The notes beneath the pieces were generated by a model, which was not told the origin of the DNA, ran no database searches, and saw only the letters and a program-made list of their open reading frames with translations. The translations under genes were made by a program, and so were the position numbers. DNA of 64,000 nucleotides from a virus: the IMG/VR virus record IMGVR_UViG_3300031800_000001, positions 1 to 64,000 of that record; one strand, given 5' to 3'. Numbering within the stretch: the stretch's first letter is position 1; the number at the start of each line of letters is the position of its first letter. Of this stretch, positions 1 to 64,000 are shown in pieces.

Positions 1-36
1 CACATACCGATACCGACAGCAACAACTACCGAGTAA
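1..36 (+). CDS. 3' end of an upstream gene (partial)
   Basis: Frame 1 is open from the window edge to a TAA at 34-36, giving a Thr/Pro-rich tail of 11 residues. The next gene follows after a 17-base gap that holds a GGAGG ribosome site, as between other genes here. Too little is present to say what the protein is. Confidence 0.35.
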   Translation, partial: HIPIPTATTTE

Positions 37-53
37 AAAAATTGGAGGATTAA

Positions 54-263
54 ATGAAAACACTTATTAAAACAACTTGCAAGGCTTGCGAAGAAAACGG
101 GCAGTTTTCCGATGGGCGTGTGGCAACCGTGATGGCCCCACAATCAATCGACCACGGAGAAACCGTCGAGTGGGTTCCTGCCTGTGCGTCTCACTATAAA
201 TCGTGGTGGGATGGAGCGGATTGGAATGGTGGTCACTTAACCAAACTAATTAACGGAGGATAA
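54..263 (+). CDS. Small Cys-containing protein, unknown function
   Basis: A 69-residue protein with a CKAC pair near residue 10, a later Cys and His (CASH near residue 46), and a Trp-rich middle. This could be a small metal-binding fold, but the ligands are not convincing. The start is set by GGAGG 7 bases upstream. The next gene follows one base later with its own GGAGG. Its first seven codons recur almost unchanged at 682, where the rest of the gene is missing. Confidence 0.65.
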   Translation: MKTLIKTTCKACEENGQFSDGRVATVMAPQSIDHGETVEWVPACASHYKSWWDGADWNGGHLTKLINGG

Positions 264-264
264 A

Positions 265-411
265 ATGACAAACAAACAAGCCTTTGAGCTAATCCTAAAC
301 GCAGCAAAAAGTAACAGCACCGAAACTTGCGATATGCCCGACGAACTCCTAGAGGCAATTCAAATTGCAGAAACTTATATGGACTACGACGGAAACATTC
401 GAGAGGACTAA
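265..411 (+). CDS. Small acidic protein, unknown function
   Basis: A 48-residue acidic, probably helical protein starting MTNKQAFEL. GGAGG lies 6 bases before the ATG, inside the end of the preceding gene. The tight spacing on both sides argues for a real operon gene. No family is recognised. Confidence 0.55.
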   Translation: MTNKQAFELILNAAKSNSTETCDMPDELLEAIQIAETYMDYDGNIRED

Positions 412-417
412 AAAATT

Positions 418-639
418 ATGATTAAAGCAATATACAAAGCAAGAGAAGATGGTGATTGGGATTTTGTCGCAGCGTTTGCGGGAGAAACCATTTGGGACGT
501 TCATCCAGCGGATACCTACGCGCAAGAGTGGGAATTAGAAACTGGTGATGAAGTTATCGTAAAGGATTTTGATGATTTGACTCGCTTGGTTGATGTATTG
601 GAGGACAATAATCACGGTTCCGTCAGATACCTTTGGTGA
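418..639 (+). CDS. Small acidic protein, unknown function
   Basis: A 73-residue acidic protein with several Trp residues (GDWDF, ETIWD, EWELE). It looks globular and soluble, with no signal or membrane segment. No strong ribosome site is visible. It is kept because the reading frame is continuous and it sits in the same head-to-tail series. Confidence 0.55.
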   Translation: MIKAIYKAREDGDWDFVAAFAGETIWDVHPADTYAQEWELETGDEVIVKDFDDLTRLVDVLEDNNHGSVRYLW

Positions 640-681
640 TAATGCCACTGACTCAACCATCGTAACGCATTGGAGAATTAA

Positions 682-777
682 ATGAAAACACTTATTGAAA
701 CAACTTTGATATGTACTAATTGGATTATCATATTCAATGTAGGAAAAGAAATTAACTCTTTAATTTATGGAGGATAA
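682..777 (+). pseudogene. Truncated duplicate of the gene at 54
   Basis: The 31-codon frame begins MKTLIETT, matching the start of the gene at 54 (MKTLIKTT), and the 20 or so bases around both starts are nearly identical. After eight codons the similarity ends and the frame is hydrophobic and low in complexity. A partial duplication followed by decay is the simplest reading; a short membrane peptide is possible. Confidence 0.4.
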
Positions 778-778
778 A

Positions 779-964
779 ATGAAAGAATATACTAAAGAAG
801 AAATCAACGATATGCGAGAGCAACTTGCAGACTCCGAATGGGAAGGGCTGAAAGACAGAGACTTACGCGAAGTCCTTTGGGACGGTTGTATAGGCTGGAA
901 GAATATGCCTGACGAAAAGATTGTCGAACAGTTTGTAGAGCTTTACGAATTTGAGTCAAACTAA
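779..964 (+). CDS. Small protein with DMREQL / LWDGC-GWKN motifs
   Basis: A 61-residue protein. GGAGG sits 7 bases before the chosen ATG; an earlier in-frame ATG at 767 lies upstream of that site. The pattern DMREQL, L.EVLWDGC.GWKN, I.EQFVELYE is shared with the gene at 11662, so the two are diverged copies of one phage family. The conserved Trp, Cys and Gly residues suggest a compact fold. Function unknown. Confidence 0.7.
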   Translation: MKEYTKEEINDMREQLADSEWEGLKDRDLREVLWDGCIGWKNMPDEKIVEQFVELYEFESN

Positions 965-966
965 AA

Positions 967-1050
967 ATGAAACTACGCACACAATATCTCGTCACCTTCC
1001 TGCTCGGATTGGTATGGATTAAATCAATGGTATTATTAGCGCAAGGATAA
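967..1050 (+). CDS. 27-residue hydrophobic peptide
   Basis: It starts two bases after the previous stop and encodes one short hydrophobic stretch (LVTFLLGLVW) with a basic N-terminus, as in small membrane peptides. No Shine-Dalgarno sequence is evident. It may be real through translational coupling or may be chance. Confidence 0.35.
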   Translation: MKLRTQYLVTFLLGLVWIKSMVLLAQG

Positions 1051-1053
1051 ATT

Positions 1054-1365
1054 ATGAAACTAAAATTCAAAAATCAAGACGGCATTAAATACTCCATCAA
1101 GTTTAAGAAGCCCGATGCGCGTAAGCATGGTCAATGCGCTGGGTTTTGTTATTACCCTCACAACGGTAAAGCGGATATTGAAGTAAGCCCAAGCGAATCA
1201 AATCAAATTATTTTCAACACCGTTATACATGAAGTGACACACGCCTTTTTTGACGACAAGACAGAAACGGAGACAGCTAGATTTGCTGATACATTGAGTC
1301 GCCTTTTGTTTAACAATTTACAATTTAGAAGTTGCAACTTGCAAGAACTAATAAAAGAAAAATGA
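1054..1365 (+). CDS. Small zinc metallopeptidase-like protein (HEXXH)
   Basis: This 103-residue protein carries HEVTH at residues 59-63 inside a hydrophobic-amphipathic helix, followed by acidic residues (DDKTETETARFAD), one of which could be the third zinc ligand. The layout resembles minimal zincin or SprT-like domains found in phages. Two Cys near residues 28 and 32 could add a small metal site. Peptidase activity is an inference from the motif. The stop overlaps the next start (ATGA). Confidence 0.6.
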   Translation: MKLKFKNQDGIKYSIKFKKPDARKHGQCAGFCYYPHNGKADIEVSPSESNQIIFNTVIHEVTHAFFDDKTETETARFADTLSRLLFNNLQFRSCNLQELIKEK

Positions 1366-1553
1366 AAAAACTAAAACTAAAAGTAAATGACCCCGTGATG
1401 TGGAGAAAGAGGGAATATCGGTTTATTCGATACCCTATCGGCTCAACAGACAAAGCAGTTATAGTAACCGTTGGCGAAACGCATAGGCATTGGTTTACTG
1501 TTCCTGTAAGTGAATTAGACTTGATTATGGAATTTGATTTTGTAAAGGAATAA
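1362..1553 (+). CDS. Small basic protein, unknown function
   Basis: A 63-residue protein starting MKKLKLKV, translationally coupled to the HEXXH gene by a 4-base ATGA overlap. It alternates basic and hydrophobic residues in a beta-rich pattern. Not recognised. Confidence 0.6.
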   Translation: MKKLKLKVNDPVMWRKREYRFIRYPIGSTDKAVIVTVGETHRHWFTVPVSELDLIMEFDFVKE

Positions 1554-1554
1554 A

Positions 1555-1716
1555 ATGCTGACAGGACAAGCACTAGATATTGTGTTGAGGATGGCTCGAT
1601 TTTTCCCGCACAAAGACAAGCAAGACGAAGAAGCAATTAAAGAAGTAGAATTTCTCCTATCATCCTTTGAGGATACGGGAGGCTACACCGAAGATGATTA
1701 CATGGAGGAGAATTAA
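1555..1716 (+). CDS. Small acidic helical protein, unknown function
   Basis: A 53-residue protein beginning MLTGQALDIV and ending in an acidic tail. It starts one base after the previous stop and ends one base before the next start, so it fits the run of coupled genes. No family recognised. Confidence 0.55.
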   Translation: MLTGQALDIVLRMARFFPHKDKQDEEAIKEVEFLLSSFEDTGGYTEDDYMEEN

Positions 1717-1717
1717 A

Positions 1718-1948
1718 ATGACCAAAGAAGAAGTAAGAGAACAAGTCCAAGAGGACATTAGAAGTTACCTTGATTCAGACGTTTGCTGCGGGAGCTTAAC
1801 GCCCCGCGATGAAATAGTAGATGAGCTTTGTCAAATCGTAGTAGACAATTTTAAGAAACTGTCAGATGACGCTTGCGCGGATGCGATACATCCTCGCCAT
1901 TTCACCAAAGGCATTGACCTTCAGAGTGAACGCCGATTGGAGGATTAA
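1718..1948 (+). CDS. Small protein, EQVQEDI / LCQIVVDNF family
   Basis: A 76-residue protein. GGAGG precedes the ATG. The blocks REQVQEDI..YL and ELCQIVVDNF.K recur in the gene at 24017, so two copies of this family lie in the window, one in each small-gene zone. Likely a short helical bundle; function unknown. Confidence 0.7.
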   Translation: MTKEEVREQVQEDIRSYLDSDVCCGSLTPRDEIVDELCQIVVDNFKKLSDDACADAIHPRHFTKGIDLQSERRLED

Positions 1949-2176
1949 ATGAGAAACTACGAACTAATTAAAGCAATCTACGACAGATGTCCCAATATGG
2001 CGAAGTATCCCAAGGAACTTACCATTGACCAGATATTTGACAGGACGCAAGACATCATAGATTTGATTGAATTACATCGCCCCGAAATCGTAAACCCTAC
2101 CGATTTTGTACCTACCTTTGAAAGTTTGAAGGAAGAAATGAGGAAATACCCTCACCAAGATAACCACATGGACTGA
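1949..2176 (+). CDS. Small protein, unknown function
   Basis: A 75-residue protein that starts directly after the preceding stop, with GGAGG 7 bases before the ATG. It is rich in Ile, Pro and acidic residues with no membrane segment. It directly precedes the ligase gene (gap 8 bases). No family recognised. Confidence 0.6.
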   Translation: MRNYELIKAIYDRCPNMAKYPKELTIDQIFDRTQDIIDLIELHRPEIVNPTDFVPTFESLKEEMRKYPHQDNHMD

Positions 2177-2184
2177 TAAAAATT

Positions 2185-3393
2185 ATGAAGCTACCAACAC
2201 TATATAAGAAAACCACAATAGGCAAGACACAAACTTGGCAGATTATCACCGATGGTGACAAATATCGCACCGTCTCTGGTCAACAGGATGGCAAAAAGAT
2301 TCAGAACAAGTGGACGACTTGTAAGCCCAAAAATGTTGGCCGCGCAAACGCAACTACTGGCGATGAACAGGCAATCAAAGAAGCCGTAGCCAAGCACGAC
2401 AAGAAGCTGGAAGGCGGATACCATTTGAACGTGGAGAACATCGACAAGAAAAGATTCTATGAGCCTATGCTTGCACAAGATTTCAAGAACAAAAATCGGC
2501 AGAAAGAAGTAATGACTGAAATTGGTTCAGAAGCAGATAACACAACTGGATATGGTGCTGCCGTGTTCTCTCAACCCAAGCTAGATGGCATACGCTGTAT
2601 CGCTATGCGTGAGGGATTGTTTACTCGTACTGGCAAGCCCATTACTGCTGTACCTCACATCCATGAAGCGTTGGAACCCTTCTTTGAAAAGTATCCTAAT
2701 GCTACTCTTGATGGTGAGTTGTATAACCATGCGTACAAGGACGATTTCAACAAAATCATTCACCTTGTTCGCAAGCAGATTCTTACTGATGAGCATTTGG
2801 CAGAGAGCAAGGAAATGATTCAGTATCACATTTATGATGCTCCCGTGATTGCTGGGGTATTCAAAGGGGATAAGTGTTGGACAGAGAAGGATTTGTTTTC
2901 GGATAGGACTTCCGTACTGGACGCACAGTTTGCCAATTTAGGAATAGATGGTCGCTCACTTCACGGAGAACCCAATCCTCTTGTTATCGTAGAGACTACC
3001 GAAGTAAATAGCAGAGAACATCTTGATGAGTTGTATGCGGATTACGTTGAGGTTGGTTATGAAGGTCAAATGATTCGACTCGACGGGCCTTACGAGAACA
3101 AACGCTCATCCAAACTGCTCAAGCGCAAGGAGTTCGTTGACGAAGAATACACCATTCTTGGTTACGAGGAAGGCAAGGGCAACCGTATTGGAACCATTAA
3201 GCACTTCAAGTTCAAGAACAAAAACGGCAAAGGCTTTAACTCAAACGTCAAAGGCTCGTTTGAATACATGGCGGAACTGCTAGAGAAAGCAGACGAATTG
3301 ATAGGCAAGGAGGCAACAGTTAAGTATTTTAACCTCACGCCTGACGGTGTGCCTCGCTTCCCCTATGTAATTGCAATTAGAGACTATGAGTAA
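2185..3393 (+). CDS. ATP-dependent DNA ligase
   Basis: The 402-residue protein seals nicks through a ligase-adenylate intermediate. The adenylated lysine is in KLDG at 132-135 (motif I), followed by TLDGELY near 174 (motif III), EGQMIRLD (motif IV) and KLLKRKEF (motif V), then a C-terminal OB-like part. About 90 N-terminal residues precede the nucleotidyltransferase core; they contain a W-rich beta region resembling the WGR-type extension seen in some viral ligases, which is an inference. It presumably acts in phage replication or repair. Length and motif order fit ATP-type, not NAD-type, ligases. Confidence 0.92.
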   Translation: MKLPTLYKKTTIGKTQTWQIITDGDKYRTVSGQQDGKKIQNKWTTCKPKNVGRANATTGDEQAIKEAVAKHDKKLEGGYHLNVENIDKKRFYEPMLAQDFKNKNRQKEVMTEIGSEADNTTGYGAAVFSQPKLDGIRCIAMREGLFTRTGKPITAVPHIHEALEPFFEKYPNATLDGELYNHAYKDDFNKIIHLVRKQILTDEHLAESKEMIQYHIYDAPVIAGVFKGDKCWTEKDLFSDRTSVLDAQFANLGIDGRSLHGEPNPLVIVETTEVNSREHLDELYADYVEVGYEGQMIRLDGPYENKRSSKLLKRKEFVDEEYTILGYEEGKGNRIGTIKHFKFKNKNGKGFNSNVKGSFEYMAELLEKADELIGKEATVKYFNLTPDGVPRFPYVIAIRDYE

Positions 3394-3550
3394 TTTAGAA
3401 TTGGTACGAAAGACCCTTGACGCAGCGAGAGAATATGAACTTGAAGCGGAGGTTATGTGGAGTGCGTTAAACGCAGCAGCGGAGGCCAACGAGCATGGTA
3501 AAACTATGGAGCAAGCGTTAACCGAAGCGTTGGACGAATGGGACATTTAA
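3386..3550 (+). CDS. Small acidic helical protein, unknown function
   Basis: A 54-residue protein overlapping the ligase 3' end by 8 bases. It is rich in Ala, Glu and Leu and predicted helical. Its stop overlaps the next start (TAATG), so all three genes are probably coupled. Not recognised. Confidence 0.55.
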   Translation: MSNLELVRKTLDAAREYELEAEVMWSALNAAAEANEHGKTMEQALTEALDEWDI

Positions 3551-3753
3551 TGATTGTTAAAGTTAAACTAGACGATTGGGCGAAGAACAAACTCAAGAAT
3601 CGTATGGGATGGACGATGCTTGCGGGAGGTGCAGACAGCTTGAGTCCGAATGACTTGATTATTTTGAGCTTAATCAGCAAAGAAGATGGAGAGACAATGG
3701 ATTTAACAGAAGAAGCGGGTAAGTTAAAAAAACTTTTCGATAAACACAGTTAA
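3550..3753 (+). CDS. Small protein, unknown function
   Basis: A 67-residue protein beginning MIVKVKLDDW, with the ATG sharing its A with the previous TAA. It has a basic N-terminal half and an acidic helical C-terminus. Not recognised. Confidence 0.6.
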   Translation: MIVKVKLDDWAKNKLKNRMGWTMLAGGADSLSPNDLIILSLISKEDGETMDLTEEAGKLKKLFDKHS

Positions 3754-3756
3754 TTT

Positions 3757-3960
3757 ATGAACAATAAACAAATAGCAAAACGAATAGCCCTAACAGTAGC
3801 TTGGTTCCTCCTAGTATTATTTGTAGTGACGATACTTATGGGTTGCGCCACAAACAAGGAACACCCCATGTACGACAACCTTCTCTTTGAAAAAGAGTAT
3901 GAAAATTTAGCGTACAAGAGCGTCACGAAGAAAGACTACGAGTGCAAGGAGGAATGTTAA
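3757..3960 (+). CDS. Small predicted lipoprotein
   Basis: The 67-residue product has a basic N-terminus, a hydrophobic segment at about 10-27 and the lipobox LMGC with Cys30 as the predicted lipidated residue. The remaining 37 residues are charged. It should be exported and anchored in the envelope. The role is unknown; it lies in the early-type small-gene region, far from the lysis-type genes near 44 kb. Confidence 0.65.
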   Translation: MNNKQIAKRIALTVAWFLLVLFVVTILMGCATNKEHPMYDNLLFEKEYENLAYKSVTKKDYECKEEC

Positions 3961-4182
3961 ATGAAAAAGCGCATTAAAGAGACACTCGTTCAAGAGATGA
4001 AGAACATTCACGGCGACACGCATGAAGGCTGGTGGACTGACGAACAGGCACTCGACGAAGTATCTGAAAGAGTTTACCGTACAGTTGGAAATTTTCTGGA
4101 GTGGTGGGGCAAGAACCCAAGCATTTCCACGGAGAAATACTGGGGCAAACCGGAGGACGGTGGTACAGGAGGCGCGTGGTAA
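3961..4182 (+). CDS. Small Trp-rich protein, unknown function
   Basis: A 73-residue protein starting directly after the lipoprotein stop. It contains EGWW, EWWGK and a Gly-rich end. Soluble, not recognised. Confidence 0.6.
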   Translation: MKKRIKETLVQEMKNIHGDTHEGWWTDEQALDEVSERVYRTVGNFLEWWGKNPSISTEKYWGKPEDGGTGGAW

Positions 4183-4184
4183 TC

Positions 4185-4337
4185 ATGTATTTTCAAGACT
4201 TAATCGAATGTCCCGAATGTGGTTTCCACGTTCACGAATTGACACACGTTCACGATTTGCCAAGAGGCAAGGTTCTAATGTGCGAGGCTTGCCATGAGGA
4301 TTCAGAGGAAGGTTCAAGTGATGACCCCCTTGAGTAA
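4185..4337 (+). CDS. Small zinc-ribbon protein
   Basis: A 50-residue protein with CPEC at residues 9-12 and CEAC at 33-36, a four-Cys zinc-ribbon layout with several His between. The chosen ATG lies two bases after the previous stop. Such minimal ribbons often bind nucleic acid or protein partners; the partner here is unknown. Confidence 0.65.
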   Translation: MYFQDLIECPECGFHVHELTHVHDLPRGKVLMCEACHEDSEEGSSDDPLE

Positions 4338-4368
4338 GGTTTTAATTTTTAATAAATAAAAAAGATTA

Positions 4369-4383
4369 TAGGTGGACGATATA
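4369..4383 (+). repeat. 15-base repeat TAGGTGGACGATATA, copy 1
   Basis: This 15-mer recurs exactly at 16468-16482. Copy 1 lies just upstream of the promoter at 4396; copy 2 lies inside an inverted repeat. It may be a protein-binding site. Confidence 0.5.
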
Positions 4384-4395
4384 TTGAAAAAAGCA

Positions 4396-4424
4396 TTGAC
4401 TTCACCAAAGAACAGTAGTAAGAT
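4396..4424 (+). promoter_or_regulatory. Sigma-70 type promoter
   Basis: TTGACT, a 17-base spacer and TAAGAT precede the gene at 4441, giving a predicted leader of about 10 bases. Unlike most early promoters here the spacer lacks TAGAAT. Confidence 0.6.
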
Positions 4425-4440
4425 GGGACTTGATTAAGCT

Positions 4441-4710
4441 ATGACAGATAAAGAAATACTAGAAACGATATATCGTTGGATACAACAGGCGAATAGTCGA
4501 GACGAAAATCCTGACCACACTCGCCAACGCCTGAAAGACTGCCAAGACTTTATTGAACAAGAATGGCAGAAGCATGACGACCCACAGCAACAATCCAAAG
4601 CACTTGGACAGTTTAGCAAGACTTGGTATGAGGCCGATGCTCGTAGAGAGGATGAGCGGCATCGCGGTTTAGTAATCGGGGAAGATGGAACCGTTGAATC
4701 ACTAGAATGA
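4441..4710 (+). CDS. Acidic helical protein, unknown function
   Basis: An 89-residue charged protein, mostly predicted helix, rich in Gln, Asp and Arg. It is the first gene of a unit driven by the promoter at 4396. The stop overlaps the next start (ATGA). Not recognised. Confidence 0.65.
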   Translation: MTDKEILETIYRWIQQANSRDENPDHTRQRLKDCQDFIEQEWQKHDDPQQQSKALGQFSKTWYEADARREDERHRGLVIGEDGTVESLE

Positions 4711-4901
4711 AAAATATAACACTAACAGTTAATCACACAGGGCGAGAAATGATGGTGAATTGGGACAATGTAGATTTTGCCAAGGAAAGCAAAAGTGTTT
4801 ACGGTGATGATTATGTTGAGATTCACTTTGGAAAACAATCCATTGACGTAAAAGAAACACTAGAAGAAGTCGAGGCGAAACTAGCGAATTTGGGCCTTTA
4901 G
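4707..4901 (+). CDS. Small protein resembling FlbD-like phage proteins
   Basis: A 64-residue protein beginning with the beta-strand pattern ITLTVN and a later V.W.NVDF, reminiscent of small FlbD-like proteins common in phages. This is a weak resemblance. Its TAG stop falls inside the tRNA that begins at 4892, so mRNA and tRNA share 10 bases and tRNA processing would remove the stop codon. Confidence 0.6.
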   Translation: MKNITLTVNHTGREMMVNWDNVDFAKESKSVYGDDYVEIHFGKQSIDVKETLEEVEAKLANLGL

Positions 4902-4968
4902 CTCAACTGGTTAGAGCAGTACACTCATAATGTATTGGCTGGGGGTTCAAGTCCCTCAAGGCCCACCA
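4892..4968 (+). tRNA. tRNA with anticodon CAT (elongator Met, or Ile if lysidine-modified)
   Basis: A 77-base cloverleaf. The acceptor GGGCCTT pairs with AAGGCCC, the D stem is GCTC/GAGC, and the anticodon loop CTCATAA reads CAT on stem GTACA/TGTAT. The T loop is TTCAAGT, the discriminator is A and CCA is encoded. G1-C72 pairing and the stem sequence exclude an initiator tRNA. CAT can be elongator Met or, after C34 modification to lysidine, Ile(AUA); sequence alone does not settle this. Confidence 0.93.
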
Positions 4969-4995
4969 TTAAATTTTAATAAAATACGGCAAACG

Positions 4996-5820
4996 ATGAA
5001 CGATAGATGTGATTTTAGTAACCTTCCCCCGATGCTCGACAAAAGCGAAACGGAGCAGTTGGGCCAAACCCTTCTCAATGGAACAGACGAGCAGAAGGAT
5101 GAGGCAAAATGTCGGCTCATTGAATCAAACATTCGCCTTGTCATAAAAATGGCAAAAGACTACGCCAATCTTGGAGTAGAAGTCGATGATTTGGTAAATG
5201 AGGGGAATATGGGCCTCATGGTTGCTGCTGAAAAATTTGACCCGAATAGGGGTGCAAAATTCTCAACTTATGCTTCTTTTTGGATTAGACAAAAGATACT
5301 ACGAGCCTTAAACAACAAGAGCAGCCTAATTAGACTTCCCGTTTACCTAAAGCAGAGATACATGAACATTCGTAAGTTCATGGGGAAATATACGGCTGAA
5401 CACGATGATGCGCCAAGCAACGAACTGATAGCTAAAGAGTTCGGCATTACAGTAGCCAAGGTCGAAAAATTATTTGAAATAACTGCTCCAATTTTTAGAC
5501 TCGACTCGTCGGTGGGGGCCGATGGGGAGAACAGCAGGATGCTCCCTTTCATTGAAATTGTGTGTGATATGGAGTCTTTTAGCCCATCACTTCAATTAGA
5601 ACGGAAGGAACAAACTCAAATTTTATCAGAAATGCTTTCAAACCTTCCAGAAAGGGAAGAATATATTATTCGCCATCGTTTTGGCTTGCAGGGGTTGGAG
5701 AAAGAGACTCTTGAAAAAATAGGCGACCACTTTGGCGTAACCCGCGAGAGGATACGGCAAGTTGAGGACACGGCACTCCGCAAATTAGGGTTCATGTATC
5801 GTAGCCGAAAAAAGGATTGA
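4996..5820 (+). CDS. Sigma-70 family RNA polymerase sigma factor
   Basis: The 274-residue protein has sigma regions 2, 3 and 4 but no region 1.1. Region 2 is near residues 40-110 and includes the FDPNRGAKFSTYASFWIRQ block (core and -10 binding). Region 4 is near 215-265 and includes ETLEKIGDHFGVTRERIRQVE, a complete -35 helix-turn-helix. An open frame extends upstream into the tRNA, but the first sensible start is the ATG at 4996. It resembles primary or group 2/3 bacterial sigma factors more than compact phage ones. It could redirect host polymerase to phage promoters, perhaps the TAGAAT class; that link is inference. Confidence 0.9.
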   Translation: MNDRCDFSNLPPMLDKSETEQLGQTLLNGTDEQKDEAKCRLIESNIRLVIKMAKDYANLGVEVDDLVNEGNMGLMVAAEKFDPNRGAKFSTYASFWIRQKILRALNNKSSLIRLPVYLKQRYMNIRKFMGKYTAEHDDAPSNELIAKEFGITVAKVEKLFEITAPIFRLDSSVGADGENSRMLPFIEIVCDMESFSPSLQLERKEQTQILSEMLSNLPEREEYIIRHRFGLQGLEKETLEKIGDHFGVTRERIRQVEDTALRKLGFMYRSRKKD

Positions 5821-5845
5821 CTCAATTTTAGAATTCGTTTAAGCT
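5817..5845 (+). promoter_or_regulatory. Early promoter, TAGAAT-spacer class
   Basis: TTGACT, 17-base spacer with TAGAAT at spacer positions 7-12, then TAAGCT. Predicted start about 5852, four bases before the ATG at 5856. The -35 overlaps the sigma factor stop codon. Confidence 0.75.
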
Positions 5846-5855
5846 TGTTATTGCA

Positions 5856-6239
5856 ATGAATAAAAAGAAAATACATATCAAATGGGAAAAGAACAGCAGA
5901 GTCAATCGCCTCGCGGCGGAAGGCAAAATCAAAGAGGAGGACGTTCTTCCACGAAGCAGAACGGATGAATTTCCAGCAGAGGTAGCTACGGTAAGGATGC
6001 AGAAGTTGAGCGACAAGGTTCCTTATGTTGTCGTCCACATTCGCGGCAAATCAAAGCAACGAAAATTATGGAATGGTCACGATTATGAGTGTGCAATGAC
6101 CTGCCGAGTAACTCTTGCTGGCATTTGGGGTGGACAGCCTTTTGCAATGAGTTCAAATGGTGAGCTTGACGAAGATTATGATTGGCAAGATGTTCACAAT
6201 GTAGTGACCAGAGTAAAAGAAGCGATGGAGCTAAAATAA
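5856..6239 (+). CDS. Protein of unknown function
   Basis: A 127-residue protein with a basic N-terminal third and a mixed alpha/beta remainder. It has its own TAGAAT-class promoter and an almost leaderless start with no clear Shine-Dalgarno. The stop overlaps the next start. No family recognised. Confidence 0.7.
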   Translation: MNKKKIHIKWEKNSRVNRLAAEGKIKEEDVLPRSRTDEFPAEVATVRMQKLSDKVPYVVVHIRGKSKQRKLWNGHDYECAMTCRVTLAGIWGGQPFAMSSNGELDEDYDWQDVHNVVTRVKEAMELK

Positions 6240-6475
6240 TGCAAACGAAATACCGTCCACCCAACCAAGCCGAGTCGCACCCGAAGTATTGTGCGCCCTC
6301 CCCGTATGGGGGAAAGCTAGAAAATCTGACCGATTATCCCCCCGAATCCGTATTTCGTCTTGAAAGAAAGCTAGACAGATACAATCACATTATGGAATTG
6401 ATGAGAACTTGCCTTGCGCTATTTACCGTGACGCTCCAGATTGTTATTCTATTGAAACTGTTTAATTTAATATAA
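6239..6475 (+). CDS. Small C-terminally anchored membrane protein
   Basis: A 78-residue protein starting on the A of the previous TAA. About 50 polar, Pro-rich residues precede one C-terminal hydrophobic segment (LALFTVTLQIVILLKLF). Function unknown. Confidence 0.6.
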   Translation: MQTKYRPPNQAESHPKYCAPSPYGGKLENLTDYPPESVFRLERKLDRYNHIMELMRTCLALFTVTLQIVILLKLFNLI

Positions 6476-6478
6476 TTT

Positions 6479-6970
6479 ATGAAAAAAGCAAAAATGTTAT
6501 CAGCAGACGGTAGCGAGTTTACCGTGTTTTACCTAGAGCAAGAAAACCCTCACAAGATTGTAGATGATGCAGGGGTTGACATAGATACTGGCAAATATGT
6601 TGCTGGAGGCTTTTGCGTGGACGAGCAGGAAGACAATCCTTTCGGGCTGGACAAGACTTTCGCGGCCTTGGGGGGATGGCCGAAGGTATCTGATTTAGAC
6701 GCCCCAGCGTTTTCTGGCCCGACAGGGCCGAAAGGTCACACAGGCTGGAAAGGTGAGCAGGAGGCTTACGCTGGCGAAGTGATATTACCAGAGGACATGG
6801 TAATGGGCAGACTCTACAAGGTCGAAGGAATAGACATTGTTGCTAGATTCATGGGCGAATACAATGATTTACTTTTCGCCGTGAAACATCACGACACATG
6901 GTTTTACATTCCAATGGACGCGAAAGTACGCAAAATAGGAAAGAGTGAGGTTGACGAGTATTTAAGCTAA
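6479..6970 (+). CDS. Protein of unknown function with short collagen-like stretch
   Basis: A 163-residue acidic protein. A brief GPTGPKGHTGWKG run near residue 80 looks like a few collagen triplets used as a linker between two small domains. No further homology is recognised. It is the last gene before the RNA element upstream of GMP reductase. Confidence 0.65.
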   Translation: MKKAKMLSADGSEFTVFYLEQENPHKIVDDAGVDIDTGKYVAGGFCVDEQEDNPFGLDKTFAALGGWPKVSDLDAPAFSGPTGPKGHTGWKGEQEAYAGEVILPEDMVMGRLYKVEGIDIVARFMGEYNDLLFAVKHHDTWFYIPMDAKVRKIGKSEVDEYLS

Positions 6971-6974
6971 TTTG

Positions 6975-7042
6975 TTTGCGGAATAGAGGCGTGAGAGAAC
7001 CGCGCACAGGACTATACTTCATCCTTTCATTAACACCGCGAA
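6975..7042 (+). ncRNA. Three-way-junction RNA element, copy A
   Basis: TTTGCGG at 6975-6981 pairs with CCGCGAA at 7036-7042. Just inside lie AATAGA and, at the far side, TTAACA. Between them are a GAGAG-containing hairpin and an AGGA/TCCT hairpin. The same layout recurs twice at 13398-13550. Copy A ends 21 bases before the GMP reductase start, so it may be a cis-regulatory RNA. No known riboswitch class was recognised. Confidence 0.6.
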
Positions 7043-7063
7043 CTATTTTTTAATTTTTATTAA

Positions 7064-8218
7064 GTGAGGATAGAGAACGACATAAAGCTAGACTACAAGG
7101 ATGTCCTTATGCGCCCAAAGCGTTCTACGCTAGAGTCCCGCAAGGATGTTGACTTGATGCGTGAGTTTATTTTTCCTCATGCTGGGGGGAAGGGTGCTGA
7201 CCCTAAAGCCTATGGATGGAAAGGTGTTCCCATCGTAGCTTCAAATATGGATACGGTTGGAACTTTTGAGATGGCTAAAAAACTTGCCGAATACCGTATG
7301 CTTACTTGCATCAGCAAGCACAATGATATAAAAAGATGGCTACACAAGCTGAATGGTTATGGAGTCTATAAAAACCAAGAGCAAAAAGACGGCACGGTTT
7401 GGGAGCATGACCCAAACTCAAAGTGTTCGCACAATAGAATTTATGAGCATATTTCTCCTTCTATTGGTATTAAGTATGACCCAGAAAAGGCCGATGATAT
7501 AGATTATCTCAATAACATTACATGGAACTTTTATCACACACGTTTCGTGTGTATTGATGCGGCAAATGGATACACAGCAAGATTCTGTGACTTCATAAAA
7601 AGAGTTAGAGAAGAACACCCAGCACTCATTATAATAGCTGGGAATGTTGTCACGGGAGAGATGACAGAACAGTTAATTCTAAATGGAGCAGATATTGTCA
7701 AGGTTGGTGTTGGAAGTGGTTCTGTTTGCACTACTCGCATTCAGACTGGTGTTGGTTATCCCCAATTTAGCGCGGTGGTCGAGTGTGCCGATGCCGCTCA
7801 TGGCGTTGGCGGGTATATTATGGCTGATGGCGGTTGTACCTGTGCTGGAGACGTTGCCAAGGCTTTTGGTGGAGGTGCTGATTTTGTCATGCTTGGCGGG
7901 ATGCTGGCTGGACATACGGAGTGCGAAGGACAGGAGGAAGAAATAGGAGGCATCAAATACAAAACCTTCTACGGTATGAGTTCCAAGGATGCTATGGAAA
8001 AACACAGCGGCGGCGTAGCCAAATATAGGAGCGCGGAGGGCAAAACGGTGAGGGTCAAGCACAGGGGGCTTGTTAAAAACACGTTAGAGAGCATCCTCGG
8101 CGGCTTACGGTCTGCCTGTACCTATATTGGAGCGAGAAGGCTAAAGGATATGCCCAAGTGCGCTACTTTTGTGAGAGTAACGCAGCAGTCGAATGAGATT
8201 TACGGAAAGAATACATGA
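7064..8218 (+). CDS. guaC: GMP reductase (IMPDH/GMPR family)
   Basis: The 384-residue TIM-barrel enzyme would reduce GMP to IMP and ammonia with NADPH. Diagnostic blocks are [16 protein letters not shown] at the N-terminus, ASNMDTVG, and GSGSVCTTR with catalytic Cys at about 222. [10 protein letters not shown] and a C-terminal Gly/Arg-rich flap end follow. No CBS pair is inserted, which favours GMP reductase over IMP dehydrogenase. The start is a GTG at 7064, because no in-frame ATG exists before the conserved block. The structured RNA at 6975 lies directly upstream. The next gene overlaps by ATGA. Confidence 0.88.
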
Positions 8219-8433
8219 GGGAGCTTTTTGAGTTAAAGGATAAATACTGGATTTCATGTTCCCCATTGGCTCGCGCTAAAAATGAGTGTTGGGTAGTATC
8301 TGTTTACAAAAAGCAGAAAGTCTCTTGGATAACGCAGGAGTGTAATAGTTTCCCCACACCAGAACAGGCTTACAAATGGGGCTTTGATAAAATTAAACAA
8401 ATAAATGCCAAATATGACAATAAAAGTAGATAA
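8215..8433 (+). CDS. Small protein, unknown function
   Basis: A 72-residue protein coupled to GMP reductase by an ATGA overlap. Basic and rich in Trp and Lys ([14 protein letters not shown]). Soluble; not recognised. Confidence 0.6.
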
Positions 8434-8593
8434 CTCACTAGAAAAATCAGTCAAGGAAATACTGTCGGAGTACGAGGACGCCCAAATAAACCTCGCGTCA
8501 GACTTTACGCAGACTCTATTAGCGAAAAAGATTTGCAATAAGATTCGTGAACGCTATCATGTCTTTAGAATCAATGAACTGGAGAAAAAATGA
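8405..8593 (+). CDS. Small protein, unknown function
   Basis: A 62-residue protein overlapping the previous gene by 29 bases in another frame. A second in-frame ATG three codons downstream would reduce the overlap. Helical and charged. Its stop overlaps the next start (ATGA). Confidence 0.55.
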   Translation: MPNMTIKVDNSLEKSVKEILSEYEDAQINLASDFTQTLLAKKICNKIRERYHVFRINELEKK

Positions 8594-8817
8594 CCGCACT
8601 CGACTTTGATAAGCCAGAAATAAGGGTCAAGCTCATTTACAAGGCTTGCAAATACTTTACAGTAAAGGCGCACACACGCGAGGAAGCGCACAAGGCGGCG
8701 TATAATTCCTTTATGGATATGGCACAAAACAACATTTTTGATGGGTCAGAAATAGAGGACTTTTTTATTGAGACAAGTATCGACGGGCCAGATGGGGGAG
8801 ATATGCTACATGGATGA
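8590..8817 (+). CDS. Small protein, unknown function
   Basis: A 75-residue protein joined by ATGA to the previous gene. The pattern KLIYKACKYFTVKAHTREEAHKAA suggests a strand followed by a helix, as in small phage proteins with a beta-alpha hairpin. Function unknown. Confidence 0.6.
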   Translation: MTALDFDKPEIRVKLIYKACKYFTVKAHTREEAHKAAYNSFMDMAQNNIFDGSEIEDFFIETSIDGPDGGDMLHG

Positions 8818-8968
8818 TGAAATAAAATACAACGCCCCCCAACACACCGGAAAGTGGGAAGATGGTGAATATGAGGCTTTCCTTCAGAGGTTTCGATGGC
8901 AACAAGAACACGGCGAGTCGCATGAAGATTACGGGGATAACAACTCTTTCCCCCGAAGGGAACACTAG
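8810..8968 (+). CDS. Small acidic protein, unknown function
   Basis: A 52-residue protein starting ATGGATGATG inside the last codons of the previous gene (8-base overlap). Rich in Glu, Trp and His. Not recognised. It ends the GMP reductase unit; a roughly 60-base gap before the next promoter shows nothing else. Confidence 0.5.
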   Translation: MDDEIKYNAPQHTGKWEDGEYEAFLQRFRWQQEHGESHEDYGDNNSFPRREH

Positions 8969-9027
8969 CAGTTCATGCAGTTCTATTTATTAGAATTTAG
9001 AAAACCGTAATTACGCAAAAAAAGTAG

Positions 9028-9056
9028 TTGACTCACTTTTAGAATTGGTTTATCAT
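9028..9056 (+). promoter_or_regulatory. Early promoter of rIIA-like gene, TAGAAT-spacer class
   Basis: TTGACT, 17-base spacer with TAGAAT at positions 7-12, TATCAT. Predicted start about 9063, leaving a 23-base leader without a clear Shine-Dalgarno before the ATG at 9086. Confidence 0.78.
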
Positions 9057-9085
9057 AGTATTTCAGTCAAACAGAAAAACCTACT

Positions 9086-11377
9086 ATGAAACAAATCGAA
9101 AGAAATCCAAAGTCGCTACAATCACACGGCATTCAAAACACCGTTAAATTCGGAATCAAGGCTTCTGGTCTTGCTCACATCTTCAACGTCTTGCGGAATC
9201 AGTTATACTCCGACAAAATTATGGCAGTTGTACGGGAATATACCTGTAATGCCGTAGATGCTCACATTGATGATGATAAGCGCGACCTCCCTATCGTAGT
9301 GTCCCTTCCCACTCGCTTGCTGCCAGAGTTCAAGGTACGCGATTTCGGCAAGGGACTTACCGATGGTGATATTCAAGATGTGTATGCGTTCTATGGTGAA
9401 TCCACCAAGCGTCAAAGCAATGAGATGATTGGTCAACTCGGACTTGGCTCCAAATCGGCTTTTGCTTACGGTGACAATTTTGTTATCAATTCCTACATCG
9501 ACGGCAAGAAGCGCATCTACAACGCCTTCATTGACCCATCGCAAATTGGTCAAATTTCCAAAATTGGTGAGGAAAACACCAGCGAAGAAAATGGTATCGA
9601 AATCATTGTGCCTGTACGCAATGACGACCACACCGAATTTGAGGAAAAGGCTCATGTTCTTTTTCGCCACTTCCCCGTTAAGCCCACAGTAAAAGGCGCA
9701 GACAGCAGAAAGTTTGAGTACGAGAACCCAAATGTTATCTTCTCTGGCGACAACTGGAAGTGGATTGAGGTCAAAGACCAACGTAATTACCGTAGTAATT
9801 CCGATGGAGCTATTGTTGTGATGGGAAACATTGGTTATCCCGTCGATGAGTATGCCCTTAATCTTTCCCATGAGGATGGGCTTGCCCCCCTCTTGAAAGA
9901 GAACCTCATTATGAATGTTCCGATTGGTGACTTGGAGATTTCCGCATCACGCGAAAAACTTCAATACACCGACTACACACGCCAAAACTTGGTTCGCCAC
10001 TTGAAAGCGGTGAAGGATGGACTCGTAGAAAGCGTGAGCAAGGACTTTAAGCAATGCGGGACTTTGTTTGACGCGAAATGCCTTTTTGGTAGCGTGTTTG
10101 ATTACGCAAGCCCCCTTTACTCATTGAGGAACATCCTAGCGAAGAAGTTGCTTTGGAATGGTAAACAAGTGGATAGCGACAGTTATAGTGTGCCTAGTGC
10201 TACTTGGCCTAAAACGGAATCAGACCAAAGCGTGTACCTTCACGCCTTCAACAAAAATTATCGGAGCAGTAAGTTTAGATGCGAGGAATCAAACAGCATC
10301 AGTTGTACGAAAGGGACGGTGGTTATTGAGAATGATATTGGGCATCGTCGCGGCATCATGGGGCGCATATTACCCCTGCTTCTCGACGAAGGCAAAAAGC
10401 CCTTTATCATCCAATTTCCTAACGCAAAAGTGAAAGCGGCATGGGTAAAAAAGGTGAGTTGGGACGGCAAAATGACCCTGCTATCAAAACTGGAAAAGCA
10501 TAAGTTGAGCGAGTTTGAGGGCTATTCCCCTGTCCGAAATCCCGATGGTAGTGGAGCGGCGAAGGACGTTAAGCATTCCGCGAAATGCTTCACCTACAAC
10601 TATGATGTGGGAGATAAAATCAATCGTTGGAGCAGAGCAAAGTCTCAATACTGGAACATTGCCGAAGCAGACATGGATGCTGGCGGGGTCTATATTCTCA
10701 TCGACAAGTTCATGGTCAGAGGCTTGAAAGGCTACGACCAAGAACCAAAGCGAATGAGCAGTCTCAAGGATTCCTGCAAAGAAGCGGGGATTGTTTTTCC
10801 AACTGTTTACGCCTTCAAGGTCGGACAGAGGAACAAGGTCGAAGGTAAAAGCCAATGGACTACCCTTTGGGATTACATGAAAAAGCAGTTGAAACTGCAC
10901 ATGGAAACCACAGACCTTACGCAAAGGTTCCTTGACCGTACTGCCGCTCTTGAGTTCGTTAATACTCGCAGGAACGACAGACTCGAAAATCTGAACCACT
11001 TGTCTACTTTCCTCACCACAAAGCAGCAATGGAACAGTCTTGATAATAAGCTCGCAGACAAGGATGGCACTTTTGCCAAGTTCGCAGATGCGTTGGCCTT
11101 TATGCACGGTTGTGTGGAAGATACGAAAGGAGTAGACGTTGTGCGCGGTTTGGCGAAGGATTTCGGTCTGACGAAAGACTTTGAAAGCCCGAAGGCTCAA
11201 AAGACTACCCACAATCTGCTTGCCTTGGGCAAAAAGCTGATGGATAAGTACCCGATGATTGCTTGGTTAGATTATCAGCACTTATGCGGTTGGAAAAGCG
11301 GGGAGAAAAAGTTCCTCACGGACATCGCCAACTACATTAACGTGATAGACATTTGTAGCAGTTCTCCCGCTGAATAG
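9086..11377 (+). CDS. rIIA: rIIA-like GHKL-ATPase-domain protein
   Basis: The 763-residue protein carries the GHKL ATP-binding motifs near its N-terminus: REYTCNAVDAH at 50-60 (Asn of the N-box), DFGKGL at 86-91 and GQLGLGSKS at 116-124, the last followed by AFAYGD. This is the T4 rIIA pattern. rIIA proteins are associated with the membrane in T4 and affect lysis timing and exclusion by resident prophages; the biochemical role is still not settled. The rIIB-like partner lies 0.9 kb downstream, separated by three small genes. A hairpin terminator follows at 11395. Confidence 0.88.
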   Translation: MKQIERNPKSLQSHGIQNTVKFGIKASGLAHIFNVLRNQLYSDKIMAVVREYTCNAVDAHIDDDKRDLPIVVSLPTRLLPEFKVRDFGKGLTDGDIQDVYAFYGESTKRQSNEMIGQLGLGSKSAFAYGDNFVINSYIDGKKRIYNAFIDPSQIGQISKIGEENTSEENGIEIIVPVRNDDHTEFEEKAHVLFRHFPVKPTVKGADSRKFEYENPNVIFSGDNWKWIEVKDQRNYRSNSDGAIVVMGNIGYPVDEYALNLSHEDGLAPLLKENLIMNVPIGDLEISASREKLQYTDYTRQNLVRHLKAVKDGLVESVSKDFKQCGTLFDAKCLFGSVFDYASPLYSLRNILAKKLLWNGKQVDSDSYSVPSATWPKTESDQSVYLHAFNKNYRSSKFRCEESNSISCTKGTVVIENDIGHRRGIMGRILPLLLDEGKKPFIIQFPNAKVKAAWVKKVSWDGKMTLLSKLEKHKLSEFEGYSPVRNPDGSGAAKDVKHSAKCFTYNYDVGDKINRWSRAKSQYWNIAEADMDAGGVYILIDKFMVRGLKGYDQEPKRMSSLKDSCKEAGIVFPTVYAFKVGQRNKVEGKSQWTTLWDYMKKQLKLHMETTDLTQRFLDRTAALEFVNTRRNDRLENLNHLSTFLTTKQQWNSLDNKLADKDGTFAKFADALAFMHGCVEDTKGVDVVRGLAKDFGLTKDFESPKAQKTTHNLLALGKKLMDKYPMIAWLDYQHLCGWKSGEKKFLTDIANYINVIDICSSSPAE

Positions 11378-11394
11378 TAGGCAGCGGGTTTCAC

Positions 11395-11435
11395 AGCGGC
11401 GGTTTTCCTCAAGTTGAGGGAGCCGCCGTTCTTTT
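11395..11435 (+). terminator. Rho-independent terminator after rIIA
   Basis: GCGGCGG and CCGCCG arms, extended by CCTC/GAGG, form a long GC-rich hairpin followed by TTCTTTT, 18 bases after the rIIA stop. Confidence 0.8.
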
Positions 11436-11472
11436 GTTGCGTATTTCAATTTATTAAAAAATAAAAAACTTG

Positions 11473-11500
11473 TTGACTTTCTACTTATAGAGGCTAGAAT
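11473..11500 (+). promoter_or_regulatory. Promoter giving a leaderless start
   Basis: TTGACT, 16-base spacer and TAGAAT as the -10. The ATG at 11508 falls on the predicted transcription start (7 to 8 bases after the -10). Confidence 0.65.
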
Positions 11501-11507
11501 ATAGTAG

Positions 11508-11684
11508 ATGCACAATGCCAAAACATTTGGAGAGATTGAAGTCGGAAGCGTCTTTAGGCTAGACGGGAAGAACTGGCAGAAGGTCAGCGAGGTTTCCGCT
11601 AGAGACTTGAACCCGCCTCCCCCTATGCAAATTGAGCCAGAAACGCTAGTAGAGACACTTTATGAGCATCAAAACGAAGCATAA
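11508..11684 (+). CDS. Small phage protein, unknown function
   Basis: A 58-residue protein starting MHNAKTFGEI. The block FGEIEVGSVFRLDGKNWQKVS resembles small beta-barrel-like phage proteins of unknown role. The start is fixed by the promoter, whose predicted +1 is the ATG. It overlaps the next gene by 23 bases. Confidence 0.6.
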   Translation: MHNAKTFGEIEVGSVFRLDGKNWQKVSEVSARDLNPPPPMQIEPETLVETLYEHQNEA

Positions 11685-11889
11685 GCAGCGCAAGGTTAAG
11701 CTATACAGCAAGGACATCATTGACGATATGCGTGAGCGTCTTTGCAAGGCTGAATCGGAAGGCGTATTAAGTAAGAAGAATAAACTTGTCCACAAGATTC
11801 TATGGGAGGGTTGTCACGGCTGGAAGAACATCCATGATGCTATTGTCATTACGCAATACGAGGAAGTCTATGGCGAATATAAAAAGTAA
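11662..11889 (+). CDS. Paralogue of the gene at 779
   Basis: A 75-residue basic protein with DDMRERL, KILWEGCHGWKN and QYEEVY blocks that match the gene at 779. This copy has an extra basic N-terminus. The ATG at 11662 lies inside the preceding gene; a downstream start would remove most of the overlap but also the extension. Function unknown. Confidence 0.65.
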   Translation: MSIKTKHKQRKVKLYSKDIIDDMRERLCKAESEGVLSKKNKLVHKILWEGCHGWKNIHDAIVITQYEEVYGEYKK

Positions 11890-11925
11890 TTTATCCTTTT
11901 TCTCTTACGAGAAAAATTTCTTAAA

Positions 11926-12174
11926 ATGGTAGACCCACAAACAATCAAAAAAGTGCAAAATTTTCCCAATGATGAAAAAACAGCAAAACTGTATGTTTAT
12001 GAAAAATTGGTAGAACATTTGGAGACACAGCGGGAGCAGTCCACCGACCCCGAATATCGGGGCGGGAAGGGCAACAAGCGTGATGCTCGCCGCGAGCTTT
12101 TCCGCTTACAGGTTGCGTTACGCACCATCAATTCTCATTTGAGTGATGCGAAAGACTTTTTGCAAAAAAAGTGA
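11926..12174 (+). CDS. Charged helical protein, unknown function
   Basis: An 82-residue protein, highly charged, with Arg-rich GGKGNKRDARRELFR near the middle and predicted helices on both sides. Possibly nucleic-acid binding from its charge, but no family is recognised. Confidence 0.6.
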   Translation: MVDPQTIKKVQNFPNDEKTAKLYVYEKLVEHLETQREQSTDPEYRGGKGNKRDARRELFRLQVALRTINSHLSDAKDFLQKK

Positions 12175-12183
12175 CGAATATGC

Positions 12184-12212
12184 TTGCATGGAAGTTAGAA
12201 TTCCATTAAACT
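12184..12212 (+). promoter_or_regulatory. Early promoter of rIIB-like gene, TAGAAT-spacer class
   Basis: TTGCAT, 17-base spacer with TAGAAT at positions 7-12, TAAACT. Predicted start about 12219; the leader to the ATG at 12251 is about 32 bases. Confidence 0.72.
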
Positions 12213-12250
12213 AGGGATAGTCAGTTAAACAAAGCTAACAGAAAGAAAAA

Positions 12251-13105
12251 ATGATACCCTATATACTCACAGACAACTCACTCACCGTAGTAATCGAAGG
12301 CAAGGCACACACGATGGCGAATACCCATCCAGCGTTCCTCCAAGCTCAAGAAGCATTGAAAGATGAAAATTGGGATAAGCTCAAGAATATGTTTGATGTA
12401 AGCAAGGCAGTCGGAGAATTTTTCGACAATGATGCTAACATCGAAGTCAAGGACGGAGCGGTTCACTACAATGGCGAAATTGTCCACAACCTTGTGGTTG
12501 ACAAGATTCTCGACTTCATGCGGAAGAATCTACCGTACCAACCTCTTGTTAAGTTCCTTGGCAAGTTGATGGAAAACCCCTCGCATCGCGCCGTGGACGA
12601 ACTCTACTCGTTTTTGGAGCATAAGAATATGCCCCTGACCCCCGAAGGCAATTTCCTCGCCTATAAGGGAGTGAACTCGGACTTCACCGACTTCTACTCC
12701 GGTAAGTTCTCCAATAAGGTTGGAGAGGTTCTTGAGATGCGTCGAAATGGCGTGTGTGATGACCTCAACAAAGGTTGTTCCTCTGGTTTCCACGCTGGAA
12801 GCTACGATTACGCCAAAGGCTATGCCTCTGGCGGGGGGCATCTGTTGGTGGTCGAGATTGACCCTTCTGACGTTGTGAGCGTTCCGCTTTGTAGCGATTG
12901 TCAGAAATTGCGTACAAGCAAGTATAAGGTCGTTGCGGTGTACGAAACCATTGAAGCTCCCGCCTTGGATGAGGCTCTTTACGAGTCCTACGATGATGAG
13001 GAAGCCGATGAGGTTGGGCGCGACGAGTACAACGAAGGTTGGTTCGCTGGCTACCAAAAAGCCAAACAGGACATAGTAGACAGTATGGACGACCCAAGTG
13101 TGTAG
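12251..13105 (+). CDS. rIIB: rIIB-like protein
   Basis: The 284-residue protein has the rIIB-type central block: LTPEGNFLAYKGV near 130, then DFYSGKF..KVGEVLEMRR, a Cys-Ser-Gly-Phe-His segment, and YAKGYASGGGHLLVVEIDP near 190. The C-terminus is acidic. rIIB works with rIIA in T4 lysis control and prophage exclusion. Unlike T4, the two genes here have separate promoters and three small genes between them. A strong terminator follows. Confidence 0.85.
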   Translation: MIPYILTDNSLTVVIEGKAHTMANTHPAFLQAQEALKDENWDKLKNMFDVSKAVGEFFDNDANIEVKDGAVHYNGEIVHNLVVDKILDFMRKNLPYQPLVKFLGKLMENPSHRAVDELYSFLEHKNMPLTPEGNFLAYKGVNSDFTDFYSGKFSNKVGEVLEMRRNGVCDDLNKGCSSGFHAGSYDYAKGYASGGGHLLVVEIDPSDVVSVPLCSDCQKLRTSKYKVVAVYETIEAPALDEALYESYDDEEADEVGRDEYNEGWFAGYQKAKQDIVDSMDDPSV

Positions 13106-13107
13106 GT

Positions 13108-13138
13108 AAACCCCCCCGATTCATTTCGGGGGGTTTTT
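13108..13138 (+). terminator. Rho-independent terminator after rIIB
   Basis: AACCCCCCCGA and TTCGGGGGGTT pair as a near-perfect GC-rich hairpin followed by TTTTT, three bases after the rIIB stop. Confidence 0.88.
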
Positions 13139-13159
13139 AGATTTAACTATTTATTGAAA

Positions 13160-13390
13160 ATGACTAACAAACAAGTAATGCAAAACATAGTCGAGCTTGC
13201 TGCAAGGCAGCGGGACGAAGGCGATAGTGGTCAGGAGTTTGTTGCTACCTCCATGTTCGCCATTGCAAGCGTGTGTGCCACAAGCGATTTCCCACAGGAG
13301 GAAGTCCAGAGCCTCGCGGCAAAAGCGATTGAACAGGGATACCAAAGGCCCGATGTGGGCGCGTGTGATGTCGATAAGGGTTTGGAATAA
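13160..13390 (+). CDS. Small protein, unknown function
   Basis: A 76-residue protein beginning MTNKQVMQNIVEL. Helical, with several Ala-rich stretches. An ATG at 13160 is preferred over an upstream TTG. The first RNA element of the following tandem pair starts 8 bases after its stop. Confidence 0.6.
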   Translation: MTNKQVMQNIVELAARQRDEGDSGQEFVATSMFAIASVCATSDFPQEEVQSLAAKAIEQGYQRPDVGACDVDKGLE

Positions 13391-13397
13391 TGAATTT

Positions 13398-13464
13398 TTC
13401 GCGGAATAGAATCGTAAGAGAGCTACGGTCAAGGCAAATGTCTGCCTGTATTGAACACCGCGAA
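13398..13464 (+). ncRNA. Three-way-junction RNA element, copy B
   Basis: TTCGCGG pairs exactly with CCGCGAA. AATAGA follows the first strand and TGAACA precedes the second. Inside are CGTA-AGAGAGC-TACG and AGGC-AAATGTCT-GCCU-type hairpins. Copy C follows 13 bases later, so the two form a tandem. Confidence 0.65.
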
Positions 13465-13477
13465 TTTACTTTGGCGT

Positions 13478-13550
13478 ATTTACGGAATAGAGCCAAGAGA
13501 GAGTCTTGGACAGCCTTTAGATGTGTTGTGGCGAGTTGAACACCGTGGAT
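13478..13550 (+). ncRNA. Three-way-junction RNA element, copy C
   Basis: ATTTACGG pairs with CCGTGGAT (with GU pairs), showing covariation against copies A and B. AATAGA and TGAACA are kept. Inner hairpins are CCAAGA-GAGAG-TCTTGG and GCC/GGC. A GTG that could start the next gene lies within the closing stem at 13545. Confidence 0.65.
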
Positions 13551-13841
13551 ACCCCTTCTTTTACATATATCTTTGCGGCTCTTTCTATTCTCTTTTCATT
13601 TATGTTGTGTTTATTTGGTATAGAGAACAATGAATTTAGAAAAAGCCCCTTTTACTATGCTTTTATTAAGGTTACAGGGGGAGAGAGTATAAAGAATAGA
13701 GTGTTAAAGTGTTTTGAAAATGAGTTGAAATGGAGTGCCTCATATTTATATTTATTAAAATTTAATCAATTTAGCTTCCCATTTACAATCTATACAACAT
13801 ATAACACAATACAAAGAGATATACACAATGCAAAAAATTAA
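13545..13841 (+). CDS. Possible membrane protein after the tandem RNA elements
   Basis: If started at the GTG inside element C, the frame gives 98 residues with one hydrophobic segment near residues 6-26, then a charged and aromatic soluble part. A later ATG at 13602 would remove most of the membrane segment. Base composition is AT-rich, unlike the flanking genes. No family recognised; the frame may not be expressed. Confidence 0.4.
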   Translation: MDTPSFTYIFAALSILFSFMLCLFGIENNEFRKSPFYYAFIKVTGGESIKNRVLKCFENELKWSASYLYLLKFNQFSFPFTIYTTYNTIQRDIHNAKN

Positions 13842-13974
13842 AATGATAGGAGAAATTACATGGACGATATTGGTTACATTATTATACTTATGCTTGGTTG
13901 CAGCTTTGGCTTTACTTTGTTTAATCTTTTCAAAGAATAACATTTATAGTAGAAAAAAAGTCCCAGCATTTTGA
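13828..13974 (+). CDS. Small membrane peptide (with overlapping alternative frame)
   Basis: The 48-codon frame encodes a basic start and a long hydrophobic segment, then a basic tail. A second, overlapping 26-codon frame at 13860-13940 has a better Shine-Dalgarno (AGGAG, 7-8 bases) and also encodes one membrane span. Either or both could be real holin-like or toxin-like peptides; I cannot choose. Confidence 0.35.
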   Translation: MQKIKMIGEITWTILVTLLYLCLVAALALLCLIFSKNNIYSRKKVPAF

Positions 13975-14259
13975 GCCATAAATAAGTGGCACGACGAGCA
14001 TAATTATATTAAAAGTCAAGAAAAAAGTCCCAATAATTTGAAATTAAAAATATATAAAAAAAGTCCCGATTTTTCAATGATGCAAATAAGCCACGCGACT
14101 CCGTTTTCCTATGATAAAAACCCATTTTTGAGTGATTTTTGTGCTTTTTTGTATAATAATAAAGATTTTATTCCTATTAGATGAATTTTCATTTATTAAA
14201 AATTAGAAAATGGCTTTTTTTTCGTTTTTATTGCTATAAAAATGTAATTATTATATGAT
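13975..14259 (+). repeat. AT-rich gene-free stretch with AAAAAAGTCCC repeats
   Basis: No gene is seen. AAAAAAGTCCC (A-run plus GTCCC) occurs three times, with GTCCC at 13960, 14037 and 14063. The third copy continues into CAATGATGCAAATA, which recurs near 16348 after a similar AGTCC. Base composition is far more AT-rich than the neighbours, suggesting an insertion scar or a binding region. Confidence 0.4.
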
Positions 14260-14451
14260 ATGAATACCAATATGGCCCAAAGATACGAGCAAGCATGGCA
14301 TAAAGTCTATTATGAGTCGCCGCGCTGGATGCAAGCAGCAGTTATTGACGATCCGACAGGTAGACTCGCCTCTGCCCTCGCGCAGGAGGCTGTGCTGGTT
14401 GCGGAGATAGACAACAAGCCCATAACGACAGGTATATTAAGCAATGATTGA
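14260..14451 (+). CDS. Small protein, unknown function
   Basis: A 63-residue protein beginning MNTNMAQRYEQAW. Soluble and helical. Its ATG follows a TATGAT-like sequence very closely, so the promoter assignment is unclear. The stop overlaps the next start (ATGATTGA). Confidence 0.6.
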   Translation: MNTNMAQRYEQAWHKVYYESPRWMQAAVIDDPTGRLASALAQEAVLVAEIDNKPITTGILSND

Positions 14452-14620
14452 AAAAGATAGTGTTTATTGGTCTATACATAAAATTGTATTTGAGGAGATG
14501 TATGATGATTTAGATGATAGTATTAAATCTATTATACGAAACAAACCACAAAGCCGCGAGGGCGGGTTACTTAATGAAAAAATTGATTTAGAGGTGCGAA
14601 AGAGATTGACTCAAGGTTAG
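14444..14620 (+). CDS. Small acidic protein, unknown function
   Basis: A 58-residue protein with an acidic middle (EEMYDDLDDS) and a basic end. It overlaps the previous gene by 8 bases and runs into the next promoter, whose -35 lies within its last codons. Not recognised. Confidence 0.55.
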   Translation: MIEKDSVYWSIHKIVFEEMYDDLDDSIKSIIRNKPQSREGGLLNEKIDLEVRKRLTQG

Positions 14621-14634
14621 AATTCCTGTACTAT
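14606..14634 (+). promoter_or_regulatory. Early promoter, TAGAAT-spacer class, leaderless
   Basis: TTGACT, 17-base spacer with TAGAAT at positions 7-12, TACTAT. The ATG at 14640 coincides with the predicted start within one base. Confidence 0.78.
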
Positions 14635-14639
14635 TAGGT

Positions 14640-14882
14640 ATGGCAAGAGGAAAAGTCAAAGGTGCAACAAGTTTCGTCCTAGTATCTCTGGACGACTTAA
14701 ATCATGTTCTGCGTCCAGCCGCTATGGTGATGTGCAGTCGCAAATTTGCTGACACGCTACATCTCAAAAGCAAGAGGGTTGAGGCGGGGTATGATACCTA
14801 CGCATTCGTCAACAACCAAGTAGGCGTTGTGAAGGACATGGAAATGAGTGCCATCCCAGAGGAAAAAGCCCTTGACTTTTAG
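14640..14882 (+). CDS. Small protein, unknown function
   Basis: An 80-residue protein beginning MARGKVKGATSFVLVSLDDL. Basic N-terminus and mixed alpha/beta character. Likely translated from a leaderless message. Its end carries the -35 of the next promoter. Similar short proteins occur in marine phages, but I cannot name the family. Confidence 0.65.
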   Translation: MARGKVKGATSFVLVSLDDLNHVLRPAAMVMCSRKFADTLHLKSKRVEAGYDTYAFVNNQVGVVKDMEMSAIPEEKALDF

Positions 14883-14900
14883 TTAGAATCGGGCTAAAAT
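14872..14900 (+). promoter_or_regulatory. Early promoter of RuvB-like gene, TAGAAT-spacer class
   Basis: TTGACT, 17-base spacer with TAGAAT at positions 7-12, TAAAAT. Predicted start about 14907, 8 bases before the ATG at 14915. Confidence 0.78.
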
Positions 14901-14914
14901 TACATATACTACAA

Positions 14915-15865
14915 ATGACTACTGATACAGAATACTTTCCTACGGTTGTGGGACAAGAACGGGCCAAGCGTAAGTTATCTTATTTTTTAGATAATTGGAA
15001 AAGCTCTGGCGTACTCCCAAACACAATGTTCGTCGCGCCTCGCGGGTGTGGCAAAACCATGCTGGCTACGCTTCTCGCGGCGACCATGAAAGAACACGCG
15101 CCGCGCAAGATAGGTCGTGTGGTGAACTGTGCGTCCATCAAGAACCTTAACCAGTTCATCAACGGGACGATTATCCCCTATATCCAGAACAAGGACTGTA
15201 CTCTCCTGTTGGACGAGGCATCCGAACTCCCCCGCGATGTGGAGATGGCACTACTGACCATCCTTAATCCCAATCCAGAGAACCGCAACACTTTTTCGTA
15301 TGAGGACTATACGATTGACTTTGATTTCACGCGCCAGACCTTTCTGCTCGCTACCACCGAAGCACACAAGGTTTTCCATGCTCTCATGGATAGGCTTGAC
15401 CGTGTGGATTTAGAGGAATACAAGAATCATCATCTTGGGGAGATTATTCGGCGCAATCTTGTTAATGCTGAATTTGACGCTGGCGTATTGGATGAAATTT
15501 CCACCGTGCTGCGTAGCAATGCGCGTCAAGCACAACGCATGGCAAACAACATTCGTAATCTTCTCACCAAAAAGAAATCCAAAAAATTCACAAGAAAGGA
15601 TTGGGAGCGGATGAAACACCACCTTGGCATCCGTCCTTTGGGCTTAAACGAAAACGAGATTCTGTGTCTCCGTGCCTTGTCAGAGAAGAAGGCGTCGAGC
15701 CTCACTTGCATCAGCGCGAAGTTGGGTATGTCAAAAGAGGTAATTCAACGCGACATTGAATTGTATCTCCAAAAAATGAATCTAATGGAAATCAGCACCG
15801 ATGGTCGTAGTTGTACTGCATTCGGACTGAAGTATTTAATGCGCCATGTTGAAGATTGCGAATGA
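14915..15865 (+). CDS. RuvB-like AAA+ ATPase (branch-migration helicase type)
   Basis: The 316-residue protein has a RuvB-like order. GQERAKRKL is near the N-terminus, Walker A APRGCGKT at 41-48, Walker B LLLDEAS at 97-103, and sensor-1 LATTEA at 145-150. A lid domain follows and then a C-terminal winged helix (GLNENEILCLRAL to LKYL). RuvB drives Holliday-junction migration as a hexamer; a clamp-loader-like role is also possible because phage AAA+ proteins diverge. No RuvA or RuvC gene is visible nearby. Confidence 0.8.
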   Translation: MTTDTEYFPTVVGQERAKRKLSYFLDNWKSSGVLPNTMFVAPRGCGKTMLATLLAATMKEHAPRKIGRVVNCASIKNLNQFINGTIIPYIQNKDCTLLLDEASELPRDVEMALLTILNPNPENRNTFSYEDYTIDFDFTRQTFLLATTEAHKVFHALMDRLDRVDLEEYKNHHLGEIIRRNLVNAEFDAGVLDEISTVLRSNARQAQRMANNIRNLLTKKKSKKFTRKDWERMKHHLGIRPLGLNENEILCLRALSEKKASSLTCISAKLGMSKEVIQRDIELYLQKMNLMEISTDGRSCTAFGLKYLMRHVEDCE

Positions 15866-16142
15866 AAGTCTGGACGTAATTAAAGGTGATTGTCGCCTTG
15901 CGTCTGCGGCACAGGTTGCGGAAGGGAAATGGCTTGCCCACCCCATCAAAGGCAACCACATGATAATGTTTCTTTATACTAATGGTATATTATCTTTATC
16001 AATGGGGGAGTCAGAATATGAATGCGCAAATAGTTTTCAAATAATAGCTTTCGATGACCAACTTATATATTGCGTAAAAAAAATAACATTTAAGCAGATA
16101 TTAGATTTATTAAATTGGACTTGTGAAGATTATTGTGATTGA
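15846..16142 (+). CDS. Protein of unknown function
   Basis: A 98-residue protein overlapping the RuvB-like gene by 20 bases. Beta-rich with an aromatic centre (HMIMFLYTNGILSL). Its stop lies within the -35 of the small-RNA promoter. Not recognised. Confidence 0.6.
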   Translation: MLKIANESLDVIKGDCRLASAAQVAEGKWLAHPIKGNHMIMFLYTNGILSLSMGESEYECANSFQIIAFDDQLIYCVKKITFKQILDLLNWTCEDYCD

Positions 16143-16167
16143 CATGAAAATAGAATTAGTTTAGTAT
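16139..16167 (+). promoter_or_regulatory. Early promoter of small RNA, TAGAAT-spacer class
   Basis: TTGACA, 17-base spacer with TAGAAT at positions 7-12, TAGTAT. No start codon follows at a usable distance; the transcript instead runs into a terminator at 16261. Confidence 0.75.
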
Positions 16168-16173
16168 AAATGT

Positions 16174-16261
16174 AGTTAATGGTAGTTGGTGACTCCGTTC
16201 ATCTGTATGTCACCACTCCTCCTAGGGCGGCAGCCTTCCTCTTGGGGCTGTCGCTCTTTTT
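16174..16261 (+). ncRNA. Candidate phage small RNA (about 88 nt)
   Basis: The transcript from the promoter at 16139 would contain a GGTGAC/GTCACC hairpin (16188-16214), an unpaired stretch with CTCCTCC (16216-16222), and a 12-bp terminator hairpin (16224-16235 with 16246-16257) ending in T5. Two hairpins around a pyrimidine-rich seed is a common bacterial sRNA layout. CTCCTCC could pair with Shine-Dalgarno sites. No convincing plus-strand frame exists here. Confidence 0.65.
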
Positions 16262-16427
16262 CTTGCCCACTTTTATAGATTATTTCAAATAGACAAAAAT
16301 GTCGGATTATTTCAATTAGTGCAAATAGTAAAAGAAGTCCGAATATTCCAATGATGCAAATATACATATGATATCGTTTTATTTACATGAGAGGGAAAAT
16401 CCTGTCGATAAATAGTTGATAAATAAA
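16262..16427 (+). other. AT-rich gene-free stretch
   Basis: Between the small RNA and the inverted repeat no gene is seen. AGTCC followed by CAATGATGCAAATA (near 16336-16361) echoes the third repeat at 14063-14090. TTATTTCAA occurs twice. Nothing else stands out. Confidence 0.4.
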
Positions 16428-16510
16428 GCTTGACTTTTCGCCAAAATCGGCGGGAACCCGATATTAGTAGGTGGACGATATACTTGCGGGTCCCCGATTT
16501 TTTGTCAAGC
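16428..16510. repeat. GCTTGAC...GTCAAGC inverted repeat with GC-rich arms
   Basis: GCTTGAC at 16428-16434 and GTCAAGC at 16504-16510 enclose AATCGG-CGGG-ACCCG and CGGGTCCCCGATT arms followed by a T-run on the plus strand, so it can terminate transcription. The centre holds copy 2 of TAGGTGGACGATATA (16468-16482). Related GCTTGAC-GC-core elements recur through the 18-30 kb zone. Confidence 0.6.
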
Positions 16511-16547
16511 AAAAAGAACCCACCGACCCCGAAAAGGGCCGATGGGT
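16511..16547 (-). terminator. Minus-strand terminator of the T5orf172-type gene
   Basis: Read on the minus strand, ACCCATCGGCCC pairs with GGGGTCGGTGGGT and is followed by TCTTTTTG. It lies about 20 bases after the stop of the gene ending at 16569. Confidence 0.75.
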
Positions 16548-16568
16548 CGCGGGTTTGCTCCCACCCCC

Positions 16569-17279
16569 CTAGTTAAGATTGCACAAGGCAGTCTGAACAG
16601 ATGCTTTCTTCGTTTTGCACAGACGAGGATGCTGGGCCTCGAATTGGATGCTGATGCGTTGCGTGGGTCGGACTACAACTCTCCTGCCGAGGTCGCCGTT
16701 CCAATCTTTTGGCTGTCCGCCGTACTTCTTGTTGACTCGACCCTTCAACCATATACCATGTTGCGCCACACCGTAGTATAATCTACTTGTGCCAGCAGCA
16801 GTTTTTTGAACTAACTCGATGCTTGCGATAGTAACTTCAATGGTTGTCTTGCGCGGGGCGTAGTTGGCGAACTCGTGGAACTCGACCTCTTTCCAAGTCG
16901 CGACTTCGGCGTTGATGATAAGCGTTGCCAGCGTTTCATTCGGCACGCTTTCATACCACTCGTAACCATTCTTTCCGTATCTGTCGGTGAAGTAACCGTT
17001 AAGACCATGACGGGTAAGGAAATTCTTTCCCATGCGTTCAATGTCAATAGCGGCGGTTTTCGGTGCGTTCCCATTCGTGGGAGTGCCATCGTACACAACG
17101 GCCATTTCGAGTTGGTATTGCGTGCTTAACTCTGCTCGTCTCCGCTCTATGTTATTTGTCCAGCCGAGCTTTGTAAACCGATGAGGGTTTTCCTTGCTCT
17201 GCATGACATAAAACACATTAAACGGTAGTGTGTGGTCTTTTCCTGACCCTTTGATAATGTATTGTATATGTTTTTTCAT
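16569..17279 (-). CDS. T5orf172 / MUG113-type protein (GIY-YIG-like)
   Basis: The 236-residue protein has FNVFYVMQ, then KLGWTNNIERRRAEL near residue 37-51, the K.G.T.d...R pattern of T5orf172/MUG113 domains related to GIY-YIG nucleases. A conserved GYEWYES follows near 106. The second half is beta-rich and unrecognised. DNA binding or nicking is inferred from the family only. A TATACT at 17286-17291 (minus) puts the predicted transcription start on the A of the ATG. Confidence 0.7.
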   Translation of the reverse strand: MKKHIQYIIKGSGKDHTLPFNVFYVMQSKENPHRFTKLGWTNNIERRRAELSTQYQLEMAVVYDGTPTNGNAPKTAAIDIERMGKNFLTRHGLNGYFTDRYGKNGYEWYESVPNETLATLIINAEVATWKEVEFHEFANYAPRKTTIEVTIASIELVQKTAAGTSRLYYGVAQHGIWLKGRVNKKYGGQPKDWNGDLGRRVVVRPTQRISIQFEAQHPRLCKTKKASVQTALCNLN

Positions 17280-17285
17280 GTCTTT

Positions 17286-17291
17286 AGTATA
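17286..17291 (-). promoter_or_regulatory. Minus-strand -10, leaderless start
   Basis: TATACT on the minus strand with six bases to the ATG at 17279. No good -35 is visible. Confidence 0.45.
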
Positions 17292-17370
17292 TGTATCTTG
17301 TTTTAATAAATCCTTACCCTTCCAGAATCATATGGGTTCGTTCCCAAAACTGAAAGGGCAAGGGGGTTCT

Positions 17371-18282
17371 TTAGTTGTTCTCCACCTTTATCGGGAGGAG
17401 GAACGACTTCAGAGTGTTCTCGTCAAGACTCATCTTATTGAGCTTGCGTAGTACGTTGGTGTTCACCTTGTTCGCCAACTCGTAACGCTTCGGTTCAACA
17501 ACCCTAGTCAGGTGTTGCGTTGTCGCGTTGTAGAGGTTGTAAAGGTTGCGACCATTATCTTCACCGTAGCTTGGGTCATTCCAGATTGCTTCGATGCTGT
17601 CCTTCATGTTGCCAGAGGTGATGATTTTCTTCTTCTCAAGGTTGGCGAGAATCGTCGCGCCTTGGGATTGTTTGATTTCGGTTTCACCCAAACGGTCAAA
17701 CACTAGGGCTTGTTCGTCTGCCATGCCGAGGGCTTTTGTAATGCCTTCGCCAAGGAAACCGATGTCGATGCCAGACTGATGGCGGCGAGTCAATTCAAAC
17801 TCCTTCGCCAGCGCAACCATGCCATTGGTGCAAACCAACCGCAGGAATCCTAGTTGAACGCTCAAACGTAGAGAGCGGTCATAGGAGTTTTTTACAGTAA
17901 GACGCAAACCTAACTCATCACCGACACGCCTATCTTCGCGCCGTTTGAGTTGGTGGTTTTTATCTTTGAGGTCGTAGGTGACATAATTACGCTCACCGTT
18001 TCCGATAACGCGAACAGTCTTTTCCCACTTATCCAATCCCTTGTCCGACAAAATTCCTTCAATCTCGTCAATTACGTCAGGGGTTTGTACGATGCCGTAC
18101 CTTTCGCTGCAACTGCCGAGGGCAGTCTTTACGCCTTTACGGAAATTACCGTAAACTCCAGCGAATGTTGGGTCGTTTCCATCCTCGTTTAACGTGGCGA
18201 TTTGCTCGTCAGTTAAATCGTAGAGACGGCGGGTCGATACGCGATAGCTCGCGTCTGTGCTTTGTTTTATTACTTTTGGCAT
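17371..18282 (-). CDS. DUF932-like protein
   Basis: The 303-residue protein has SERYGIVQTPDVI near 88, then a long LRLTVKNSYDRSL block and FLRLVCTNGMV near 168, the signature layout of DUF932 proteins found in phages and plasmids. Their role is unresolved, although some resemble TROVE/Ro-like or ssDNA-binding contexts. It is transcribed from a TAGAAT-class promoter on the minus strand and reads towards the T5orf172-type gene. Confidence 0.72.
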   Translation of the reverse strand: MPKVIKQSTDASYRVSTRRLYDLTDEQIATLNEDGNDPTFAGVYGNFRKGVKTALGSCSERYGIVQTPDVIDEIEGILSDKGLDKWEKTVRVIGNGERNYVTYDLKDKNHQLKRREDRRVGDELGLRLTVKNSYDRSLRLSVQLGFLRLVCTNGMVALAKEFELTRRHQSGIDIGFLGEGITKALGMADEQALVFDRLGETEIKQSQGATILANLEKKKIITSGNMKDSIEAIWNDPSYGEDNGRNLYNLYNATTQHLTRVVEPKRYELANKVNTNVLRKLNKMSLDENTLKSFLLPIKVENN

Positions 18283-18321
18283 TTGTTTGCTTTCTCTTGT
18301 TGTTTCAATCTCACTATTAAG

Positions 18322-18350
18322 ATTATCGCATTATTCTATTTTTCATGCAA
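18322..18350 (-). promoter_or_regulatory. Minus-strand promoter of DUF932-like gene, TAGAAT-spacer class
   Basis: On the minus strand: TTGCAT, 17-base spacer with TAGAAT at positions 7-12, GATAAT. Predicted start about 18315, a 33-base leader before the ATG. Confidence 0.75.
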
Positions 18351-18459
18351 GCCTAAAATCGCTATAACTGAAACTTTCTTTTGATTGAGTTATTTGCACT
18401 ATCCCAATAATACCATGATTCTAAAAATCGGCCAGCTTTTTCTGTTGTGAGTAAATAAG

Positions 18460-18531
18460 GCTTGACATCGGGGGCGCGGGTCCCCTAATGTAATCGGGTC
18501 CCCGCCGCGGCTGTGAATAACCTGTGGATAA
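18460..18531. repeat. GC-rich hairpin plus two DnaA-type boxes
   Basis: GCTTGAC (18460-18466) leads into a GC-rich hairpin with repeated GGGTCCCC. Then come TGTGAATAA (18512-18520) and TGTGGATAA (18523-18531), both matching TTATNCACA on the minus strand; the second is the perfect TTATCCACA box. The next promoter begins 9 bases later. Confidence 0.65.
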
Positions 18532-18539
18532 GTTTAGGG

Positions 18540-18568
18540 TTGACAAGGGGTCTTTTTTGTGTTATATT
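18540..18568 (+). promoter_or_regulatory. TTGACA/TATATT promoter, leaderless
   Basis: TTGACA, 17 bases, TATATT; the ATG at 18575 is exactly at the predicted +1. Confidence 0.78.
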
Positions 18569-18574
18569 ATAAGA

Positions 18575-18715
18575 ATGAAAGCGAGAAAGGCCAAGCCAAT
18601 AAAAGTCCGCGTAAGCCCCGAAGGGTTTATGGGTAGCGCGTCGCGTGAGCATCGCGTGAAAAGGGGCAAGGGTTCTTTTCGCCGCAACCCGAAACACAGG
18701 GGCAATTGTGAATAA
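18575..18715 (+). CDS. 46-residue very basic peptide
   Basis: The protein is Arg/Lys-rich throughout and contains few hydrophobic residues, as in nucleic-acid-binding or ribosome-binding peptides. The start is set by the promoter. The last two codons and stop are TGTGAATAA, a DnaA-type box (18707-18715). Function unknown. Confidence 0.6.
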   Translation: MKARKAKPIKVRVSPEGFMGSASREHRVKRGKGSFRRNPKHRGNCE

Positions 18716-18741
18716 GTTTTGCTCGCTATTCCCTCTCAACC

Positions 18742-18750
18742 TGCTATAAT
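18742..18750 (+). promoter_or_regulatory. Extended -10 promoter, leaderless
   Basis: TGCTATAAT is an extended -10; the ATG at 18758 is at about +1. The 23 bases upstream (18721-18743) recur with one change at 21920-21942 in front of another leaderless gene. Confidence 0.65.
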
Positions 18751-18757
18751 TATCGCC

Positions 18758-19258
18758 ATGAAACTGAACAACGTAGAACTAACTTACCAAGACACCGGAA
18801 CCAACCTTGCCGTTTGCATGATTGGAAACGATGCAGATATTGAACTGCAATTCAATTCATTCTGGAATCACGGCGCAACCAACGGAGAACTAAAGTGGAC
18901 AATGCCGTATCGAGCCTATTTTTGGACTGACGAAAAACGCTTTGTTAAAGCTCTCATCAATGGCGCATTGTTTTACATTCTTGAGAACTATCCCGAAAAG
19001 TTCAAAGGTAAAAAGGGCGGCGCGTTGACTCTTGCCCGTTACCTTGGCAAACGCCGTTTCCGTGAAATGCCACGCCAATCTCAATTAGTTTACACCCACC
19101 AAACTCTTGAGGAGTATTCCCTCGGAACCATCACCGCAGAATTTTCCGATAACTGCAACCTAAATTATCAGAGTGCGGTACGCAATCGCTCTTTTGATAT
19201 AATGAAAAAGACCTTGGACACACTCACGGACAAGGGCGCGGCCAAAAAAGCGTATTGA
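18758..19258 (+). CDS. Protein of unknown function
   Basis: A 166-residue soluble protein with a beta-rich first half and a basic helical second half (RYLGKRRFREMPRQ). The ATG is placed by the extended -10. Its end carries the -35 of the next promoter. I do not recognise the family. Confidence 0.7.
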   Translation: MKLNNVELTYQDTGTNLAVCMIGNDADIELQFNSFWNHGATNGELKWTMPYRAYFWTDEKRFVKALINGALFYILENYPEKFKGKKGGALTLARYLGKRRFREMPRQSQLVYTHQTLEEYSLGTITAEFSDNCNLNYQSAVRNRSFDIMKKTLDTLTDKGAAKKAY

Positions 19259-19283
19259 CATTAACCTAGAATCAGGAGATAAT
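19255..19283 (+). promoter_or_regulatory. Early promoter of Gp88-like gene, TAGAAT-spacer class, leaderless
   Basis: TTGACA, 17-base spacer with TAGAAT at positions 7-12, GATAAT. The ATG at 19290 is exactly the predicted +1, although AGGAG lies 12 bases before it within the -10 region. Confidence 0.75.
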
Positions 19284-19289
19284 TAGATT

Positions 19290-20048
19290 ATGCAAATGAC
19301 ATTAAAGTTCGGGAATCCAAACGCCAAGCTCAAAGCCTTGGCAAAGCGTTTCAACATGGTGCTGAAAACCTTTTCGCTGCCTAGTGGCTGGACGTGTCCG
19401 GCGGCGAAGGAATGCCATTCACGCGCAGACCGTGAGACGGGAAAAATCGAGGATGGACAGCACACTCAATTCCGTTGCTTTCAAGCCAGCGCGGAAGCTC
19501 TTTATCCTTCCCTGCGGGCAATGGTTTGGCACAATCACGATTTGCTCATGGCAAAAGTTAACGATGGACATTTGGCGTTGGCCGATTTGATTCATGCCAG
19601 CCTCCCAAAGAAATTTGATATTTTGCGCGTCCACGTGGGCGGGGATTATTTCAATTTGAGTTACCTTGCCGCATGGTGTGAAGTGGCCAAGCGCAATCCT
19701 GAAAAGATGTTTTACTCCTACACTAAAAGCACCCACCTATGGGAATTGGCGGAGGCATCCAATGGCATACCGTCAAATCTGATTTTAACCGCATCGCGTG
19801 GTGGTTGGTTCGACAGCAAGATTGAAGAAAACGCATACAAGTGCGCCGAGGTTGTTTTTAGCGAAGAAGAAGCCGCGCAAAAAGGTTTAGAGATTGACCA
19901 CGACGATTCGCTTGCGGCGTTTGGCAAAAAGTCGTTTGCTCTCCTTCTGCATGGTACGCAACCGAAAGGTTCAAAAGCATCTAAAGCCTTGTCCAAGCTG
20001 CGTAAAGCTGGCAAGGGAGGATATAAAAAGGAGGTGGCGATGCTATAG
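19290..20048 (+). CDS. Gp88-family phage protein
   Basis: The 252-residue protein matches the Gp88 family layout seen in actinophages and other phages. It has FSLPSGWTCPAAKECHSRAD near 28-47, then QFRCFQASAEALYPSLR, RVHVGGDYFNLSYLAAW near 111-127 and FYSYTKS. The Cys and His residues suggest a metal or radical-type active site, but no activity is established for the family. It ends beside a ribosome-site-like AAGGAGG. Confidence 0.78.
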   Translation: MQMTLKFGNPNAKLKALAKRFNMVLKTFSLPSGWTCPAAKECHSRADRETGKIEDGQHTQFRCFQASAEALYPSLRAMVWHNHDLLMAKVNDGHLALADLIHASLPKKFDILRVHVGGDYFNLSYLAAWCEVAKRNPEKMFYSYTKSTHLWELAEASNGIPSNLILTASRGGWFDSKIEENAYKCAEVVFSEEEAAQKGLEIDHDDSLAAFGKKSFALLLHGTQPKGSKASKALSKLRKAGKGGYKKEVAML

Positions 20049-20139
20049 AAGAGTTTATAATTGTTGCAATGGTGTGTATGTTCGCCTTAGGCGGAAAAAT
20101 GTTCGAAGAATAAAATTAACCAAAAGAAAGAAAAATAAA

Positions 20140-20508
20140 ATGAAGCTAACAGCAAACAAGCTAAAAAACGGTGCTCTGTATTACAACACCAAATCACAAC
20201 GCGTGGAGCGCATGCTCGGCACGCTAAATACTAATCGTGTTTGGACTACCAGTCATGACGCTAGCCCAGAAGCAAACAAGTGCAACAACTTGCGTTTTGC
20301 AAACGGGCAAGAGGTGGACGGCTATCTTCAGGCTAGCCCGAAATGGAACGCAATGAAATCGGAAGAGGTCGAGAGACGGATTGCCGCCGAAGGTGGTGAA
20401 AAGAAGTGGCTCGAAAATGTTTTCGCAATTGCTGACAGGGAATTGCCGCCGTTGCCAACACCACGGCAGGATTCAATATCAAATCCGTTGGGCGCGGCGC
20501 AGCAATAG
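20140..20508 (+). CDS. Protein of unknown function
   Basis: A 122-residue protein whose ATG follows an A-rich, AAGAAAG leader. The N-terminal half (MKLTANKLKNGALYYN, RVERMLG) looks like a small beta domain; the end is Pro/Gln-rich. A GC-rich hairpin follows at 20523. Not recognised. Confidence 0.65.
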   Translation: MKLTANKLKNGALYYNTKSQRVERMLGTLNTNRVWTTSHDASPEANKCNNLRFANGQEVDGYLQASPKWNAMKSEEVERRIAAEGGEKKWLENVFAIADRELPPLPTPRQDSISNPLGAAQQ

Positions 20509-20522
20509 AAGATCCAAATAGA

Positions 20523-20552
20523 AACCCCTAGGGCCCGGGAGGGCCTTAGGGG
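20523..20552. terminator. GC-rich hairpin, possible bidirectional terminator
   Basis: CCCCTAGGGCCC and GGGCC-TTAGGGG pair around GGGA. No strong T-run follows on the plus strand; on the minus strand TTTCTATTT follows, so it may help stop the giant minus-strand RNA. Confidence 0.45.
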
Positions 20553-20567
20553 CGGGGGACAAATAAG

Positions 20568-20640
20568 GCTTGACATCCGCGGGGCGGGGCCCCGGCCTTG
20601 CCGTTTCGGGTTCCCGCTGGCGGAGGTGGATAAGTTTTTA
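20568..20640. repeat. GCTTGAC GC-rich element
   Basis: GCTTGAC starts a GC-rich inverted segment (GGGGCGGGGCCCC and GGGTTCCCGC) ending in GGTGGATAA, an 8-of-9 match to a DnaA-type box. Same architecture as the elements at 18460 and 24679. Confidence 0.5.
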
Positions 20641-20649
20641 ATAAGAAAA

Positions 20650-21400
20650 GGGCGGATTGACGTGGTCAATGCACTTTAATGGACAACCCGACAGTTAAGC
20701 CAAGCCGTAGAATTCTCCAACCCTTTATGCCAACCCGATTTGGGTTAGCAAAAAAACTGAAATTAATGGGTAACAGGACTTCTTGATTACCTGCAACTAC
20801 TTTCGGAGCTAGATCAATGTTCATAGACCCTACAATACTTCGTACTCATCCACATCGCAAAGTCTCTCAACTCGACTCAGGCCCAAGAGATTGGTCGTCT
20901 CCCCCTTCTCGCTTCTGATGCCTTAAGGCTCTTGCAAACCTTTATTCGGCAATACCCGAGGAGCAACCGTCGCTACTCCAAATTGGTAACGGTGTAGGGA
21001 TTCGAACCCCACCAAACCAATATTCACCATCCACTTTCAATGCATCTCCAGCGGCGGCTTTCCTGATAAGGCTGCTTCACCCTGAGAGCTTAATAGCTCA
21101 AAGGTTAGAAGCACCAATTTCACCGTTAAATTTATAGATGTCCACCCGCCATGATGGATAAACCGTAAGTTGTCTTACCAACCCTGTCCCCAGCGGCCTA
21201 TTTGCATAACCGAAAGGGCGATGGAGGCGTTTCTCAGGGGCCATTTTCTGCGAACAGTTGGCCCCGACTCGGCATCTAATCGCTTGAGCCTGTAATCCAG
21301 CACTCAAGCGGTTGTTTCGTTAATCGCGCTGTTTTTCAAGCGCAGTTTTCGGAAACTAAAATTTTCTTTCAAAGAGCGGATTGAGCGTTTCCCAATCACT
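20650..21400 (-). ncRNA. Giant structured non-coding RNA (about 750 nt)
   Basis: No frame on either strand is credible here, yet a strong minus-strand promoter fires into it (21435-21407). The RNA is rich in clear hairpins. Examples are CGCTTGAG/CTCAAGCG (21310-21281), GGGGCCA/TGGCCCC closing a CTG-TTCG-CAG tetraloop (21265-21237), GTAAG-ACAA-CTTAC (21178-21165) and GGTAA/TTACC (20791-20769). A tRNA-like domain lies in the middle. Length, phage context, nearby tRNAs and an embedded tRNA-like part recall the GOLLD and ROOL giant RNAs of phages; membership is not shown here. The 3' end is uncertain. Confidence 0.7.
20984..21127 (-). ncRNA. tRNA-like domain with encoded CCA and expanded core
   Basis: On the minus strand AACGGTG (21127-21121) pairs over 7 bp with CACCGTT (20994-20988), followed by discriminator A and CCA. 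The T arm is TGGGG-TTCGAAT-CCCTA. Instead of D and anticodon arms there are about 110 bases with a GAGC-TATTAA-GCTC hairpin. At 144 nt it is too long for a tRNA, and no tmRNA-type tag frame or GGTTTCGA motif follows the 5' arm. Confidence 0.65.
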
Positions 21401-21406
21401 TTATCT

Positions 21407-21435
21407 ATTATAGACCCATTCTATGTTTGAGTCAA
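21407..21435 (-). promoter_or_regulatory. Strong minus-strand promoter of the giant RNA, TAGAAT-spacer class
   Basis: On the minus strand: TTGACT, 17-base spacer with TAGAAT at positions 7-12, and a perfect TATAAT. Predicted start about 21400. It lies within the end of the upstream minus-strand gene. Confidence 0.82.
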
Positions 21436-21618
21436 GATTTTTTTCAATTTCTTTTTGATGTAAGAGTAATCCTTGGCGCGGTTTACTATTACAGGAAAAT
21501 CGTCGTTTGCCTCACCCCAATACCAGTATTTTGCTGGTATGATTAGGGAGTAGTATTTGCTCTTGCCATTGTAATTGATATATGGCCCCTCTTTAGCTCT
21601 GTACATAACTGTATTCAT
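21421..21618 (-). CDS. Small protein, unknown function
   Basis: A 65-residue basic protein rich in Tyr, Lys and Trp. The ATG at 21618 lies two bases after the predicted +1; an in-frame TTG further upstream would sit in the -10. It is divergent from the gene at 21717 and precedes the giant RNA. Not recognised. Confidence 0.6.
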   Translation of the reverse strand: MNTVMYRAKEGPYINYNGKSKYYSLIIPAKYWYWGEANDDFPVIVNRAKDYSYIKKKLKKILTQT

Positions 21619-21626
21619 CTGTGTCA

Positions 21627-21655
21627 ATTATACGGTAATTCTAATTCACAGGCAA
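21627..21655 (-). promoter_or_regulatory. Minus-strand early promoter, TAGAAT-spacer class
   Basis: On the minus strand: TTGCCT, 17-base spacer with TAGAAT at positions 7-12, TATAAT. It faces away from the plus-strand promoter at 21682, forming a divergent pair. Confidence 0.75.
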
Positions 21656-21665
21656 GCCCTTTCTT

Positions 21666-21674
21666 TGTGAATAA
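21666..21674. promoter_or_regulatory. DnaA-type box between divergent promoters
   Basis: TGTGAATAA, the reverse of TTATTCACA. Confidence 0.5.
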
Positions 21675-21681
21675 GTTTGTA

Positions 21682-21710
21682 TTGCATGAAAGATAGAATG
21701 ATAGTATTCT
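21682..21710 (+). promoter_or_regulatory. Early promoter, TAGAAT-spacer class, leaderless
   Basis: TTGCAT, 17-base spacer with TAGAAT at positions 7-12, TATTCT. The ATG at 21717 is exactly the predicted +1. Confidence 0.76.
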
Positions 21711-21716
21711 TTAAAC

Positions 21717-21905
21717 ATGACAGCGAATGAAAAGCTAACGATTAAAGCCCAACTCTCAGAGTACCTTTTTGACAAGTCAATGCCCAACGGCCTCAAGGGC
21801 TGTAGGGTTTTTGTCATGGAAAACGACAACTTTGAAGGCATCTGGGAATTGAATAAATCTGAACTCTTGTCCGAACTGGCCGAGGCTACTGAAGGCTGTG
21901 AATAA
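21717..21905 (+). CDS. Small acidic protein, unknown function
   Basis: A 62-residue protein with an acidic C-terminal helix, probably translated from a leaderless message. It ends in Cys-Glu-stop written TGTGAATAA, a DnaA-type box, as do the genes at 18575 and 28944. Not recognised. Confidence 0.6.
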   Translation: MTANEKLTIKAQLSEYLFDKSMPNGLKGCRVFVMENDNFEGIWELNKSELLSELAEATEGCE

Positions 21906-21940
21906 GTTTTTACGAATTAGCTCGCTATTACCTCTCAACC

Positions 21941-21949
21941 TGTTATACT
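21941..21949 (+). promoter_or_regulatory. Extended -10 promoter, leaderless
   Basis: TGTTATACT with the ATG at 21956 at the predicted +1. The preceding GCTCGCTATTACCTCTCAAC is shared with the promoter at 18742. Confidence 0.65.
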
Positions 21950-21955
21950 ATACCC

Positions 21956-22291
21956 ATGATTGAACGAGACATGAAACACAAATTCGAGAACTTGGATTTC
22001 CAAGACATTAGCAAGACCCACGGTGCTGACTCCATACAGGCTTGGGTGAAAATGGAGAACGGCTATGAGGCTTCCATCGTTAAACATGGCGGTTCGTATG
22101 GCAGCGAAAAAGGTCTGTATGAGATGGGCATTTTTGGCCCGAATGGCAGTATGTGCGACCCCCTTGGCTGGGATGATACTGTCTTGGGTTGGCTTACGCC
22201 TCAATTGGTGTCGCGCCATCTGCAGCTTCTCGCGCACAAGCGACGGCCTCCCTCCATGAGTGGGCAGGAAAATCACCCGCAAAGCACTTGA
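21956..22291 (+). CDS. Protein of unknown function
   Basis: A 111-residue protein; the first 80 residues look like a small alpha/beta domain (GGSYGSEKGLYEMGIFGPNG), while the last 20 are basic and disordered. The start is fixed by the extended -10. Not recognised. Confidence 0.65.
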   Translation: MIERDMKHKFENLDFQDISKTHGADSIQAWVKMENGYEASIVKHGGSYGSEKGLYEMGIFGPNGSMCDPLGWDDTVLGWLTPQLVSRHLQLLAHKRRPPSMSGQENHPQST

Positions 22292-22316
22292 CTGACAACT
22301 ATAATTATGTAATAAT
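22288..22316 (+). promoter_or_regulatory. Early promoter, variant TATAAT-spacer, leaderless
   Basis: TTGACT, 17-base spacer with TATAAT (not TAGAAT) at positions 7-12, AATAAT; the ATG at 22323 is at +1. Confidence 0.6.
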
Positions 22317-22322
22317 AATAAC

Positions 22323-22649
22323 ATGAAAGCAACTATCGAAATCAACCTAGATAATGACATCTTCCAGCTTGGAGGCGGTCTAGAACTTGCCCGCCTTCTT
22401 CGTAACTTGGCGGATGACGTAGAAAACAACAACGCTTGCAACCTTGGCTCGTATATCGCAGTAATAGATATAAACGGGAATAAGGTCGGAGAGTTTGAGG
22501 TCGTGGGCGAGCCTGACGACGAAACTAAATGGATTGAACCAAGCGAGGATGAAATTATCACTCAAGGCGATAAAAAATTAAAAGAGTATCTAGAACGACA
22601 AGAGTTTTCCAATGACACGGAAAGAAAGGAAACAAAGCAATGGTGGTAA
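22323..22649 (+). CDS. Protein of unknown function
   Basis: A 108-residue acidic protein with LGGGLELARLLRNLADDVEN, a helix-rich start, then a short beta region (VIDINGNKVGEFEVV) and a charged tail. Soluble. The next gene starts 10 bases before its end. Confidence 0.65.
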   Translation: MKATIEINLDNDIFQLGGGLELARLLRNLADDVENNNACNLGSYIAVIDINGNKVGEFEVVGEPDDETKWIEPSEDEIITQGDKKLKEYLERQEFSNDTERKETKQWW

Positions 22650-22753
22650 CATTTTTAATCTTACATATAACCGTAACCCTTCTTATCCCTGCTGCGCTGC
22701 TAGTGATGTGCGTGGAGGACATTCTGAACTTTTTAACAGGATACAAAAAATGA
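22640..22753 (+). CDS. 37-residue membrane peptide
   Basis: One hydrophobic span from residue 2 to about 25, then a short charged tail. It overlaps both neighbours (10 bases with the previous gene, ATGA with the next), which supports a coupled unit. Function unknown. Confidence 0.55.
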   Translation: MVVTFLILHITVTLLIPAALLVMCVEDILNFLTGYKK

Positions 22754-22950
22754 GATACGGAATAATACAAAACGACAACCGGCAACAGACTCTTTTCTGG
22801 AGCGAGAAACTCAAGCAATGGATAGAGGTTGAGGGGCAATACTCGGCCATGAGGATTCTGGCAAAAGCGGTGCGCGGGCAAAAGTATACCCATAAGAGCG
22901 AGGAGATTCTTGAAGCAATTGTTGGCGAAATAAATAAGAAATACGCTTGA
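22750..22950 (+). CDS. Small basic protein, unknown function
   Basis: A 66-residue protein beginning MRYGIIQND with a Trp-containing beta start and a helical Lys-rich end. Coupled to the membrane peptide by ATGA. It ends at the terminator at 22945. Not recognised. Confidence 0.6.
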   Translation: MRYGIIQNDNRQQTLFWSEKLKQWIEVEGQYSAMRILAKAVRGQKYTHKSEEILEAIVGEINKKYA

Positions 22951-22992
22951 CACAGGGGGCTGGGCGGGGTCCCGCCAAGTCAAGCTTTTTTT
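22945..22992 (+). terminator. GCTTGAC...GTCAAGC terminator
   Basis: GCTTGAC at 22945-22951 pairs with GTCAAGC at 22979-22985; GC-rich inner arms (GGGG, CCCGCC) extend the hairpin, followed by T7. It is the clearest terminator of this repeat family. Confidence 0.78.
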
Positions 22993-23252
22993 GTCAATCA
23001 TTTTTCGCGCTTTTTGATCGTCAAACTTTTTTGTCGATCACTCGTGATCGGCTAATTTGTTAGTCAAGCGTGAGTCAAGTTATCTGTCAATCAATTAGGC
23101 CCTTTAATCGCGTTTAATGAGGGTAATTGTTTTGAAGAATAACACTGTTTTTGTGGGGTATAGTGCCTGAAAATTTCTTGTTTACCCCCGCTTTCTCCGA
23201 TGTGAAATTCGTTGATTTTAAGAAATTGTGAACAGTGTGAGTAAGTTAGGTA
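22979..23252. repeat. Gene-free region with GTCAA repeats
   Basis: GTCAA occurs at 22979, 22993, 23020, 23063, 23074 and 23086, with GTCGA at 23033. The last three are 11 and 12 bases apart, near one helical turn. GATCACTCGTGATC (23036-23049) is a palindrome. No gene is visible; a binding region for a repeat-recognising protein is possible. Confidence 0.45.
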
Positions 23253-23281
23253 TTGACTTATAGGTATAATGGTGTTATATT
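23253..23281 (+). promoter_or_regulatory. Early promoter, variant TATAAT-spacer
   Basis: TTGACT, 17-base spacer with TATAAT at positions 7-12, TATATT. The ATG at 23290 lies two bases after the predicted start. Confidence 0.65.
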
Positions 23282-23289
23282 ATAGGTAG

Positions 23290-23571
23290 ATGAACGCAAT
23301 GGATAAATTCAAAGAGGAAATGGCGTTTTCGCTGTTTGGTCGTAGCCCATCGGTTTGCAAGGCCGGTGGTCAATGTGTGAAGTGCGGAGAGTTCGACCTT
23401 TCGTTTAGCGACGAACTCTCTCGCAAGGAGTTCGGCATCTCCGCTCTGTGCCAAACGTGCCAAGACGGAATCTTTGGCGTGGAGGAAGAACCCGAAGTTG
23501 GCCAAGGTTCTCACGCTATCCCCGGATTTTTCGTCCCACCCGCAGCATTAGACGGATTGGAGGGCGAATGA
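23290..23571 (+). CDS. Small zinc-finger phage protein (DELSRKEF / LCQTCQD type)
   Basis: The 93-residue protein has FGRS near 16, a Cys cluster (23, 29, 32), the block SDELSRKEFGISALCQTCQD near 40-59 and FG after it. Proteins with this FRDELSRKEY.ISGLCQ.CQD pattern are common in cyanophages and other large phages; their role is unknown. The Cys residues suggest one zinc site. Coupled to the next gene by ATGA. Confidence 0.75.
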   Translation: MNAMDKFKEEMAFSLFGRSPSVCKAGGQCVKCGEFDLSFSDELSRKEFGISALCQTCQDGIFGVEEEPEVGQGSHAIPGFFVPPAALDGLEGE

Positions 23572-24020
23572 AAGGCTACGTCCAAGTATACCGCAACCTC
23601 AACAAGAAGTTGAGCAGTCAAGTCGGCAATGGAATCGACCCCAAGGTAGTTGGCGACCAACCCGTGTATAGTGTGCGCGGCAATGATGGGTTAGTAAAAA
23701 AACATCTCTGTCATTTTGTTATACATGACTGTACTTTTCGTGTGGGCAAAAAGGGCAATGAACGTGTGTGCTACGAGAAGCGCAAAAATGTTCACGCTTA
23801 TATTCAAGGGAGGGAGTGTTGGAACGAGGAAGAAAAACGGTGGGAGTACATTGGCCCAGATTGCAATTATGTTAATGACCCGAATACAGTCACCATTACC
23901 TACGACCCTTACAAGTACAAGACCTTTGTGCGCGTAGACACAGGCGAGCCAATACATAAAGCCAAGGTTGTCGTATTCGGTTGTGGCAAAATGGGCAGAG
24001 AGGTAAAAGCGATTTTATGA
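23568..24020 (+). CDS. Protein of unknown function
   Basis: A 150-residue basic, beta-rich protein with several Cys (HLCHFVIHDCTFRV) and a Gly-rich end (VVVFGCGKMGREVK). Coupled by ATGA on both sides. Not recognised. Confidence 0.65.
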   Translation: MKGYVQVYRNLNKKLSSQVGNGIDPKVVGDQPVYSVRGNDGLVKKHLCHFVIHDCTFRVGKKGNERVCYEKRKNVHAYIQGRECWNEEEKRWEYIGPDCNYVNDPNTVTITYDPYKYKTFVRVDTGEPIHKAKVVVFGCGKMGREVKAIL

Positions 24021-24256
24021 AACACGAACCATCAATAAAAGATTTAATACTATTGAAAAAAATAGATATTATTAATACTAGAGAACAAATTCAAGAGGAT
24101 ATTGACACCTACCTAGGTGATAAAATCGACTATCCCGTGCAAGGGAAGGATATAGAAAATCTTTGTCAAATAGTAGTAGACAACTTTAATAAAAATTTAG
24201 GAGGAGAGTTTGATAGAAGGCGAGAGGCAGAGGAAAAAGGATTGTATGATGATTAA
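24017..24256 (+). CDS. Paralogue of the gene at 1718
   Basis: A 79-residue protein with REQIQEDIDTYL and LCQIVVDNFNK matching the gene at 1718, plus a different N-terminus. Coupled by ATGA to the previous gene. Function unknown. Confidence 0.7.
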   Translation: MKHEPSIKDLILLKKIDIINTREQIQEDIDTYLGDKIDYPVQGKDIENLCQIVVDNFNKNLGGEFDRRREAEEKGLYDD

Positions 24257-24314
24257 ATAACTCCCAATTTTGTAATAGCTCCAAATAAATAACCCTTGCA
24301 AATAAGGCGAAAAT

Positions 24315-24377
24315 CGGGGACCCGCAAGCGGGGTCCCCGCCGACTTATTCACAGTCAAGCTTTTTTTTCGTGAATAA
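24315..24377. terminator. GC-rich hairpin with DnaA-type box and T-run
   Basis: CGGGGACCCGC-AAG-CGGGGTCCCCG is a perfect hairpin. It is followed by TTATTCACA (24345-24353), GTCAAGC, T8 and CGTGAATAA; the outer TTATTCAC/GTGAATAA also pair. Confidence 0.7.
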
Positions 24378-24403
24378 CTTTTCCTTGTAATTTTCAACCA
24401 ATC

Positions 24404-24412
24404 TGATATACT
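24404..24412 (+). promoter_or_regulatory. Extended -10 promoter, leaderless
   Basis: TGATATACT; the ATG at 24419 is exactly at the predicted +1. Confidence 0.6.
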
Positions 24413-24418
24413 TTTCAA

Positions 24419-24661
24419 ATGATGAATGACCTACATGACATGATTCGGGTTTCCTGCGAGGAAGCCGTCACCGAGGACATGGGCCCTGCCACTTGGGCAA
24501 ATGAGCCCGAGCAGCCCCAGCCCGAGCCCTCCCACAGGGAGCAGCATGGGCGGTGCGAGGATGCGCCTTGCTGCGGGTGCTGTGGTGACGGCATGGAGGA
24601 TGGCTATGGCTCACCCGCTGATGATGCATGGCATGATGCCAATGAGTACCCAGACTGGTAG
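24419..24661 (+). CDS. Small Cys-rich acidic protein
   Basis: An 80-residue protein with a Pro/Glu-rich middle and CEDAPCCGCCGDG near 46-58, a dense Cys cluster suited to metal binding. It has higher GC than its neighbours. The final codons (TACCCAGACTGG) and the following GCCTGTGGATAA are repeated at 27526, where the rest of the gene is absent. Confidence 0.6.
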   Translation: MMNDLHDMIRVSCEEAVTEDMGPATWANEPEQPQPEPSHREQHGRCEDAPCCGCCGDGMEDGYGSPADDAWHDANEYPDW

Positions 24662-24664
24662 GCC

Positions 24665-24739
24665 TGTGGATAACTTTAGCTTGACGCCTCGGCGGGGGCC
24701 CCGAGTTATTCACAATGTCAAGCCCCTTTTGTGAATACT
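24665..24739. repeat. DnaA-type boxes with GCTTGAC...GTCAAGC element
   Basis: TGTGGATAA (24665-24673, perfect box on the minus strand) is followed by GCTTGAC (24679-24685), a GC-rich hairpin, TTATTCACA (24706-24714), GTCAAGC (24717-24723) and TGTGAATAC. The promoter of the next gene begins at 24756. Confidence 0.65.
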
Positions 24740-24755
24740 TTGTATAAGTTCACCC

Positions 24756-24784
24756 TTGACAAACAGGGTTTTTCGTGTTATATT
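24756..24784 (+). promoter_or_regulatory. TTGACA/TATATT promoter, leaderless
   Basis: TTGACA, 17 bases, TATATT; ATG at 24791 at +1. The -10 to ATG stretch is nearly identical to those at 18563 and 30038. Confidence 0.78.
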
Positions 24785-24790
24785 ATAACA

Positions 24791-24994
24791 ATGAAAGACG
24801 AACTATTCAAAGTAAAAATCGCCCTATGGCGCAAGGGCTTCAAGGGTTGCCCTTCTACCCAGCGTGAAACCCACATCAAGGCATTTGACTTGGCACACGC
24901 CAAGAGGATTAGTAACCGCCTATTCGGGACGCTAGGGGTAACAGTTGAACCCGTAGAAGGACGATTTGAAAGATTCAAAGAATTTAACAGGTAG
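24791..24994 (+). CDS. Small basic protein, paralogue of the gene at 28944
   Basis: A 67-residue protein with FKVKIALWR, then A.DLAHAKRISNRL and VTVEPVEG, matching the order FKVTFKW, A.HALRIASRWG, IESVEF in the gene at 28944. A beta-alpha-beta mini-domain is likely. Its TAG stop lies inside the palindromic element E1. Function unknown. Confidence 0.65.
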   Translation: MKDELFKVKIALWRKGFKGCPSTQRETHIKAFDLAHAKRISNRLFGTLGVTVEPVEGRFERFKEFNR

Positions 24995-25035
24995 GACGGC
25001 AGATGTCCCACCCTCTATGCTATACTCTACGCATG
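24990..25035 (+). promoter_or_regulatory. Cassette element E1 (palindrome plus leaderless promoter)
   Basis: GGTAGGAC and GTCCCACC form an imperfect palindrome. TGCTATACT (extended -10) follows, and the ATG at 25033 is at +1. Six copies of this 46-base element occur between 24990 and 30315. Confidence 0.75.
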
Positions 25036-25230
25036 AAAGAAATTAAGAATATGAAAAACGAAGCAATAAAAGTAAACGACAGAATCCAATGCAAGTCTCC
25101 GGGAAATCAAGGCGGCGTGATTGTCGGCATTGACACCGTGATGCACCTTGCCCTTGTCCGCTGGGATAACATCTTCACTAGTGAAATTATCGAGGCATGG
25201 GCAGGATTAGACGGTATTGAAAAAGTTTAA
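25033..25230 (+). CDS. Small protein with KOW-like pattern
   Basis: A 65-residue protein: after a basic start, IKVNDRIQCKSPGNQGGVIVGID resembles a KOW-like beta turn, and the rest is beta-rich. Function unknown. Start set by element E1. Confidence 0.6.
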   Translation: MKEIKNMKNEAIKVNDRIQCKSPGNQGGVIVGIDTVMHLALVRWDNIFTSEIIEAWAGLDGIEKV

Positions 25231-25231
25231 C

Positions 25232-25277
25232 GGTAGGACGGCAGATGTCCCACCCCCTGTGCTATACTAGACGCATG
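25232..25277 (+). promoter_or_regulatory. Cassette element E2
   Basis: Same palindrome as E1, extended -10 TGCTATACT, then AGACGC and the ATG at 25275 at +1. Confidence 0.75.
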
Positions 25278-25454
25278 ATTAAAACAGATATGAAAGCAAG
25301 AGAATACACGAACCTACTACTAGAGCGCATTGAAGATGGCTCATATGATAAAGACCAAGTGATTATGGCTTGCGTTAAGTACATGAGTGAAGTTGACGTG
25401 GAGGACATGATGCAATGCAATGGAATGTTATTTGATGAGGACACGGAGAATTAA
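25275..25454 (+). CDS. Small acidic protein, paralogue of the gene at 28660
   Basis: A 59-residue protein; YTNLLLERIEDG.YDKDQVIMACVKYMSE is shared almost unchanged with the gene at 28660. The first six codons (MIKTDM) belong to the shared cassette start. Helical; function unknown. Confidence 0.65.
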   Translation: MIKTDMKAREYTNLLLERIEDGSYDKDQVIMACVKYMSEVDVEDMMQCNGMLFDEDTEN

Positions 25455-25464
25455 ATTAAGAATT

Positions 25465-25540
25465 ACACGGGAATGTTCCAAGGTGGCGACAGAGTCTCCA
25501 AAACTCCGTGAGGTAGGTTCGATTCCTGCCCCGTGTGCCA
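25465..25540 (+). tRNA. tRNA-Trp (anticodon CCA)
   Basis: A 76-base cloverleaf: ACACGGG/CCCGTGT acceptor, D stem TGTT/GACA, anticodon loop CTCCAAA reading CCA, T arm GTAGG-TTCGATT-CCTGC, discriminator G as expected for Trp, encoded CCA. It would read the single UGG codon. Confidence 0.9.
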
Positions 25541-25549
25541 TTTAAGATT

Positions 25550-25783
25550 ATGAAAAAGAAAATGAAAACTTACAAGGTAGAGTTTAGGACAGCATTCGCT
25601 GGCTCGCCCTTCGTTCCAATCGTCCTTGAAGCAAAAGACGAAAACCAAGCCCAATGGGTTGCCCGCAACCTTTGCCGCTTTGGATACATTAGTGCCGCCC
25701 CAGTGGTTGTAGATGATGAGCCGTATTATACGGAAGCAACTCACGATTGGGCTTACGATGAAAATTACGAAGTTTATAGCTAG
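25550..25783 (+). CDS. Small protein, unknown function
   Basis: A 77-residue protein with a beta-alpha pattern (YKVEFRTAFAGSPFVPIVLEAKDENQAQWVARNL) like small phage alpha/beta folds, and an acidic, aromatic tail. It starts 9 bases after the tRNA. An earlier tRNA-overlapping frame start is not credible. Confidence 0.65.
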   Translation: MKKKMKTYKVEFRTAFAGSPFVPIVLEAKDENQAQWVARNLCRFGYISAAPVVVDDEPYYTEATHDWAYDENYEVYS

Positions 25784-25793
25784 AAAGAAAATT

Positions 25794-26054
25794 ATGAAAG
25801 AATACGAAGCAACCTATACAAACGAAAGCCCGCAGGAATATCCCAACGGCAAGGTAACACTCGGCAGCGAGCCTCTTGAGCCATACGGTACGGTGACGTA
25901 TCACATTATGAATTGGCATTCATTTGATGATTTAGGCACGACAATGGAAACAGTCCAAGTGTGGAATCCTAAAACTAAAAGACTGTTTGAAATTTATTCA
26001 ACCGATGAAGGCGAGACTTTTACCTTCACTCAACCGGAACCTTACTTGGCATAA
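25794..26054 (+). CDS. Protein of unknown function
   Basis: An 86-residue acidic beta-rich protein (YEATYTNESP, VTLGSEPLEPYGTVTYHIMNW). The start AAAATTATG is the common start context of this zone. Not recognised. Confidence 0.6.
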   Translation: MKEYEATYTNESPQEYPNGKVTLGSEPLEPYGTVTYHIMNWHSFDDLGTTMETVQVWNPKTKRLFEIYSTDEGETFTFTQPEPYLA

Positions 26055-26058
26055 GATT

Positions 26059-26277
26059 ATGATAAAGAACGGAAAAAAACAAAACGTAGTGCCGACCAGC
26101 AGAGAGCAAAATCTTGCCTGTGCCAAGTTAGAGATTTCCTACCCTATGGCTTGCTTGTTATTCAAGCGGCTACAGTGGGCCAACAACATGGGAACGGGTG
26201 AGGATGATTATAATGTTCTTGAAGCTCATTTTATTGAGAAGCAGGGAACGCATAATTATATTAAGGAGGGATTTTAA
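26059..26277 (+). CDS. Protein of unknown function
   Basis: A 72-residue protein with a basic start, two Cys and a helical centre. The start context (AGATTATG) matches its neighbours. AAGGAGGG near its end is the ribosome site of the next peptide. Confidence 0.55.
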   Translation: MIKNGKKQNVVPTSREQNLACAKLEISYPMACLLFKRLQWANNMGTGEDDYNVLEAHFIEKQGTHNYIKEGF

Positions 26278-26278
26278 T

Positions 26279-26389
26279 ATGAAAGATGATTTCAGAGATA
26301 TTTATTTTGTTCTTATTATTGGCATCGCATCATTTTTTATTATATTAGCGGCGGGTATTTATAGTACGCTGCGATACGGTAGTTTTTAG
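26279..26389 (+). CDS. 36-residue membrane peptide
   Basis: AAGGAGGG precedes the ATG at good spacing. One hydrophobic span (YFVLIIGIASFFIILAAGIY) with charged N-terminal residues. Function unknown. Confidence 0.6.
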   Translation: MKDDFRDIYFVLIIGIASFFIILAAGIYSTLRYGSF

Positions 26390-26545
26390 AATTATGAAAA
26401 CAAAAAAACTCCAAATAAAAAAAAACTCCAAATAAATAGACTATGCAAATATGTAAATGAATATTTTTTGCAAAAAACAGGCAAAAATGGGGCCCCCGAA
26501 GTTATTCACAATGCCAAAGGTTTTTGTGAATACTTTGGATAAGTA
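26390..26545. repeat. Gene-free stret with GC hairpin and DnaA-type box
   Basis: ACTCCAAATAAA occurs twice (about 26408 and 26427) around a 13-codon remnant frame. Then GGGGCCCCC (26489-26497), TTATTCACA (26502-26510) and TGTGAATAC (26525-26533) give the usual cassette layout before the promoter at 26551. Confidence 0.5.
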
Positions 26546-26550
26546 CACCA

Positions 26551-26579
26551 TTGACAAACCCCTTTTTGTGTGGTATATT
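26551..26579 (+). promoter_or_regulatory. Promoter of structured RNA and tRNA-Thr
   Basis: TTGACA, 17 bases, TATATT; predicted start about 26586. Here no ATG follows; the structured RNA begins at once. Confidence 0.75.
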
Positions 26580-26585
26580 TAAGTA

Positions 26586-26715
26586 GTTCGTGAGGGTAGT
26601 GAGGTGAACGGAGCCAAGAGCCCCCTATGATGCGCCAAGCTACCTCTCACGAATGCCACCTCTGCAAACGGTGAGGAAACATAAGAACGCAAGAGACGTT
26701 TGTATTTCAGTGGCA
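26586..26715 (+). ncRNA. Structured RNA upstream of tRNA-Thr
   Basis: Two large domains: TTCGTGAG-GGTAG (26587-26599) pairs with CTACC-T-CTCACGAA (26640-26653), and TGCCAC (26654-26659) pairs with GTGGCA (26710-26715) around an inner GCAAACG/CGTTTGT helix (26664-26703). The tRNA starts 10 bases later on the same transcript. No reading frame explains it and no known class is recognised. Confidence 0.65.
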
Positions 26716-26725
26716 CAATTTATTA

Positions 26726-26801
26726 GCCAGATTAGCTCAGTTGGTAGAGCAGCAGTTTTGTAACCTGCAGGCCACCCGTTCAAGTCGGGTATCTGGCTCC
26801 A
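26726..26801 (+). tRNA. tRNA-Thr (anticodon TGT)
   Basis: A 76-base cloverleaf: GCCAGAT/ATCTGGC acceptor, D stem GCTC/GAGC, anticodon loop TTTGTAA reading TGT, T arm ACCCG-TTCAAGT-CGGGT, encoded CCA. The lowest anticodon-stem pair is a T-C mismatch, the only flaw. Confidence 0.9.
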
Positions 26802-26808
26802 GATTTTA

Positions 26809-26854
26809 GGTAGGACTACGGATGTCCCACCCCCTGTGCTATACTAGACGCATG
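26809..26854 (+). promoter_or_regulatory. Cassette element E3
   Basis: GGTAGGAC/GTCCCACC palindrome directly after tRNA-Thr, TGCTATACT, AGACGC and the ATG at 26852 at +1. Here the palindrome may also end the tRNA transcript. Confidence 0.75.
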
Positions 26855-27154
26855 ATTAAAACGAATATGAAAAACAAAAAAGAAACCCATTGCCCGCCTC
26901 TGCTTTCCACGCAGGTGCTTCTCAACAACGAAGTCAAAGTCACTTCCATCGCTAGTCAATTTCACGGTCAAACTGGAATCGTCAACGCTATCATGGCTGA
27001 TGGCCGCACTCTTGAAGTTGACTTCGGCAAAGCCAAGGTTGCTTTCATCGACGTCACCCTAGTGAGTGAGATTCAAGAGCAAACCTATTTCGCCAAGACC
27101 GAGCAAAGTCTTGGCCCTGACGCAAACAGCGTTTTACCTCAGAACAGGCTTTAA
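26852..27154 (+). CDS. KOW-like small protein, paralogue of the gene at 29164
   Basis: A 100-residue protein. After the cassette start MIKTNMKNK, the body VKVTSIASQFHGQTGIVNAI..DGRTLEVDFG has the KOW-like G.G.V turn. VSEIQEQTYFAK and LGPDANSV are shared almost exactly with the gene at 29164. Likely a small beta-barrel; KOW domains often bind RNA or ribosomes, which is inference here. Confidence 0.65.
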   Translation: MIKTNMKNKKETHCPPLLSTQVLLNNEVKVTSIASQFHGQTGIVNAIMADGRTLEVDFGKAKVAFIDVTLVSEIQEQTYFAKTEQSLGPDANSVLPQNRL

Positions 27155-27158
27155 GATT

Positions 27159-27440
27159 ATGAGAAACATCATCAACGCAAACAACGAAGATTCAACCGAA
27201 CCCTTTGCAGTAGCTCTGCACGTCATCCTGCGCAACTTCTGGGAGTATTACCTAGAAGAGCCAGACGAAAACGGCATTGCCTTTGGCTATGTCATGGGAT
27301 TTGAAAATGAATGGGGCAGCGTTTACTTACCGGAACTCAAGCCGTACATCGTAAGCATTGCACGAGGCAAGGAGCTTGATTACATAATGCCACCCGAAGG
27401 ATATTATTGGGAAAACGAAAATGAATTTGACGTTGACTGA
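27159..27440 (+). CDS. Protein of unknown function
   Basis: A 93-residue acidic protein with aromatic clusters (NFWEYYLEEPDENG) and an acidic tail. Start context TTAAGATTATG. Not recognised. Confidence 0.6.
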   Translation: MRNIINANNEDSTEPFAVALHVILRNFWEYYLEEPDENGIAFGYVMGFENEWGSVYLPELKPYIVSIARGKELDYIMPPEGYYWENENEFDVD

Positions 27441-27525
27441 GTAATCGGGCATCGTTGAGCCTGTCGCCCTCGTGGCGGTGGTAAAGGGTTGCTCGCTGAT
27501 GGCGGCAACCCCGCTCTCAATTTAT
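27441..27525 (+). other. Hairpin-rich gene-free segment
   Basis: GGGTTGC pairs with GCAACCC (27486-27511) and CGCC-CTCGT-GGCG lies just upstream. It may be a small RNA or the decayed front of the gene remnant that follows; no promoter is evident. Confidence 0.3.
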
Positions 27526-27540
27526 TACCCAGACTGGTGA
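27526..27540 (+). pseudogene. 3' remnant of a duplicated gene
   Basis: TACCCAGACTGGT followed by GAGCCTGTGGATAA is almost identical to the end of the gene at 24419 and the sequence after it. No upstream coding part remains. Confidence 0.4.
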
Positions 27541-27543
27541 GCC

Positions 27544-27629
27544 TGTGGATAAGTTTTCCTTGACGCCCCCGGCGGGGGACCCGGACTTATTCACAATGCA
27601 AGCTTATTTTGTGAATTGTGTGTGAATAA
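27544..27629. repeat. DnaA-type boxes with GC-rich hairpin
   Basis: TGTGGATAA (27544-27552), a CTTGAC-led GC-rich core, TTATTCACA (27587-27595) and TGTGAATAA (27621-27629). Three exact TTATNCACA matches in 86 bases. Confidence 0.65.
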
Positions 27630-27659
27630 GTTTATCTCGCCTTTTCCGTTTTTTTAAGG

Positions 27660-27665
27660 TATACT
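27660..27665 (+). promoter_or_regulatory. -10 element TATACT
   Basis: TATACT precedes the gene at 27691 with a predicted 19-base leader; GTTTTTTTAAG upstream gives no clear -35. Confidence 0.4.
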
Positions 27666-27690
27666 TTACGTATTGAAAGTGAGAGACGCA

Positions 27691-27852
27691 ATGACTGAAG
27701 AACAAAAGAGAGAAGAGCAACGCAAGACAGAGAACCGCTTGCAGCGTTGGAATGAATCCGTTGCGAAGGTGCAAGCCCTCCAAGCGGCGTGGCAGAGAGA
27801 AGAACTTGCCCGCAATCCCAACAAGGTTTTCTTAAAAGAATTTAACAGGTAG
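27691..27852 (+). CDS. Small charged helical protein
   Basis: A 53-residue, highly charged helical protein (MTEEQKREEQRKTENRLQRW). Its last codons AAAGAATTTAACAGGTAG are shared with the gene at 24791 because both run into the cassette element, so the repeat includes coding sequence. Function unknown. Confidence 0.55.
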   Translation: MTEEQKREEQRKTENRLQRWNESVAKVQALQAAWQREELARNPNKVFLKEFNR

Positions 27853-27893
27853 GACTGCGGATGTCCCACCTCGTGTGGTATACTAGACGCATG
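27848..27893 (+). promoter_or_regulatory. Cassette element E4
   Basis: GGTAGGAC/GTCCCACC palindrome, TGGTATACT, AGACGC, ATG at 27891 at +1. Confidence 0.75.
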
Positions 27894-28073
27894 ATTAAAA
27901 CGAATATGAAAAACAAAAACGAAAAAACAGTGAAAGTCTCGCGGGTCAATCAGGCCACGGGCAAACGGGAAACCGTTTCAATCCCAGCAAGTGAGTGGAA
28001 CAACGCCGGACAAAGCCGCGTGAATGCTCTCATTCAACAAAGCGTGGACTACGCAAACAAAGTCGAGAGGTAG
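27891..28073 (+). CDS. Small protein, unknown function
   Basis: A 60-residue protein: cassette start MIKTNMKNKNE, then a basic strand (VKVSRVNQATGKRETVSIPASEW) and a short helix. Its stop lies in element E5. Not recognised. Confidence 0.6.
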   Translation: MIKTNMKNKNEKTVKVSRVNQATGKRETVSIPASEWNNAGQSRVNALIQQSVDYANKVER

Positions 28074-28114
28074 GACGGCAGATGTCCCACCTCGTATGCT
28101 ATACTAGACGCAGT
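28069..28114 (+). promoter_or_regulatory. Cassette element E5 (ATG lost)
   Basis: Same palindrome and TGCTATACT as the other copies, but the base after AGACGC begins AGTTAG instead of ATG. The gene therefore starts at the second conserved ATG, 28130, with an 18-base leader. Confidence 0.7.
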
Positions 28115-28129
28115 TAGAAGATAAAGAAT

Positions 28130-28297
28130 ATGAAAAACAAAAATGAAAACACAAACGAGCTGACCTTCAGAGGTTGGCACAGTGACGAAAACGAAACCTT
28201 CACGGGTGTTCGCAATGACAGTTTCGGCAATGATTGCCGTGACCACGACCAAGATGCTTGGAATTTCGAGATTGACGAAACCGATTGCTGGAAGTAA
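28130..28297 (+). CDS. Small acidic protein, unknown function
   Basis: A 55-residue protein starting with the cassette block MKNKNE and then an acidic, Asp/Asn-rich body with two Cys and several Trp. This copy shows that the second ATG of the cassette can serve as a start. Not recognised. Confidence 0.55.
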   Translation: MKNKNENTNELTFRGWHSDENETFTGVRNDSFGNDCRDHDQDAWNFEIDETDCWK

Positions 28298-28302
28298 AAA
28301 TT

Positions 28303-28497
28303 ATGAAACACAACATCCAAAACGCAAGCGCGTTCAAAACTAAACAACTCGGCGACAAGCTCAACAAAGTAATTGAGCGAATCCCGAAACTCAAACTAAC
28401 AAGAGACGACGAGGATATGCTTCACATCGTTGCGCTCATCACCTTTATTGTAACACTACTCGGCACAGCACTTGTGATTTTAGCATTGGCATTTTAA
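28303..28497 (+). CDS. Small C-terminally anchored membrane protein
   Basis: A 64-residue protein with a basic helical N-terminus and one membrane span at about 41-63 (HIVALITFIVTLLGTALVI). Function unknown. Confidence 0.6.
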   Translation: MKHNIQNASAFKTKQLGDKLNKVIERIPKLKLTRDDEDMLHIVALITFIVTLLGTALVILALAF

Positions 28498-28499
28498 TT

Positions 28500-28658
28500 A
28501 TGATAGTAGAAAACAAACAGATAAAAGTAGGCGATGAGATTCGCTTTGGAATGCAGCTAATGATAGTTGATGAGATTACAGAATTTAACACCATCATTGC
28601 AGTTGATGAAGATGGACAAGATTTAGAACTGACAGAGAATGAAATTGATATTTATTAA
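28500..28658 (+). CDS. Small acidic beta-rich protein
   Basis: A 52-residue protein (MIVENKQIKVGDEIRFG, MIVDEI) with the look of a tiny beta-barrel, similar in style to KOW-like phage proteins. It starts two bases after the previous stop. Unknown function. Confidence 0.55.
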   Translation: MIVENKQIKVGDEIRFGMQLMIVDEITEFNTIIAVDEDGQDLELTENEIDIY

Positions 28659-28659
28659 G

Positions 28660-28818
28660 ATGATGAAAACTAGAAAATACACAAACCTACTACTGGAGCG
28701 CATTGAAGATGGCCTGTATGATAAAGACCAAGTGATTATGGCTTGCGTTAAGTATATGAGCGAGGACGACGTGCAGGATATGATGGATTGCAATGGCCTG
28801 TTATTTGATGAGGATTAA
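28660..28818 (+). CDS. Paralogue of the gene at 25275
   Basis: A 52-residue protein sharing YTNLLLERIEDG.YDKDQVIMACVKYMSE with the gene at 25275, with nearly identical DNA, so the duplication is recent. This copy lacks the cassette start and instead follows the previous gene directly. A second ATG one codon in could be the start. Confidence 0.6.
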   Translation: MMKTRKYTNLLLERIEDGLYDKDQVIMACVKYMSEDDVQDMMDCNGLLFDED

Positions 28819-28845
28819 AGTTAATAACTTTTGTTTGACAAAAAT

Positions 28846-28902
28846 CGGGGACCCGCCGAGTTATTCACAATGCAAGCTTATTTTGTGAATACTTTGAATA
28901 AC
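28846..28902. repeat. GC hairpin with DnaA-type box
   Basis: CGGGGACCCG, TTATTCACA (28861-28869), GCAAGC and TGTGAATAC (28884-28892), the cassette layout before the promoter at 28910. Confidence 0.55.
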
Positions 28903-28909
28903 TACACCC

Positions 28910-28938
28910 TTGACAAACGGGGTTTTTTGTGGTATATT
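28910..28938 (+). promoter_or_regulatory. TTGACA/TATATT promoter, leaderless
   Basis: TTGACA, 17 bases, TATATT; the ATG at 28944 falls within one base of +1. Confidence 0.75.
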
Positions 28939-28943
28939 TAGGT

Positions 28944-29096
28944 ATGGTAAACGAAGAAAGCATCTACAAAGTGACCTTCAAATGGACAGGTCAAAATGAG
29001 TTTGTGAAAGCTCGCAACGAAGCCCACGCGCTGCGCATCGCCTCCCGTTGGGGAGCCATTGAATCAGTCGAATTCGACTGTGAGGAATGTGAATAA
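28944..29096 (+). CDS. Paralogue of the gene at 24791
   Basis: A 50-residue protein (YKVTFKWTGQNEFVKARNEA, HALRIASRWGAIESVEF) matching the gene at 24791. It ends with four acidic or Cys residues and stop, the last three codons being TGTGAATAA, a DnaA-type box. Function unknown. Confidence 0.6.
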   Translation: MVNEESIYKVTFKWTGQNEFVKARNEAHALRIASRWGAIESVEFDCEECE

Positions 29097-29163
29097 GTTT
29101 ATCTCGCCTTTTGGGCGAATTCATGAGACAATATAAACAGTTAAGAGAAAGAAAATTAAGAAT

Positions 29164-29433
29164 ATGAAAAAAGAAAACAACATCACAGAAGCACAACTCC
29201 TGCTGAATCAGGAAATCGTCGTCACCTCTCACCTCTCACGTTTCACAGGCCGCAAGGGTCGCGTGAATGCCATCTCGGCAGATGGTCGCAGCCTAGACGT
29301 TACCCTCGAAGGCGTGGGCGATGTATTCCTAGACGTTTCCCTCGTGGGTGAAATCCAAGAGCAAACCTATTTCGCCAAAGGTGAAGCAGACCTCGGCCCA
29401 ATCGCCAACAGCGTTGTGCAAGCCCACAAGTAA
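29164..29433 (+). CDS. KOW-like small protein, paralogue of the gene at 26852
   Basis: An 89-residue protein with VVTSHLSRFTGRKGRVNAIS.DGRSLDVTL and VGEIQEQTYFAK, parallel to the gene at 26852. AAGAGAAAGAAAATTAAGAAT precedes the ATG, so this copy has a leader and lacks the cassette element. Confidence 0.65.
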   Translation: MKKENNITEAQLLLNQEIVVTSHLSRFTGRKGRVNAISADGRSLDVTLEGVGDVFLDVSLVGEIQEQTYFAKGEADLGPIANSVVQAHK

Positions 29434-29454
29434 AAACTCAAACCTTAAAAAATT

Positions 29455-29667
29455 ATGACTAAACAACATTTCGAATTTGTCGCCTCACTAATCAACGCCG
29501 CTACCAAAGGCGTTGCACCTCAACACCTCGCCATCTTGGCCGCTGCCAAGTTCACGAAGGACAACCCACGCTTTGACAAGGGGCGTTTCTATAACGCTTG
29601 CGGGTTATGCTCTGACGGCACTCCCAAGGTCGCGAAGATGTACGGATTGGAAAATCACGCACTATGA
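29455..29667 (+). CDS. Small basic protein, unknown function
   Basis: A 70-residue protein with an Ala-rich helix followed by FDKGRFYNACGLCSDG, a possible two-Cys site. It overlaps the next peptide by 4 bases. Not recognised. Confidence 0.6.
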   Translation: MTKQHFEFVASLINAATKGVAPQHLAILAAAKFTKDNPRFDKGRFYNACGLCSDGTPKVAKMYGLENHAL

Positions 29668-29735
29668 AAATGAATATTGACAGGCAATGCCTTTACGGAA
29701 TATTTATAGCAATTATTTTAATATTAACCAACTAA
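29664..29735 (+). CDS. 23-residue membrane peptide
   Basis: ATGA overlap with the previous gene; one hydrophobic run (LYGIFIAIILILTN). Plausible through coupling, otherwise weakly supported. Confidence 0.4.
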   Translation: MKMNIDRQCLYGIFIAIILILTN

Positions 29736-29740
29736 AAATT

Positions 29741-29923
29741 ATGAAAAAAAACAACCTACCCGTTATTGGTAAAATCCAAGACGTCAACGACGAAGCCAAC
29801 AAACTTTTCAGAGATAAAGTTATGATGCCAATGGTCACATTTGCTGTGACAATTATGTTCGTTGCAATCATCCTTGACTATGGCTTCCAACTTATTGACG
29901 CAATCGACATTCTGTGCCAGTAA
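29741..29923 (+). CDS. Small membrane protein
   Basis: A 60-residue protein with a polar first half and one span at about 30-48 (MVTFAVTIMFVAIILDYGF). Start context AAAAATTATG. Function unknown. Confidence 0.6.
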   Translation: MKKNNLPVIGKIQDVNDEANKLFRDKVMMPMVTFAVTIMFVAIILDYGFQLIDAIDILCQ

Positions 29924-29928
29924 GTTTT

Positions 29929-29997
29929 ACTTGACACCTCAACCCCAAAAATGGGGCCCCCGAAGTTATTCACATGTCAAGCGCTTTTTGTGAATAA
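29929..29997. repeat. GC hairpin with paired DnaA-type boxes
   Basis: ACTTGACA, CCCC/GGGG hairpin, TTATTCACA (29966-29974), TGTCAAGC and TGTGAATAA (29989-29997). The two boxes are inverted and 14 bases apart. Confidence 0.65.
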
Positions 29998-30014
29998 CTT
30001 GAATAAGTTCACCA

Positions 30015-30043
30015 TTGACAAACCGCTCTTTTTGTGTTATATT
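30015..30043 (+). promoter_or_regulatory. TTGACA/TATATT promoter, leaderless
   Basis: TTGACA, 17 bases, TATATT; ATG at 30050 exactly at +1. Confidence 0.78.
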
Positions 30044-30049
30044 ATAACA

Positions 30050-30274
30050 ATGGAAACGATAATGATTAGCCCGACGAACAAAGCAAGCCAACGCACAAAG
30101 AACCGCATCCGTGAGAATGGGCCTGTGTTCAGTATCGACTTGAAGGAGGAAACGCAATGGCTCTTAAGGGCTGGCGTATCATTCAACGGAATCGTCTGGA
30201 TGGGCTGGCTACCTCGCAACGAATTCCACGTTGAATGCGTGGGCAAAAAGTTTATTGAAAAGGTTTTAGGGTAG
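30050..30274 (+). CDS. Small protein, unknown function
   Basis: A 74-residue basic protein with a beta-rich centre (FSIDLKEETQWLLRAGVSFNG, IVWMGWLP). The promoter fixes the ATG at 30050. Its stop lies in element E6. Not recognised. Confidence 0.6.
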   Translation: METIMISPTNKASQRTKNRIRENGPVFSIDLKEETQWLLRAGVSFNGIVWMGWLPRNEFHVECVGKKFIEKVLG

Positions 30275-30315
30275 GACGGCAGATGTCCCACCCACTGTGT
30301 TATACTATACTTATG
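30270..30315 (+). promoter_or_regulatory. Cassette element E6
   Basis: GGTAGGAC/GTCCCACC palindrome, TGTTATACT, ATACTT, ATG at 30313 at +1. Confidence 0.72.
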
Positions 30316-30567
30316 ATTATGAAAGACAACAAAGCAAACAACTTGCGCGAGGGCGCAATCTACATTAACGCCAACTCCGGCACGCCTTGCCGCTTGGTCA
30401 ACATCGTACCCTGTGAAGGTGCGTGGCTAGAAACCTTTGACGGCCAAGGCTACGGTGACACCGTAAAATTTGAGGATGTGCATTATGCAGATTCTGATGA
30501 TGTCCAAGATTTTTTGGAAGACCATCGCGTTTATAACGCAAGTGAGAAAGCTCCAAGCAGGGATTAA
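30313..30567 (+). CDS. Small acidic protein, unknown function
   Basis: An 84-residue protein: REGAIYINANSGTPCRLVNIVP resembles a small beta-barrel start, followed by an acidic region. A second ATG two codons in is equally placed. Not recognised. Confidence 0.6.
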   Translation: MIMKDNKANNLREGAIYINANSGTPCRLVNIVPCEGAWLETFDGQGYGDTVKFEDVHYADSDDVQDFLEDHRVYNASEKAPSRD

Positions 30568-30815
30568 GTCCAAAGGCCCGTGGTGCCGGAGAGCACCTTA
30601 AATATCGAGGGCCACCCCACCTTAATACTCGAAACTGTCAATAAGTTTTTGTTGACAGACGTCGGGGCGGGGGGTATCTTCAGTCTCCCCGGGAATCTCC
30701 TCGCTATTAATATACAATCTATTAATTTACAGCAATAATTAATAATAAATAAAACTCAATTCAAAAAAACCCCCGGGGCTTTTTGTTTTTTCTGGTCTTT
30801 TCATTTACTATGTTG
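30568..30815. other. Gene-free stretch before tmRNA
   Basis: CTGTCAA and TTGACAG (near 30638 and 30655) form an inverted repeat. GC-rich blocks (GGGGCGGGGGG, CTCCCCGGG, CCCCCGGGG followed by T5) suggest one or two terminators. No gene is visible. Confidence 0.45.
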
Positions 30816-30821
30816 TAATAT
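30816..30821 (+). promoter_or_regulatory. -10 of the tmRNA promoter
   Basis: TAATAT lies 7 bases before the tmRNA 5' end at 30829, as expected if the mature 5' end is the transcription start. No strong -35. Confidence 0.5.
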
Positions 30822-30828
30822 ATAACAA

Positions 30829-31256
30829 GGGGGCGTACTGGTTTCGATTTGAAGCTTTACGCCAGATTGCAAGTAGAGGATGACGGTTGGCCTCTTAAAA
30901 AAACTGTCAAAAACATATATGCCAATGATGACATTGACATGGAGATGGCCCTTTCTGTAGACGAGGCTGACGAGATTCTCGCCAAGTTCGGATACGTTGA
31001 GGAGGAAGCCCTCTTGCTGGCAGTTTAAACCTGCCCCGTCCTACTCTGGATGCTCGTTAAAGAGCTAGGGCGTCGACAGCGAGCAAAAAACTGGACAGAT
31101 GAAGGGAGCCAGTATAAATAATCTCTTCATAAGTTCGCACAGGTCGGTTAGTCAAGTGACCCACCAACGCGAGTAAGAAATAATACTTGACTAAGCTTGT
31201 AGTATATCTGTCTGACGGTTTTGAAGACGTGGGTTCGACTCCCACCGCCTCCACCA
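30829..31256 (+). ncRNA. ssrA: Phage tmRNA with a 35-codon tag
   Basis: A 428-nt tmRNA, which frees stalled ribosomes by trans-translation. The 5' GGGGGCG (30829-30835) pairs with CGCCTCC (31246-31252), followed by A and CCA. TACTGGTTTCGATT follows the 5' arm, and the T arm is GTGGG-TTCGACT-CCCAC. The tag begins at GCC 30921 with Ala-Asn-Asp, as in the E. coli tag, and runs 35 codons to TAA at 31026. The stop lies in a GGCAG/CTGCC hairpin, again as in E. coli. The tag ends LLLAV rather than LAA. Bacterial tags are usually about 8-15 residues, so this one is exceptionally long. Confidence 0.9.
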
Positions 31257-31260
31257 ATTT

Positions 31261-31352
31261 TGGCTAGTCGTAGTGTGAGCTCGCACATCTCTATCCAGTC
31301 TGCAGGAATGAGAAAGACCGGAGTTGCTAACCGGCGGCTAGTCATTTTTTTT
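31261..31352 (+). ncRNA. Folded RNA or terminator after tmRNA
   Basis: TGGCTAG (31261-31267) pairs with CTAGTCA (31338-31344), followed by T8. Inside are a GTG-TGAGCTCG-CAC hairpin, a CTGCAG segment and CCGG-AGTTGCTAA-CCGG. The overall form is a closed multi-branch with a T-run, so it can end tmRNA transcription. It lacks a T arm and CCA, so it is not a tRNA. Confidence 0.5.
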
Positions 31353-31355
31353 AAA

Positions 31356-31562
31356 ATGGAAGATCTAATCATAATTTTGATTGAAGAATACCGAGAACAG
31401 GTAAAAAATAGTCAAGACGAAGGAGAAAAAGAGATTCTCAGCGGTGTAATTAATAGATTGGGACGTTTATTATATGAATATAGGCCTTCTGCCACATTTA
31501 AGCTGTTAGAACATGAATCACCTGTCGTTCACATCTCAAAAACAAAAAAAGAAGAAGCTTAG
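31356..31562 (+). CDS. Small acidic helical protein
   Basis: A 68-residue protein beginning MEDLIIILIEEYREQ, helical and acidic, with a basic tail. First gene of the late block. It overlaps the next by 50 bases. Not recognised. Confidence 0.55.
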   Translation: MEDLIIILIEEYREQVKNSQDEGEKEILSGVINRLGRLLYEYRPSATFKLLEHESPVVHISKTKKEEA

Positions 31563-31743
31563 CCTACTTGACGACCCAGATTTAGATCCCGATATTAAAA
31601 TTTTCGTGCTTTTTTATATATTTCTTGTTGTCTTACCTGAGCTCTATGAAAGAACGCCAAAAAAATGTTTGAAAAATCGTAAAAAAATGATAAGATGGTT
31701 AGAGAAAGAATTAAAAAATGGAAACAGAAAAAACGATGACTAA
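31513..31743 (+). CDS. Small basic protein with a hydrophobic segment
   Basis: A 76-residue protein with a Lys-rich start, one hydrophobic stretch (IKIFVLFYIFLVVLP) and a basic tail. The long overlap with the previous gene makes the exact start uncertain. Function unknown. Confidence 0.5.
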   Translation: MNHLSFTSQKQKKKKLSLLDDPDLDPDIKIFVLFYIFLVVLPELYERTPKKCLKNRKKMIRWLEKELKNGNRKNDD

Positions 31744-31924
31744 ACAAGAAGAAAATTGGCTACTGATGACTCTATTGCAAATCCCTTGGGGTGAAGCGAA
31801 CCAAATTGATGACCCAGAAGACAGAAAATTCCTTGTGGGGAAAGCGAATGAGCTAAGACAGGAGCTGATTCGTCAGCGAGACGCCGCTGAAACGCAATCC
31901 CAGCTTATAACGCCGCATTTATGA
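31718..31924 (+). CDS. Small protein, unknown function
   Basis: A 68-residue protein. The ATG at 31736 would cut the overlap to 8 bases and is equally likely as the start. Helical with LMTLLQIPWGEANQI near the front. Coupled to the next gene by ATGA. Confidence 0.6.
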   Translation: METEKTMTKQEENWLLMTLLQIPWGEANQIDDPEDRKFLVGKANELRQELIRQRDAAETQSQLITPHL

Positions 31925-32250
31925 AAGACTATACATTACATGTGAATGATTCTAAAGAGTTGTTCAACAGTCAGGGTGAAAAAGTATCAGAGCTTGATAT
32001 TATTCTTCAAGTTTGGCAAGATTTGAATCGTCTTGGAGCTTCCGGCTTGCACATAGAAGACGAAACTGTAAAAAATGTATTAGAACAAATTATTATATCA
32101 GAATTCAAAGGGCTGCCCGAGGGGTACGAAATAGTGCAGAAGAAAATAACCCGAGAGCAGGCTAAAGCGATGGGAGTTGAGTTACCTGACTTTGACGCGA
32201 ATATGGATATCAACGAGGTTGTGCGCGGTCAAAATTTGCTTTCTAGGTAA
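31921..32250 (+). CDS. Acidic protein, unknown function
   Basis: A 109-residue acidic protein. The late-type codon bias (AGA, GAA, AAA) begins around here. It ends just before the GTGTAA motif ahead of phoH. Not recognised. Confidence 0.6.
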   Translation: MKDYTLHVNDSKELFNSQGEKVSELDIILQVWQDLNRLGASGLHIEDETVKNVLEQIIISEFKGLPEGYEIVQKKITREQAKAMGVELPDFDANMDINEVVRGQNLLSR

Positions 32251-32263
32251 ATTCTTTTATTTT

Positions 32264-32269
32264 GTGTAA
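32264..32269 (+). promoter_or_regulatory. GTGTAA motif ahead of phoH (candidate late promoter)
   Basis: TTTTGTGTAATTACTAATAG precedes the ATG at 32281 by 11 bases. Similar YGTGTAA motifs lie at 39177, 42546, 45619, 47027 and 51384. Confidence 0.35.
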
Positions 32270-32280
32270 TTACTAATAGA

Positions 32281-33045
32281 ATGCCTCGTAAAAAACCGAA
32301 ACAAGTCGAGGGGGAACAAAAAGGTCAGCTAAACAACTCCATGAATGGAGGCCTCCCCGTAATTAGCAATCCATTAAAAACACAAATCAAGTTAAGACAG
32401 TTTCCTTGGACAGATAAACAAAAGGAATTCTTTAAAGTCGCACTCAATCCATCTACTAGAATAGTATTTGTTGACGGTCCCGCGGGCACAAGTAAAACTT
32501 TACTCGCAACTTACTGTGGTCTTCAGCTTCTAAATATGCATGCTGCTTCAGATATTTGCTATTTGAGGTCTGCTGTCGAATCTTCCGACTCTCATCTTGG
32601 GTTTTTGCCCGGATCAGCGGATGATAAATTAAGATTTTATAATTTACCCTTTATTGATAAGCTAGACGAACTTCTAATAGGTACGAAAGTGACAAAGCTA
32701 GAAGAAACTGGGCGGGTTTCTATGTTTCCTATTAATTTTGCTCGTGGACTACACTGGCCAGACAAGGTAATCATTATGGACGAGGCTCAAAACTCAACAG
32801 AGCAAGAAATAGTGACGGTTTTAACAAGAATGGGCAAGAATTGCCGCTGCTTTGTGTTAGCCGACCCCATGCAAACAGATTTAAGGCGTTCCACCGGCGG
32901 CTTTCAGAAGATGTTTAACATTTTTTCTGATGAAGCTAGTAAGGATATGGGTATACATACATTTGAATTTGACGAGGATGATATTATGAGATCAGAGTTA
33001 GTGAAATACGTAGTGAAGAAACTTAAAAGCGTAAACAAACAATAA
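32281..33045 (+). CDS. phoH: PhoH-like ATPase
   Basis: The 254-residue P-loop protein has Walker A GPAGTSKT at 66-73 and Walker B VIIMDEAQ at 163-170, then LADPMQTDL and a helicase-like GGF motif, which is the PhoH core without extra domains. PhoH proteins are frequent in marine phages. ATP binding is well supported; an RNA-related or helicase role is only inferred from the family. Confidence 0.88.
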   Translation: MPRKKPKQVEGEQKGQLNNSMNGGLPVISNPLKTQIKLRQFPWTDKQKEFFKVALNPSTRIVFVDGPAGTSKTLLATYCGLQLLNMHAASDICYLRSAVESSDSHLGFLPGSADDKLRFYNLPFIDKLDELLIGTKVTKLEETGRVSMFPINFARGLHWPDKVIIMDEAQNSTEQEIVTVLTRMGKNCRCFVLADPMQTDLRRSTGGFQKMFNIFSDEASKDMGIHTFEFDEDDIMRSELVKYVVKKLKSVNKQ

Positions 33046-33104
33046 ATTGGTTTTCTCAACTGAAAGTTGCTCAAGCGGCTTTCTGTAATTATGGAGGAAT
33101 AAAT

Positions 33105-33329
33105 ATGGTTAAAGTAGAATTTAGCTACGGTGACGGAACCAGTGAGGGTCTTATGATGACCGATCATGAAGCGAGTGTGGAACTTCAACATTTCTTGAAC
33201 AGATACCCCGACGCGGGGAAGAAGCAATGGATGGCCAAGATGAAAGGTAAGAACATACCCTGTCCTTGGCAAGATAATCACTATTACGGAATCAATGAAA
33301 AGCACCGGGTAGATAATGGACTAGCATAA
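33105..33329 (+). CDS. Small protein, unknown function
   Basis: A 74-residue protein with GGAGG 8 bases before the ATG. A 9-bp GAAAG/CTTTC-type hairpin (33070-33091) lies upstream. Charged and soluble. Not recognised. Confidence 0.6.
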   Translation: MVKVEFSYGDGTSEGLMMTDHEASVELQHFLNRYPDAGKKQWMAKMKGKNIPCPWQDNHYYGINEKHRVDNGLA

Positions 33330-33530
33330 CGAAAGTTAACCTTCGTAAAGGTTGGTTACAGTAATCGTGATCCATTGTTTGTTAATCAATTCCTAACCGG
33401 ATAAGTTTTGGCGTTGATTTACTACAACCCTTCGTCATTTATTTACACTTGTTTAAAAACCAGCGGTTTCTATATTTTATAAATATTGTGGGGTTTTTTG
33501 GTCTAGGTAATTATTATAATTTGAATAGTT
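33330..33530 (+). other. 200-base gene-free stretch before the late sigma genes
   Basis: AACCTT/AAGGTT can form a hairpin near 33342-33357. TATAAATA (33478) and TATAAT (33515) occur close to the next gene, whose ATG is at 33531. Either could be a promoter; nothing decisive is visible. Confidence 0.35.
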
Positions 33531-33902
33531 ATGAAGATTTATTGTACCAAATGCGGTAACGGGGCTGCGTACACCTCGGAGAAGCCCAACTTCTGCATGA
33601 AGTGTGGCACACCCTTCACGGGGTCTGTTGCGCAAGCATCGGAGGTTGATGATGCCGCAGAGGGCGATGAGCCCTCTGGAGAATCCATCCCTAAAATTAA
33701 TAAATTAGATTTTGAAATTATTAGTGAAGTGGTTTCACCGAAGGTCACCTTGGGCACAATCTTTCAAGATGCAGCACGACAAGATGCCCCGCCTCAAGCA
33801 GACGCAGATTATCAAGCACCCGGAATGAGCCCGGAAGAAGCCATGGAAGAGTTCAAGCGTGAAGCAGGCACGCTAAGACCAGACCGAAACAAGGATGGCT
33901 AA
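33531..33902 (+). CDS. Zinc-ribbon protein with acidic tail
   Basis: A 123-residue protein with CTKC at residues 5-8 and CMKC at 22-25, a zinc ribbon of the archaeal/RPB9-like style, then a long acidic, Pro-rich tail. It overlaps the sigma-like gene by 8 bases, so a joint role in transcription is possible but unproven. Confidence 0.65.
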   Translation: MKIYCTKCGNGAAYTSEKPNFCMKCGTPFTGSVAQASEVDDAAEGDEPSGESIPKINKLDFEIISEVVSPKVTLGTIFQDAARQDAPPQADADYQAPGMSPEEAMEEFKREAGTLRPDRNKDG

Positions 33903-34596
33903 TTCGAAGAACAAGGAAGCGAAGCGTCCTCGCTATGAGGATGTAATCTCAGAAATCAACACCGAAATCCAAAAAAGGAAGGGTAAGTGGAATCTTACCA
34001 TTCTATCTTGGATGGATTTTGATGATGTTTCTCAAATTATAAGAATCCATATATACAAAAAATGGCACCTATACGATCCGACAAAACCCCTTGGCCCTTG
34101 GTTAAATAGAATAATCTCCAACCAAATAAAAAACCTAATAAGAAACAATTATGGAAATTTCTCCAGACCATGTTTAAAGTGTGCTGCCGCCGAGGGGGAG
34201 GACCTATGTACCATATACCAAAGACAATGCAACGACTGCCCACTGTATGCCAACTGGGAAAAAAGTAAAAAAAGAGCACACGACACAAAATTACCAGTAT
34301 CGTTAGAAAATCACTCTCAAGAAGTATTCAGTATGTCTTCTGACTATGTAGATGTCGAAAGGTCGGCGGTAAAATTGCATAAGAAAATGAAAAAAGTACT
34401 AAAGCCATCCGAGTGGGCTGTCTATGAAAAATTATATATAAAAAATATGGACGAAGAAAAAGTCGCTAAGATTATGGGGTATAAAACGTCTGAGAAAAAT
34501 AGATCACCCGGATACAAGCAACTCAAGAATATAAAGAAATCAATAATTAAAAAGGCAAAAGCACTAATATACGAAGGAGACGTGGATATACTATGA
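33895..34596 (+). CDS. Sigma-factor-like protein, candidate late sigma (gp55-like)
   Basis: The 233-residue protein has a region-2-like part near 35-90 (DVSQIIRIHIYKKWHLYD, then GPWLNRIISNQIKNLIRN). An unusual Cys insert follows at about 93-116 (CLKC, C, CNDC), and then a region-4-like end near 165-225 (LKPSEWAVYEKLY, KVAKIMGYK). This is the T4 gp55 arrangement with a possible zinc site added. It sits at the head of the late genes, as expected for a late sigma. Which promoters it reads is unknown. Confidence 0.65.
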   Translation: MANSKNKEAKRPRYEDVISEINTEIQKRKGKWNLTILSWMDFDDVSQIIRIHIYKKWHLYDPTKPLGPWLNRIISNQIKNLIRNNYGNFSRPCLKCAAAEGEDLCTIYQRQCNDCPLYANWEKSKKRAHDTKLPVSLENHSQEVFSMSSDYVDVERSAVKLHKKMKKVLKPSEWAVYEKLYIKNMDEEKVAKIMGYKTSEKNRSPGYKQLKNIKKSIIKKAKALIYEGDVDIL

Positions 34597-35312
34597 GCTT
34601 CAGGACCACGGGAGATGAAAGGAGAAAAACCATGAGCAAGACGAAAGAAAACAGCACGCACCTCAAAACTAGGCTGCCCCACGAAGAAAAAGACTCTGAT
34701 GCTCTCAATATTATCCAAATAGGAACAAACGATGGGGATGATCCAGTTTTCACCTTCATAGAGCAAAACGCCTTAGAGATTAATTCATGCGTGCTCGTAG
34801 ACGCAAACCCGTGGGCGTTAGAGAAGGCGAAAGAAAAATACAAGAATTTTTCATTTTGTAATTTTAAATTCGCCGCAGTTATTCCAATAGAAATTGGCGG
34901 TAAACAGATCTCATTCCATGTCCCCAACGAGGACAGGGATTCTCCATTCTCGTCAATTGACCCAGACTTCACAGCAGCACACGCGCAGGTGGGGGAATTA
35001 TTTCAATATCAGGTGGATACAATTTCTTTAGAAAAATTAATGGGAGAAGTACCAGACATAACTCATTTAATCATAGATACGGAGGGGTATGATATGTTGA
35101 ACCTGTTTAGTATCGATTTATTGCGATATCCTTCTCTCAAGCAGGTTTGTTTTGAGCACCTTCATGCGGATGGAATGCTTACCCAAGGAAATAGATTAAG
35201 AAGCCTTATCGGTTATTTTAATAGCTGCGGGTACTATGTTCTCTATGACCACGGAAGCGACTGTAATTTAATCGCCGAGAAACAAGTCCCCACTGAGGAA
35301 TCTGATGAATAA
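34593..35312 (+). CDS. FkbM-family methyltransferase
   Basis: A 239-residue SAM-dependent methyltransferase: NIIQIGTNDGDDP is the SAM-binding loop near 40, VLVDANPWALE the acidic strand, and LIIDTEGYDMLNL near 157-169 the FkbM signature. The family methylates sugars or small molecules. It joins the previous gene by ATGA; a second ATG at 34632 with GGAG upstream is an alternative start. Its place among terminase genes is unusual for a sugar enzyme. Confidence 0.82.
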   Translation: MSFRTTGDERRKTMSKTKENSTHLKTRLPHEEKDSDALNIIQIGTNDGDDPVFTFIEQNALEINSCVLVDANPWALEKAKEKYKNFSFCNFKFAAVIPIEIGGKQISFHVPNEDRDSPFSSIDPDFTAAHAQVGELFQYQVDTISLEKLMGEVPDITHLIIDTEGYDMLNLFSIDLLRYPSLKQVCFEHLHADGMLTQGNRLRSLIGYFNSCGYYVLYDHGSDCNLIAEKQVPTEESDE

Positions 35313-36393
35313 CGAAACTCAACTTAGCCCGAAGCAAGAGCAAGATATTCTGGACGCATGGAACAGCAGGCCGAATAATCCACCGTCACTAATGGAATTG
35401 ACTTCGATAGCGTTTCCAGACGTAAAAAATGCAGACGGTAGAAGTAAAGAGGGAAGGGGCGTAAAAGCCTTTCTAGCGAGCAGAGAACTAAAGGCAAGGG
35501 GGTCACACCAATATAAGGCGAAAGGGCTCCTAGAGCTAACTGAGGACCAAAAAGAATACCTTAAGAACAACGCCTCATTGCTTAAGCCCCTAGAACTCAC
35601 AAAGAATGTTTTTGATAATGACAATTTGACAACATTGAGTCAAGAGTTCAGAACCGTAACTGAATTTTTAAAGACTGCGGATGTAAAGGTTTATTCTGAG
35701 CCCGATAGGAATTTCTCCATAGAGCGGTATAGGCCCCCTAAAACTTTTTACGCAACACTGCTAGTAATAAACAGGTACATACATGTTAAAATAGACAAAG
35801 ACAAGGTTACCCATCAACAGTCAAAAGAAATAAACTCCCTTATTGGATATATGAATACATATAGATTTGGTCATCAAATCAACACGTATCAATCCGATCA
35901 AGACAGAGAATTATTCGAGAGCAGTTTCGTAAGGTATACTAATGATAAGGCGGACCTAACCCAAGAAGAGGTAGATCAATATATTGTTCTATGTACCGAG
36001 GTCGTGATATCATCCACCATCCAAGAAACTATTCAGATGCTTCAAATGCAAATCGACCAAGAAGTAACAAACAGTGGGAAAGTTCCCATGTCCTTAGTGG
36101 AGGCGAGCAATACGGCCCGCTCTGAGTACAACCAATGCGTCACGAGACAGCAAAAACTATTAAACGATTTAAAAGTCAAAAGAAGCGACAGACTAAGTAA
36201 GCTCGTCAAACAGAACGCCAGCATCTTAAATTTGGTACAAATGTGGAAAGAGGAAGAGAGCAGGGAAAAACTCATCCAGCTAGCGGAGAAAAGAAAAAAA
36301 ATCATAAAAAAAGAAATCAATAAGCTGACGACTATGGAAGAAGTCAAAGCTAGAATAATGGGAATTACGGAGGACGAGATACTCAATGGTTAA
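35305..36393 (+). CDS. Putative terminase small subunit-type protein
   Basis: A 362-residue basic, helical protein that overlaps the methyltransferase by 8 bases. The N-terminal part (LSPKQEQDILDAWNSRPNNPPSLMEL) resembles a small DNA-binding helix-turn-helix of terminase small subunits, and long coiled coils follow near 240-350. The assignment rests mainly on its place two genes before the large terminase. Confidence 0.45.
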   Translation: MNNETQLSPKQEQDILDAWNSRPNNPPSLMELTSIAFPDVKNADGRSKEGRGVKAFLASRELKARGSHQYKAKGLLELTEDQKEYLKNNASLLKPLELTKNVFDNDNLTTLSQEFRTVTEFLKTADVKVYSEPDRNFSIERYRPPKTFYATLLVINRYIHVKIDKDKVTHQQSKEINSLIGYMNTYRFGHQINTYQSDQDRELFESSFVRYTNDKADLTQEEVDQYIVLCTEVVISSTIQETIQMLQMQIDQEVTNSGKVPMSLVEASNTARSEYNQCVTRQQKLLNDLKVKRSDRLSKLVKQNASILNLVQMWKEEESREKLIQLAEKRKKIIKKEINKLTTMEEVKARIMGITEDEILNG

Positions 36394-37318
36394 CTGCAAG
36401 GTCTGCGAAAAAGAATTCGAAAACGACAGGCAATTACATGGGCACCTAAAGGCCCATGGATTGCGCATGGTAGAGTATTACCAGAAGCACTCCCCCCGCT
36501 ATGACAAACATGACGGTAAAATAATAAAATTCAAAAACAAAGAACAATACCTCACAACCGAATTCAATACTCGGACCAACCTTAGAATGTGGCTCAAGAG
36601 CATAAGTGAAAACGAAGCAAAAGAATATTGCAAAGACGTACTTATAAAAAGAAAAGAAAAACGAGACCTTATATATACCCCGTCTCAAGTAGAGCTTAGA
36701 ACCGTAATAAGCCCACCCATGCAGTACTATAATGAATTATTCGGGGATTACTATAGGCTGTGCTCTAGCCTAGGGTTCAAGAATAAGTATGGCCGCTTTA
36801 GCGACATAGTAAGTGGTTACGAGTACAATAAGCCAGAATATAAAATATTCGTAGATACCCGTGAACGTATACCACTTAAATTTGAAAGAGGCATTGAGGT
36901 GAGAAAATTGGATTTCGGAGACTATGCGTTCAGCAGCAAAACGGCGACATGCAATTGTTATATAGAAAGAAAAATGTTATCTGACTTTATAGGTACCATG
37001 AGCGGGGGATATGAGAGATTCATAAACGAAATAAAAAGAGCACAAGATGCAGATGCGTATCTTGTGGTTCTGGTGGAAGACAGCTTAACTCATGCTATGA
37101 GTTTTCCATACTTACCACATATATCAAAAAAAATAAAAGCAACCCCCGAGTTTATATTTCATAGAGTAAGGAGTATAATACAGAAATATCCGCATACCCA
37201 ATTTTTATTTGTAAATGGAAGGGCAGAGGCTTCTAGAGTTATAGAAAGAATTTTTACATGTGGATGTGTTTATAAGAAAGTTGATTTGCAATACGCTTAC
37301 GACCTAAAGAAACTATAA
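36386..37318 (+). CDS. C2H2 zinc finger plus ERCC4-type nuclease
   Basis: The 310-residue protein starts with a C2H2 finger (C4, C7, H20, H24) and ends with an ERCC4/XPF-like nuclease at about 150-250: FVDTRE, KLDFGDY, then YIERK and an acidic-basic helix ending in a Tyr-Glu-Arg-Phe group. The G-D-Y and I-E-R-K motifs supply the metal-binding residues. It overlaps both neighbours (ATGG and TAATG joints) and directly precedes terminase, so a role in DNA processing or branch resolution before packaging is likely but inferred. Confidence 0.82.
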   Translation: MVNCKVCEKEFENDRQLHGHLKAHGLRMVEYYQKHSPRYDKHDGKIIKFKNKEQYLTTEFNTRTNLRMWLKSISENEAKEYCKDVLIKRKEKRDLIYTPSQVELRTVISPPMQYYNELFGDYYRLCSSLGFKNKYGRFSDIVSGYEYNKPEYKIFVDTRERIPLKFERGIEVRKLDFGDYAFSSKTATCNCYIERKMLSDFIGTMSGGYERFINEIKRAQDADAYLVVLVEDSLTHAMSFPYLPHISKKIKATPEFIFHRVRSIIQKYPHTQFLFVNGRAEASRVIERIFTCGCVYKKVDLQYAYDLKKL

Positions 37319-39153
37319 TGTGGTACACGCCAGAAAAATATAATCAAGCACCGCTGAAGAACGTTAACGCCGAATTCCTTAAGCTAAAAGGTGGACTAGA
37401 CGACAGGGAAGCAAAAATTACCCTAGCTAAATTCCTGAGGAGTAACCTAGGCCTTACAACGGAACTTATTTCGGGTATAAAGCTAGCGCCCTATCAGGAG
37501 GTGACCTTAAAGGCTTTGATGAATAGGAACTTTTCTATGTGCGTATGGGGTCGCGGTTGTGGTAAGACTTTTATTGCGAGTGTATTTTGTTTCTTACAGT
37601 GCATCTTCGAACCAAGGACAAAAATTTTAATAGCTGGGCCGACCTTTAGAACCGCTAGGTTTATATTTAATAATCTGGAAAACATAGTAGAATCAGAAGG
37701 TGCCGAACTCCTAGCGCAAGCCTTTGGCGCGAAGATCAAAAGAAACGACCAGTATGAATGGAAGATAAACGAAGGGACTATAACGGCTATACCACTCAAC
37801 GGAGAAAAGATTCGTGGTTTCAGGGCAAACGTTCTTGTCCTTGATGAGTATATGCTTATTCCGGAAGATATCATAACTAATGTTCTCATGCCGTTCTTGG
37901 TCGCGCCACAAAATATAAAAGAGCGCTTGGAGATTAGAGAAATGGAAGATAATCTAATCAAGAAAGGAGTCATGAAGGAAGAGGACAGAATGGTTTTCGA
38001 AAATACGTCTAAAATGATTGCCCTTTCGTCAGCTAGCTATACATTTGAAAACCTATATAAAACATACAAAGAATGGATGGAGAAAATAACCACGGAGGAA
38101 AACGTTGGTGAGGCAAAATATTTTATTTCCCAAATGGGATACGAATCCCTCCCGAAAGAAATGATTGATCCAATCATTATCGAAGAAGCGCAGGGCGGCG
38201 GGCAAAGCCATGCCAGCTTCCAGCGGGAATATTGCGCTCAATTTACTGATGGTTCTGACTCTTATTATAGTGCAAAAAAAATGCATGAATGCACAATTCC
38301 AGATGGAGAGGAACCCACCACGCAACTATTTGGAACCAAGGGGTCAAAATATGTATTAGGCATCGACCCAAGTTTTAGTAATAGTCCATCGTCTGACTTT
38401 TTTGCAATGTCTGTGCTGGAACTAGACAGCAAAACCCAACAGGGGACACTGGTGCACAGTTATGCTGTGGCTGGTGGAAATCTGACAGACCATATAAAAT
38501 ACCTTCATTATATTTTAACTCATTTTGATATAGAGATGATTATTATTGATAATGCAGGAGCAGAATTTATAGATAGCGCTAATACATCCGCCATGTTTAA
38601 GGAAAGCAGAATTAAGGTAAATTTTTTCGAATTTAACAGCGCCAAAGACGGAGAAGACTACAGGAAAGAAACTATGAAAGCAAGTAGGTCGTACAATAAG
38701 ACCGCCAATTATATCTGTTTCAAACAGGTGTTTACTTCTGACTTTATAAGAAAAGCAAACGAACATCTTCAAACATGCATAGACCATAAGAAGGTGTGGT
38801 TTGCGTCAAAAGCAGCCGCGTGTGACTCAGCGTTCAATAGGAACACCTCTAAAGTACTCCCCTTGAAACATGTTAATGAAGTAAGCGCGTTAGAGTTTGT
38901 AGAAACCCAAGACGCTCTAGTATATCAAACAAAAAAGCAATGCGCCCTTGTAGAGGTAAAAAGCACCGCGAAGGGAACACAAACATTCGACTTGCCTCTT
39001 CACCTTAAGAAAAGCACATCCGCACACAAAGCTAGAAAAGATAATTATACTACTTTAATGCTTGGGTGTTGGGGTATTAAGTGCTATTATGATATACAAC
39101 ACGCTAGAAGAAGTGGGGTCGAGGATACCTTTACGCCATTCATGATAGAATAA
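37318..39153 (+). CDS. terL: Terminase large subunit
   Basis: The 611-residue packaging motor has Walker A GRGCGKT at 78-84, Walker B VLVLDEYML near 172-180 and an RNase-H-like nuclease domain beginning YVLGIDPSFS with Asp at about 350 and IIIDNAG near 410. The layout fits T4-type (headful) terminases. Start is a coupled ATG right after the previous TAA. Confidence 0.93.
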   Translation: MWYTPEKYNQAPLKNVNAEFLKLKGGLDDREAKITLAKFLRSNLGLTTELISGIKLAPYQEVTLKALMNRNFSMCVWGRGCGKTFIASVFCFLQCIFEPRTKILIAGPTFRTARFIFNNLENIVESEGAELLAQAFGAKIKRNDQYEWKINEGTITAIPLNGEKIRGFRANVLVLDEYMLIPEDIITNVLMPFLVAPQNIKERLEIREMEDNLIKKGVMKEEDRMVFENTSKMIALSSASYTFENLYKTYKEWMEKITTEENVGEAKYFISQMGYESLPKEMIDPIIIEEAQGGGQSHASFQREYCAQFTDGSDSYYSAKKMHECTIPDGEEPTTQLFGTKGSKYVLGIDPSFSNSPSSDFFAMSVLELDSKTQQGTLVHSYAVAGGNLTDHIKYLHYILTHFDIEMIIIDNAGAEFIDSANTSAMFKESRIKVNFFEFNSAKDGEDYRKETMKASRSYNKTANYICFKQVFTSDFIRKANEHLQTCIDHKKVWFASKAAACDSAFNRNTSKVLPLKHVNEVSALEFVETQDALVYQTKKQCALVEVKSTAKGTQTFDLPLHLKKSTSAHKARKDNYTTLMLGCWGIKCYYDIQHARRSGVEDTFTPFMIE

Positions 39154-39176
39154 TCCAAAAAAAACCGAGAAAAACC

Positions 39177-39182
39177 GTGTAA
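39177..39182 (+). promoter_or_regulatory. GTGTAA motif ahead of the portal gene
   Basis: ACCGTGTAAATTCTTTTTG precedes the portal ATG by 12 bases; see the set listed at 32264. Confidence 0.35.
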
Positions 39183-39194
39183 ATTCTTTTTGAT

Positions 39195-41246
39195 ATGCCA
39201 AGACCAAAGAAAACTGTAGAAGTGCAACCATTAATGGCCGGAATGGAAGAGTCTCTGGCTTACGTAAACGCCGAGAAAAGAACCAGATCCCGTCGTAATA
39301 TTGCCGGGACCATAGAAAGGACCAACAGGTTCACCAACATAGAGAATGGGCTGGTTCCGTTCAATTATTCCAAGGGGACAGCAAAATACACCAATATGGA
39401 TGTGAGGGAGGCATGTGTCCTCTGTCAAAAAGCATACTGGAATTTTGCGGTGTTTCGCAATACCATCGACTTGATGACCGAATTCTCCATTGAGACTATC
39501 TATTTTACGGGAGGGTCAAAAAAGTCCAAACAATTCTTTGAAACGCTTTTGGAAAAGATTAATATATGGGCATTACAGGATAAATTTTTTAGAGAATATT
39601 TCAGATCTGGTAACGTATTTATACATAGGTTTGACGGGAAGATACCAATAAACGAAGTAAACAAGCTCACGAGAGTTTTCAAAACTAAAATCCTCTCAAG
39701 CAAAGCTCAAAATCTTATGTTACCAATAAGGTACGTCATACTTAATCCAGTAAGTATTGAATCAGGCGGAAACGTTTCATTCGTAAGGAATACTTATTAT
39801 AAGCTTCTTTCTGATTACGAAATAGAAAGATTAAGGTCGCCCAGATCAGAGGAAGATAAGGAACTTTACCAGTCGCTTCCACCAGACATAAAAAAACAAA
39901 TTGACAAACCCGGGAATCACGCAATAAGGCTCCCCTTGGACAAAGACAAAACTCTAGCTGTTTTTTATAAGAAACAAGATTATGAGCCCTTGGCGATCCC
40001 AATGGGTTGGCCTGTTCTCGAAGCAATAAACTGTAAAGCTGAAATGAGAAAAATGGACATGGCAATTACCAGAACCATGCAGCAAGCTATACTTTTAATT
40101 ACAATGGGGACTGAGCCAGACAAAGGCGGAGTTAACCAAAAAAATCTTGAGCGCATGCAGACCCTTTTTGTCAACGAGTCGATAGGAAGAGTTTTAGTTT
40201 CAGACTATACCACAAAAGCCGAATTTGTCATCCCGCAAATTGGCACTTTGCTTTCTCCGGAAAAATACGAAGTGGTCGAAAGAGATATAAATATCGGACT
40301 AAATAATATTTTAATAGGAGGAGAAAAGTATGCCAACCAGCAAACCAAGACAGAAGTTTTTATGGCGAGGCTAAAACAGGCTAGACAATCTTTCATGAAA
40401 GAGTTCTTGATGCCCGAAATTAAAAGAATATCAAGACTCATGGGCTTCAGAAAGTTTCCACAAGCTCATTTCGAAGATACGCCACTCAAACAGGATTACA
40501 ACATGCAAAGAATATACAGCAGACTAATTGAGCTTGGCGTGCTTACCCCAGAGGAGGGCATGTTGGCTATTTCGGATAATAGACTACCCGATCCCGATTC
40601 GTCTGTGGAGTCCCAAATGGAATACAAAAAACTCAGAGACAAGGGCTTATACGAGCCGTTGCTAGGAGGACCAGAAACTCAAAAAGAAATGGCAGACAAA
40701 ACCCAAAAGGGAGCGATGGAGCTTGCTGATAAAAACATTAAGTCTCAAGAGAAAATGGGTAAAGAGAAAGCGAAAGAGGCCGCGAAGGCCCCAAAACTTG
40801 TGGTGCCACCTCCCACTGGAGGAGGACCAGTGGGTAGACCTGCTGGGATTAGCACCCCGCAACCAAGTGATAGAAAACCCGGGAAAATTGGAGAGAAACA
40901 ATCAAAAGCACTCTTTAGTATAGACAAAATAAAAAACAACATGCTTCTCGCAAATAAGCTGGAAGAAAAAATAGAAACAGAACTGAAAAAGAAATTCAAG
41001 CTTGAGAAGTTGGATGACCTGCAAAAAGAAATAGTTGAAAACATAGCGCAGCTGGTGATTGCGAATGAAGATTCTAAGAATTGGAACAAGGTAACTTATA
41101 TAAGAAAATATATAAAAGACCCCAAGGACACGAATAAAGAAGCAGTAAGCGCTATTAACGAAATAGCATTCGAACATCAAGTTGACTCATATCTGGCAGG
41201 AATATTACATGCAAGCAGATCGGAAGTTGACCCATGCCAAGAGTAA
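39195..41246 (+). CDS. Portal protein
   Basis: The 683-residue protein directly follows terL and has a portal-like body, including ERDINIGLNNILIGGEKY and QTKTEVFMARLKQARQSFM near 360-400, followed by helical stem and crown regions. A C-terminal tail from about 490 is charged and Pro/Gly-rich and may contact scaffold or DNA. It overlaps the next gene by 13 bases. Confidence 0.85.
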   Translation: MPRPKKTVEVQPLMAGMEESLAYVNAEKRTRSRRNIAGTIERTNRFTNIENGLVPFNYSKGTAKYTNMDVREACVLCQKAYWNFAVFRNTIDLMTEFSIETIYFTGGSKKSKQFFETLLEKINIWALQDKFFREYFRSGNVFIHRFDGKIPINEVNKLTRVFKTKILSSKAQNLMLPIRYVILNPVSIESGGNVSFVRNTYYKLLSDYEIERLRSPRSEEDKELYQSLPPDIKKQIDKPGNHAIRLPLDKDKTLAVFYKKQDYEPLAIPMGWPVLEAINCKAEMRKMDMAITRTMQQAILLITMGTEPDKGGVNQKNLERMQTLFVNESIGRVLVSDYTTKAEFVIPQIGTLLSPEKYEVVERDINIGLNNILIGGEKYANQQTKTEVFMARLKQARQSFMKEFLMPEIKRISRLMGFRKFPQAHFEDTPLKQDYNMQRIYSRLIELGVLTPEEGMLAISDNRLPDPDSSVESQMEYKKLRDKGLYEPLLGGPETQKEMADKTQKGAMELADKNIKSQEKMGKEKAKEAAKAPKLVVPPPTGGGPVGRPAGISTPQPSDRKPGKIGEKQSKALFSIDKIKNNMLLANKLEEKIETELKKKFKLEKLDDLQKEIVENIAQLVIANEDSKNWNKVTYIRKYIKDPKDTNKEAVSAINEIAFEHQVDSYLAGILHASRSEVDPCQE

Positions 41247-42544
41247 GGATAACTTCACAATCTCAGGCTCTGTATGTGGGTCCTGCGCCATCAACCGGTT
41301 ATCATTTTATAGATTCCGCCGGTAATCCTACCTCTGATCTAGATGCTACTAATTTGCTCAAGCAACTCAATGGTCTTCAATCTTTAGACTATGAAATAGT
41401 CAACAATAGAATTCCGATAAGTGAACTCGGGAGAAGGGAAACCGTAAAAAGAGCTATCATCACGCCTCCTGATGTTAATGTAAGTTTTTCGTATATTGCT
41501 TCTGATTTAAAAAACGAAATCAGAATGGGGTTTGATGTCAATTTTCATACTGGGTATTCTTGGACAGACCCCTTTCACGAAAACAATACTGGGATATTTT
41601 GCTTATCAGGAATGCTCAGCAGGGAAAGTTACCCAGTGTATAGCGGATTTAATACGGTGGACGATGGGGTGTTCACATCTGCTTGGCCATATTCGGATAG
41701 GGATAAAAGAAATTTGTTTTTAGGCATAGCTCCCGAAGGGTCAGACATGAAAGATATCCCAAACGAGGAATACGAGAAAATACATTGCGTGTCTTTCGGC
41801 GATTGCCACTTGGCTAAATATAATGTAGAATTTAGCCTCAATAGTCCTATAGTTGTCCAAACATCATATCAATGCGCAAACATACAATATCATTCGAGTG
41901 GATCAGGATTTATCCCCGCAATGAATACCGTAGATTTTACCCCCGTAAATGATAACATTTTTATAATTCCAAAGCTTAAGGGTGAAGTCAGCGGTAATGT
42001 ATCAGGAGTAGCTGAGCCACTAAGAATAGGAGACATGAACCTCAGAATAACCGCGCCCCAATATGGAACAGAAAAAGAAGACATACTGGACGCCGGTATA
42101 AATTATAGAGATCTTAGCGTGCAAAACGCAACCATCTCAATTGAAATAAATAGACACGCATGGAAAGGGTTGGGCCATAAATTACCTATAGATCGACCCA
42201 TAAAATACCCAATTACCGTAAAGACTAGCATAAAGGGGTTAGTGGGGGAAACCCGAACAGGCGATTTGTATAATTTCATATCTAAAGATTACAAATATGA
42301 TTTAATATTTGAATGCAGGGCCCCTACGATATGGTGTCCGGGTTTCGAGCAAGACGTAAGGGTTAGATATGATGTTCTTGGGTCAAATTTGGATAATTTT
42401 TCTTTCACAAACCAAGTAAATCAGGGGAGAGAGGTAGAGCTGAATTATATAACTGATGTAGCAGAAGGAGCCGGAGGGCAGGGTATTTTCATGAGCGGAA
42501 TGGTGTTCGAAACTGGATTTGCATTCTCTGGTTTTAACTTTTAG
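41234..42544 (+). CDS. Virion structural protein, possibly tail tube or neck
   Basis: A 436-residue beta-rich protein. Two related halves suggest a duplicated beta-sandwich, with VQNATISIEINRHAWKGLGH near 300 and long aromatic strands. Size and place after the portal suggest a neck, connector or tail-tube protein. I cannot decide which. Confidence 0.5.
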   Translation: MPRVRITSQSQALYVGPAPSTGYHFIDSAGNPTSDLDATNLLKQLNGLQSLDYEIVNNRIPISELGRRETVKRAIITPPDVNVSFSYIASDLKNEIRMGFDVNFHTGYSWTDPFHENNTGIFCLSGMLSRESYPVYSGFNTVDDGVFTSAWPYSDRDKRNLFLGIAPEGSDMKDIPNEEYEKIHCVSFGDCHLAKYNVEFSLNSPIVVQTSYQCANIQYHSSGSGFIPAMNTVDFTPVNDNIFIIPKLKGEVSGNVSGVAEPLRIGDMNLRITAPQYGTEKEDILDAGINYRDLSVQNATISIEINRHAWKGLGHKLPIDRPIKYPITVKTSIKGLVGETRTGDLYNFISKDYKYDLIFECRAPTIWCPGFEQDVRVRYDVLGSNLDNFSFTNQVNQGREVELNYITDVAEGAGGQGIFMSGMVFETGFAFSGFNF

Positions 42545-42545
42545 G

Positions 42546-42551
42546 GTGTAA
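42546..42551 (+). promoter_or_regulatory. GTGTAA motif
   Basis: GGGTGTAATAGAGAGGG lies just after the previous stop, 18 bases before the ATG at 42570; AGAGAGGG may also serve as a ribosome site. Confidence 0.3.
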
Positions 42552-42569
42552 TAGAGAGGGAAGATAAAT

Positions 42570-42731
42570 ATGCTAGAACTGTTAATTTTAAGTCTTTTGG
42601 TGAATGCTGGTCTCGGGCTTTGGGTCTTCAGGCTGAAAAGCCTTGTGGATAGAGTGCACCCGCGCTTTCTTCAGGCTGCCGAGAGACGAGCCACAAAGGG
42701 TGTGGCGTTTAGGAAAAAGGCTAAAAAATAA
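42570..42731 (+). CDS. 53-residue membrane protein
   Basis: One N-terminal span (residues 2-20), then a strongly basic tail rich in Arg and Lys. It immediately precedes the tubulin-like gene (gap 9 bases), so it could anchor that protein or DNA to the membrane; this is speculation from position and charge. Confidence 0.55.
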   Translation: MLELLILSLLVNAGLGLWVFRLKSLVDRVHPRFLQAAERRATKGVAFRKKAKK

Positions 42732-42740
42732 AGGTTAATC

Positions 42741-43925
42741 ATGGAAGAACAAGACAACGATTCTATAAAAATAGACTTACCCCTAGAGGGTCAAGCCGGC
42801 CAAGGAGTAGTCGGTTACAATAACCCATCTGGACCAGATTTATCCCTGCCAGACATCCCCATGCCTGTTTCACAACCGAAGCAGACAAAGGAGGTAAAAG
42901 ACGAAATTGATGTGGCATTCAAGTTCGCATTTATCGGCGCTGGACAAGGGGGGTCAAGAATAGCTGAGACCTTCCATGGCTTGGGCTACAGAAAAATCGC
43001 AGTTTTAAATACCGCAGAGCAAGACTTAAATACCATCAACCTTGACAATAAGCTTTGCATTGGCTCGGGTGGCGCAGGAAAAGACCCTGAAATCGCTAGA
43101 AAGGTATTCGCAGAAAGAAAAGAAGATGTTATAGATTTCATGAGGTATTCTTTTGGTGAGCAGCTTGACAGAATCATGATTTGTGCTGGTGCTGGTGGAG
43201 GAACCGGGGCTGGCACTGTGGTGCCACTGGTTCGTGCCGCTAAAGAACTACAAGAGACACTCGGATGCTCCACTTCTAAAGTAGGAGTAATCCTAGCTTT
43301 ACCGAAAGCCTCAGAAGGCAAGAAGGTCAACGCTAATGCTCACGATTGTCTAAAAAGCGTTTATGAGTTAGTTAAGGAGGGCGTGGTCTCTCCTTTGGTG
43401 GTCATCGATAACGAAAGGATAGGAAAAATATACCCGAACCTTGTGGTGTCAAATTTTTGGCAAACCGCTAACATGAGCATGGCTGGACTTTTCCACCTGT
43501 TCAACTTGACCGCAGCTAGGGATAGCTCCTATACCGCGTTTGACGCAAATGATTATAAAAATGTCCTAGATTCAGGGCTTATGGTTTTCGGCGCAGCCCC
43601 GGTTGAAGAGTGGGAAAACCCCGTCAGTATTTCTAGGGCCGTGAGGGACAATTTCAACAGTGGTTTATTGGCAGGCGGAATAGATCTTTCTAGCGGTAGT
43701 TGCGCTGGAGCAATTGTCGTAGGGGGCCAAAGACAACTTGATAACATACCCCAAGCTGACCTAGACCAAGCCTTCGACCAGCTATGCAGAATGCTTGCTC
43801 CCGGAAATGTCGTGCACAGGGGAATCTACTCCGGAGATAAAGATAGTCTCACTGTATTTACGACAATCGGAGGTTTGTCAAGGCCCGACGAAAAGCTTAA
43901 GGAACTTAAGAAGCTTGGAGTATAA
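42741..43925 (+). CDS. Tubulin/FtsZ-like GTPase
   Basis: The 394-residue protein has GAGQGGS at 66-72, LNTAEQDL near 89-96, GGAGKDP near 110 and the tubulin signature AGAGGGTGAG at 149-158. ALPKASEGKK and a long core helix follow. These are the nucleotide-binding loops of the tubulin/FtsZ superfamily. About 57 Pro/Gln-rich residues precede the GTPase core. The catalytic T7-type loop is not clear to me. PhuZ/TubZ-type phage filaments position DNA in some jumbo phages; here the gene sits among virion genes, an unusual place. Confidence 0.82.
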   Translation: MEEQDNDSIKIDLPLEGQAGQGVVGYNNPSGPDLSLPDIPMPVSQPKQTKEVKDEIDVAFKFAFIGAGQGGSRIAETFHGLGYRKIAVLNTAEQDLNTINLDNKLCIGSGGAGKDPEIARKVFAERKEDVIDFMRYSFGEQLDRIMICAGAGGGTGAGTVVPLVRAAKELQETLGCSTSKVGVILALPKASEGKKVNANAHDCLKSVYELVKEGVVSPLVVIDNERIGKIYPNLVVSNFWQTANMSMAGLFHLFNLTAARDSSYTAFDANDYKNVLDSGLMVFGAAPVEEWENPVSISRAVRDNFNSGLLAGGIDLSSGSCAGAIVVGGQRQLDNIPQADLDQAFDQLCRMLAPGNVVHRGIYSGDKDSLTVFTTIGGLSRPDEKLKELKKLGV

Positions 43926-43980
43926 ATTTGGTATTTTTCATAATTACCATTTATAATTAAACAGATAAGGGAATAATATT

Positions 43981-44190
43981 ATGGCAGTAAAAAAGAACGA
44001 AGTGAAGCCGGGTTGGAAAACTACGGAATTTTGGTTAACCGTTGTGGTCGCGTTAGGATCTTTGCTCTGGGGAGCAGATTTGCTCGATCCTGAGGCAGCT
44101 GGAACAGCAAACAATGTCTTCGGACTCTTGGTTTCCGGGCTGGCAGCAGTCGGATACACGGTGTCTAGAGGTTTAGCCAAAAAGGGATAA
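43981..44190 (+). CDS. Holin-like membrane protein
   Basis: A 69-residue protein with two spans (about 17-33 and 46-62), an acidic loop between and a basic end (RGLAKKG), the usual class II holin form. A lysis role is inferred from topology and neighbours. Confidence 0.65.
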   Translation: MAVKKNEVKPGWKTTEFWLTVVVALGSLLWGADLLDPEAAGTANNVFGLLVSGLAAVGYTVSRGLAKKG

Positions 44191-44196
44191 TCCATA

Positions 44197-44391
44197 ATGG
44201 CTTGGCTGACGGCATTAATTAAAGCCGTTTTAGAATGGCTGACGGCAGAAGTAAAGAAAGATACTAAAGCTTCAGACGCGGATGATATACCCCAACCACT
44301 CAAAGATAAGTGGCGACAACGAATCCAAGATCAGCTTGATAAACAAAAGAAAAAAGATGAAGAGTCTACTGAAAAATCTAACGATTCTTAG
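44197..44391 (+). CDS. Small amphipathic protein of the lysis-type cluster
   Basis: A 64-residue protein with a hydrophobic-amphipathic start (MAWLTALIKAVLEWL) and a very charged rest. It overlaps the lipoprotein gene by 35 bases in another frame, which is the nested layout of Rz/Rz1 spanin pairs; its N-terminus is weak for a membrane anchor. Confidence 0.55.
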   Translation: MAWLTALIKAVLEWLTAEVKKDTKASDADDIPQPLKDKWRQRIQDQLDKQKKKDEESTEKSNDS

Positions 44392-44581
44392 TTTTGCGCT
44401 TATCCTTATAGGATGCGGAAGCACCCGCGTCGTGTTTGTTGATACCAGCGCAGATATGATAAGAATTGGCCCTAATGTAACTGGAAAATGTTACATACTT
44501 AAAAACGGAGAATGGGTGCTTAGTAAGAATAAAGTTAAATTGCCAGAGGGTTGGTACGCAGGAGGTATACCCAAGGATTAA
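44357..44581 (+). CDS. Small lipoprotein, possible outer-membrane spanin
   Basis: The 74-residue product has a basic start, a hydrophobic segment and lipobox LIGC with Cys20, then a short beta-rich part. Overlap with the preceding gene and the nearby holin suggest an o-spanin-like role, but it lacks the Pro-rich stretch common in Rz1. Confidence 0.55.
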   Translation: MKSLLKNLTILSFALILIGCGSTRVVFVDTSADMIRIGPNVTGKCYILKNGEWVLSKNKVKLPEGWYAGGIPKD

Positions 44582-44609
44582 CCTACATAAAAGCTTTTAC
44601 GAGTAACGG

Positions 44610-44647
44610 GGCTATGCGGGTGTAAACACTTGCGTAGCCTTTTTTTT
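44610..44647 (+). terminator. Rho-independent terminator after the lysis-type genes
   Basis: GGCTATGC (44610-44617) pairs with GCGTAGCC (44632-44639), with inner GTGT/ACAC-like pairs, and T8 follows. Confidence 0.88.
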
Positions 44648-44670
44648 AAGGTCACTTAAGGATAATAATT

Positions 44671-45414
44671 ATGAGTGAAGAAAAAAGAACAAAAGAAGAA
44701 GTTAAGGCTGATCTTAAAGTCAAAGAGGCAGAAGTATTAAATCATCAGGCTGCAGTAAGAAAGCAGGATGCCGAAACAAGAAAGCTCCTTGCCGAAGCAG
44801 GCAAAGAAGAGATCGAGTATCAGAAAGCTTATATTGTAAGGCAAAAAGAACTGACATCCGACGAGGAGAATCATCTTTATAGATTTAATAAAGACGTTAA
44901 CTCCAACTCTGTGCAGATGTGCATGAGCAAGCTTACGCAATGGCACCGCCTAGATCCAAAATGCGATATGGAGGTTATCTTTTCGTCACCCGGAGGAAGT
45001 ATTATTGATGGTTTTGAATTATTTGATTTTCTTCAAGAAATGAGGGCCCAAGGACATAAAGTTATAACTGGCTCTTTGGGAATGGCTGCGTCTATGGCTG
45101 GGATTCTTTTGCAAGCAGGAACTCATAGATGGATAGGCCACCAAGCATGGATGATGATCCATAGAGCCGCATTTGGGGCAATTGGCAAAACATACGAAAT
45201 AGAAGACGAGGTCAAGCTGGTGAAAAGAATTGAAGAGAGATGCATTGATATCTTTGTCTCTCGTTCCAAACTAAGTAAATTGAAAATCAAAAGAAATTGG
45301 GATAGAAAAGATTGGTGGATAGACGCAGACGAATGCTTGGAGTGGGGATTGGTCGATGAAATTAAAGCAATGATGCCGGAGCACATGAGCGCTTCTAAGA
45401 AAAAGAAAAAGTGA
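44671..45414 (+). CDS. ClpP/SDH-family serine protease
   Basis: The 247-residue protein has a charged coiled-coil start (about 1-60) and a ClpP fold: FSSPGGSIIDG at 104-114, nucleophile Ser141 in GMAASMAG, His164 in MIHRA, and Asp near 214 before WWIDADECLEWGLVDEI. In phages such enzymes often mature the prohead, but a separate protease-scaffold gene is present at 48001. Its job is therefore open: lysis, host protein turnover or a second virion protease. Confidence 0.85.
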   Translation: MSEEKRTKEEVKADLKVKEAEVLNHQAAVRKQDAETRKLLAEAGKEEIEYQKAYIVRQKELTSDEENHLYRFNKDVNSNSVQMCMSKLTQWHRLDPKCDMEVIFSSPGGSIIDGFELFDFLQEMRAQGHKVITGSLGMAASMAGILLQAGTHRWIGHQAWMMIHRAAFGAIGKTYEIEDEVKLVKRIEERCIDIFVSRSKLSKLKIKRNWDRKDWWIDADECLEWGLVDEIKAMMPEHMSASKKKKK

Positions 45415-45614
45415 AAAAAAAATCCTTCAAAAAAAAGCCTCACAAAAAAAGAGATGGTAGTTGGGATACCACCGACCTCTATAGAGGCGGCGAGAACCCT
45501 TTCGATGTAGAATGGATAAAGTATTATAACTCAGTGGAAGGCCGCGACCAAATACTGTTTCTTTATACGGACAAAGAAACAAAAAAAATCATAAAGCACA
45601 GAATACTTAGATAA
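45411..45614 (+). CDS. Small basic protein, unknown function
   Basis: A 67-residue protein with a very basic N-terminus and an acidic-aromatic centre. It starts with a GTG overlapping the protease stop (GTGA). Unknown. Confidence 0.55.
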   Translation: MKKKSFKKKPHKKRDGSWDTTDLYRGGENPFDVEWIKYYNSVEGRDQILFLYTDKETKKIIKHRILR

Positions 45615-45618
45615 AATC

Positions 45619-45624
45619 GTGTAA
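45619..45624 (+). promoter_or_regulatory. GTGTAA motif
   Basis: ATCGTGTAAAGTTACACC precedes the ATG at 45634 by 9 bases; GTGTAA and TTACAC form a small palindrome. Confidence 0.35.
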
Positions 45625-45633
45625 AGTTACACC

Positions 45634-45837
45634 ATGTCAAAGCCACATGGTTGTAGCTGGAAGAGATACCCTTCGGAAGATAAGACCGTTCAGTTTTTTA
45701 TCATACTGTTCTTGATTTGTTTTATCGTGCTCATTTTCGGATTTCTTTGTGTAAATACAAAAGATGAAAATCCTAAAGAAACTAAGGGAGAAAACAGGGA
45801 GCCTCCTGAAACGAACATCAAACTTCCTAAACGATAA
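45634..45837 (+). CDS. Small membrane protein
   Basis: A 67-residue protein with one span at about 21-40 (FFIILFLICFIVLIFGFLCV) and a charged, Pro-rich C-terminal tail. Nested with the next gene (74-base overlap), as in spanin pairs. Function unknown. Confidence 0.55.
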   Translation: MSKPHGCSWKRYPSEDKTVQFFIILFLICFIVLIFGFLCVNTKDENPKETKGENREPPETNIKLPKR

Positions 45838-46237
45838 CATAAAATCCATATACGCAGTATTAGTTACTGCAATTCTTTTTACAGGATTAGGGTTAAAATA
45901 TCAGTCCGACTACGCAATTAGACTTTTAGAAATCCAAAAAGACTTCATCACTATTGAAGAAAATCTAAATTTATATAAGCTGGTCAACAAAGAACAATCA
46001 GATTTTATTAATTTCCAAGGCGAGGCAAATCATAGCCTAAGAAAATTAAATGCCAATCAGAAGGATACCCTACAACGAGCTAGCGAGGTTATTTACGAAC
46101 TCACCAACGAGCTCACCTACCGACAGGCCTTTATTCAAAAATTAGTAGAGTATTTAAAAAGCATAAAAGAGTGGCCCCCAAAAAACATGGCACCACCGGA
46201 GCGGCCTAAGCCAACCGACCCAGACAAATGGACATAG
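45764..46237 (+). CDS. Membrane-anchored coiled-coil protein, spanin-like
   Basis: A 157-residue protein with a basic start, one span at about 28-44, a long periplasmic-type coiled coil (55-135) and a Pro-rich end. This is the inner-membrane spanin (Rz) form. The start lies inside the previous gene. Confidence 0.55.
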   Translation: MKILKKLREKTGSLLKRTSNFLNDNIKSIYAVLVTAILFTGLGLKYQSDYAIRLLEIQKDFITIEENLNLYKLVNKEQSDFINFQGEANHSLRKLNANQKDTLQRASEVIYELTNELTYRQAFIQKLVEYLKSIKEWPPKNMAPPERPKPTDPDKWT

Positions 46238-46246
46238 GGGATCGCG

Positions 46247-46507
46247 ATGAAAAAACTTGCGATCCTCGACGAGTCACGATCTTATAGGTGGTGGGACAAA
46301 GAAACAACCACCTATGCTTTCCAAACTAAAAATGGAGACTGGTGGGTTATGCGCCCAGAGAAGAAATCTTCTCAAAAGAAAAAGATCGTTGCAAAGAAAA
46401 AAAGCGAATCTACAGTTTGCGGCAACAGCGTCACGCTAACGGTCATCGGGTTTGCACTAGGAGTCAGCCTTGCTTTAAATTTAATTTTTTTATTATGGGG
46501 AAACTAA
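46247..46507 (+). CDS. Small protein with C-terminal membrane span
   Basis: An 86-residue protein: Trp-rich N-terminal half (YRWWDKETTTYAF), Lys-rich linker, then one span at about 62-84. It overlaps the lipoprotein gene by 13 bases. Unknown. Confidence 0.55.
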   Translation: MKKLAILDESRSYRWWDKETTTYAFQTKNGDWWVMRPEKKSSQKKKIVAKKKSESTVCGNSVTLTVIGFALGVSLALNLIFLLWGN

Positions 46508-47004
46508 GAAGAACTACACTTTGGGTGATGGCGATATGCTTATTGAATGTAAGCTGTGTCGTTTTCCATCCCGAGCAGTTTCAAAGAGATGAACTAGGAT
46601 ACTATATTAATCACTACAACGCCTGCGGTCCAGTCGCCTTAGAGAAGGCGTTTGAAGCGTTGGGGGACGAGAACGAAAGCAGAGTCGAAATAAGCAGGAA
46701 AATACAAGACAAGGGAAATTCTTTAAGGACACTTCTTTCTTTGCTTCACTATGACGGCCTATTGGTAACTTTACCAAAAGAGATAAAAACCGCGTGCAAA
46801 GAACATGGGTATAAGGTTATAGAGCTTAATAACCTAGACGAGTTAAAAGAGAAAGACGTGGCCCTTGTTTTAGTTTGGGGAAGGATTTTTAAGAGAGAAG
46901 CTCATTGGGTAGTCTTTCCGATAGATAACGAATTTAGGAAGCTCAAAGAGTGGTATGGAGAATACACTGAAATAGGCAAAATTTACCTGTTAAAAAAAAT
47001 ATAA
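46495..47004 (+). CDS. Lipoprotein with papain/C39-like peptidase domain
   Basis: The 169-residue product has a signal ending LNVSC with lipidated Cys21. NACGPVALEKAF then puts the nucleophile at Cys44, and REAHWVVF puts a His at 137, the Cys-His order of C39 and related bacteriocin-type peptidases. A longer upstream frame exists, but only the ATG at 46495 gives the signal peptide. An envelope role (processing, immunity or lysis) is inferred from the signal. Confidence 0.6.
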   Translation: MGKLRRTTLWVMAICLLNVSCVVFHPEQFQRDELGYYINHYNACGPVALEKAFEALGDENESRVEISRKIQDKGNSLRTLLSLLHYDGLLVTLPKEIKTACKEHGYKVIELNNLDELKEKDVALVLVWGRIFKREAHWVVFPIDNEFRKLKEWYGEYTEIGKIYLLKKI

Positions 47005-47026
47005 TTTTTAATATCTAGTCATTTTT

Positions 47027-47032
47027 GTGTAA
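47027..47032 (+). promoter_or_regulatory. GTGTAA motif ahead of the head genes
   Basis: ATTTTTGTGTAATATGAATTAG lies 35 bases before the ATG at 47068. Confidence 0.35.
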
Positions 47033-47067
47033 TATGAATTAGTAGTCCGAATTGCATTGCCTCAAAA

Positions 47068-47625
47068 ATGAAAAATAAATTCTTTATCACCAAAAAGAAA
47101 CAGGAAACCTACTCCAAGCTTTGGGAAAAGGTTAACGAACCTACCATTGCGGAAGCTGACAAAAAGGCCGGGTACCCTCCTAAAGATAAAAAGGACGGCA
47201 AGAAAGGAGACAAAAAGGAAGATAAAAAAGAAAAAGGCAAAGATGGCAAGAAGCTCCCGCCGTGGCTAAACAAAAAGAAATCCAACTCCACTCTGTCTCA
47301 ACAAGAGGCTATAGATTATTCTAGTAAGATAATTGGGGCTTTAAGAAAAAAACAGAAAGATCACAACTCCGAATTTAATACGAAAGCTCAATTTTCAAAA
47401 ATAAAAGAAGCATACAGGCGGGGTGTCAATTTGCGCCCAAAAGGCTCAAAAAAAACATGTAACCAATGGGGGATGGCTAATGTTAATGCTTTTTTAGAGA
47501 AGGTGGAAGAACTAAATTTTGAAAAAGCCGACCAAGACATCAAGAAATACAACATAAAGGTAAGATTCAATGACTTAGAAGATCTGTATTTAGAAGAGTA
47601 TTCCCCAATTAATAAGGTGTATTAA
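47068..47625 (+). CDS. Lys-rich protein, probable virion component
   Basis: A 185-residue protein with a Lys/Asp/Gly-rich linker at about 35-75, a helical core and an EAYRRGVNLRP block. Similar YRRG motifs occur in small phage and marine proteins of unknown role. Its place before the capsid genes suggests a virion or DNA-binding role. Confidence 0.55.
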   Translation: MKNKFFITKKKQETYSKLWEKVNEPTIAEADKKAGYPPKDKKDGKKGDKKEDKKEKGKDGKKLPPWLNKKKSNSTLSQQEAIDYSSKIIGALRKKQKDHNSEFNTKAQFSKIKEAYRRGVNLRPKGSKKTCNQWGMANVNAFLEKVEELNFEKADQDIKKYNIKVRFNDLEDLYLEEYSPINKVY

Positions 47626-47645
47626 TAAGAAGAGGGTATTTTATT

Positions 47646-47996
47646 ATGGCAAGAAAAGAAAGCGATTTCAGACAGGACGGCCTCCCGGCGGGGGTAAGTT
47701 ATGCATACAAGAAGGGAACAGATATTAGTTCCGCAGCGGATGTGGTTTCCGCGCCGTCGGTGAGCACTGATTCAATTGTGGTGACAGATATCGTTGTAAG
47801 CAAGGGGACGGCTGGAACGGTAACCGTGCAGGATGGAGCGACAGAAATTGCGGATTTATACGTGGCTGCAGGAGGGGTTAACTCGGCAAACTTATCCGGC
47901 CCGCTTAAGTTAACAGCTGGAAACGCGTTAAAAATGAAGCTGAACAACACGAACACCAATTATTCTATTTTAGTAACTTATTATCTACAATCATAA
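47646..47996 (+). CDS. Beta-rich virion protein, decoration-type
   Basis: A 116-residue Ser/Thr/Val-rich protein with alternating strands (DSIVVTDIVVSKGTAGTVTV), as in small jelly-roll or decoration proteins. Role inferred from composition and place. Confidence 0.5.
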   Translation: MARKESDFRQDGLPAGVSYAYKKGTDISSAADVVSAPSVSTDSIVVTDIVVSKGTAGTVTVQDGATEIADLYVAAGGVNSANLSGPLKLTAGNALKMKLNNTNTNYSILVTYYLQS

Positions 47997-48000
47997 GCCA

Positions 48001-49530
48001 ATGAAAAAATTCAAACACACTACGCTATTTAGCTCGGTCATAAGGCCCTTAGTGTCAGAGGAGAAGGACAAGTACCTCGCCTTGGCGAGCTCGTTAGATG
48101 TAGCAAACTTCATCCCAGAAATTGACACCGCCAAAAACATTGACCTTCTTCCCATTGCTTTCAATGCCTGTGTAGCCAATAGGGTCAACAGGAACGGGGA
48201 CGTCATTGACACGGAAACGGCTATAGAAATTTTTGAATCGTTCATTAATAAACCTATAAATGTTGAACACAACAGGCAAAGAGTAATAGGCACTATCCTT
48301 ACCGCTGGATTCAGTGAGTTTGGAACGGATGCCCCAGTAGAGAAGGACAAGGTGGCAAATGCTAGCGGGCCATTCAACATTACCCTCGGTGGAATAGTGT
48401 GGAAAGTAGTAAATAATGAATTGTCTGATATTATAGAAGAATCAAACGACCCGACAAGCGAGCACTTCATGAAAATTTCAGCAAGTTGGGAGTTAGGTTT
48501 CACAGACTACAACTTATTGGTTCTAGCAGGAGAAGAGAAGAATATCGAAAACGCGGTTCTCATTGACGACCCAGAGCAGATAAAATCATTGAAAGAAAAT
48601 TTAAAAATTTTTGGCGGATCAGGAAAGCTTGATGACGGTAGATTCATTTACCGCAAAGTAATCAACACGGTCATTCCCCTTGGGATAGGACTTACGGAAA
48701 CTCCAGCGGCGGATGTGAAAGGTGTCTTCGTCAGAAAAGAGAAAGCAAGGGAAAATCTTGCCGAAAACAGGGAGATTATCCCAGAAACCAAAAATAAAGA
48801 AAATATTTCACAAACCAATATAAACAATGTAATCAAAGAAAAGAGACTAGCTATGAAAATAAACAGTTTGAAAGATATCACTGATGAGAGCTTACAGGAA
48901 GTTTCCGCTTCTGCTATCACTGATTTTATCAAAACGGAACTCCAAGAATCTGTCGACAAGTTTGAGGCCGAAAAAACCGAACTTAACGAGTCACTAAAGG
49001 CAGCCAGAGAGGCCAATGAGAAAATCGAAAAAGCAGAAAAGAACACCCATGAGGAGCTCAATACCCTCAAGACCGAAATTGCCAAACTCGTCGAAGACAA
49101 AGAGGCGAAGGAGGCCGAAGAGAAGTTTAACCAACGTATGGCCCACATGGACGATGTCTATGAGCTTAACGACGAAGATCGTGAAGTTATTGCGTCAGAC
49201 GTAAAGGATTTGGATGATAATGGGTTCGAGACATACCAGAAGAAGATGTCTACCCTTATTCGTCACAAAAATAAAGAATTGCTGGCTGAAGAAGTCGAAG
49301 CGCAAGAAGTTGCCGTAGCGGCAGAGCCCAAGGTTGAAAAGGAGGCTACGTCTTCCGAAATCAACGCGAAACAGGAGTCCGAGGATACCGAGGAAGCTGT
49401 TGAACAGGCTTTGGAAAACGCTGAAGCGGAAGCGTCTACGGTTCCCGTTTCTACACCAGCAGAAGAGCCCACTGTTCATGACAAGTTCAAGAGAGCTTTT
49501 GATGTGGACCAATGGGAATTGAAAGAGTAA
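48001..49530 (+). CDS. Prohead protease fused to scaffold
   Basis: The 509-residue protein has a protease part (about 1-260) with FNACVANRVNRNGDVID, INVEHN (His) and HFMKISASWELGF (Ser), matching phage maturation proteases of the S14/S78-like group. A charged coiled coil (about 285-420) and an acidic tail form the scaffold part. An internal ATG at 48853, right at the joint, could make a scaffold-only product, as in lambda C/Nu3; the ribosome site there is weak. Confidence 0.75.
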   Translation: MKKFKHTTLFSSVIRPLVSEEKDKYLALASSLDVANFIPEIDTAKNIDLLPIAFNACVANRVNRNGDVIDTETAIEIFESFINKPINVEHNRQRVIGTILTAGFSEFGTDAPVEKDKVANASGPFNITLGGIVWKVVNNELSDIIEESNDPTSEHFMKISASWELGFTDYNLLVLAGEEKNIENAVLIDDPEQIKSLKENLKIFGGSGKLDDGRFIYRKVINTVIPLGIGLTETPAADVKGVFVRKEKARENLAENREIIPETKNKENISQTNINNVIKEKRLAMKINSLKDITDESLQEVSASAITDFIKTELQESVDKFEAEKTELNESLKAAREANEKIEKAEKNTHEELNTLKTEIAKLVEDKEAKEAEEKFNQRMAHMDDVYELNDEDREVIASDVKDLDDNGFETYQKKMSTLIRHKNKELLAEEVEAQEVAVAAEPKVEKEATSSEINAKQESEDTEEAVEQALENAEAEASTVPVSTPAEEPTVHDKFKRAFDVDQWELKE

Positions 49531-49565
49531 TTAAATTTTACATTAAATAAAGGAGAAAATAAATT

Positions 49566-50129
49566 ATGGCTATTAATCTAAAACCATTTAGAATTTACGA
49601 TGAGCATGATGTTATCAATCTTTACGCCTATAGTGGAGCTATTGGCGTAAGCGCAGGTGACAAAATCCCTCGTGGATCAATTGTTAAAGTAGTTCAGGGG
49701 TGGGATAATACATCCGAACCTGTTGAAATGCTTGGAAGCCCCGGCGCTTCCTACGACGGCACTGTTTCGCAGAGATACGGAACAGTAGCGAAGGTCGCCC
49801 TTGCGTCAAGCGGTAACGTTGCCCTAGGCATGATGCTGCACGACATCCAAGAGGTCGATGAAAACGGAGAATTACTGAAGTTCCATCCCCGCAAGGCGGC
49901 TGAAATGGAAGTGGTGCTCAGCGGACAATCCGTTCCTGTGGTAACCAGAGGAGTATTCCTATACACTGGAGACACAATCGGAACAGTTGAATACGCCAAC
50001 ACGAAGCTCTATACTGCTGACGACGGCGAAATTACAACGCTAAATCAGGACAGCGCTAACCACTTGGTTGGCAAATCACTCGGGGTCAGTGACGTCGATG
50101 GTTACCTCCTGATCAAACTGGAACTTTAA
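49566..50129 (+). CDS. Capsid decoration/stabilising-type protein
   Basis: A 187-residue beta-rich protein lying between the scaffold fusion and the major capsid gene, the usual place of head-decoration proteins. AAAGGAGAAAATAAATT precedes the ATG. Its codon use (CGT, GGT, CTT) is closer to the capsid gene than to neighbours, suggesting high expression. Confidence 0.65.
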   Translation: MAINLKPFRIYDEHDVINLYAYSGAIGVSAGDKIPRGSIVKVVQGWDNTSEPVEMLGSPGASYDGTVSQRYGTVAKVALASSGNVALGMMLHDIQEVDENGELLKFHPRKAAEMEVVLSGQSVPVVTRGVFLYTGDTIGTVEYANTKLYTADDGEITTLNQDSANHLVGKSLGVSDVDGYLLIKLEL

Positions 50130-50154
50130 TACTAAATAAGAGAGGAAATTTACT

Positions 50155-51333
50155 ATGAAGCTTAAATTAAAAGAAACACCGGAACAAGTAGAGCTCGTAA
50201 GAGCCCTTGGCTCTAGAAATCCTGCGATTTCTCAAGAAGCCAACGAGGCTTTTGCTGCGTTTATCGGTCCCGTCGTGAGTAAGGTCCTGAATGAAGCTGG
50301 AACTTCTAGCGCCATTTATACCGATACCGTATTCGACGAAGACGATCACCCGAGCTACCCACTTGACCTATATTACAATACGGACAAGGGCTTTATCAGC
50401 GTTTGGTCCCAAGACGTTGCTGGCGGTCTTCCGTCATCCAACGCGATGGTTCCGATCCAAGAGTTGAAGCTCATGACTTACCGTCTTGACAGTGCTGTTC
50501 ACCTTCACAAACGTTATGCGCGCAAAGCGCGTTTGGACGTCGTGGCGAAGGCTATTGAGCGCATGGCGCAAGAGGTACTTCTTAAACAAGAGCGCAACGC
50601 ATGGTCAGTGATCATGAAGGCCCTCGCAGAGGGAGCCACGAAGAATGGCCGCTCTGTTGCTGCTGGAACAGGCGGATCTCTTCGTCACGTGTTGACTTCG
50701 AGAAACACTGGCGCAACAGCTGAGTTCAGACTGTCTGACCTCAACGACTTGCTGACCAGAGTTAAGAGAATCAACGTCGGTTTTGCTGGTGGTACCCCCG
50801 CTGGCTTGATGGGCAGAGGTTTGACTGATCTGTGGATGAGCCCCGAAGTGATGGCCCAAGTTCGTGCCTTTGCGTTTAACGCAATTCGTACTGACTCTGG
50901 CGCAACCGCCACGAATGCTCAGAATATGCCGGATGCGGCACGGATGGGAGTTTGGAGCTCCGCCGGAATGTCTGAGATTTATGGAGTGTCACTGCATGAG
51001 CTCATCGAGCTTGGTCTTAACGAAAGATACAACGCGCTGTTTGAGACGTTCTTTGACAGTGTTGGCTCTGCTGCCACGAACCTTGACGGTTCCACGAACA
51101 GCATTTCCAACTTCGCGACAGCCTCCCATCAAGTTCTTGTTGGGTTGGATCTGAGCCGCGAGTCGTTTGTTCGTCCAGTTGCTCGTCAGGCTGAAAGTGG
51201 TGGAACGTTCACGGCATTGCCCGATGACCAATTCTACGCCACTCGCGCTGACAAAACAGGCTGGTATGGCTTCCTTGAGGAAGGCAGACTCTGCTTGGAT
51301 GGACGCGCAGTCGTTGGACTGATTCTGGGCTAA
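50155..51333 (+). CDS. Major capsid protein
   Basis: The 392-residue protein follows protease-scaffold and decoration genes and precedes a strong terminator. Helix and beta pattern (long spine-like helix near 120-160, Gly-rich and Ala-rich domains later) fits an HK97-type shell protein. Arg codons are mostly CGT/CGC here but AGA in flanking late genes, in line with very high expression. Confidence 0.82.
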   Translation: MKLKLKETPEQVELVRALGSRNPAISQEANEAFAAFIGPVVSKVLNEAGTSSAIYTDTVFDEDDHPSYPLDLYYNTDKGFISVWSQDVAGGLPSSNAMVPIQELKLMTYRLDSAVHLHKRYARKARLDVVAKAIERMAQEVLLKQERNAWSVIMKALAEGATKNGRSVAAGTGGSLRHVLTSRNTGATAEFRLSDLNDLLTRVKRINVGFAGGTPAGLMGRGLTDLWMSPEVMAQVRAFAFNAIRTDSGATATNAQNMPDAARMGVWSSAGMSEIYGVSLHELIELGLNERYNALFETFFDSVGSAATNLDGSTNSISNFATASHQVLVGLDLSRESFVRPVARQAESGGTFTALPDDQFYATRADKTGWYGFLEEGRLCLDGRAVVGLILG

Positions 51334-51350
51334 TTGTTCGGAATAAATTT

Positions 51351-51382
51351 AAGGCCCGGGGGTTTCTCTCCGGGCCTTTTTT
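51351..51382 (+). terminator. Rho-independent terminator after the major capsid gene
   Basis: AAGGCCCGGG and CTCCGGGCCTT pair and T6 follows, 18 bases after the capsid stop. Confidence 0.92.
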
Positions 51383-51383
51383 C

Positions 51384-51389
51384 GTGTAA
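51384..51389 (+). promoter_or_regulatory. GTGTAA motif directly after the capsid terminator
   Basis: TTTTTTCGTGTAACCCTAAG overlaps the end of the terminator; the next ATG is at 51410 with AAGTAAGGAAAAAGG upstream. Confidence 0.35.
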
Positions 51390-51409
51390 CCCTAAGTAAG
51401 GAAAAAGGT

Positions 51410-51835
51410 ATGAAAAGGAAAAAAAATAACACGGAAAAACCTAAGGCTTCCAAGGCAAAAACGCAAAAAAAACCCCGTAAACCTTCTGAATTATCCCAAA
51501 CCCATGGGAGAACAGAAGAACCAGAATTCCAACCCACGACGCTAGATCAAATTTGGGGGGATACGGGAAATGATAAATACGGTACGCTAGACGAAGAAGA
51601 GTATCAAAAAGAATTAGACGAGTTTTCTCTCACAGACCTCCACGCACACGCGTCACAAGTGGGTATAATTCCCATCGACAGCAGAGACATGCTGGAAAGA
51701 AGGCTTGTGAAAGAATTCAACAAACATGTAAACGTCTACAGAAAGCCATACGTCGGATCTTCTACGCCAACTAAGGAAGAAGAAATGAAACGAATCCCCA
51801 AAAAAGTGTGGGATATTTTAAAAGAAGGTAGATAA
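51410..51835 (+). CDS. Charged protein with SAP/Rho-N-like C-terminal motif
   Basis: A 141-residue protein: Lys-rich disordered start, acidic middle, then FSLTDLHAHASQVGI....SRDMLERRLVKEF near 80-110, a helix-extended-helix that resembles SAP or Rho N-terminal motifs. A head-completion or DNA-binding role is possible. Confidence 0.55.
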   Translation: MKRKKNNTEKPKASKAKTQKKPRKPSELSQTHGRTEEPEFQPTTLDQIWGDTGNDKYGTLDEEEYQKELDEFSLTDLHAHASQVGIIPIDSRDMLERRLVKEFNKHVNVYRKPYVGSSTPTKEEEMKRIPKKVWDILKEGR

Positions 51836-51883
51836 TCTTTTGGATAAGGTTTCGCTTTCTTTCTATTATATTAGGAACAGACC

Positions 51884-52270
51884 ATGGCGACTACTTATGA
51901 CATTACCCTTGTGCAGGGAGAAACCTTAGATCTTCGATTTAAGGTCACAGATTCCGATTCTATTCCAATAAATTTAAGCGGATATTCAGCAAGAGGTGTG
52001 GCCCGAATGGGTTATGGAAACACTGGTATACTGTTGAATCTAAATCCGAAGGTAGTTTCTGGAAGCGACGATGATGCCACCCTTGGCGCAAGTGGGTTTA
52101 TTGACGTTTATATTAGGCCAACCGATACCTCCGGCGTGCCCGTGGTACAGGGGGTGTATGATGTAGAAAAATATCTAACCGTTCCTATTGCGTCAGGAGA
52201 TTGGGAGGCTGAAAAAGTGGTAAAAGGATATTTTAATGTCGTTCCAGAAGTGACAATATCACTACAGTAG
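51884..52270 (+). CDS. Beta-sandwich virion protein
   Basis: A 128-residue protein beginning TYDITLVQGETLDLRFKVTDSD, a pattern common in Ig-like or BppU-N-like phage baseplate and fibre-base proteins. It sits directly before the large fibre gene, so it may join fibre to tail. Inference from pattern and place. Confidence 0.6.
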   Translation: MATTYDITLVQGETLDLRFKVTDSDSIPINLSGYSARGVARMGYGNTGILLNLNPKVVSGSDDDATLGASGFIDVYIRPTDTSGVPVVQGVYDVEKYLTVPIASGDWEAEKVVKGYFNVVPEVTISLQ

Positions 52271-52280
52271 GGAACGATAA

Positions 52281-55200
52281 ATGGCTCAAAAGGAAGTATC
52301 TGTACAGATTACGCAATTGAGTGCAAGCGTAGAAGCTGCCTCTTCTGCCGGTGCTTCTGTGTCCCAATCTACATCCAGCGCTACAGTAATCAGCGCCAAA
52401 TCAGCAGGAGCACAGACTATCATGGCTGGGCCTCAGGGGCCAGCAGGGCCATCTGGTATATCTGGCATGCAAGGAATATCCGGTATGTCTGGCACAGGTC
52501 CAATAGGACCAAGTGGAGCTACTGGAGCCTCTGGCATTTCTGGAACGCAAGGAGAACAAGGTTCTCAGGGTGACCAAGGCGACCAAGGGATTCAGGGTCC
52601 AAGCGGAGCTACAGGAGTCTCGGGTATTTCTGGAACGCAGGGCATCCAAGGCCCTTCTGGGGCTACTGGCATTTCGGGTATTTCTGGAATGCAAGGAGGA
52701 CAGGGTATTCAAGGAACCCAAGGCGACCAAGGCGACCAAGGCGACCAAGGAATTCAGGGGCCAAGCGGGGCCACGGGAATTATAGGAGCCACGGGCAGCC
52801 AAGGCCCTATAGGACCGCATATCACAGGAATTAGTGGTAGTGGGACAGGGGTAAGCTTCTTTGTCTCCGGAGGAGGCATCCTCGGGCCAATAAACATACA
52901 AGGACCAAGCGGTGCGACAGGCACTAGTGGAATATCAGGGTTAAAAGGAGACTCGGGACCTCAAGGAGATGTCGGAAGTACTGGACCAACGGGCCCTCAG
53001 GGCTCGCAAGGGGATCAAGGCCTTGTTGGCGGAGACACTTTTAACTTTTATTTTAGTACAGATACCATAGACACAGACCCCACAAATGGATATTTAAAAT
53101 TTGGGAATTCCACCTACTCAAGCATAACCGAAATATACGTCGATGATATGGAAAAAGGTGGAGACTCCATAACTGACTGGGTCGATGCCTTAGATGACGT
53201 TTATCAATCAAGAATAAAAGTTTTCTCGGCTAGTGACGCAGAAAAGTGGGCGGTCTTCAAAGTAGTTTCGGACAACACCGCAAAGGTCGGCTATACCCAA
53301 ATCAATGTTAATTATATAGCTCATAGCGATTTATTCGTAGTAGACGAAGAGGTAGCAATGACTTTTGCGCCAGCCGCACAAGGCCCGAAGGGGGATACTG
53401 GACCGACGGGGCCGGGAGGCGCTCAAGGCGATCAGGGGGATCAAGGGGTTGCTGGAACTAGCGGCATTGGAATCACTGGTATAAGTGGGAGCGGAACAGG
53501 GGTAAGCTTTTTATTATCTGGTGGCGGAACTCTTGGTCCAATAAATATACAGGGCCCATCTGGTTTATCTGGTTTATCTGGAATATCAGGAATGCCGGGA
53601 GGTCTGGGAAGCACAGGCCCTCAAGGAGCTCAAGGTGACAAAGGCGACAAAGGCGACCAAGGCGACCAAGGAATTCAGGGAATCCAAGGACCAAGCGGGG
53701 CCACAGGAGCCACAGGAGCCGTGGGGCCGCACATTACAGGCGTAAGTGGCAGTGGGACAGGGGTAAGCTTTTTAGTCTCAGGAGGAGGCGTCATTGGACC
53801 AATAAATATACAAGGGCCCTCTGGGCTTACAGGAATCTCCGGAATGCCGGGAGGACTAGGAAGCGCGGGTCCCCAAGGCGATCAAGGAATCCAAGGGTCG
53901 CAAGGCATACAAGGAACCCAAGGAGACCAAGGTCTTGTTGGCGGAGATAGCTTCGATTTTTATTGGACTACTGATACGGTAGTTTCTGACCCCGGAAATG
54001 GATACATAAAGTTTGATAATTCAACTTATGCAAATGTACAAAAAGTTTTAGTTGATGACCTAGAAAAAGGAGGGGATTCAATAATCGATTGGGTTAATTC
54101 TTTGGATCACGTAACCGGCTCTAGAATAAAAATATTCGACTCGGCCACTGCCGAAAAATGGGCCGTATTTAGGATAGGAAAAGATAATACTGCTGGAGCA
54201 GGATATACCCAGCTTAATGTCAATTATATAGCTCATAGTGACTCTTTCACGTTAAACGAGGCAGTCACATTAACCTATGCACCAGCGGCCAGTGGAGCAC
54301 CGGGGGATGCCGGACCAGCAGGGCCTTCGGGAGCTACGGGAGCTACAGGCGTGGCGGGAGAGGGAACAGGGGACTTCGGTGGATATAGCTTTAGTTTTTA
54401 TTATAATAGCGGGTATTCAGAAGCTCTTTGGTCCGAGGGGCCGGGAACCAGCGGGCTTAAGTTGGTGACTCCGAATAATGATATACGTGACACGTCGGGC
54501 ATAGATATATCTTATACTAATTATCGCGGGGGAGATGCTACTTACTGGCTTGAAGATTTTGGAAATTATGGTGATGTAGCAAATAGAGGCATATTAAAAT
54601 TATTCCATCGAGATAAAGTCAATGTAGAGTGGGCTGCATTTTTGATTACTGGCCAGCCTGCAAGCCGTGATTCTTGGTCAAACGTAGGAGTTACATGGAA
54701 GTCCTCGTCGTCGAGCAGTCCGCCATTGTTTACTCACTCTGGGGAAACCGTAGTCTCTTTCGTTCCAGCTGGCCCAACCGGACAAGCAGGAGCAGCAGGA
54801 GCAGCAGGAGTAGGCGGCGGTGGCGGTGGTGGTGCTCCAGCCACTGGACATACTGGAGCATTTCAGTTCCATGGAGGCTCTATGAATGACGTTGGCGTGG
54901 GTTCGCTTTCGGGGTCGAATGTACTTTTTGAAGGGCACGACTTCAACCAATCGACTACCGGATTTGAATACGCAAACGCAATAGGGATTGGTCAGGAATT
55001 TCAAGAGCTAGCCCTCGGAAACATAGCTCAGTACCCGAACCCAGTCACGCCGGAGTACATCTTAGATTGCGGCATGTCGGGAACGTTGGACGTAAGGGGC
55101 GAGGTGTGGGTCAGTGGAAACCTTGTGCCTCATGTAAGCGGAGGCTTTAATTTGGGCTATAATGAGCCCGCCGGTCTCGGGGCAGAAACAAGAGGTAAAT

Positions 55201-56327
55201 GGTGGGGGGAGATCTTTGCAGATAGTGGGACTTTTCATGGGGCCGCAGTTAACTCGCTTGACGTTATAAATCACGGGGCAAGAGTAAGCATCGGGGCAAG
55301 CCCCGACTACATGTATGGATCGGCAGGCGGATCATTATATTGTCCTACCGGCTATTTTGACAAGATAGGATCATGGCTAGATGCACAGGGACAACCCCCA
55401 CTGAATACAACTATGCATGGAGTTTTCCTTCACCAAAATTGTCTGCATTTCTCGCCAGAGCTTGACGGAGGGGCAGATCTTGGAACCCCAGATTTATATT
55501 GGAGCAGTTTGTATTTAAACAACAACAGTCTCGTAATGTCAGGCGTAGGAATGACCGGCGCTGTGCATATCGGGTTCGATAATGATCACAACCTTAGAAT
55601 AAGCGCACCAAAGACTGGGAACGAAGTAACGATAAGCGGAACACCCTTAACGGGTTATTCTCCTAATACCGTGGCCGACATAAGGTTCTCCGGCACTGGA
55701 CTGTCGGAGGCCACAACGCTAAGGGCCAATAGCGTTGGAGAGCTAACTATATCAACCCAAGGAGACGCAGGTGGGCAGACAACTATTTCTAATGCTAAAA
55801 TAACTTCGCCAATTTTTTCTGGAAACTCTGGGGTTTTTCGATCAGGAATAAACCTAACAAACACTGATCTTGGCATAACATATTTTGACGTACATGATGA
55901 TGGTAATGCAGTAGGAGACATGACATTCTGTGGTCAAGTTAATCAATGCGTAGAAGACTTGGGGGAATTTGGCGAGACCGGATGGGTACCGGACCCATAT
56001 GGTATAGGCATGGGTGGTACTGGATTCAGCATAAATATGGCTGGCAGCAACATGAAGAAATTCAACTTATGCTCGCATGCTCGCGGGCTTAATTTGACGA
56101 ACATAAAGGCTGGGCGTTCAGTGACAATCCAGATCTTCGCAACAGACGGCTGTTTGACAGCAGACGATAATTATTACAGATTTTTAAGCGGTAACAACCT
56201 CAATTTTGTGGGAATTGAGCCGCATACCCTAAAGATAGGAAAAATGGGGCTACTGACAATAACCGCATACGGCACCGGCGCTAGCTCTTGCGTTTGTCAC
56301 TGGGCTGAATCGGATTACACGGTTTAA
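52281..56327 (+). CDS. Large collagen-like tail fibre
   Basis: The 1348-residue fibre has several G-X-Y collagen blocks (about residues 50-250, 360-400, 420-550), which form trimers. Between them are repeated modules: ISGSGTGVSF..SGGG three times (DNA at 52828, 53477 and 53739) and a GGD.F.FY module twice fully (53025, 53935) plus a diverged third (about 54378). A globular C-terminal half with receptor-type beta regions follows. The last 90 residues resemble the end of the 57431 protein. Confidence 0.85.
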   Translation: MAQKEVSVQITQLSASVEAASSAGASVSQSTSSATVISAKSAGAQTIMAGPQGPAGPSGISGMQGISGMSGTGPIGPSGATGASGISGTQGEQGSQGDQGDQGIQGPSGATGVSGISGTQGIQGPSGATGISGISGMQGGQGIQGTQGDQGDQGDQGIQGPSGATGIIGATGSQGPIGPHITGISGSGTGVSFFVSGGGILGPINIQGPSGATGTSGISGLKGDSGPQGDVGSTGPTGPQGSQGDQGLVGGDTFNFYFSTDTIDTDPTNGYLKFGNSTYSSITEIYVDDMEKGGDSITDWVDALDDVYQSRIKVFSASDAEKWAVFKVVSDNTAKVGYTQINVNYIAHSDLFVVDEEVAMTFAPAAQGPKGDTGPTGPGGAQGDQGDQGVAGTSGIGITGISGSGTGVSFLLSGGGTLGPINIQGPSGLSGLSGISGMPGGLGSTGPQGAQGDKGDKGDQGDQGIQGIQGPSGATGATGAVGPHITGVSGSGTGVSFLVSGGGVIGPINIQGPSGLTGISGMPGGLGSAGPQGDQGIQGSQGIQGTQGDQGLVGGDSFDFYWTTDTVVSDPGNGYIKFDNSTYANVQKVLVDDLEKGGDSIIDWVNSLDHVTGSRIKIFDSATAEKWAVFRIGKDNTAGAGYTQLNVNYIAHSDSFTLNEAVTLTYAPAASGAPGDAGPAGPSGATGATGVAGEGTGDFGGYSFSFYYNSGYSEALWSEGPGTSGLKLVTPNNDIRDTSGIDISYTNYRGGDATYWLEDFGNYGDVANRGILKLFHRDKVNVEWAAFLITGQPASRDSWSNVGVTWKSSSSSSPPLFTHSGETVVSFVPAGPTGQAGAAGAAGVGGGGGGGAPATGHTGAFQFHGGSMNDVGVGSLSGSNVLFEGHDFNQSTTGFEYANAIGIGQEFQELALGNIAQYPNPVTPEYILDCGMSGTLDVRGEVWVSGNLVPHVSGGFNLGYNEPAGLGAETRGKWWGEIFADSGTFHGAAVNSLDVINHGARVSIGASPDYMYGSAGGSLYCPTGYFDKIGSWLDAQGQPPLNTTMHGVFLHQNCLHFSPELDGGADLGTPDLYWSSLYLNNNSLVMSGVGMTGAVHIGFDNDHNLRISAPKTGNEVTISGTPLTGYSPNTVADIRFSGTGLSEATTLRANSVGELTISTQGDAGGQTTISNAKITSPIFSGNSGVFRSGINLTNTDLGITYFDVHDDGNAVGDMTFCGQVNQCVEDLGEFGETGWVPDPYGIGMGGTGFSINMAGSNMKKFNLCSHARGLNLTNIKAGRSVTIQIFATDGCLTADDNYYRFLSGNNLNFVGIEPHTLKIGKMGLLTITAYGTGASSCVCHWAESDYTV

Positions 56328-56329
56328 CG

Positions 56330-57382
56330 ATGTTCATTACACAGCCACGGAATTGCGCTCTTATTGGAAGCATACCATCAGGAATATTTGAAGGTGACGG
56401 TTCAATTCTTCCGAAGACAACTGGGCACTCGACTTCCGATAACGGCGGAACAAAGCTGGTTGGGTACTTTAACCCAAATGATACAGGTAACGTGTCGGGC
56501 TCGACATACAACAACCTAGTTAGTGGTGAAATGGACTTGGCCATCTACAACGGAATGTCTTATACCACGGGATTTGTCGATGGAGCGGGTTTCTGGAGCG
56601 AAACAAGCGGCACGTTGTTTGACGGCAAAATCGTGGACGCGTCGGATTTTAGACTTACTCGTTATTTTGAGAGCGATGGAGCGGATGATTTTTTAGGACC
56701 TATGTTGTCGTTTTCCGAAGGCTACATCCCCGACGTCCAAGAAACGGGTCTTTATTTAAATGCCGGTGACGGACCCTCGCCTCACGGTGGATATCAAAAT
56801 CACGGTTGGGCGATGTGTATGTGGGTAAATTTTCCTCAGCAAGCTTGGGGAACGAGTGGTAATGTTTTGTTTAGCTGTGGACGCGATGTTATGGATGATA
56901 GATCAACCCTAGCATATACTCTAGAGACGGGGTTTGCATATCAATTTGGTTTGGGGGCAACATATGCCGACACGCAAACACATATTAAACCAATAGAAGC
57001 CGATAGATGGTATTTTGTTGCGTATCAAAACAACGGCACTCGCAGCTTTCTTTACAATGATGATGGAACCGAGATCTCCGTTGATGGCAAGATCCTTCCT
57101 CTCCGACACGAATATGGTGAGTTTTTAAAGCAGGGGAGGTATGCTATGCCAATATACATAGGGGGGTACTACGAGCAGTACGAAATAGACCCACCACTAG
57201 CCGAAAGGGCATATGATGTATCTAAATCAGGAACAAAATTCGGAATGATGCTCCTATACAGCGGCGAAATAGGAATCAATAGAATTATACAAAATTATAT
57301 AGCTACAAGAGATATGTATAACAGAAATAGCGGAGAAAAAGATCCATATTTTGTAGAAAGCCAAGATACATTTACATATTAA
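56330..57382 (+). CDS. LamG/concanavalin-like fibre or adhesin
   Basis: A 350-residue protein of lectin-like beta-sandwich form: LVGYFNPNDTGNVSG, a central MCMWVNFP strand, DRWYFVAYQNNGTRSFLYND near 225-245, then IGGYY. This is the LamG/ConA-like pattern of carbohydrate binding. It resembles the protein at 58348. Probable receptor-binding or capsule-binding accessory of the tail. Confidence 0.68.
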   Translation: MFITQPRNCALIGSIPSGIFEGDGSILPKTTGHSTSDNGGTKLVGYFNPNDTGNVSGSTYNNLVSGEMDLAIYNGMSYTTGFVDGAGFWSETSGTLFDGKIVDASDFRLTRYFESDGADDFLGPMLSFSEGYIPDVQETGLYLNAGDGPSPHGGYQNHGWAMCMWVNFPQQAWGTSGNVLFSCGRDVMDDRSTLAYTLETGFAYQFGLGATYADTQTHIKPIEADRWYFVAYQNNGTRSFLYNDDGTEISVDGKILPLRHEYGEFLKQGRYAMPIYIGGYYEQYEIDPPLAERAYDVSKSGTKFGMMLLYSGEIGINRIIQNYIATRDMYNRNSGEKDPYFVESQDTFTY

Positions 57383-57430
57383 AAATAATTAGCAAGAACA
57401 CGATCTGAACCCTAAAATAGAAAGAAGAAG

Positions 57431-58345
57431 ATGGATCTAGGAAAGAAAAATAAACAAATATTTGTAAAACAAATAAGCACATCAGGATGGGAGCAAGGCG
57501 GAGCCCATACTGACTATGAGAATGTTTTCAAAATAGGAAATCCGGGTGACGGAATATTTATTTCTTCAGAAGGAGATAGATTTACAATAACCAGCATTAC
57601 TGGCTCAAACATCACCGGCAGTTTCGCAAGCTCGGGGATTTATGTGGGAAACACAGAGAACACTCTTCTTTTCAAATCTGTAATAGGAGGCAGTGGAATA
57701 CAAATCACCGGTTATACGGGGGATTTGGTTATAGACTTTACGGGTAAACCTAGCCCAGAAGGACAAAACATAGGTACTGATTCGTCGGCTACTGGTTTAA
57801 GTGGGGTATTTAGGGGGATAGACCAAGCGGCGGATGGAACTAGTATTTTCCAATTCAGAAGCTTAACTGGTGCCGGAAATATTATTATCACAGGCGACAC
57901 GGGTAGATTAATTATAAGCGGAAATAATAGCGCCGGCGCTGGAGGTGGCGGAGGTGGCGGGGGTGGCTATACGGGTCATCATATTTATAGTGGAGGAACA
58001 AATCCGGAAGATAGCGGAATTGGGATGATTGAGCAGAGCGGATTTACGGGAAGTTTTGCGCAGTCATTTTCGCAAATGATGGTAACCGGAGATATAACTG
58101 GATTTAGTATGTCCGGAATGACAACTGGTGCGGCAGCCACAATAATGATAACCTGCCCAACCGGAAATAACGTAAGCTTCATGAACGAATTCACATTCAT
58201 AGGAGAAGAACCCGTGGCTTTTCACTCTGGAAAAACAGGCCTACTTGTTTTTACTTGCTTTGGCACTGGAGGCCCCGGGATTTCCCCACATGAGCACAAT
58301 ACGCTTCCAAGCGGAGTGTTAGCGGCATACGGAGTACAGGATTAA
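57431..58345 (+). CDS. Fibre protein sharing the C-terminal domain of the large fibre
   Basis: A 304-residue protein with beta-rich repeats, a 9-Gly linker near 174-183 and a C-terminal domain. There FIGEEPVAFHSGKTGLLVFT parallels FVGIEPHTLKIGKMGLLTIT at the end of the large fibre. A shared tip or trimerisation domain is likely. Confidence 0.68.
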   Translation: MDLGKKNKQIFVKQISTSGWEQGGAHTDYENVFKIGNPGDGIFISSEGDRFTITSITGSNITGSFASSGIYVGNTENTLLFKSVIGGSGIQITGYTGDLVIDFTGKPSPEGQNIGTDSSATGLSGVFRGIDQAADGTSIFQFRSLTGAGNIIITGDTGRLIISGNNSAGAGGGGGGGGGYTGHHIYSGGTNPEDSGIGMIEQSGFTGSFAQSFSQMMVTGDITGFSMSGMTTGAAATIMITCPTGNNVSFMNEFTFIGEEPVAFHSGKTGLLVFTCFGTGGPGISPHEHNTLPSGVLAAYGVQD

Positions 58346-58347
58346 GG

Positions 58348-59325
58348 ATGCATATAACAGACTGGAAAAGCACTGCTTGGCTACGAGCATTGGGACAGAA
58401 GTCTAGTTCAATCGTCGATGACGTTGAATTCAGGCCCGGAAAAGTTATATCCAAAAATCTTATTGGTCACTTTGATCCGAATAATATTTCTTGTTATAAC
58501 GGCGCTGTGGGAGGGGATACATACAGCAATTTGGTGGCCGGTCAGGAAGATTTATGTCTTTGGAATATGGATACGGTGCCGACGTTTGGCGAAACGCCTG
58601 ATTTTGAATCACCGACAAGCACCTCGGTGGGCTATTTTATGGGAGATGGATTAGACAACTATATGCGCGAATGCGGGGGATATGCCGGAGGGTTCGCCCT
58701 TAATGTATCAAACGATTTTACCCTGAATGTCTGGGTTCAAGTGAATGCGGTTGCGCTTGGAAAACTAGGAGGCTCATCGTGTCCAAGATATGGAGGCTAC
58801 ATTGGGGTCGGTGCTATAAACGACAAGTCTAACGGTGGGTGTGCGGTTGGAGTTGTAGGAGACGATAGTGGGAACTACGGCAGGATTGCCCTGTTCGCGC
58901 CGTCGGCGGATAGCCCGGCGGCGTATAGTGATCGCCGCTCAATCGGGTCGAAGATTGAGTCAAATAAATGGTATATGTTTTCACTAGTAAAAGAAGTTCT
59001 TAGTCCAAATTTTGATAGAATTACTTTGTATTTAAATGGGGTTTACCAAAGGTTAATTACGGGGGCGAATTGCACGCAAACTGGCACAGGACAACACAAA
59101 GGAGAACTGATTCCGGCTGGCTATATTGGTGGGGCCCAACAGGTAGTTGTTATGGCTTTATGGCAAGAATATTACGGCATGGGTTCGCCTTCCCCCGCGT
59201 CGAGTGCTAATTTTGGCCACATTTTGGTATACAACAGGGCATTAAAACACTCAGAATTAAGACAAAACTATTTAGCGCTAAATCAACTCTATTATCCATT
59301 TAGAGAAGGAGCAATAATACAATGA
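58348..59325 (+). CDS. LamG/concanavalin-like protein, paralogue of 56330
   Basis: A 325-residue protein with IGHFDPNNISCYNGAVGG and LNVWVQVNA near 128, NKWYMFSLVKE.. FDRITLYLNG near 208-230, and a final YNRALKHSEL pattern typical of LamG-type lectin folds. It differs enough from 56330 to bind another ligand. Confidence 0.68.
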   Translation: MHITDWKSTAWLRALGQKSSSIVDDVEFRPGKVISKNLIGHFDPNNISCYNGAVGGDTYSNLVAGQEDLCLWNMDTVPTFGETPDFESPTSTSVGYFMGDGLDNYMRECGGYAGGFALNVSNDFTLNVWVQVNAVALGKLGGSSCPRYGGYIGVGAINDKSNGGCAVGVVGDDSGNYGRIALFAPSADSPAAYSDRRSIGSKIESNKWYMFSLVKEVLSPNFDRITLYLNGVYQRLITGANCTQTGTGQHKGELIPAGYIGGAQQVVVMALWQEYYGMGSPSPASSANFGHILVYNRALKHSELRQNYLALNQLYYPFREGAIIQ

Positions 59326-59567
59326 GAGAAGACCTAAAATTTGTTATATTAAACGAGAACGAAGTGGGCTATGTTGACTTCACAGAAGTCCTTCAAACTA
59401 GCCCAGCGTCAATGAGATATTCTTTAGATAGAAGCAAAACATTTGTAAAATATAAAGGGGAGCAGCCCGAGTTTATATTTGAAATTACAAACGATCTAGT
59501 GGGAAGAAAAGAATACTCACACCAAGAGTTTTTGGAAATACTTAGCACAGAAGAATGGAACCGATAA
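59322..59567 (+). CDS. Small protein, unknown function
   Basis: An 81-residue beta-rich protein coupled to the previous gene by ATGA. FVILNENEVGYVDFTEVLQTSP suggests a small fibre-associated fold. Not recognised. Confidence 0.6.
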   Translation: MREDLKFVILNENEVGYVDFTEVLQTSPASMRYSLDRSKTFVKYKGEQPEFIFEITNDLVGRKEYSHQEFLEILSTEEWNR

Positions 59568-61846
59568 AAGAACCACCCGAAGAGTATACGCTGGCTCTGG
59601 GAGACGTGATAGTTGGCTTACGCAAACTAGACGACAGAACATTTGCGCCCAAAAATTCCAAAATTTTCAACTCCGTTTTAATCAAAAATGAAAAATCATA
59701 CCTAACGGATAGGTTCAGAGTTTGCCTATCTACAGCAAACCAAGAAGAGGATATTCTAAATATACTGAATGATATAGAAGAAAAAATGGAAGGTAAAAAA
59801 TGGATTTTCTTCGTTGCCGATTATTCGAAGGGCGATGAGGCTTTCGAAAAAATAAAGCAACACACCACCTCTGCGGGTTCATTTTTCCCGATAAAGCTTA
59901 AACACTGTAAGGACGAGTTGTCCGCCGAAAAGGCTATAGGTAAAATATCTGACATCTACGAAGAAGAGTATCCATATAAGTTAGATTTTAGAAAAGAAAA
60001 CCCCTCAAAAATTGACCACAAAATACAAAGCTTTTGCTTCGTGGCCACAAAAGAAGTAAAAGAAGAAGCAGCAATTCTGATTAAAAGCCTCAGGGGATTT
60101 CATTCTGAGCCAATATATGTTGTTTGCGACAAGGAAACTGAATATTTCTTATCATGCATAGACTTGGACTTGAATGATATTTTCTTCAGGCTCGAAATGG
60201 AACAGAAGATTTTAGACGCTATAGACAAAAAATATAATTTTGAAAGAAAAAATAATTATCACCGGCCAGAATGCATCATAAAAAAAATGGACTGCATGAG
60301 TTACGCCTTGGAAAACCACGACAACGTGTTCTTTTTGGATAGCGACATGATTGTGTTAGATTCTCTTCAGGAGAAGTTCGACAAAGACATTTTCCTGTCT
60401 CCTCACTATCACAAGACGGGCACACCCGACTCGAACAACTCTGTTGATTATGGGTTCTTTAATGCAGGGTACGTGTTTTGTGCGAATTCAGATTTGCCAA
60501 ATTTCTGGAAGGACGCTTATATAAATGATTCTGATTTTTTTGAACAAGAATGCATGAACCAAATATGTGAGAAATTTGATGTCGGATTTTTTAGTAACCG
60601 TCACAACGTAGGGTTTTGGAGAAAAAACTTTAATGCAAAAATTGAACCAAAAAGTATACATGTCCACGCGGTAGATAACGAAAATTTACAAAGGAACGCT
60701 GGGCTCAAATCAGAAAACAATAAATTAAAATTAAAAACAATTAAACTGCTGCAGTCTAGCGAAAACGAAAACCATCACGAGATATTAGAATTTATAAATA
60801 AAATAGATAGCGGGTGGGGAGGGAGACAGGAGAGTTTTAGGTTCGCAACATCAAACCCCAATGGAAAAATAAACTTAGGTTTGCAAACCGTTTTCGATTC
60901 CCATAGGAGCGGCTGGAAATATGCTGTGAGCGCACTGGCTTCTTTACACAACAACAATGGAGTTTTGTTAGACGGATTCTTAGAGAATAATTTCGCTTGG
61001 CATTTAGAAGAATACAGGAGAGAAAGAAAAGTTATACCCTATAAAATCCCTTGGGTTGGGTTTTTCCATAACCCACAGAACATGCCGCCTTGGTTTTTCA
61101 ACAAGTATTCCTTACAGAACATTATTGCGGGAGATGAGTTCCAAGAAAGCCTCGAGCATTGCGTGGGGCTATTCACGTTATCGGAATATCATGCAAAATA
61201 CCTAAGGGAAACAACCGGCAAGACGGTATGCTCGCTTATTCATCCAACAGAAATACCCGAAACTCTTTTCGACTATGATAAATTTTTAAAAAATAAAAAC
61301 AAACAAATAGTAAACATTGGCTATTGGTTGAGAAAATTAAATTCCATCTACTCAATCCCCATAGCCTCAGGAAACGAATACGTTAAACTCAGGCTGATTC
61401 CCTATTCTTCTGCTAGACCGCTGGAAGTAATAGACAAGATGCTGCGGAAAGAAAAAGATATATACGACATAAGAATAGAACAAAAATATATAGAAAACAC
61501 AATAACAAAGAGCTCCCTTTCAAACGAAGACTACGATACACTTCTTTCCGAAAATATAGTCTTTTTAGATCTTTATGATTCTAGCGCAAATAACGCAGTG
61601 ATAGAGTGTATGGCTCGCGCAACGCCGCTCCTTGTTAACCCGCTGCCGGCAGTAATAGAATACTTGGGCAAGGATTATCCATTTTACTACGACTCCCTTG
61701 AGGAAGCCGCGGGAAAGGCCGAGAACTTTGAGCTAGTAAAAGAAACTCACGAATACCTTAAAGATTGCGAAATCAGAAAAAAATTATCTCAAGAGCATTT
61801 TAAAAAATCGTTTGAAGAAAGCGAAGTGTACGGTCTATTAAAATGA
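59555..61846 (+). CDS. Two-part glycosyltransferase
   Basis: The 763-residue protein holds two sugar-transferase-like parts. The first (about 155-400) has VFFLDSDMIVLDS with a DxD metal site at 262-264 (GT-A type). The second (about 430-740) has a GT-B/GT4-like end: SANNAVIECMARATPLLVNPLPAVIEYLG near 675-705. The first 150 residues are separate and unrecognised. It is followed by a radical SAM enzyme, suggesting one surface or nucleic-acid modification pathway. Confidence 0.75.
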   Translation: MEPIKEPPEEYTLALGDVIVGLRKLDDRTFAPKNSKIFNSVLIKNEKSYLTDRFRVCLSTANQEEDILNILNDIEEKMEGKKWIFFVADYSKGDEAFEKIKQHTTSAGSFFPIKLKHCKDELSAEKAIGKISDIYEEEYPYKLDFRKENPSKIDHKIQSFCFVATKEVKEEAAILIKSLRGFHSEPIYVVCDKETEYFLSCIDLDLNDIFFRLEMEQKILDAIDKKYNFERKNNYHRPECIIKKMDCMSYALENHDNVFFLDSDMIVLDSLQEKFDKDIFLSPHYHKTGTPDSNNSVDYGFFNAGYVFCANSDLPNFWKDAYINDSDFFEQECMNQICEKFDVGFFSNRHNVGFWRKNFNAKIEPKSIHVHAVDNENLQRNAGLKSENNKLKLKTIKLLQSSENENHHEILEFINKIDSGWGGRQESFRFATSNPNGKINLGLQTVFDSHRSGWKYAVSALASLHNNNGVLLDGFLENNFAWHLEEYRRERKVIPYKIPWVGFFHNPQNMPPWFFNKYSLQNIIAGDEFQESLEHCVGLFTLSEYHAKYLRETTGKTVCSLIHPTEIPETLFDYDKFLKNKNKQIVNIGYWLRKLNSIYSIPIASGNEYVKLRLIPYSSARPLEVIDKMLRKEKDIYDIRIEQKYIENTITKSSLSNEDYDTLLSENIVFLDLYDSSANNAVIECMARATPLLVNPLPAVIEYLGKDYPFYYDSLEEAAGKAENFELVKETHEYLKDCEIRKKLSQEHFKKSFEESEVYGLLK

Positions 61847-62979
61847 ACGGAGATAAAAGACACAAAATGGCAATCCGTAAAAGGATTAGGAAAGATAATT
61901 TCCTAGATTCCGAAGGGATAGTTAATACCCCCAGAAAGTCAGAAGGAAAATTTTGCAAGAATCCTTTTGACCAATTTGAAATTCACCCTAACGGTATGGT
62001 GTCTGTTTGCTGCATGAGTTGGCTTCCCGAGAAAATAGGAAACGTCAAAGAAGAAAGCGTTAAGGAGGTTTTCAACTCGGAAAAAGCACAGGAAATAAGA
62101 GAAAGCATATTGGATGGTTCTTTCAAATACTGCGATCACAAACTATGCCCATACATACAGAACGGATCTTTGCCGGACAAGGAAGAGGTTACTGATCCTC
62201 GTCATAAATCAATTATAAAAAACAACAAAACAAAAGACCTTGAGCCGACGTTTTATAATCTTTGCTATGATGAGTCCTGTAATTTAAGCTGCCCAAGCTG
62301 TAGAAAAAATAAGATTCTTTATTACGAGGGCAAAGTTTATGAAGAAAAGAAAAAAATACAAGATAATATAATAAAACATATCTTCGGAAAGCCTCACGAC
62401 AATTACTGCCTTATTAACGTAACTGGCTCGGGAGACCCATTCGGATCGAAGCTTTTTAGGGAACTGTTGTTTAGTATAGATGGAGAAAAATTTCCTAGGG
62501 TATTTTTTAATCTACAGACAAACGGGGTAATGTTCACCCCCAAGTATTGGGAAAAGATGAAAAGAATACAAAAAAACATCAACACAGTTATGGTTTCATA
62601 TGACGCCGGAACACCAGAAACATATAAGATTACCCGCAGGGGAGGGGATTGGGATCAGCTTCAAAAAAATATGAAATTTCTGAGCTCTCTAAGACAAAAA
62701 GGTCTTATCAATGAGCTAAGAATAGACTGCGTTGTCCAAAAAGCTAACTACAAAGAATTAGATAAGCTAGTGAAGATAGGTTTAGACTTGAAAGTGGATA
62801 AAGTATTTTTTTCGCTACTCGTAGATTGGGGCACATGGACACCCGAAATATACAAACAAAATTGTATATGGAAAAAAACACATCCAGAATTTGAAGAATT
62901 TACAAAGGCTTTGCTGAATCCAATTTTCAATGACCCGATTGTGGACTTAGGAAATTTAACGGAATACAAAAAATGTTAG
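61843..62979 (+). CDS. Radical SAM enzyme
   Basis: A 378-residue protein with the CxxxCxxC cluster CNLSCPSC (Cys 146, 150, 153) and a second set of Cys near the N-terminus (38, 56, 57, 97, 102) in a SPASM-like layout placed before the core, an unusual order. NVTGSGDPFGSK near 195 is the GGE-type SAM motif equivalent. Target unknown; it lies between a glycosyltransferase and sulfotransferases. Overlap ATGA with the previous gene; ATG at 61867 is an alternative start. Confidence 0.82.
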   Translation: MNGDKRHKMAIRKRIRKDNFLDSEGIVNTPRKSEGKFCKNPFDQFEIHPNGMVSVCCMSWLPEKIGNVKEESVKEVFNSEKAQEIRESILDGSFKYCDHKLCPYIQNGSLPDKEEVTDPRHKSIIKNNKTKDLEPTFYNLCYDESCNLSCPSCRKNKILYYEGKVYEEKKKIQDNIIKHIFGKPHDNYCLINVTGSGDPFGSKLFRELLFSIDGEKFPRVFFNLQTNGVMFTPKYWEKMKRIQKNINTVMVSYDAGTPETYKITRRGGDWDQLQKNMKFLSSLRQKGLINELRIDCVVQKANYKELDKLVKIGLDLKVDKVFFSLLVDWGTWTPEIYKQNCIWKKTHPEFEEFTKALLNPIFNDPIVDLGNLTEYKKC

Positions 62980-63680
62980 TATTTAATAAATTAAAATGCG
63001 TGTTCACGCCCATATTGAAAGTGGGCACGAATAGTTTTTTTTACTATTGGGGAGACGTAATGTATGGAGAAGAAGACTCCTTGGTTAAGAAAGTGAAAAA
63101 AGGCACTGGTGGAGGTCACTCCACCAAACTTAGACATAGGGTTAAGAGGGATTTTAACGTGGAGTGGGACCCATCGGTTCGAGAGTCTGTTGCGGGCTAT
63201 TATAAATTTGCTTTTGTAAGAAATCCGTGGGTCAGGGCCGTGTCGGCTTTTCGGGAACTAATAAGGCGGTATCCATTTGGGCAAACCGTGGTAAACGAAG
63301 AAGCGGGGTTAACTTATTACGAAATATATGATTTAATGGATGGGCATGTGGATTTTGAAAATTTTATTAATTTTGTCGTAAATAGAGAAAGGGATCACAC
63401 AAATGTAATTAATGGGCATTGGAGAACGCAAGTCGTGACTCTTTGTATGCATCATAAGGAAGGAGCTATGGAATATGATTTTTTTGGTAAATTGGAAAAT
63501 GTTGATGATGATCTAAATAAGGCTCAAAAGCGTTTGGGTCTTGAAGAAACTAAATTATCCAAAGAGCATGAAACTGCGGCATACGATTATAAATTGTACT
63601 ACAAAAACAAAAAAATAATCGACATGGTCGGGGAATATTATAAAGAAGACATAGAGAAATTCGGTTATGATTTCGCATAA
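62973..63680 (+). CDS. Sulfotransferase
   Basis: A 235-residue PAPS-dependent sulfotransferase: FTPILKVGTNSF near 11-22 is the 5'-phosphosulfate-binding loop and FAFVRNPWVRAVSAF near 78-92 the 3'-phosphate-binding motif. The family sulfates sugars (and other hydroxyls). It overlaps the radical SAM gene by 7 bases. Confidence 0.82.
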   Translation: MLVFNKLKCVFTPILKVGTNSFFYYWGDVMYGEEDSLVKKVKKGTGGGHSTKLRHRVKRDFNVEWDPSVRESVAGYYKFAFVRNPWVRAVSAFRELIRRYPFGQTVVNEEAGLTYYEIYDLMDGHVDFENFINFVVNRERDHTNVINGHWRTQVVTLCMHHKEGAMEYDFFGKLENVDDDLNKAQKRLGLEETKLSKEHETAAYDYKLYYKNKKIIDMVGEYYKEDIEKFGYDFA

Positions 63681-64000
63681 GCATAAAATAATTTTCGTGC
63701 CCATCCCAAAGAACGCCAGCCGCTCTATCGCTTTTCTTATTAATGGGGATGAATCGGATTATGGACACTCTACTGCCAAGGGTCTAATGAGAAAGCATAG
63801 GGAATATTGGGATGATTATTATAAGTTTTGTGTGGTAAGAAACCCTTATGATAGGATTGTGTCTGCATATCATCATTTCAAAACCACGCAATTCAAGCGA
63901 GGCGTAAGGGGTTCGAAGCCAAGGCGTATGCAGAATTTACTTAAACAATATTCGGGTTTTCAGGATTTTGTTTTGAATTATCTTAAAGACGCAGAGTTGG
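63667..64000 (+). CDS. Second sulfotransferase (partial, runs off the window)
   Basis: The frame starts 14 bases before the previous stop and stays open to the end. IIFVPIPKNASRSIAF near 8-23 is the phosphosulfate loop and CVVRNPYDRIVSAYHHF near 55-71 the 3'-phosphate motif. It is only distantly similar to the preceding sulfotransferase, so the pair probably acts on different positions or substrates. The C-terminal part is missing from the window. Confidence 0.8.
   Translation, partial: MISHKHKIIFVPIPKNASRSIAFLINGDESDYGHSTAKGLMRKHREYWDDYYKFCVVRNPYDRIVSAYHHFKTTQFKRGVRGSKPRRMQNLLKQYSGFQDFVLNYLKDAEL

Follow-up and report, generated by a model that had tools for sequence, protein, structure and literature searches.

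The window, by which we mean the whole 64,000-nt stretch of viral DNA analysed here, carries three copies of a small RNA belonging to what is almost certainly a genuine family of three-way-junction RNAs, judging from the covariation of its stems among related sequences. Copy A lies between a 163-aa ORF and a GTG-started GMP reductase gene, and copies B and C form a tandem pair, separated by 10 nt and located 6.4 kb from copy A (Table 1). In each, an outer stem P1 of ~8 bp is followed by the joint AATAGAG or AATAGAA, a 6-bp P2 hairpin, AC or TC, a variable P3 hairpin, ATTAACA or TTGAACA, and the return strand of P1. An earlier sequence-only reading had placed a 68-base RNA at 6975-7042 and two tandem relatives further along. 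That reading located the closing stem, the AATAGA joint and the hairpin correctly and the tandem copies are real, with the first element proving to be two bases longer at each end. The same reading described four elements as recurring in all three copies. This holds for the closing stem and the AATAGA joint, but the P2 loop is GAGAA in copy A and GAGAG in copies B and C, and the last joint is TTAACA in copy A and TTGAACA in the other two.

Table 1. Coordinates of the three RNA copies, the parts of copy A and the neighbouring gene in the window.
Feature	Position	Strand	Remarks
RNA copy A, whole element	6973-7044	+	R1 82.8 bits, E 6.8e-19; founder sequence of model R1; MFE fold agrees
P1 5' strand, copy A	6974-6981	+	Partner 7036-7043; P1 pairs vary on both sides family-wide
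Joint J1/2 AATAGAG, copy A	6982-6988	+	Near invariant in 98 non-redundant copies, in part imposed by the search patterns
P2 hairpin, copy A	6989-7005	+	6 bp, the last an A.C mismatch; loop GAGAA 6995-6999; P2 covariation
P3 hairpin, copy A	7008-7025	+	Variable; AGGA/TCCT here; weaker covariation, 81% of cells paired
Joint J3/1 CATTAACA, copy A	7028-7035	+	Family form ATTGAACA
P1 3' strand, copy A	7036-7043	+	Followed by T-rich tail 7044-7061; a 3' flank rich in pyrimidines is seen across the family
RNA copy B, first of tandem pair	13396-13466	+	P1 13397-13404 with 13458-13465; R1 72.8 bits, E 3.7e-16
RNA copy C, second of tandem pair	13477-13551	+	P1 13478-13485 with 13543-13550; R1 72.4 bits, E 4.6e-16
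GMP reductase gene (IMPDH/GMPR domain)	7064-8218	+	Pfam PF00478, E 5.5e-72; neighbour of copy A without functional tie

The folding energies of the window copies are mildly low (z -1.7 to -2.3) and are not telling by themselves, so the case for the RNA rests on comparison. Covariation had already been offered as the argument for a real RNA when only the three window copies were in hand, and it is strongly supported by larger alignments, which lie far above their shuffled counterparts. In a first alignment of six sequences, 92% of cells pair, compared with 76% after shuffling and 35-49% with the 3' partners shifted out of register. Alignment A6, from which we built the covariance model R2 (n = 101 sequences), likewise has 92% of cells paired, with 658 two-sided changes as against 197 in shuffles, a covariation score of 0.907 as against 0.22, and a two-sided change at every one of the 17 pairs. 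The P1 and P2 pairs also come out on top in mutual information calculated with no structure given, barring trivial column overlap. Even the innermost pairs of P1 are exchanged (GG/CC, GA/TC, CC/GG, GC/GC), and at the foot of P2 the G.A sometimes gives way to A.G or A.U. R2 scores the window copies at 60-64 bits (E 1.6e-13 to 1.4e-14).

A first scan of IMG/VR with exact patterns matched four contigs, three of which are true homologues (L004, L001 and L002); the fourth match, L003, was a chance one inside a coding gene. L004 is a near twin of the window with identical gene order, and L002 is a homologue on a contig of 61% GC. R1, a covariance model made from six sequences, picked up copies that the patterns had missed, namely second copies in L001 and L002, and wider patterns were combined with it for an extended search of IMG/VR contigs. 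This covariance-model search, of a kind that the sequence-only reading had proposed, enlarged the family by hundreds of copies whose stems show compensatory changes; strong E-values were obtained at ~240 viral-contig sites, representing 169 distinct sequences, or 92-98 after clustering, with elements of ~55-90 nt on contigs of 33% to 61% GC. One GenBank phage record has a match (AP013544.1, an Ayaqvirus from a Mediterranean fosmid library); a near-DNA search with the window itself against GenBank phages returned no match.

Against these varying stems stands a near-invariant core of AAUAGAG, GAGAR, AC and UUGAACA, although the invariance of the joints is partly imposed by search patterns that required them. 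Six copies matched by the model only (L001, L002, L128, L275, L305 and L315) are more variable, and still keep most of the joints and loop. GAGAR forms a GNRA-like pentaloop capping the covarying 6-bp P2, while P3 is variable and its loop, L3, changes in both length and sequence. In three second tandem copies with a diverged core (L305:6610-6683, L339:11133-11206 and L315:4423-4496), AGUAGAG and UGAUCA replace AAUAGAG and UGAACA, a paired change that is possible evidence of contact between the two joints. The first six bases 3' of P1 are 70% pyrimidine, compared with 46% in an intergenic control, and TTTT follows P1 in 24% of copies versus 7% in the control; because of this excess, we consider a short tail to be part of the element. 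Controls with shuffled partners, or with the letters of the tails shuffled, lent no support to a pseudoknot joining the GAGAR loop to the pyrimidine tail, although an invariant loop leaves covariation unable to speak against one. U.G pairs are common in P1 and P2 (UG makes up 19% at P2 pair 1), and the only position at which A.C is frequent is the pair that closes the P2 loop; this identifies the + strand as the RNA and rules out an antisense reading.

By the comparisons made here, the RNA would constitute a categorically new class, since it fits none of the families tested and has a core of its own; the statement applies to the class and not to its mechanism. With cmscan, the window copies and 12 relatives all fell below the gathering thresholds of the 4227 models of Rfam 15, which include purine riboswitches, the glnA RNA, hammerhead and other ribozymes, and pRNA. 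A permissive scan with two relatives gave nothing, or chance-level matches with E of 1 or worse. A literature search by core sequence, limited to open-access text so that a subscription journal or a preprint may contain an account, found no description.

One close architectural parallel is with the purine riboswitches (guanine, adenine and 2'-dG), which are likewise three-way junctions of ~70 nt with stems P1-P3. The present RNA differs in its joints, in having no Rfam match and in the absence of any purine gene theme; and because L3 is not conserved, it would not make their loop-loop kiss. Membership of the purine riboswitches is not supported on these grounds, the variable L3 and differing joints supplying neither a conserved L2-L3 kiss nor the ligand-binding core. 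The glnA glutamine riboswitch is a small three-way-junction RNA from marine samples, and in that respect similar, but the order of conserved segments and the gene context are different and again there is no Rfam match. The packaging pRNA of Phi29-type phages is also a phage RNA built around a three-way junction and present at about one per genome, whereas the RNA described here has no Rfam match, occurs in many kinds of phage and is strongly conserved in sequence across them. Orphan structured RNA motifs of unassigned function are a known product of comparative genomics (PMC2864571, PMC8040213). Our family resembles them in having been discovered by covariation and in its unassigned function, and differs in a core that was found neither in Rfam 15 nor in the papers searched.

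Within the collections searched, the RNA is in essence confined to phages, and the family is one encoded by tailed phages. When 84,980 bacterial species genomes were scanned with a strict pattern, there were 15 matches, two of which are backed by the model (L207 and L204) and the remainder not. Both lie in MAGs, assigned to Fimbriimonas and Acidobacteriaceae, and in the Fimbriimonas MAG an antisense tandem pair is flanked by terminase and portal genes and so belongs to a phage region. Model searches of 251 genomes of the phylum of the Fimbriimonas MAG and 247 of that of the Acidobacteriaceae MAG found nothing beyond these two. A host chromosomal gene was rejected as an origin, given one genome in 251 and one in 247, the first of them in a phage region.

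The placement of copy A beside a purine enzyme had suggested control by a purine or related ligand, and this suggestion did not survive comparison. Among 19 loci with related GMP reductases (73-92% identity), the RNA lies upstream of the gene only in the window and its near twin (L011/L004); the other 17 lack it there, and what lies upstream of the gene varies from phage to phage. According to R2, seven whole records of GMP reductase relatives contain no copy, and two others (G006 and G010) have copies at other places. Elsewhere in the family the neighbouring genes are non-purine, and some copies have no downstream gene on the same strand. With most guaC relatives free of the RNA and such neighbours, control of guaC or of purine metabolism was rejected.

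We considered how the copies are arranged in phage genomes. In 42 of 49 records there are one to three copies, usually one, and the number is no different in records longer than 100 kb. Neighbouring genes encode a T7-like RNA polymerase (L107, L098, L150, L308, L320 and AP013544.1), terminase, DNA polymerase, PAPS reductase, DNA methyltransferase, an SbcC-like protein, an HNH nuclease and the clamp loader, and in two cases (L169 and L220) the RNA stands directly before tRNA genes. Its strand is that of the gene upstream 82 times out of 92 and that of the gene downstream 73 times out of 93. Given this shared sense, and with no enrichment of sigma-70-like promoters ahead of the RNA, it would normally be part of a longer mRNA. 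At L207 and L165 it is antisense to both flanking genes, and at L230, L293, L307 and L334 it fills the gap between convergent genes, with no downstream gene on its own strand.

Two pairs of contigs illustrate the turnover of genes at the borders of the element, where flanking genes come or go while the RNA stays 97-98% identical. The RNAs of L294 and L276 are 98% identical, yet L276 has gained ~360 nt exactly at the 3' edge and a different stretch at the 5' edge. In L161 and L147, also 98% identical in the RNA, ~400 nt of extra sequence lies just before the RNA in L161 and the sequence that follows is unrelated. The element is therefore independent of particular neighbours, and more generally the comparison shows that its position and survival do not depend on which genes adjoin it. 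No protein family was common to more than 7 of 30 RNA-bearing records (blastp, E 1e-4), which makes a phage-encoded partner protein shared by all of them unlikely.

We suggest, with slightly less than even confidence, that this is an autonomous phage RNA, carried within phage transcripts, which acts in trans on a conserved component of the host. A trans-acting RNA directed at a widespread host component best fits the combination of few copies, free siting, sense transcription, independence of neighbours, lack of a common phage protein and a rigid core. Such an RNA would work in its own right: it would be made as part of phage transcripts, with processing or termination probably close to the U-rich tail, and its junction and GAGAR loop, held at a fixed distance by the 6 bp of P2, would bind a component of nearly every bacterial host, to the gain of the phage. 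RNA polymerase, the ribosome, an RNase or another RNA-binding protein would be candidate targets, and tandem copies might raise the dose. Counting against action in trans are the usual sense placement within a longer mRNA and the nearby start codons, both of which would be expected of a cis element.

The last point bears on a cis-acting leader, either riboswitch or protein-binding element, that would control translation or transcription of the next gene. Start codons cluster 3-15 nt downstream in roughly one in four of the non-redundant copies (~22 of 95), eight of them at exactly +13, the RNA has the sense orientation of its operon, and in one podovirus group that includes AP013544.1 it is always just upstream of the RNA polymerase gene; the compact junction fold and the tandem copies are also features of some riboswitches. 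We nevertheless regard such a leader as rather unlikely, since the downstream genes belong to no common pathway and are exchanged while the RNA stays, the GMP reductase gene mostly does without it, and some copies end transcription units, precede a terminator (L231, L266, L309 and L120) or face a convergent gene. A related idea, that the structure replaces a Shine-Dalgarno sequence, was discarded: the close start codons mostly lack one, yet it is found at only 22% of contig ORFs (13% by chance), and contigs that use it have it after the RNA too.

Less likely still is a nascent-RNA element that modifies RNA polymerase in cis or prevents termination, on the pattern of HK022 put or lambda nut. 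Those are also short phage elements, present at one to three per genome on the sense strand of operons and bearing a GNRA-like hairpin loop, and the four copies just named directly precede an intrinsic terminator. The pentaloop on its short stem resembles boxB and UUGAACA loosely resembles the end of boxA, likenesses that we take as a lead only. The order and fold are, however, unlike those of nut and put, for the present RNA has a three-way junction with an invariant AAUAGAG/UUGAACA core and is sited anywhere, including at transcript ends and opposite flanking genes, in unrelated phages. Terminators after the RNA are weakly enriched (9 of 96, compared with 4.8% in the control), and downstream of several copies there is hardly anything to read through, or nothing at all.

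An element that stabilizes mRNA or defines transcript ends, by blocking exonucleases or ending transcription at the U-rich tail, seems improbable. The pyrimidine- and T-rich tail and the tandem copies would suit it, as would the closer strand tie to the upstream gene (82:10) than to the downstream one (73:20), a difference that is not significant (p 0.07). Against this, one to three copies even in records over 100 kb would be odd for a general stabilizer, TTTT follows P1 in under a quarter of copies, and the L2-tail pseudoknot is unsupported. Cutting of phage transcripts between genes or beside tRNAs by the RNA acting as a self-cleaving or self-processing ribozyme, although in keeping with invariant junction nucleotides, freely varying stems, and intercistronic and tRNA-adjacent sites, is very improbable given joints unlike any known ribozyme core and no match to an Rfam ribozyme family.

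Returning to a phage RNA that acts in trans, a more far-reaching and more tentative possibility is that it represents a new class of trans-acting phage RNA with a target common to most bacteria, a stand-alone unit passed among unrelated phages and serving host takeover or counter-defence. If so, it might be spread more widely among the sampled phages than any detectable protein. To our knowledge, few phage RNAs are common to unrelated phages. A tiny core kept nearly letter for letter amid changing stems, genes and lineages implies a strongly selected function, and identifying its partner could expose a shared point of host control or defence exploited by very different phages. The consensus, together with hundreds of natural variants, lends itself directly to bench tests.

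Several other features of the window deserve mention. The listed 106-aa ORF at 13521-13841 begins within copy C; a start at 13602, giving a 79-aa protein, is likelier. A tRNA-Met gene at 4892-4968 overlaps the start of the listed ORF for a sigma-70-like factor (4930-5820), so that the true start of this protein is probably further in. A phage-borne tmRNA gene with the tag EADEILAKFGYVEEEALLLAV occupies 30829-31256, and the window also has tRNAs for Met, Trp and Thr. AT-rich stretches of the form TATTTCAATTTATTAAAAAATAAAAAAC and variants recur at 6468, 8978, 11442, 13743, 14035 and 14184, some just before genes, and are a possible promoter or start-site element. Finally, the segment at 13850-14250, near the clamp-loader gene, is AT-rich and without clear genes, contains AAAAAAGTCCCA repeats at 13954 and 14021, and is possibly a replication or regulatory region.

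Follow-up and report, generated by a model that had tools for sequence, protein, structure and literature searches.

A covarying tRNA-like domain ahead of exchangeable RNA modules in a group of uncultivated phages

The phage RNAs GOLLD and ROOL are found near tRNA islands and form cages, and for GOLLD it has been described that the linker may hold tRNAs and that the conserved part is the 3' region (PMC12286853). Another point of reference is manA, which, like wcaG, was proposed as a cis-regulatory element and riboswitch candidate (PMC2864571), and whose Rfam model, RF01745, has the type Cis-reg. A preliminary description of the RNA studied here had pointed to features shared with GOLLD and ROOL, without deciding between one of these and a new class. 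We found no Rfam match of this kind at E ≤ 5 over positions 20400-21700, nor at E ≤ 0.1 in homologues. The description of a large minus-strand phage RNA with a tRNA-like domain was nevertheless supported, with covarying homologues, and the analogy was apt, though membership in GOLLD or ROOL fails.

The DNA analyzed (64,000 nucleotides, hereafter the window) covers the first 64 kb of a record of 116 kb from an uncultivated phage, and carries genes for RIIA/RIIB, terminase, portal, and a phage-encoded tmRNA. A tblastn search with the portal gave no match among GenBank phages (50,697 records), so the phage group is absent from these, while portal relatives were present in 50 uncultivated contigs. 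Comparing the RNAs by blastn with GenBank phages and with plasmids gave zero matches. The close relatives G002 and G008 (94% portal) end at ~24.3 and ~28.8 kb and were unusable for the RNA locus. Short interspersed intergenic repeats were also observed at 24336-30330 of the window (e.g., near 24989, 25232, 26490, 26807, 27526, 28859, and 29954), and the contigs of close relatives break off near them.

From its sequence features, the minus strand from 21407 to 20650 is predicted to be a non-coding transcription unit behind TTGACT-17-TATAAT, containing a tRNA-like domain (TLD). The features are as follows:

21407-21435, minus strand: sigma70-type promoter TTGACT-17-TATAAT, 11 of 12 consensus positions, expected start at ~21400
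21369-21397, minus strand: hairpin GATTGGG-AAACG-CTCAATC, then boxA-like GCTCTTTGA (21377-21369), from the sequence
21128-21400, minus strand: 5' domain, otherwise lineage-specific
20984-21127, minus strand: whole TLD, from covariation; 141 bits with the covariance model R1, which includes the window sequence
21121-21127, minus strand: 5' strand of the acceptor stem, AACGGTG, pairing with CACCGTT at 20994-20988 (7 of 7)
21112-21120, minus strand: D-loop-like AAATTGGTG with no D stem, in the same or a near form in 7 of 7 sequences, TGGT invariant
21073-21113, minus strand: arm X, in the position of the anticodon arm, of variable length, stem TGCTTC/GAAGCA, from covariation
21012-21071, minus strand: structured "variable arm" of ~60 nt with a conserved core, from alignment and covariation
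20995-21011, minus strand: T arm TGGGG-TTCGAAT-CCCTA, with a covarying T stem and invariant GGTTC
20980-20994, minus strand: 3' strand of the acceptor stem, CACCGTT, then ACCA and an ATTT trailer (ANCAATT(T) in relatives except L361)
20763-20979, minus strand: manA-type RNA domain (RF01745; cmscan 20977-20763, 34.6 bits, E = 6.1e-7)
20650-20762, minus strand: 3' tail with hairpins at 20750-20728 and 20670-20656, from folding; its 3' end is undefined

The promoter had already been noted in the preliminary description, as had ~750 nt without a credible gene, and both were confirmed: neither strand has a convincing frame, the longest one on the minus strand inside the unit being a TTG ORF of 69 aa. 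Promoters also precede the corresponding unit in the relatives L429 (TTGACA-18-TATTAT) and L430 (TTGACT-17-TATATT). The predicted minimum free energy was -255.4 kcal/mol for 761 nt (z = -3.2; 0 of 20 shuffles as low), and 16 hairpins of at least 6 bp were found, compared to 7.1 ± 3.1 in shuffles, 1% of which reach 16. Together with stems of 8 to 10 bp at 20750-20728, 20979-20960, and 20708-20683, this excess agrees with the many clean hairpins reported earlier. A reported 7-bp stem on a UUCG loop is present as GGGGCCA/UGGCCCC, but it encloses an inner CUG-UUCG-CAG and does not close UUCG directly. The RNA is large and structured, but "giant" was overstated, as ~750 nt is reached in the window member only, and the L110 relative, judged from its promoter and conserved 3' end, measures ~0.5 kb.

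The leader hairpin with boxA-like GCTCTTTGA resembles the antitermination leader of rRNA operons, and a role in antitermination may be proposed on this likeness. The boxA-like GTTCTTTGA is present in L110, L380, L361, and L393, and YTCTTTGA, also boxA-like, lies upstream of the TLD in four of six independent lineages; over both strands of the 64-kb window, GCTCTTTGA and GTTCTTTGA have one occurrence each. Further into the 5' domain, the core TGCTGGRTTACAGGC...AAGCGA of the hairpin at 21310-21281 (CGCTTGAGTGCTGGATTACAGGCTCAAGCG) recurs in L361. No canonical terminator was found at the 3' tail of the window RNA, and no same-strand gene follows for over 2 kb, the next genes lying on the opposite strand.

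Several observations were made around the unit. A small ORF of about 65 aa (MNTVMYRAKEGPYINYNGKSK...) occupies 21421-21618 on the minus strand; a promoter-like site precedes it at 21655-21627, and its stop codon is within the promoter of the RNA. The gp88 gene lies near the RNA in the window, and a protein similar by eye is encoded just upstream in L429; gp88 as a search bait did not recover the RNA locus. A non-coding block at 23000-23170 (plus strand), with the shared sequence GTCGATCA.TCGTGA.CGGCTAATT ... GAGGGTAATTGTTTTG.A.ATAA.ACTGTTTT.GTGGG.TAT, corresponds to 1590-1770 of L110, where it is directly 3' of the RNA; in other relatives, the RNA has similar GATCG-rich pieces beside it.

Homologues of the TLD were retrieved with patterns built from the D-loop-like stretch, the GGAAAGC core, and the T loop. 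These scans, which miss divergent members, gave L110, L357, L361, and L380 first and L386, L393, and L395 next, all seven from uncultivated phage records. The portal is 50 to 56% identical to that of the window in six of them, the seventh record being a 17-kb fragment, and in each of the six the RNA lies 15 to 27 kb upstream of the portal. The exact 3' end of the TLD as bait returned no homologue, and the core-plus-T-arm pattern gave 15 chance hits in 84,980 prokaryote genomes, all without the rest of the domain. Weak matches to R1 (17 to 32 bits) were rejected as TLDs, most of them coinciding with ordinary tRNAs or tmRNA and the one in L434 (24.9 bits) missing the T arm; this model gives only approximate E-values, and the sequences on which it was trained necessarily match it.

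For an alignment of seven complete sequences (170 columns), RNAalifold predicted the acceptor stem, arm X, and the T arm, and, in the stretch separating the latter two, a long helix with an inner one. Paired cells made up 95.5% in this structure and 29 to 44% when partners were slid by 1 to 3 columns, a measure that is favored by the structure being partly derived from the tested alignment. Changes on both sides were found at 13 of 35 pairs, compared to 6.8 in shuffles, with 0 shuffles matching the observed value on any measure, and they were plain in the acceptor, arm X, the long helix, the inner helix, and the T stem. Covarying homologues, which had been named beforehand as a check on the RNA, are thus present, and the seven homologous sequences elsewhere together with covariation indicate that the TLD is far beyond chance.

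The acceptor and T stems form a 12-bp stack that is present and covarying. Acceptor positions 1 to 3 vary and covary, positions 4 to 7 are invariant GGTG/CACC, and the first pair is A-G in L110, L380, and L361. Within arm X, four of the six pairs are changed on both sides among the seven sequences, and the variable arm of the relatives has the helices CCTGAC-CAG/CTG-GTCGGG and GCC-CTAGT/GCTAG-GGT. The acceptor-like 7-bp stem (7 of 7 pairs) and the T arm at 21011-20995 were found as first described, with ~109 nt between them for the ~110 bases given. These bases had been taken to stand in place of D and anticodon arms, a view that missed the structured variable arm of which the insert consists. 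An encoded CCA is present in the window, as ACCA at 20987-20984, but is not conserved; the relatives have mostly ACA, one has GCA, and one has none. The trailer ANCAATTT resembles or matches ACCAATTT, which also follows phage tmRNA genes. It was also observed, when window 20995-21071 and its equivalent in L110 were considered, that relatives offer two alternative, tandem partners to the CCTGAC of their core, GTCGGG and, in the T stem, GTCAGG, a possible conformational switch.

The variable-arm core is 98 to 100% identical among the six relatives, whose portals are mostly 51 to 61% identical (one pair, 93%), and over the whole TLD most of the distant pairs share 64 to 81%. The core of the window is 69% identical to those of the relatives, with its inner helix fully paired and two mismatches in its closing helix. 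Such near identity suggests either extreme constraint or recent spread among the six relatives.

Neither ARAGORN nor Rfam at gathering thresholds found a tRNA or any other family over the TLD. It lacks the cloverleaf of tRNA model RF00005, with its D arm and anticodon arm, and its match to mascRNA (RF01684) is weak, at 22.4 bits against a gathering threshold of 42.5. A tRNA interrupted by a group I intron was rejected, as the insert is too short and a model match is absent. The tmRNA model RF00023 finds only 30829-31256 in the window (plus strand), which is a true phage-encoded tmRNA with the tag EADEILAKFGYVEEEALLLAV and the trailer ACCAATTT, as at the TLD. By the tests made, the window RNA is not a tRNA, tmRNA, mascRNA, GOLLD, or ROOL.

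While the TLD is kept, the 3' part is exchanged among members. In the window it is the manA-type domain, whose P1 hairpin GGAGTAGC-GACG-GTTGCTCC begins 4 nt after ACCA. P1, the GGG/CCC closing stem, GAAUAA, UAAGG, and GGUA..CA..AA.UCC are all found, the copy lacks an internal helix that the model has, and with no same-strand gene following, it is not in the position of a cis-regulatory 5' UTR. Its 34.6 bits are below the RF01745 gathering threshold of 55.2, which is exceeded by the same-place domains of L110 (77.5) and L380 (59.7), and because of these we take the window copy for a divergent homologue, on grounds of position and motif, though its score does not make it a member. A motif scan across loci showed the same T arm directly 5' of the manA RNA in L110. 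Both this divergent manA in the 3' 215 nt and the modularity of the unit had been missed in the preliminary description. A genome search with RF01745 missed the window's own copy, and its negatives were therefore not used. A second 3' domain is common to L357 and L393 (75% over 516 nt including the TLD) and a third to L361 and L386, in which CCTCGCC/GGCGAGG changes to CCTGACC/GGTCAGG; both are non-coding. In L395, a reading frame begins within 30 nt after the TLD. At this locus (L395:2073-2400) the TLD begins at the expected start site, and the ORF encodes a cysteine-rich small protein (MMNDKCKCGGCGAPV...).

Cyanophage-type manA has a -10 box that puts the start site at P1 in 75 of 87 distinct loci, as against 4% for random positions. 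In four of the 87, a tRNA-Thr ends 18 to 19 nt before GGGAGTG, one hairpin upstream, although there are few such cases, perhaps from a single lineage. The different phage L140 (37-kb record) has an array of tRNA-Pro, manA, and tRNA-Thr at 7328-7664 with <12 nt between neighbors, and its manA is probably a free-standing, processed RNA. Judging from the promoter, tRNA, and L140 layouts, tRNA, TLD, and start site share one position relative to manA, and the start-site, tRNA-Thr, and L140 arrangements suggest that manA requires a free 5' end, which it would owe to a start site, a tRNA, or the TLD. A strict 5'-end rule of this kind is not noted in the sections of the manA papers considered here.

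Our inference is that the TLD acts as a processing element of the tRNA type and sets the 5' end of the downstream RNA. Transcription from the strong promoter and past the boxA-like antitermination site would yield a transcript of about 0.5 to 0.75 kb, in which the TLD, with a coaxial acceptor/T stem, a D/T-loop elbow, and a ~60-nt variable arm replacing anticodon function, would be directly 5' of an exchangeable RNA. RNase P accepts an acceptor-T stem stack. The host's RNase P would cut at the 5' side of the acceptor and its tRNA 3'-end nucleases at the trailer, freeing the manA-type RNA and fixing its 5' end, a task that falls to a tRNA or a transcription start in other phages, and the excised tRNA-like piece would stay as a stable RNA whose conserved arm may bind a putative partner. 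Processing by host tRNA enzymes is favored because of the need of manA for a free 5' end, the tmRNA-like trailer, and the RNase P substrate rule. Against it, processing alone does not call for a 53-nt core with almost no variation, L110, L380, and L361 have A-G as their first acceptor pair, the last of them also being without an NCA trailer, and the TLD of L395 precedes a reading frame, a case in which it does not serve to free a non-coding RNA. The reading we tentatively prefer is nonetheless that of a new modular class of non-coding phage RNA, whose TLD is cut by host tRNA enzymes to free manA and then persists to bind a partner; we would place it a little short of probable.

The main rival is that the TLD works first of all in trans, as a tRNA mimic bound by a host or phage protein or by the ribosome, with the conserved arm as effector and processing secondary; candidate partners would be a tRNA-modifying or -cleaving enzyme, EF-Tu, or a tRNA-targeting defense nuclease. 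It draws on a core with 98 to 100% identity next to portals of mostly 51 to 61%, which is more constraint than a processing signal needs, and on conservation of the elbow elements (T loop and D-loop GG). The partner is so far only putative, however, the fixed position before exchangeable RNAs is left unexplained, and with free variation at the acceptor end and in arm X, neither aminoacylation nor anticodon identity is kept; we regard this explanation as rather unlikely. That the core is a mobile cassette, current or recent, spread between phages with the surrounding RNA incidental, would account for its near identity, and the inner core helix is indeed without compensatory change among the six relatives, though the flanking helices have them. 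Yet the core is always at the same place within the same TLD, its pattern with the T arm was not found in the prokaryote genomes, and the window copy has drifted to 69% with its inner helix kept fully paired through compensatory changes, which makes a cassette improbable.

A cis-regulatory leader or riboswitch, as in the classification of manA by Rfam and Weinberg et al. 2010, would fit the Rfam type, the proposed riboswitch candidacy (PMC2864571), the reading frame behind the L395 TLD, and the many cyanophage manA RNAs behind promoters. Since the next downstream genes in the window are on the opposite strand and the L140 manA lies between two tRNAs, these arrangements argue against such a role for those copies, and the next gene in L110 has its own promoter; the explanation is quite improbable for the RNA as a whole. 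A GOLLD- or ROOL-like RNA assembling into a multimer or cage would agree with the phage location, size, and tRNA association, the GOLLD linker being able to carry tRNAs, but the Rfam models do not match, the relatives measure only about 0.5 kb, and members exchange their 3' part whereas the 3' region of GOLLD is conserved (PMC12286853), so that we consider it very improbable. The T arm and acceptor and the weak mascRNA match could finally recall a decayed ordinary tRNA beside unrelated sequence, an idea refuted by the same non-tRNA insert being conserved and covarying in seven genomes.

Returning to processing by host tRNA enzymes, a broader statement of it, that the TLD is a phage RNA module of a categorically new sort, a tRNA mimic whose structured variable arm hardly varies and which stands before interchangeable non-coding RNAs, both processing them and acting on a conserved host target, with manA RNAs being free-standing and end-processed and not riboswitch-like leaders, is possible but doubtful. 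With the TLD, a covarying family of RNAs with a tRNA-like fold is added that had not been described; the job proposed for it, the making of RNA ends via host tRNA enzymes, can be tested directly, and manA, an orphan family of 2010 with an unproven role, would be tied to tRNA-type 5' ends rather than to cis-regulation. That the core is nearly identical in phages that have otherwise diverged suggests a partner, from host or phage, under strong constraint, and a TLD kept while the following RNA is swapped among relatives speaks for a phage RNA module of a new kind.

Compared with known systems, the window RNA is, like GOLLD and ROOL, a long structured phage RNA associated with tRNAs, but a sequence or structure match to them is absent, and it is modular rather than one conserved fold. 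Its 3' domain shares with manA, which occurs in marine phages, the P1 with a GACG loop, the GGG..CCC closing pairing, and the sequence motifs given above, and differs in scoring below the gathering cut-off, in standing behind a TLD and not at a start site, and in not being a 5' UTR. The TLD itself resembles a class II tRNA in its 7-bp acceptor, T arm, D-loop GG, and an arm that lies between the stem in the anticodon position and the T arm, whereas a D stem and anticodon loop are absent and the variable arm is a ~60-nt multi-helix structure. With the tRNA-like domain of tmRNA it has in common a D loop without a D stem, an elbow, a long insert, and the ACCAATTT trailer, but not a tag reading frame or a P2 around the insert. 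The 3' end of MALAT1, where RNase P cuts the tRNA-like element of mascRNA, is eukaryotic and lacks the variable-arm core, and like the TLD it is a tRNA-like element within a long non-coding RNA.

Follow-up and report, generated by a model that had tools for sequence, protein, structure and literature searches.

A conserved tRNA-like domain with an enlarged core in a modular non-coding RNA array of a marine phage

The window analyzed here, a 64,000-nucleotide stretch of a 116-kb virus record from a marine phage, carries on its minus strand a series of structured RNA elements arranged, in the direction of transcription, as promoter, hairpin, the element CGCTCTTTGAAA, module A, module B, a tRNA-like domain (TLD), a manA RNA, and a GC-rich hairpin with a T-rich tail near position 20520. 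The longest open stretch on this strand spans at most 73 codons, and the 911-nt transcript folds better than its shuffled counterparts (z -4.7, 20 shuffles). The features are listed below; L321, L322, L323, L324, and L482 are related arrays, and R1 is a covariance model of the TLD.

21407–21435, minus strand: predicted sigma-70 type promoter, TTGACT-17-TATAAT, with 11 of 12 consensus matches
21379–21397, minus strand: leader hairpin GATTGGGAAACGCTCAATC, immediately 5' of the boxA-like element, from its fold
21367–21378, minus strand: boxA-like element CGCTCTTTGAAA; TCTTTGARA occurs once in five of six arrays
21281–21310, minus strand: module A hairpin CGCTTGAG-TGCTGGATTACAGG-CTCAAGCG, from its fold; the core GTGCTGGRTTACAGGC occurs twice in L324
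21137–21265, minus strand: module B, CGCCTCCATCGCCC ... GTAAGACAACTTACGGTTTATCC, with 87% identity over 45 nt to L324
20984–21127, minus strand: the whole TLD, from homologues in L321, L322, and L323 and from covariation; R1 scores 157.5 bits at the window copy
21121–21127, minus strand: 5' strand of acceptor stem P1, AACGGTG; compensatory change in six of seven pairs across four sequences
21114–21120, minus strand: AAATTGG, the constant AARUUGG linker; AA-R-UUGG is invariant in the four sequences
21073–21113, minus strand: arm P2, TGCTTC/GAAGCA, with a variable loop; 100% paired, two pairs with compensatory change
21012–21071, minus strand: long arm P3 plus P4 with a constant GAAAGC loop, at the position of the anticodon arm; 91.7% (P3) and 96.2% (P4) of cells paired, compensatory changes in each
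20995–21011, minus strand: T arm TGGGG-TTCGAAT-CCCTA, from the sequence; the T loop is invariant
20988–20994, minus strand: 3' strand of acceptor stem P1, CACCGTT, with the same six of seven compensatory pairs
20980–20987, minus strand: discriminator A and tail ACCAATTT (AACAATTT, a recurring linker, in relatives); eight copies in six arrays, 0.2 expected
20763–20977, minus strand: divergent manA RNA (RF01745), the module after the TLD; 34.6 bits, E 9.3e-7, cut-off 55.2; 73% identical to L321
20517–20552, minus strand: probable terminator, GC-rich hairpin CCCCTAAGGCCC...GGGCCCTAGGGG followed by TTTCTATT, its fold read by eye and not listed by a terminator scan

The preliminary description of this locus had proposed a tRNA-like domain with an enlarged core, pointing to a T arm, acceptor, discriminator A, and CCA as in a tRNA and to a matching 5' arm, AACGGTG; its coordinates and the perfect 7-bp acceptor pairing in the window proved correct. 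The domain is ~145 nt long, and on the minus strand the acceptor is followed by discriminator A at 20987, CCA at 20986–20984, and then ATTT. Folded in isolation, a 150-nt stretch reaches -53 kcal/mol with the acceptor closed (shuffle mean -39.5, z -3.45, 0 of 200 shuffles as good). The combination of a perfect T stem and, 60–190 nt upstream, a perfect 7-nt 5' arm is found once in the window, compared to 0.01 times per Markov-shuffled window, using a search form that was picked after the feature had been seen.

The T arm and 7-bp acceptor stem of a tRNA are present in the TLD, and a D arm and an anticodon arm of standard size are absent. ARAGORN calls neither a tRNA nor a tmRNA at the TLD, intron-permissive mode included, as the preliminary description had suggested searching, and RF00005 (tRNA) has no match in the stretch searched (20000–22000, E up to 5). 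In the tRNA-like domain of tmRNA (RF00023), the D stem is missing, a GG follows shortly behind the acceptor, and the T arm is flanked by a long helix. The TLD shares these three traits, AARUUGG directly 3' of the acceptor forming a short D loop without a stem, and in layout it appears to resemble the tmRNA domain more than a tRNA. The GG of AARUUGG may dock into the T loop of the TLD. Unlike tmRNA, the TLD has no tag reading frame, carries the added arm P2, draws no ARAGORN call, and stays below the cut-off of the tmRNA model, with no RF00023 match for the window's domain and a weak one for that of L323 (16.9 bits, E 0.002, cut-off 47). The earlier statement that the domain is neither a tRNA nor a tmRNA is upheld by the lack of an ARAGORN call, anticodon arm, and tag frame.

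The phage encodes a separate, standard one-piece tmRNA on the plus strand (30829–31256, 147.6 bits) with an encoded CCA. ARAGORN starts its tag at EADEIL, and by our own reading an open frame extends back to an upstream GCC (ANDDIDMEMALSVDEADEILAKFGYVEEEALLLAV, 35 codons). The tmRNAs of relatives have 31-codon tags with the same EADxILAK core, so phages of this group may share a long tag.

The terminase encoded at 37318–39153 has hundreds of relatives in viral contigs, and blastn of the array RNA against 49 terminase-relative records gave matches in six. Many of the relatives' contigs are fragments, and G001 and G005, the long records nearest by terminase (92–93% identical), end before the expected array position, which makes the missing array in these two uninformative. 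The TLD is present in three relatives, L321 (G029), L322 (G028), and L323 (G042). Their acceptor stems differ in sequence between lineages but still pair: the window has AACGGTG/CACCGTT, L322 and L323 share GTTGGTG/CACCAGC, and L321 has GCCACGG/ACGTGGC, where six of seven positions pair. The compensatory changes that the preliminary description had proposed to look for in this stem were thus found, at six of its seven pairs, and in none of the three relatives with a TLD was the T arm kept and the 5' arm pairing lost. No constant identity pair such as G3-U70 is seen.

Because a MAFFT alignment of all four sequences (A1) misplaced L321 in P3, the structure was set on a second alignment (A2) with L321 left out. 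In these three sequences, 98.1% of the cells of a 35-pair structure are paired, and eight pairs are changed on both sides; none of 500 shuffles reaches either value, and slid versions of the structure pair 27–51%. Model R1, built from the same three sequences, recovers the held-out L321 with 41.7 bits (E about 1e-8 to 1e-9). Its other matches, at 15–22 bits, were rejected as homologues, as on inspection they were tmRNA 3' ends or tRNAs. Across all four sequences with five helices kept, 95.5% of cells are paired and 15 pairs are compensatory (5.7 in shuffles), six of them in the acceptor. As this four-row alignment was made to fit the model and is biased in its favor, cleaner evidence comes from the count on three rows and from the recovery of L321. 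The set comprises four sequences, with L322 and L323 close to each other in the TLD region. Constant features include AARUUGG after the acceptor, UGCU/AGCA at the base of P2, the T loop, and discriminator A in four of four sequences; the GAAAGC loop is constant apart from small shifts in L321. The tRNA-like domain in the window is genuine and conserved; it has an enlarged core, is not a tRNA or a tmRNA, and lies, as originally described, inside a long non-coding transcript.

A TLD-core pattern finds the three true loci and one more, L331, which was rejected because of its location in coding sequence, and a wider pattern with an acceptor-pairing filter, run on viral and genome contigs (exact matches for the genome scan), yielded no further homologue among the matches listed. 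Matches of a loose pattern, T arm-CCA-GAATAA, in viral contigs were judged, among those listed, to be mostly chance. No match to the window RNA was found by blastn among 50,697 phage records, with the same outcome for the related arrays, and no relatives were found with the neighboring protein (19290–20048) as bait. In the open-access literature, no phage tRNA-like RNA of the TLD kind and no boxA-led phage RNA arrays were found.

The setting of the TLD varies more than its structure. In the window the array runs leader-A-B-TLD-manA; L321 has leader-TLD-X-manA, and L322 and L323 have C-TLD-D. Two arrays are devoid of a TLD, namely, L482 (leader-X-C-another-manA) and L324 (A-manA-A-B), and in L487 module C stands alone between a promoter and a gene. 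The TLD thus behaves as a unit of its own, with different neighbors from array to array, and the other modules are likewise independent of it, as they occur in arrays without a TLD and with other neighbors elsewhere. Judged from these orders, the "giant RNA" of the preliminary description looks like an array of interchangeable structured modules. Its suggestion that the TLD serves as a processing or folding part of one such RNA holds insofar as the domain lies in a long non-coding transcript; the role within a single giant RNA is doubtful, given the modular arrays that exist without it (L324, L482).

Two short elements recur across the arrays. TCTTTGARA, which is missing from L323, lies 8 to 123 nt into the compared stretches of the other five arrays, compared to 0.05 occurrences expected over all six. 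We take this string, and CGCTCTTTGAAA in the window, to resemble the boxA antitermination element of rRNA leaders and lambda, and a boxA-like antitermination role of the leader is predicted from that similarity. The leader is common by descent in at least L321 and L482. A GC-rich palindromic element, GCTTGACA-CC...GGGCC...GTCAAG-like, lies beside three arrays (window 20564–20612; L321 1112–1152; L482, reverse complement, 1073–1110) and is possibly a terminator or a mobile repeat.

The second recurring element bears on the encoded CCA, which the preliminary description took as a sign that the domain could be charged. After the acceptor, the three relatives have AACAATTT, with ACA at the position of CCA, and the window has ACCAATTT; an encoded CCA is confined to the window copy. 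The string A[AC]CAATTT, found eight times in the six arrays against 0.2 expected, also separates other modules, and the CCA of the window is best read, on these comparisons, as a one-base variant of the linker. CCA is therefore weak evidence for charging, and this part of the original argument is not supported. Trimming and CCA addition after the discriminator would be possible. The acceptor stem varies in sequence and so reveals no fixed synthetase identity, and charging of the TLD with a specific amino acid is unlikely.

The manA RNA downstream of the TLD aligns to the full RF01745 model from 20977 to 20763 with a score under the curated cut-off (34.6 vs 55.2 bits), and a search of the whole record did not report it; manA modules in the relatives' arrays pass the cut-off with 67.1 and 69.5 bits. 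In 120 viral manA loci, manA mostly directly follows a promoter, in contrast to the window, where it is the last recognized module of an array. The idea that a TLD-like domain always lies upstream of manA was rejected for that reason. In three of the viral loci (L009, L109, and L119), a tRNA (anticodon TGT by eye) ends directly before manA with no promoter between them, so manA can also adjoin a true tRNA within one transcript. The manA RNA is filed in Rfam as a cis-regulator; the arrays put it in a different setting, as one module among several of a non-coding transcript.

The nearest precedent of the TLD is the species 1 RNA (rnaC) of phage T4, which has been known for decades. It is a stable RNA (PMC9697503) with no assigned role (PMC3014915; PMC9697503). 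Its 139 nt are encoded in the tRNA region of T4 and comprise a T arm and two large arms, the acceptor being followed by UACA. Both RNAs are phage encoded, measure ~140 nt, have a standard T arm beside a 7-nt acceptor and two enlarged arms in place of the D and anticodon arms, and lie among other structured RNAs; rnaC also has ACA, not CCA, after the acceptor, as in the TLD relatives. rnaC matches 716 phage records, and in its Karamvirus relatives an A-U pair of the acceptor is replaced by G-C, a compensatory change. Homology between the two RNAs is not detectable: R1 gives rnaC 14.4 bits, less than it gives the tRNAs of T4. rnaC is also without AARUUGG, has two U-U mismatches in its 7-nt acceptor pairing, and has rnaD and tRNAs as neighbors. 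When rnaC was searched with Rfam, all families stayed below their cut-offs. The TLD is like rnaC in outline but, by sequence, not a member of its family. An rnaC relative in Enterobacter phage KKP_3262 (L492, 77–172) carries the annotation tRNA-Phe(gaa), which is probably mistaken and due to the T arm.

Based on these data, a model to which we give slightly better than even chances is that of an ~880-nt array of separately folding RNAs in which the TLD would be a free tRNA mimic matured by tRNA enzymes. The transcript would run from the promoter at 21435–21407 to the probable terminator near 20520, its leader would let the untranslated RNA escape early termination, and it would consist of small RNAs joined by short AACAATTT-type linkers. 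By covariation, the TLD folds with a 7-bp acceptor, a fixed AARUUGG without a D stem, the added P2, P3/P4 replacing the anticodon arm, and the T arm stacked on the acceptor. RNase P would cut before 21127, and the linker on the 3' side would be cut and trimmed, yielding a free, stable RNA that would mimic the acceptor-T half of a tRNA and may engage host tRNA-handling proteins during infection; the other modules would mature separately. As the acceptor sequence is free and its pairing is kept, the likely partners are shape-reading enzymes (RNase P, tRNA trimming and modification enzymes, possibly EF-Tu) rather than a single synthetase. Covariation, the recovery of the held-out L321, module independence, the excess of the linker and the boxA-like element, and the T4 rnaC precedent count for this model; against it stand the small set of four homologues, two of them close to each other, and the lack of the boxA-like element in L323, and the discriminator A and encoded CCA of the window also fit a chargeable RNA.

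Alternatively, the TLD might be punctuation only, a tRNA-like processing signal that frees its neighbors and has no job of its own, comparable to tRNA-punctuated transcripts or to mascRNA at the end of MALAT1. Cleavage of the TLD by RNase P is plausible. An acceptor and a T arm are what RNase P needs, and the domain lies between other modules in the window, L322, and L323. Its best weak Rfam match is mascRNA-menRNA (RF01684; 22.4 bits, E 0.15, under the cut-off of 42.5), also a tRNA-like element within a long non-coding RNA, but mascRNA is eukaryotic and ~60 nt long, and the TLD core is much larger. We consider a pure signal unlikely, because it would need no conserved P2, P3, P4, or GAAAGC loop and because the same neighbors occur without a TLD in L324 and L482. 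Somewhat less probable is a single ornate RNA of the GOLLD or ROOL kind that assembles as a whole with the TLD built in. The folding of the 911-nt transcript would fit it, and GOLLD and ROOL are, like the window array, long phage RNAs near tRNAs, GOLLD sometimes holding tRNAs in its linker (PMC12286853). The arrays without a TLD argue against one co-folding RNA as well, as do the shuffling of module order and content between phages and the lone module in L487, and searches of the window at the gathering cut-off, and of 20000–22000 at E up to 5, gave no match to GOLLD, ROOL, or another large-RNA family.

The discriminator A in all four sequences, the CCA encoded in the window, the tmRNA-like layout (GG close behind the acceptor, D stem absent), and the weak tmRNA match of L323 could also point to an aminoacylated RNA acting in translation or tagging, like a tmRNA without a message. 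This reading is improbable to us, as the relatives have ACA in place of CCA, the acceptor pairs differ per lineage without a constant identity pair, and a phage that already has a standard tmRNA shows no tag frame here. Bacterial Y RNAs contain a tRNA-like module, and a Y RNA of the YrlA type would bind with Ro60 to RNA-decay enzymes; we regard this as very improbable, with no Y RNA family matching in 20000–22000 at E up to 5. A Ro60 (TROVE) domain was likewise not found in the 116-kb record, but this record may be incomplete, and the protein could come from the host.

More generally, and with less than even confidence, the separately maturing array may typify a marine phage family with antiterminated, rRNA-operon-like arrays whose modules are shuffled like tRNA genes, manA and the anticodon-less tRNA mimic each being a stable product of its own that targets host translation or tRNA metabolism. 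With the TLD, T4 species 1 RNA gains an apparently unrelated phage counterpart that shares its tRNA-like half, which suggests that phages reached anticodon-less tRNA mimics more than once, and the TLD and rnaC as a pair make it testable which shared features are visible to a host tRNA enzyme.

Two protein genes near the array may be mentioned. The gene adjoining it (21956–22291, plus strand) has, by eye, a homologue next to the solitary module C of L487, which by the same reading is a conserved neighborhood despite different RNA modules. A small phage protein with an NPYKY/DPYKY motif near its end is encoded close to the array (23448–24020, plus strand), and in L485 the gene for an NPYKY/DPYKY protein lies, by eye, directly before a manA RNA.
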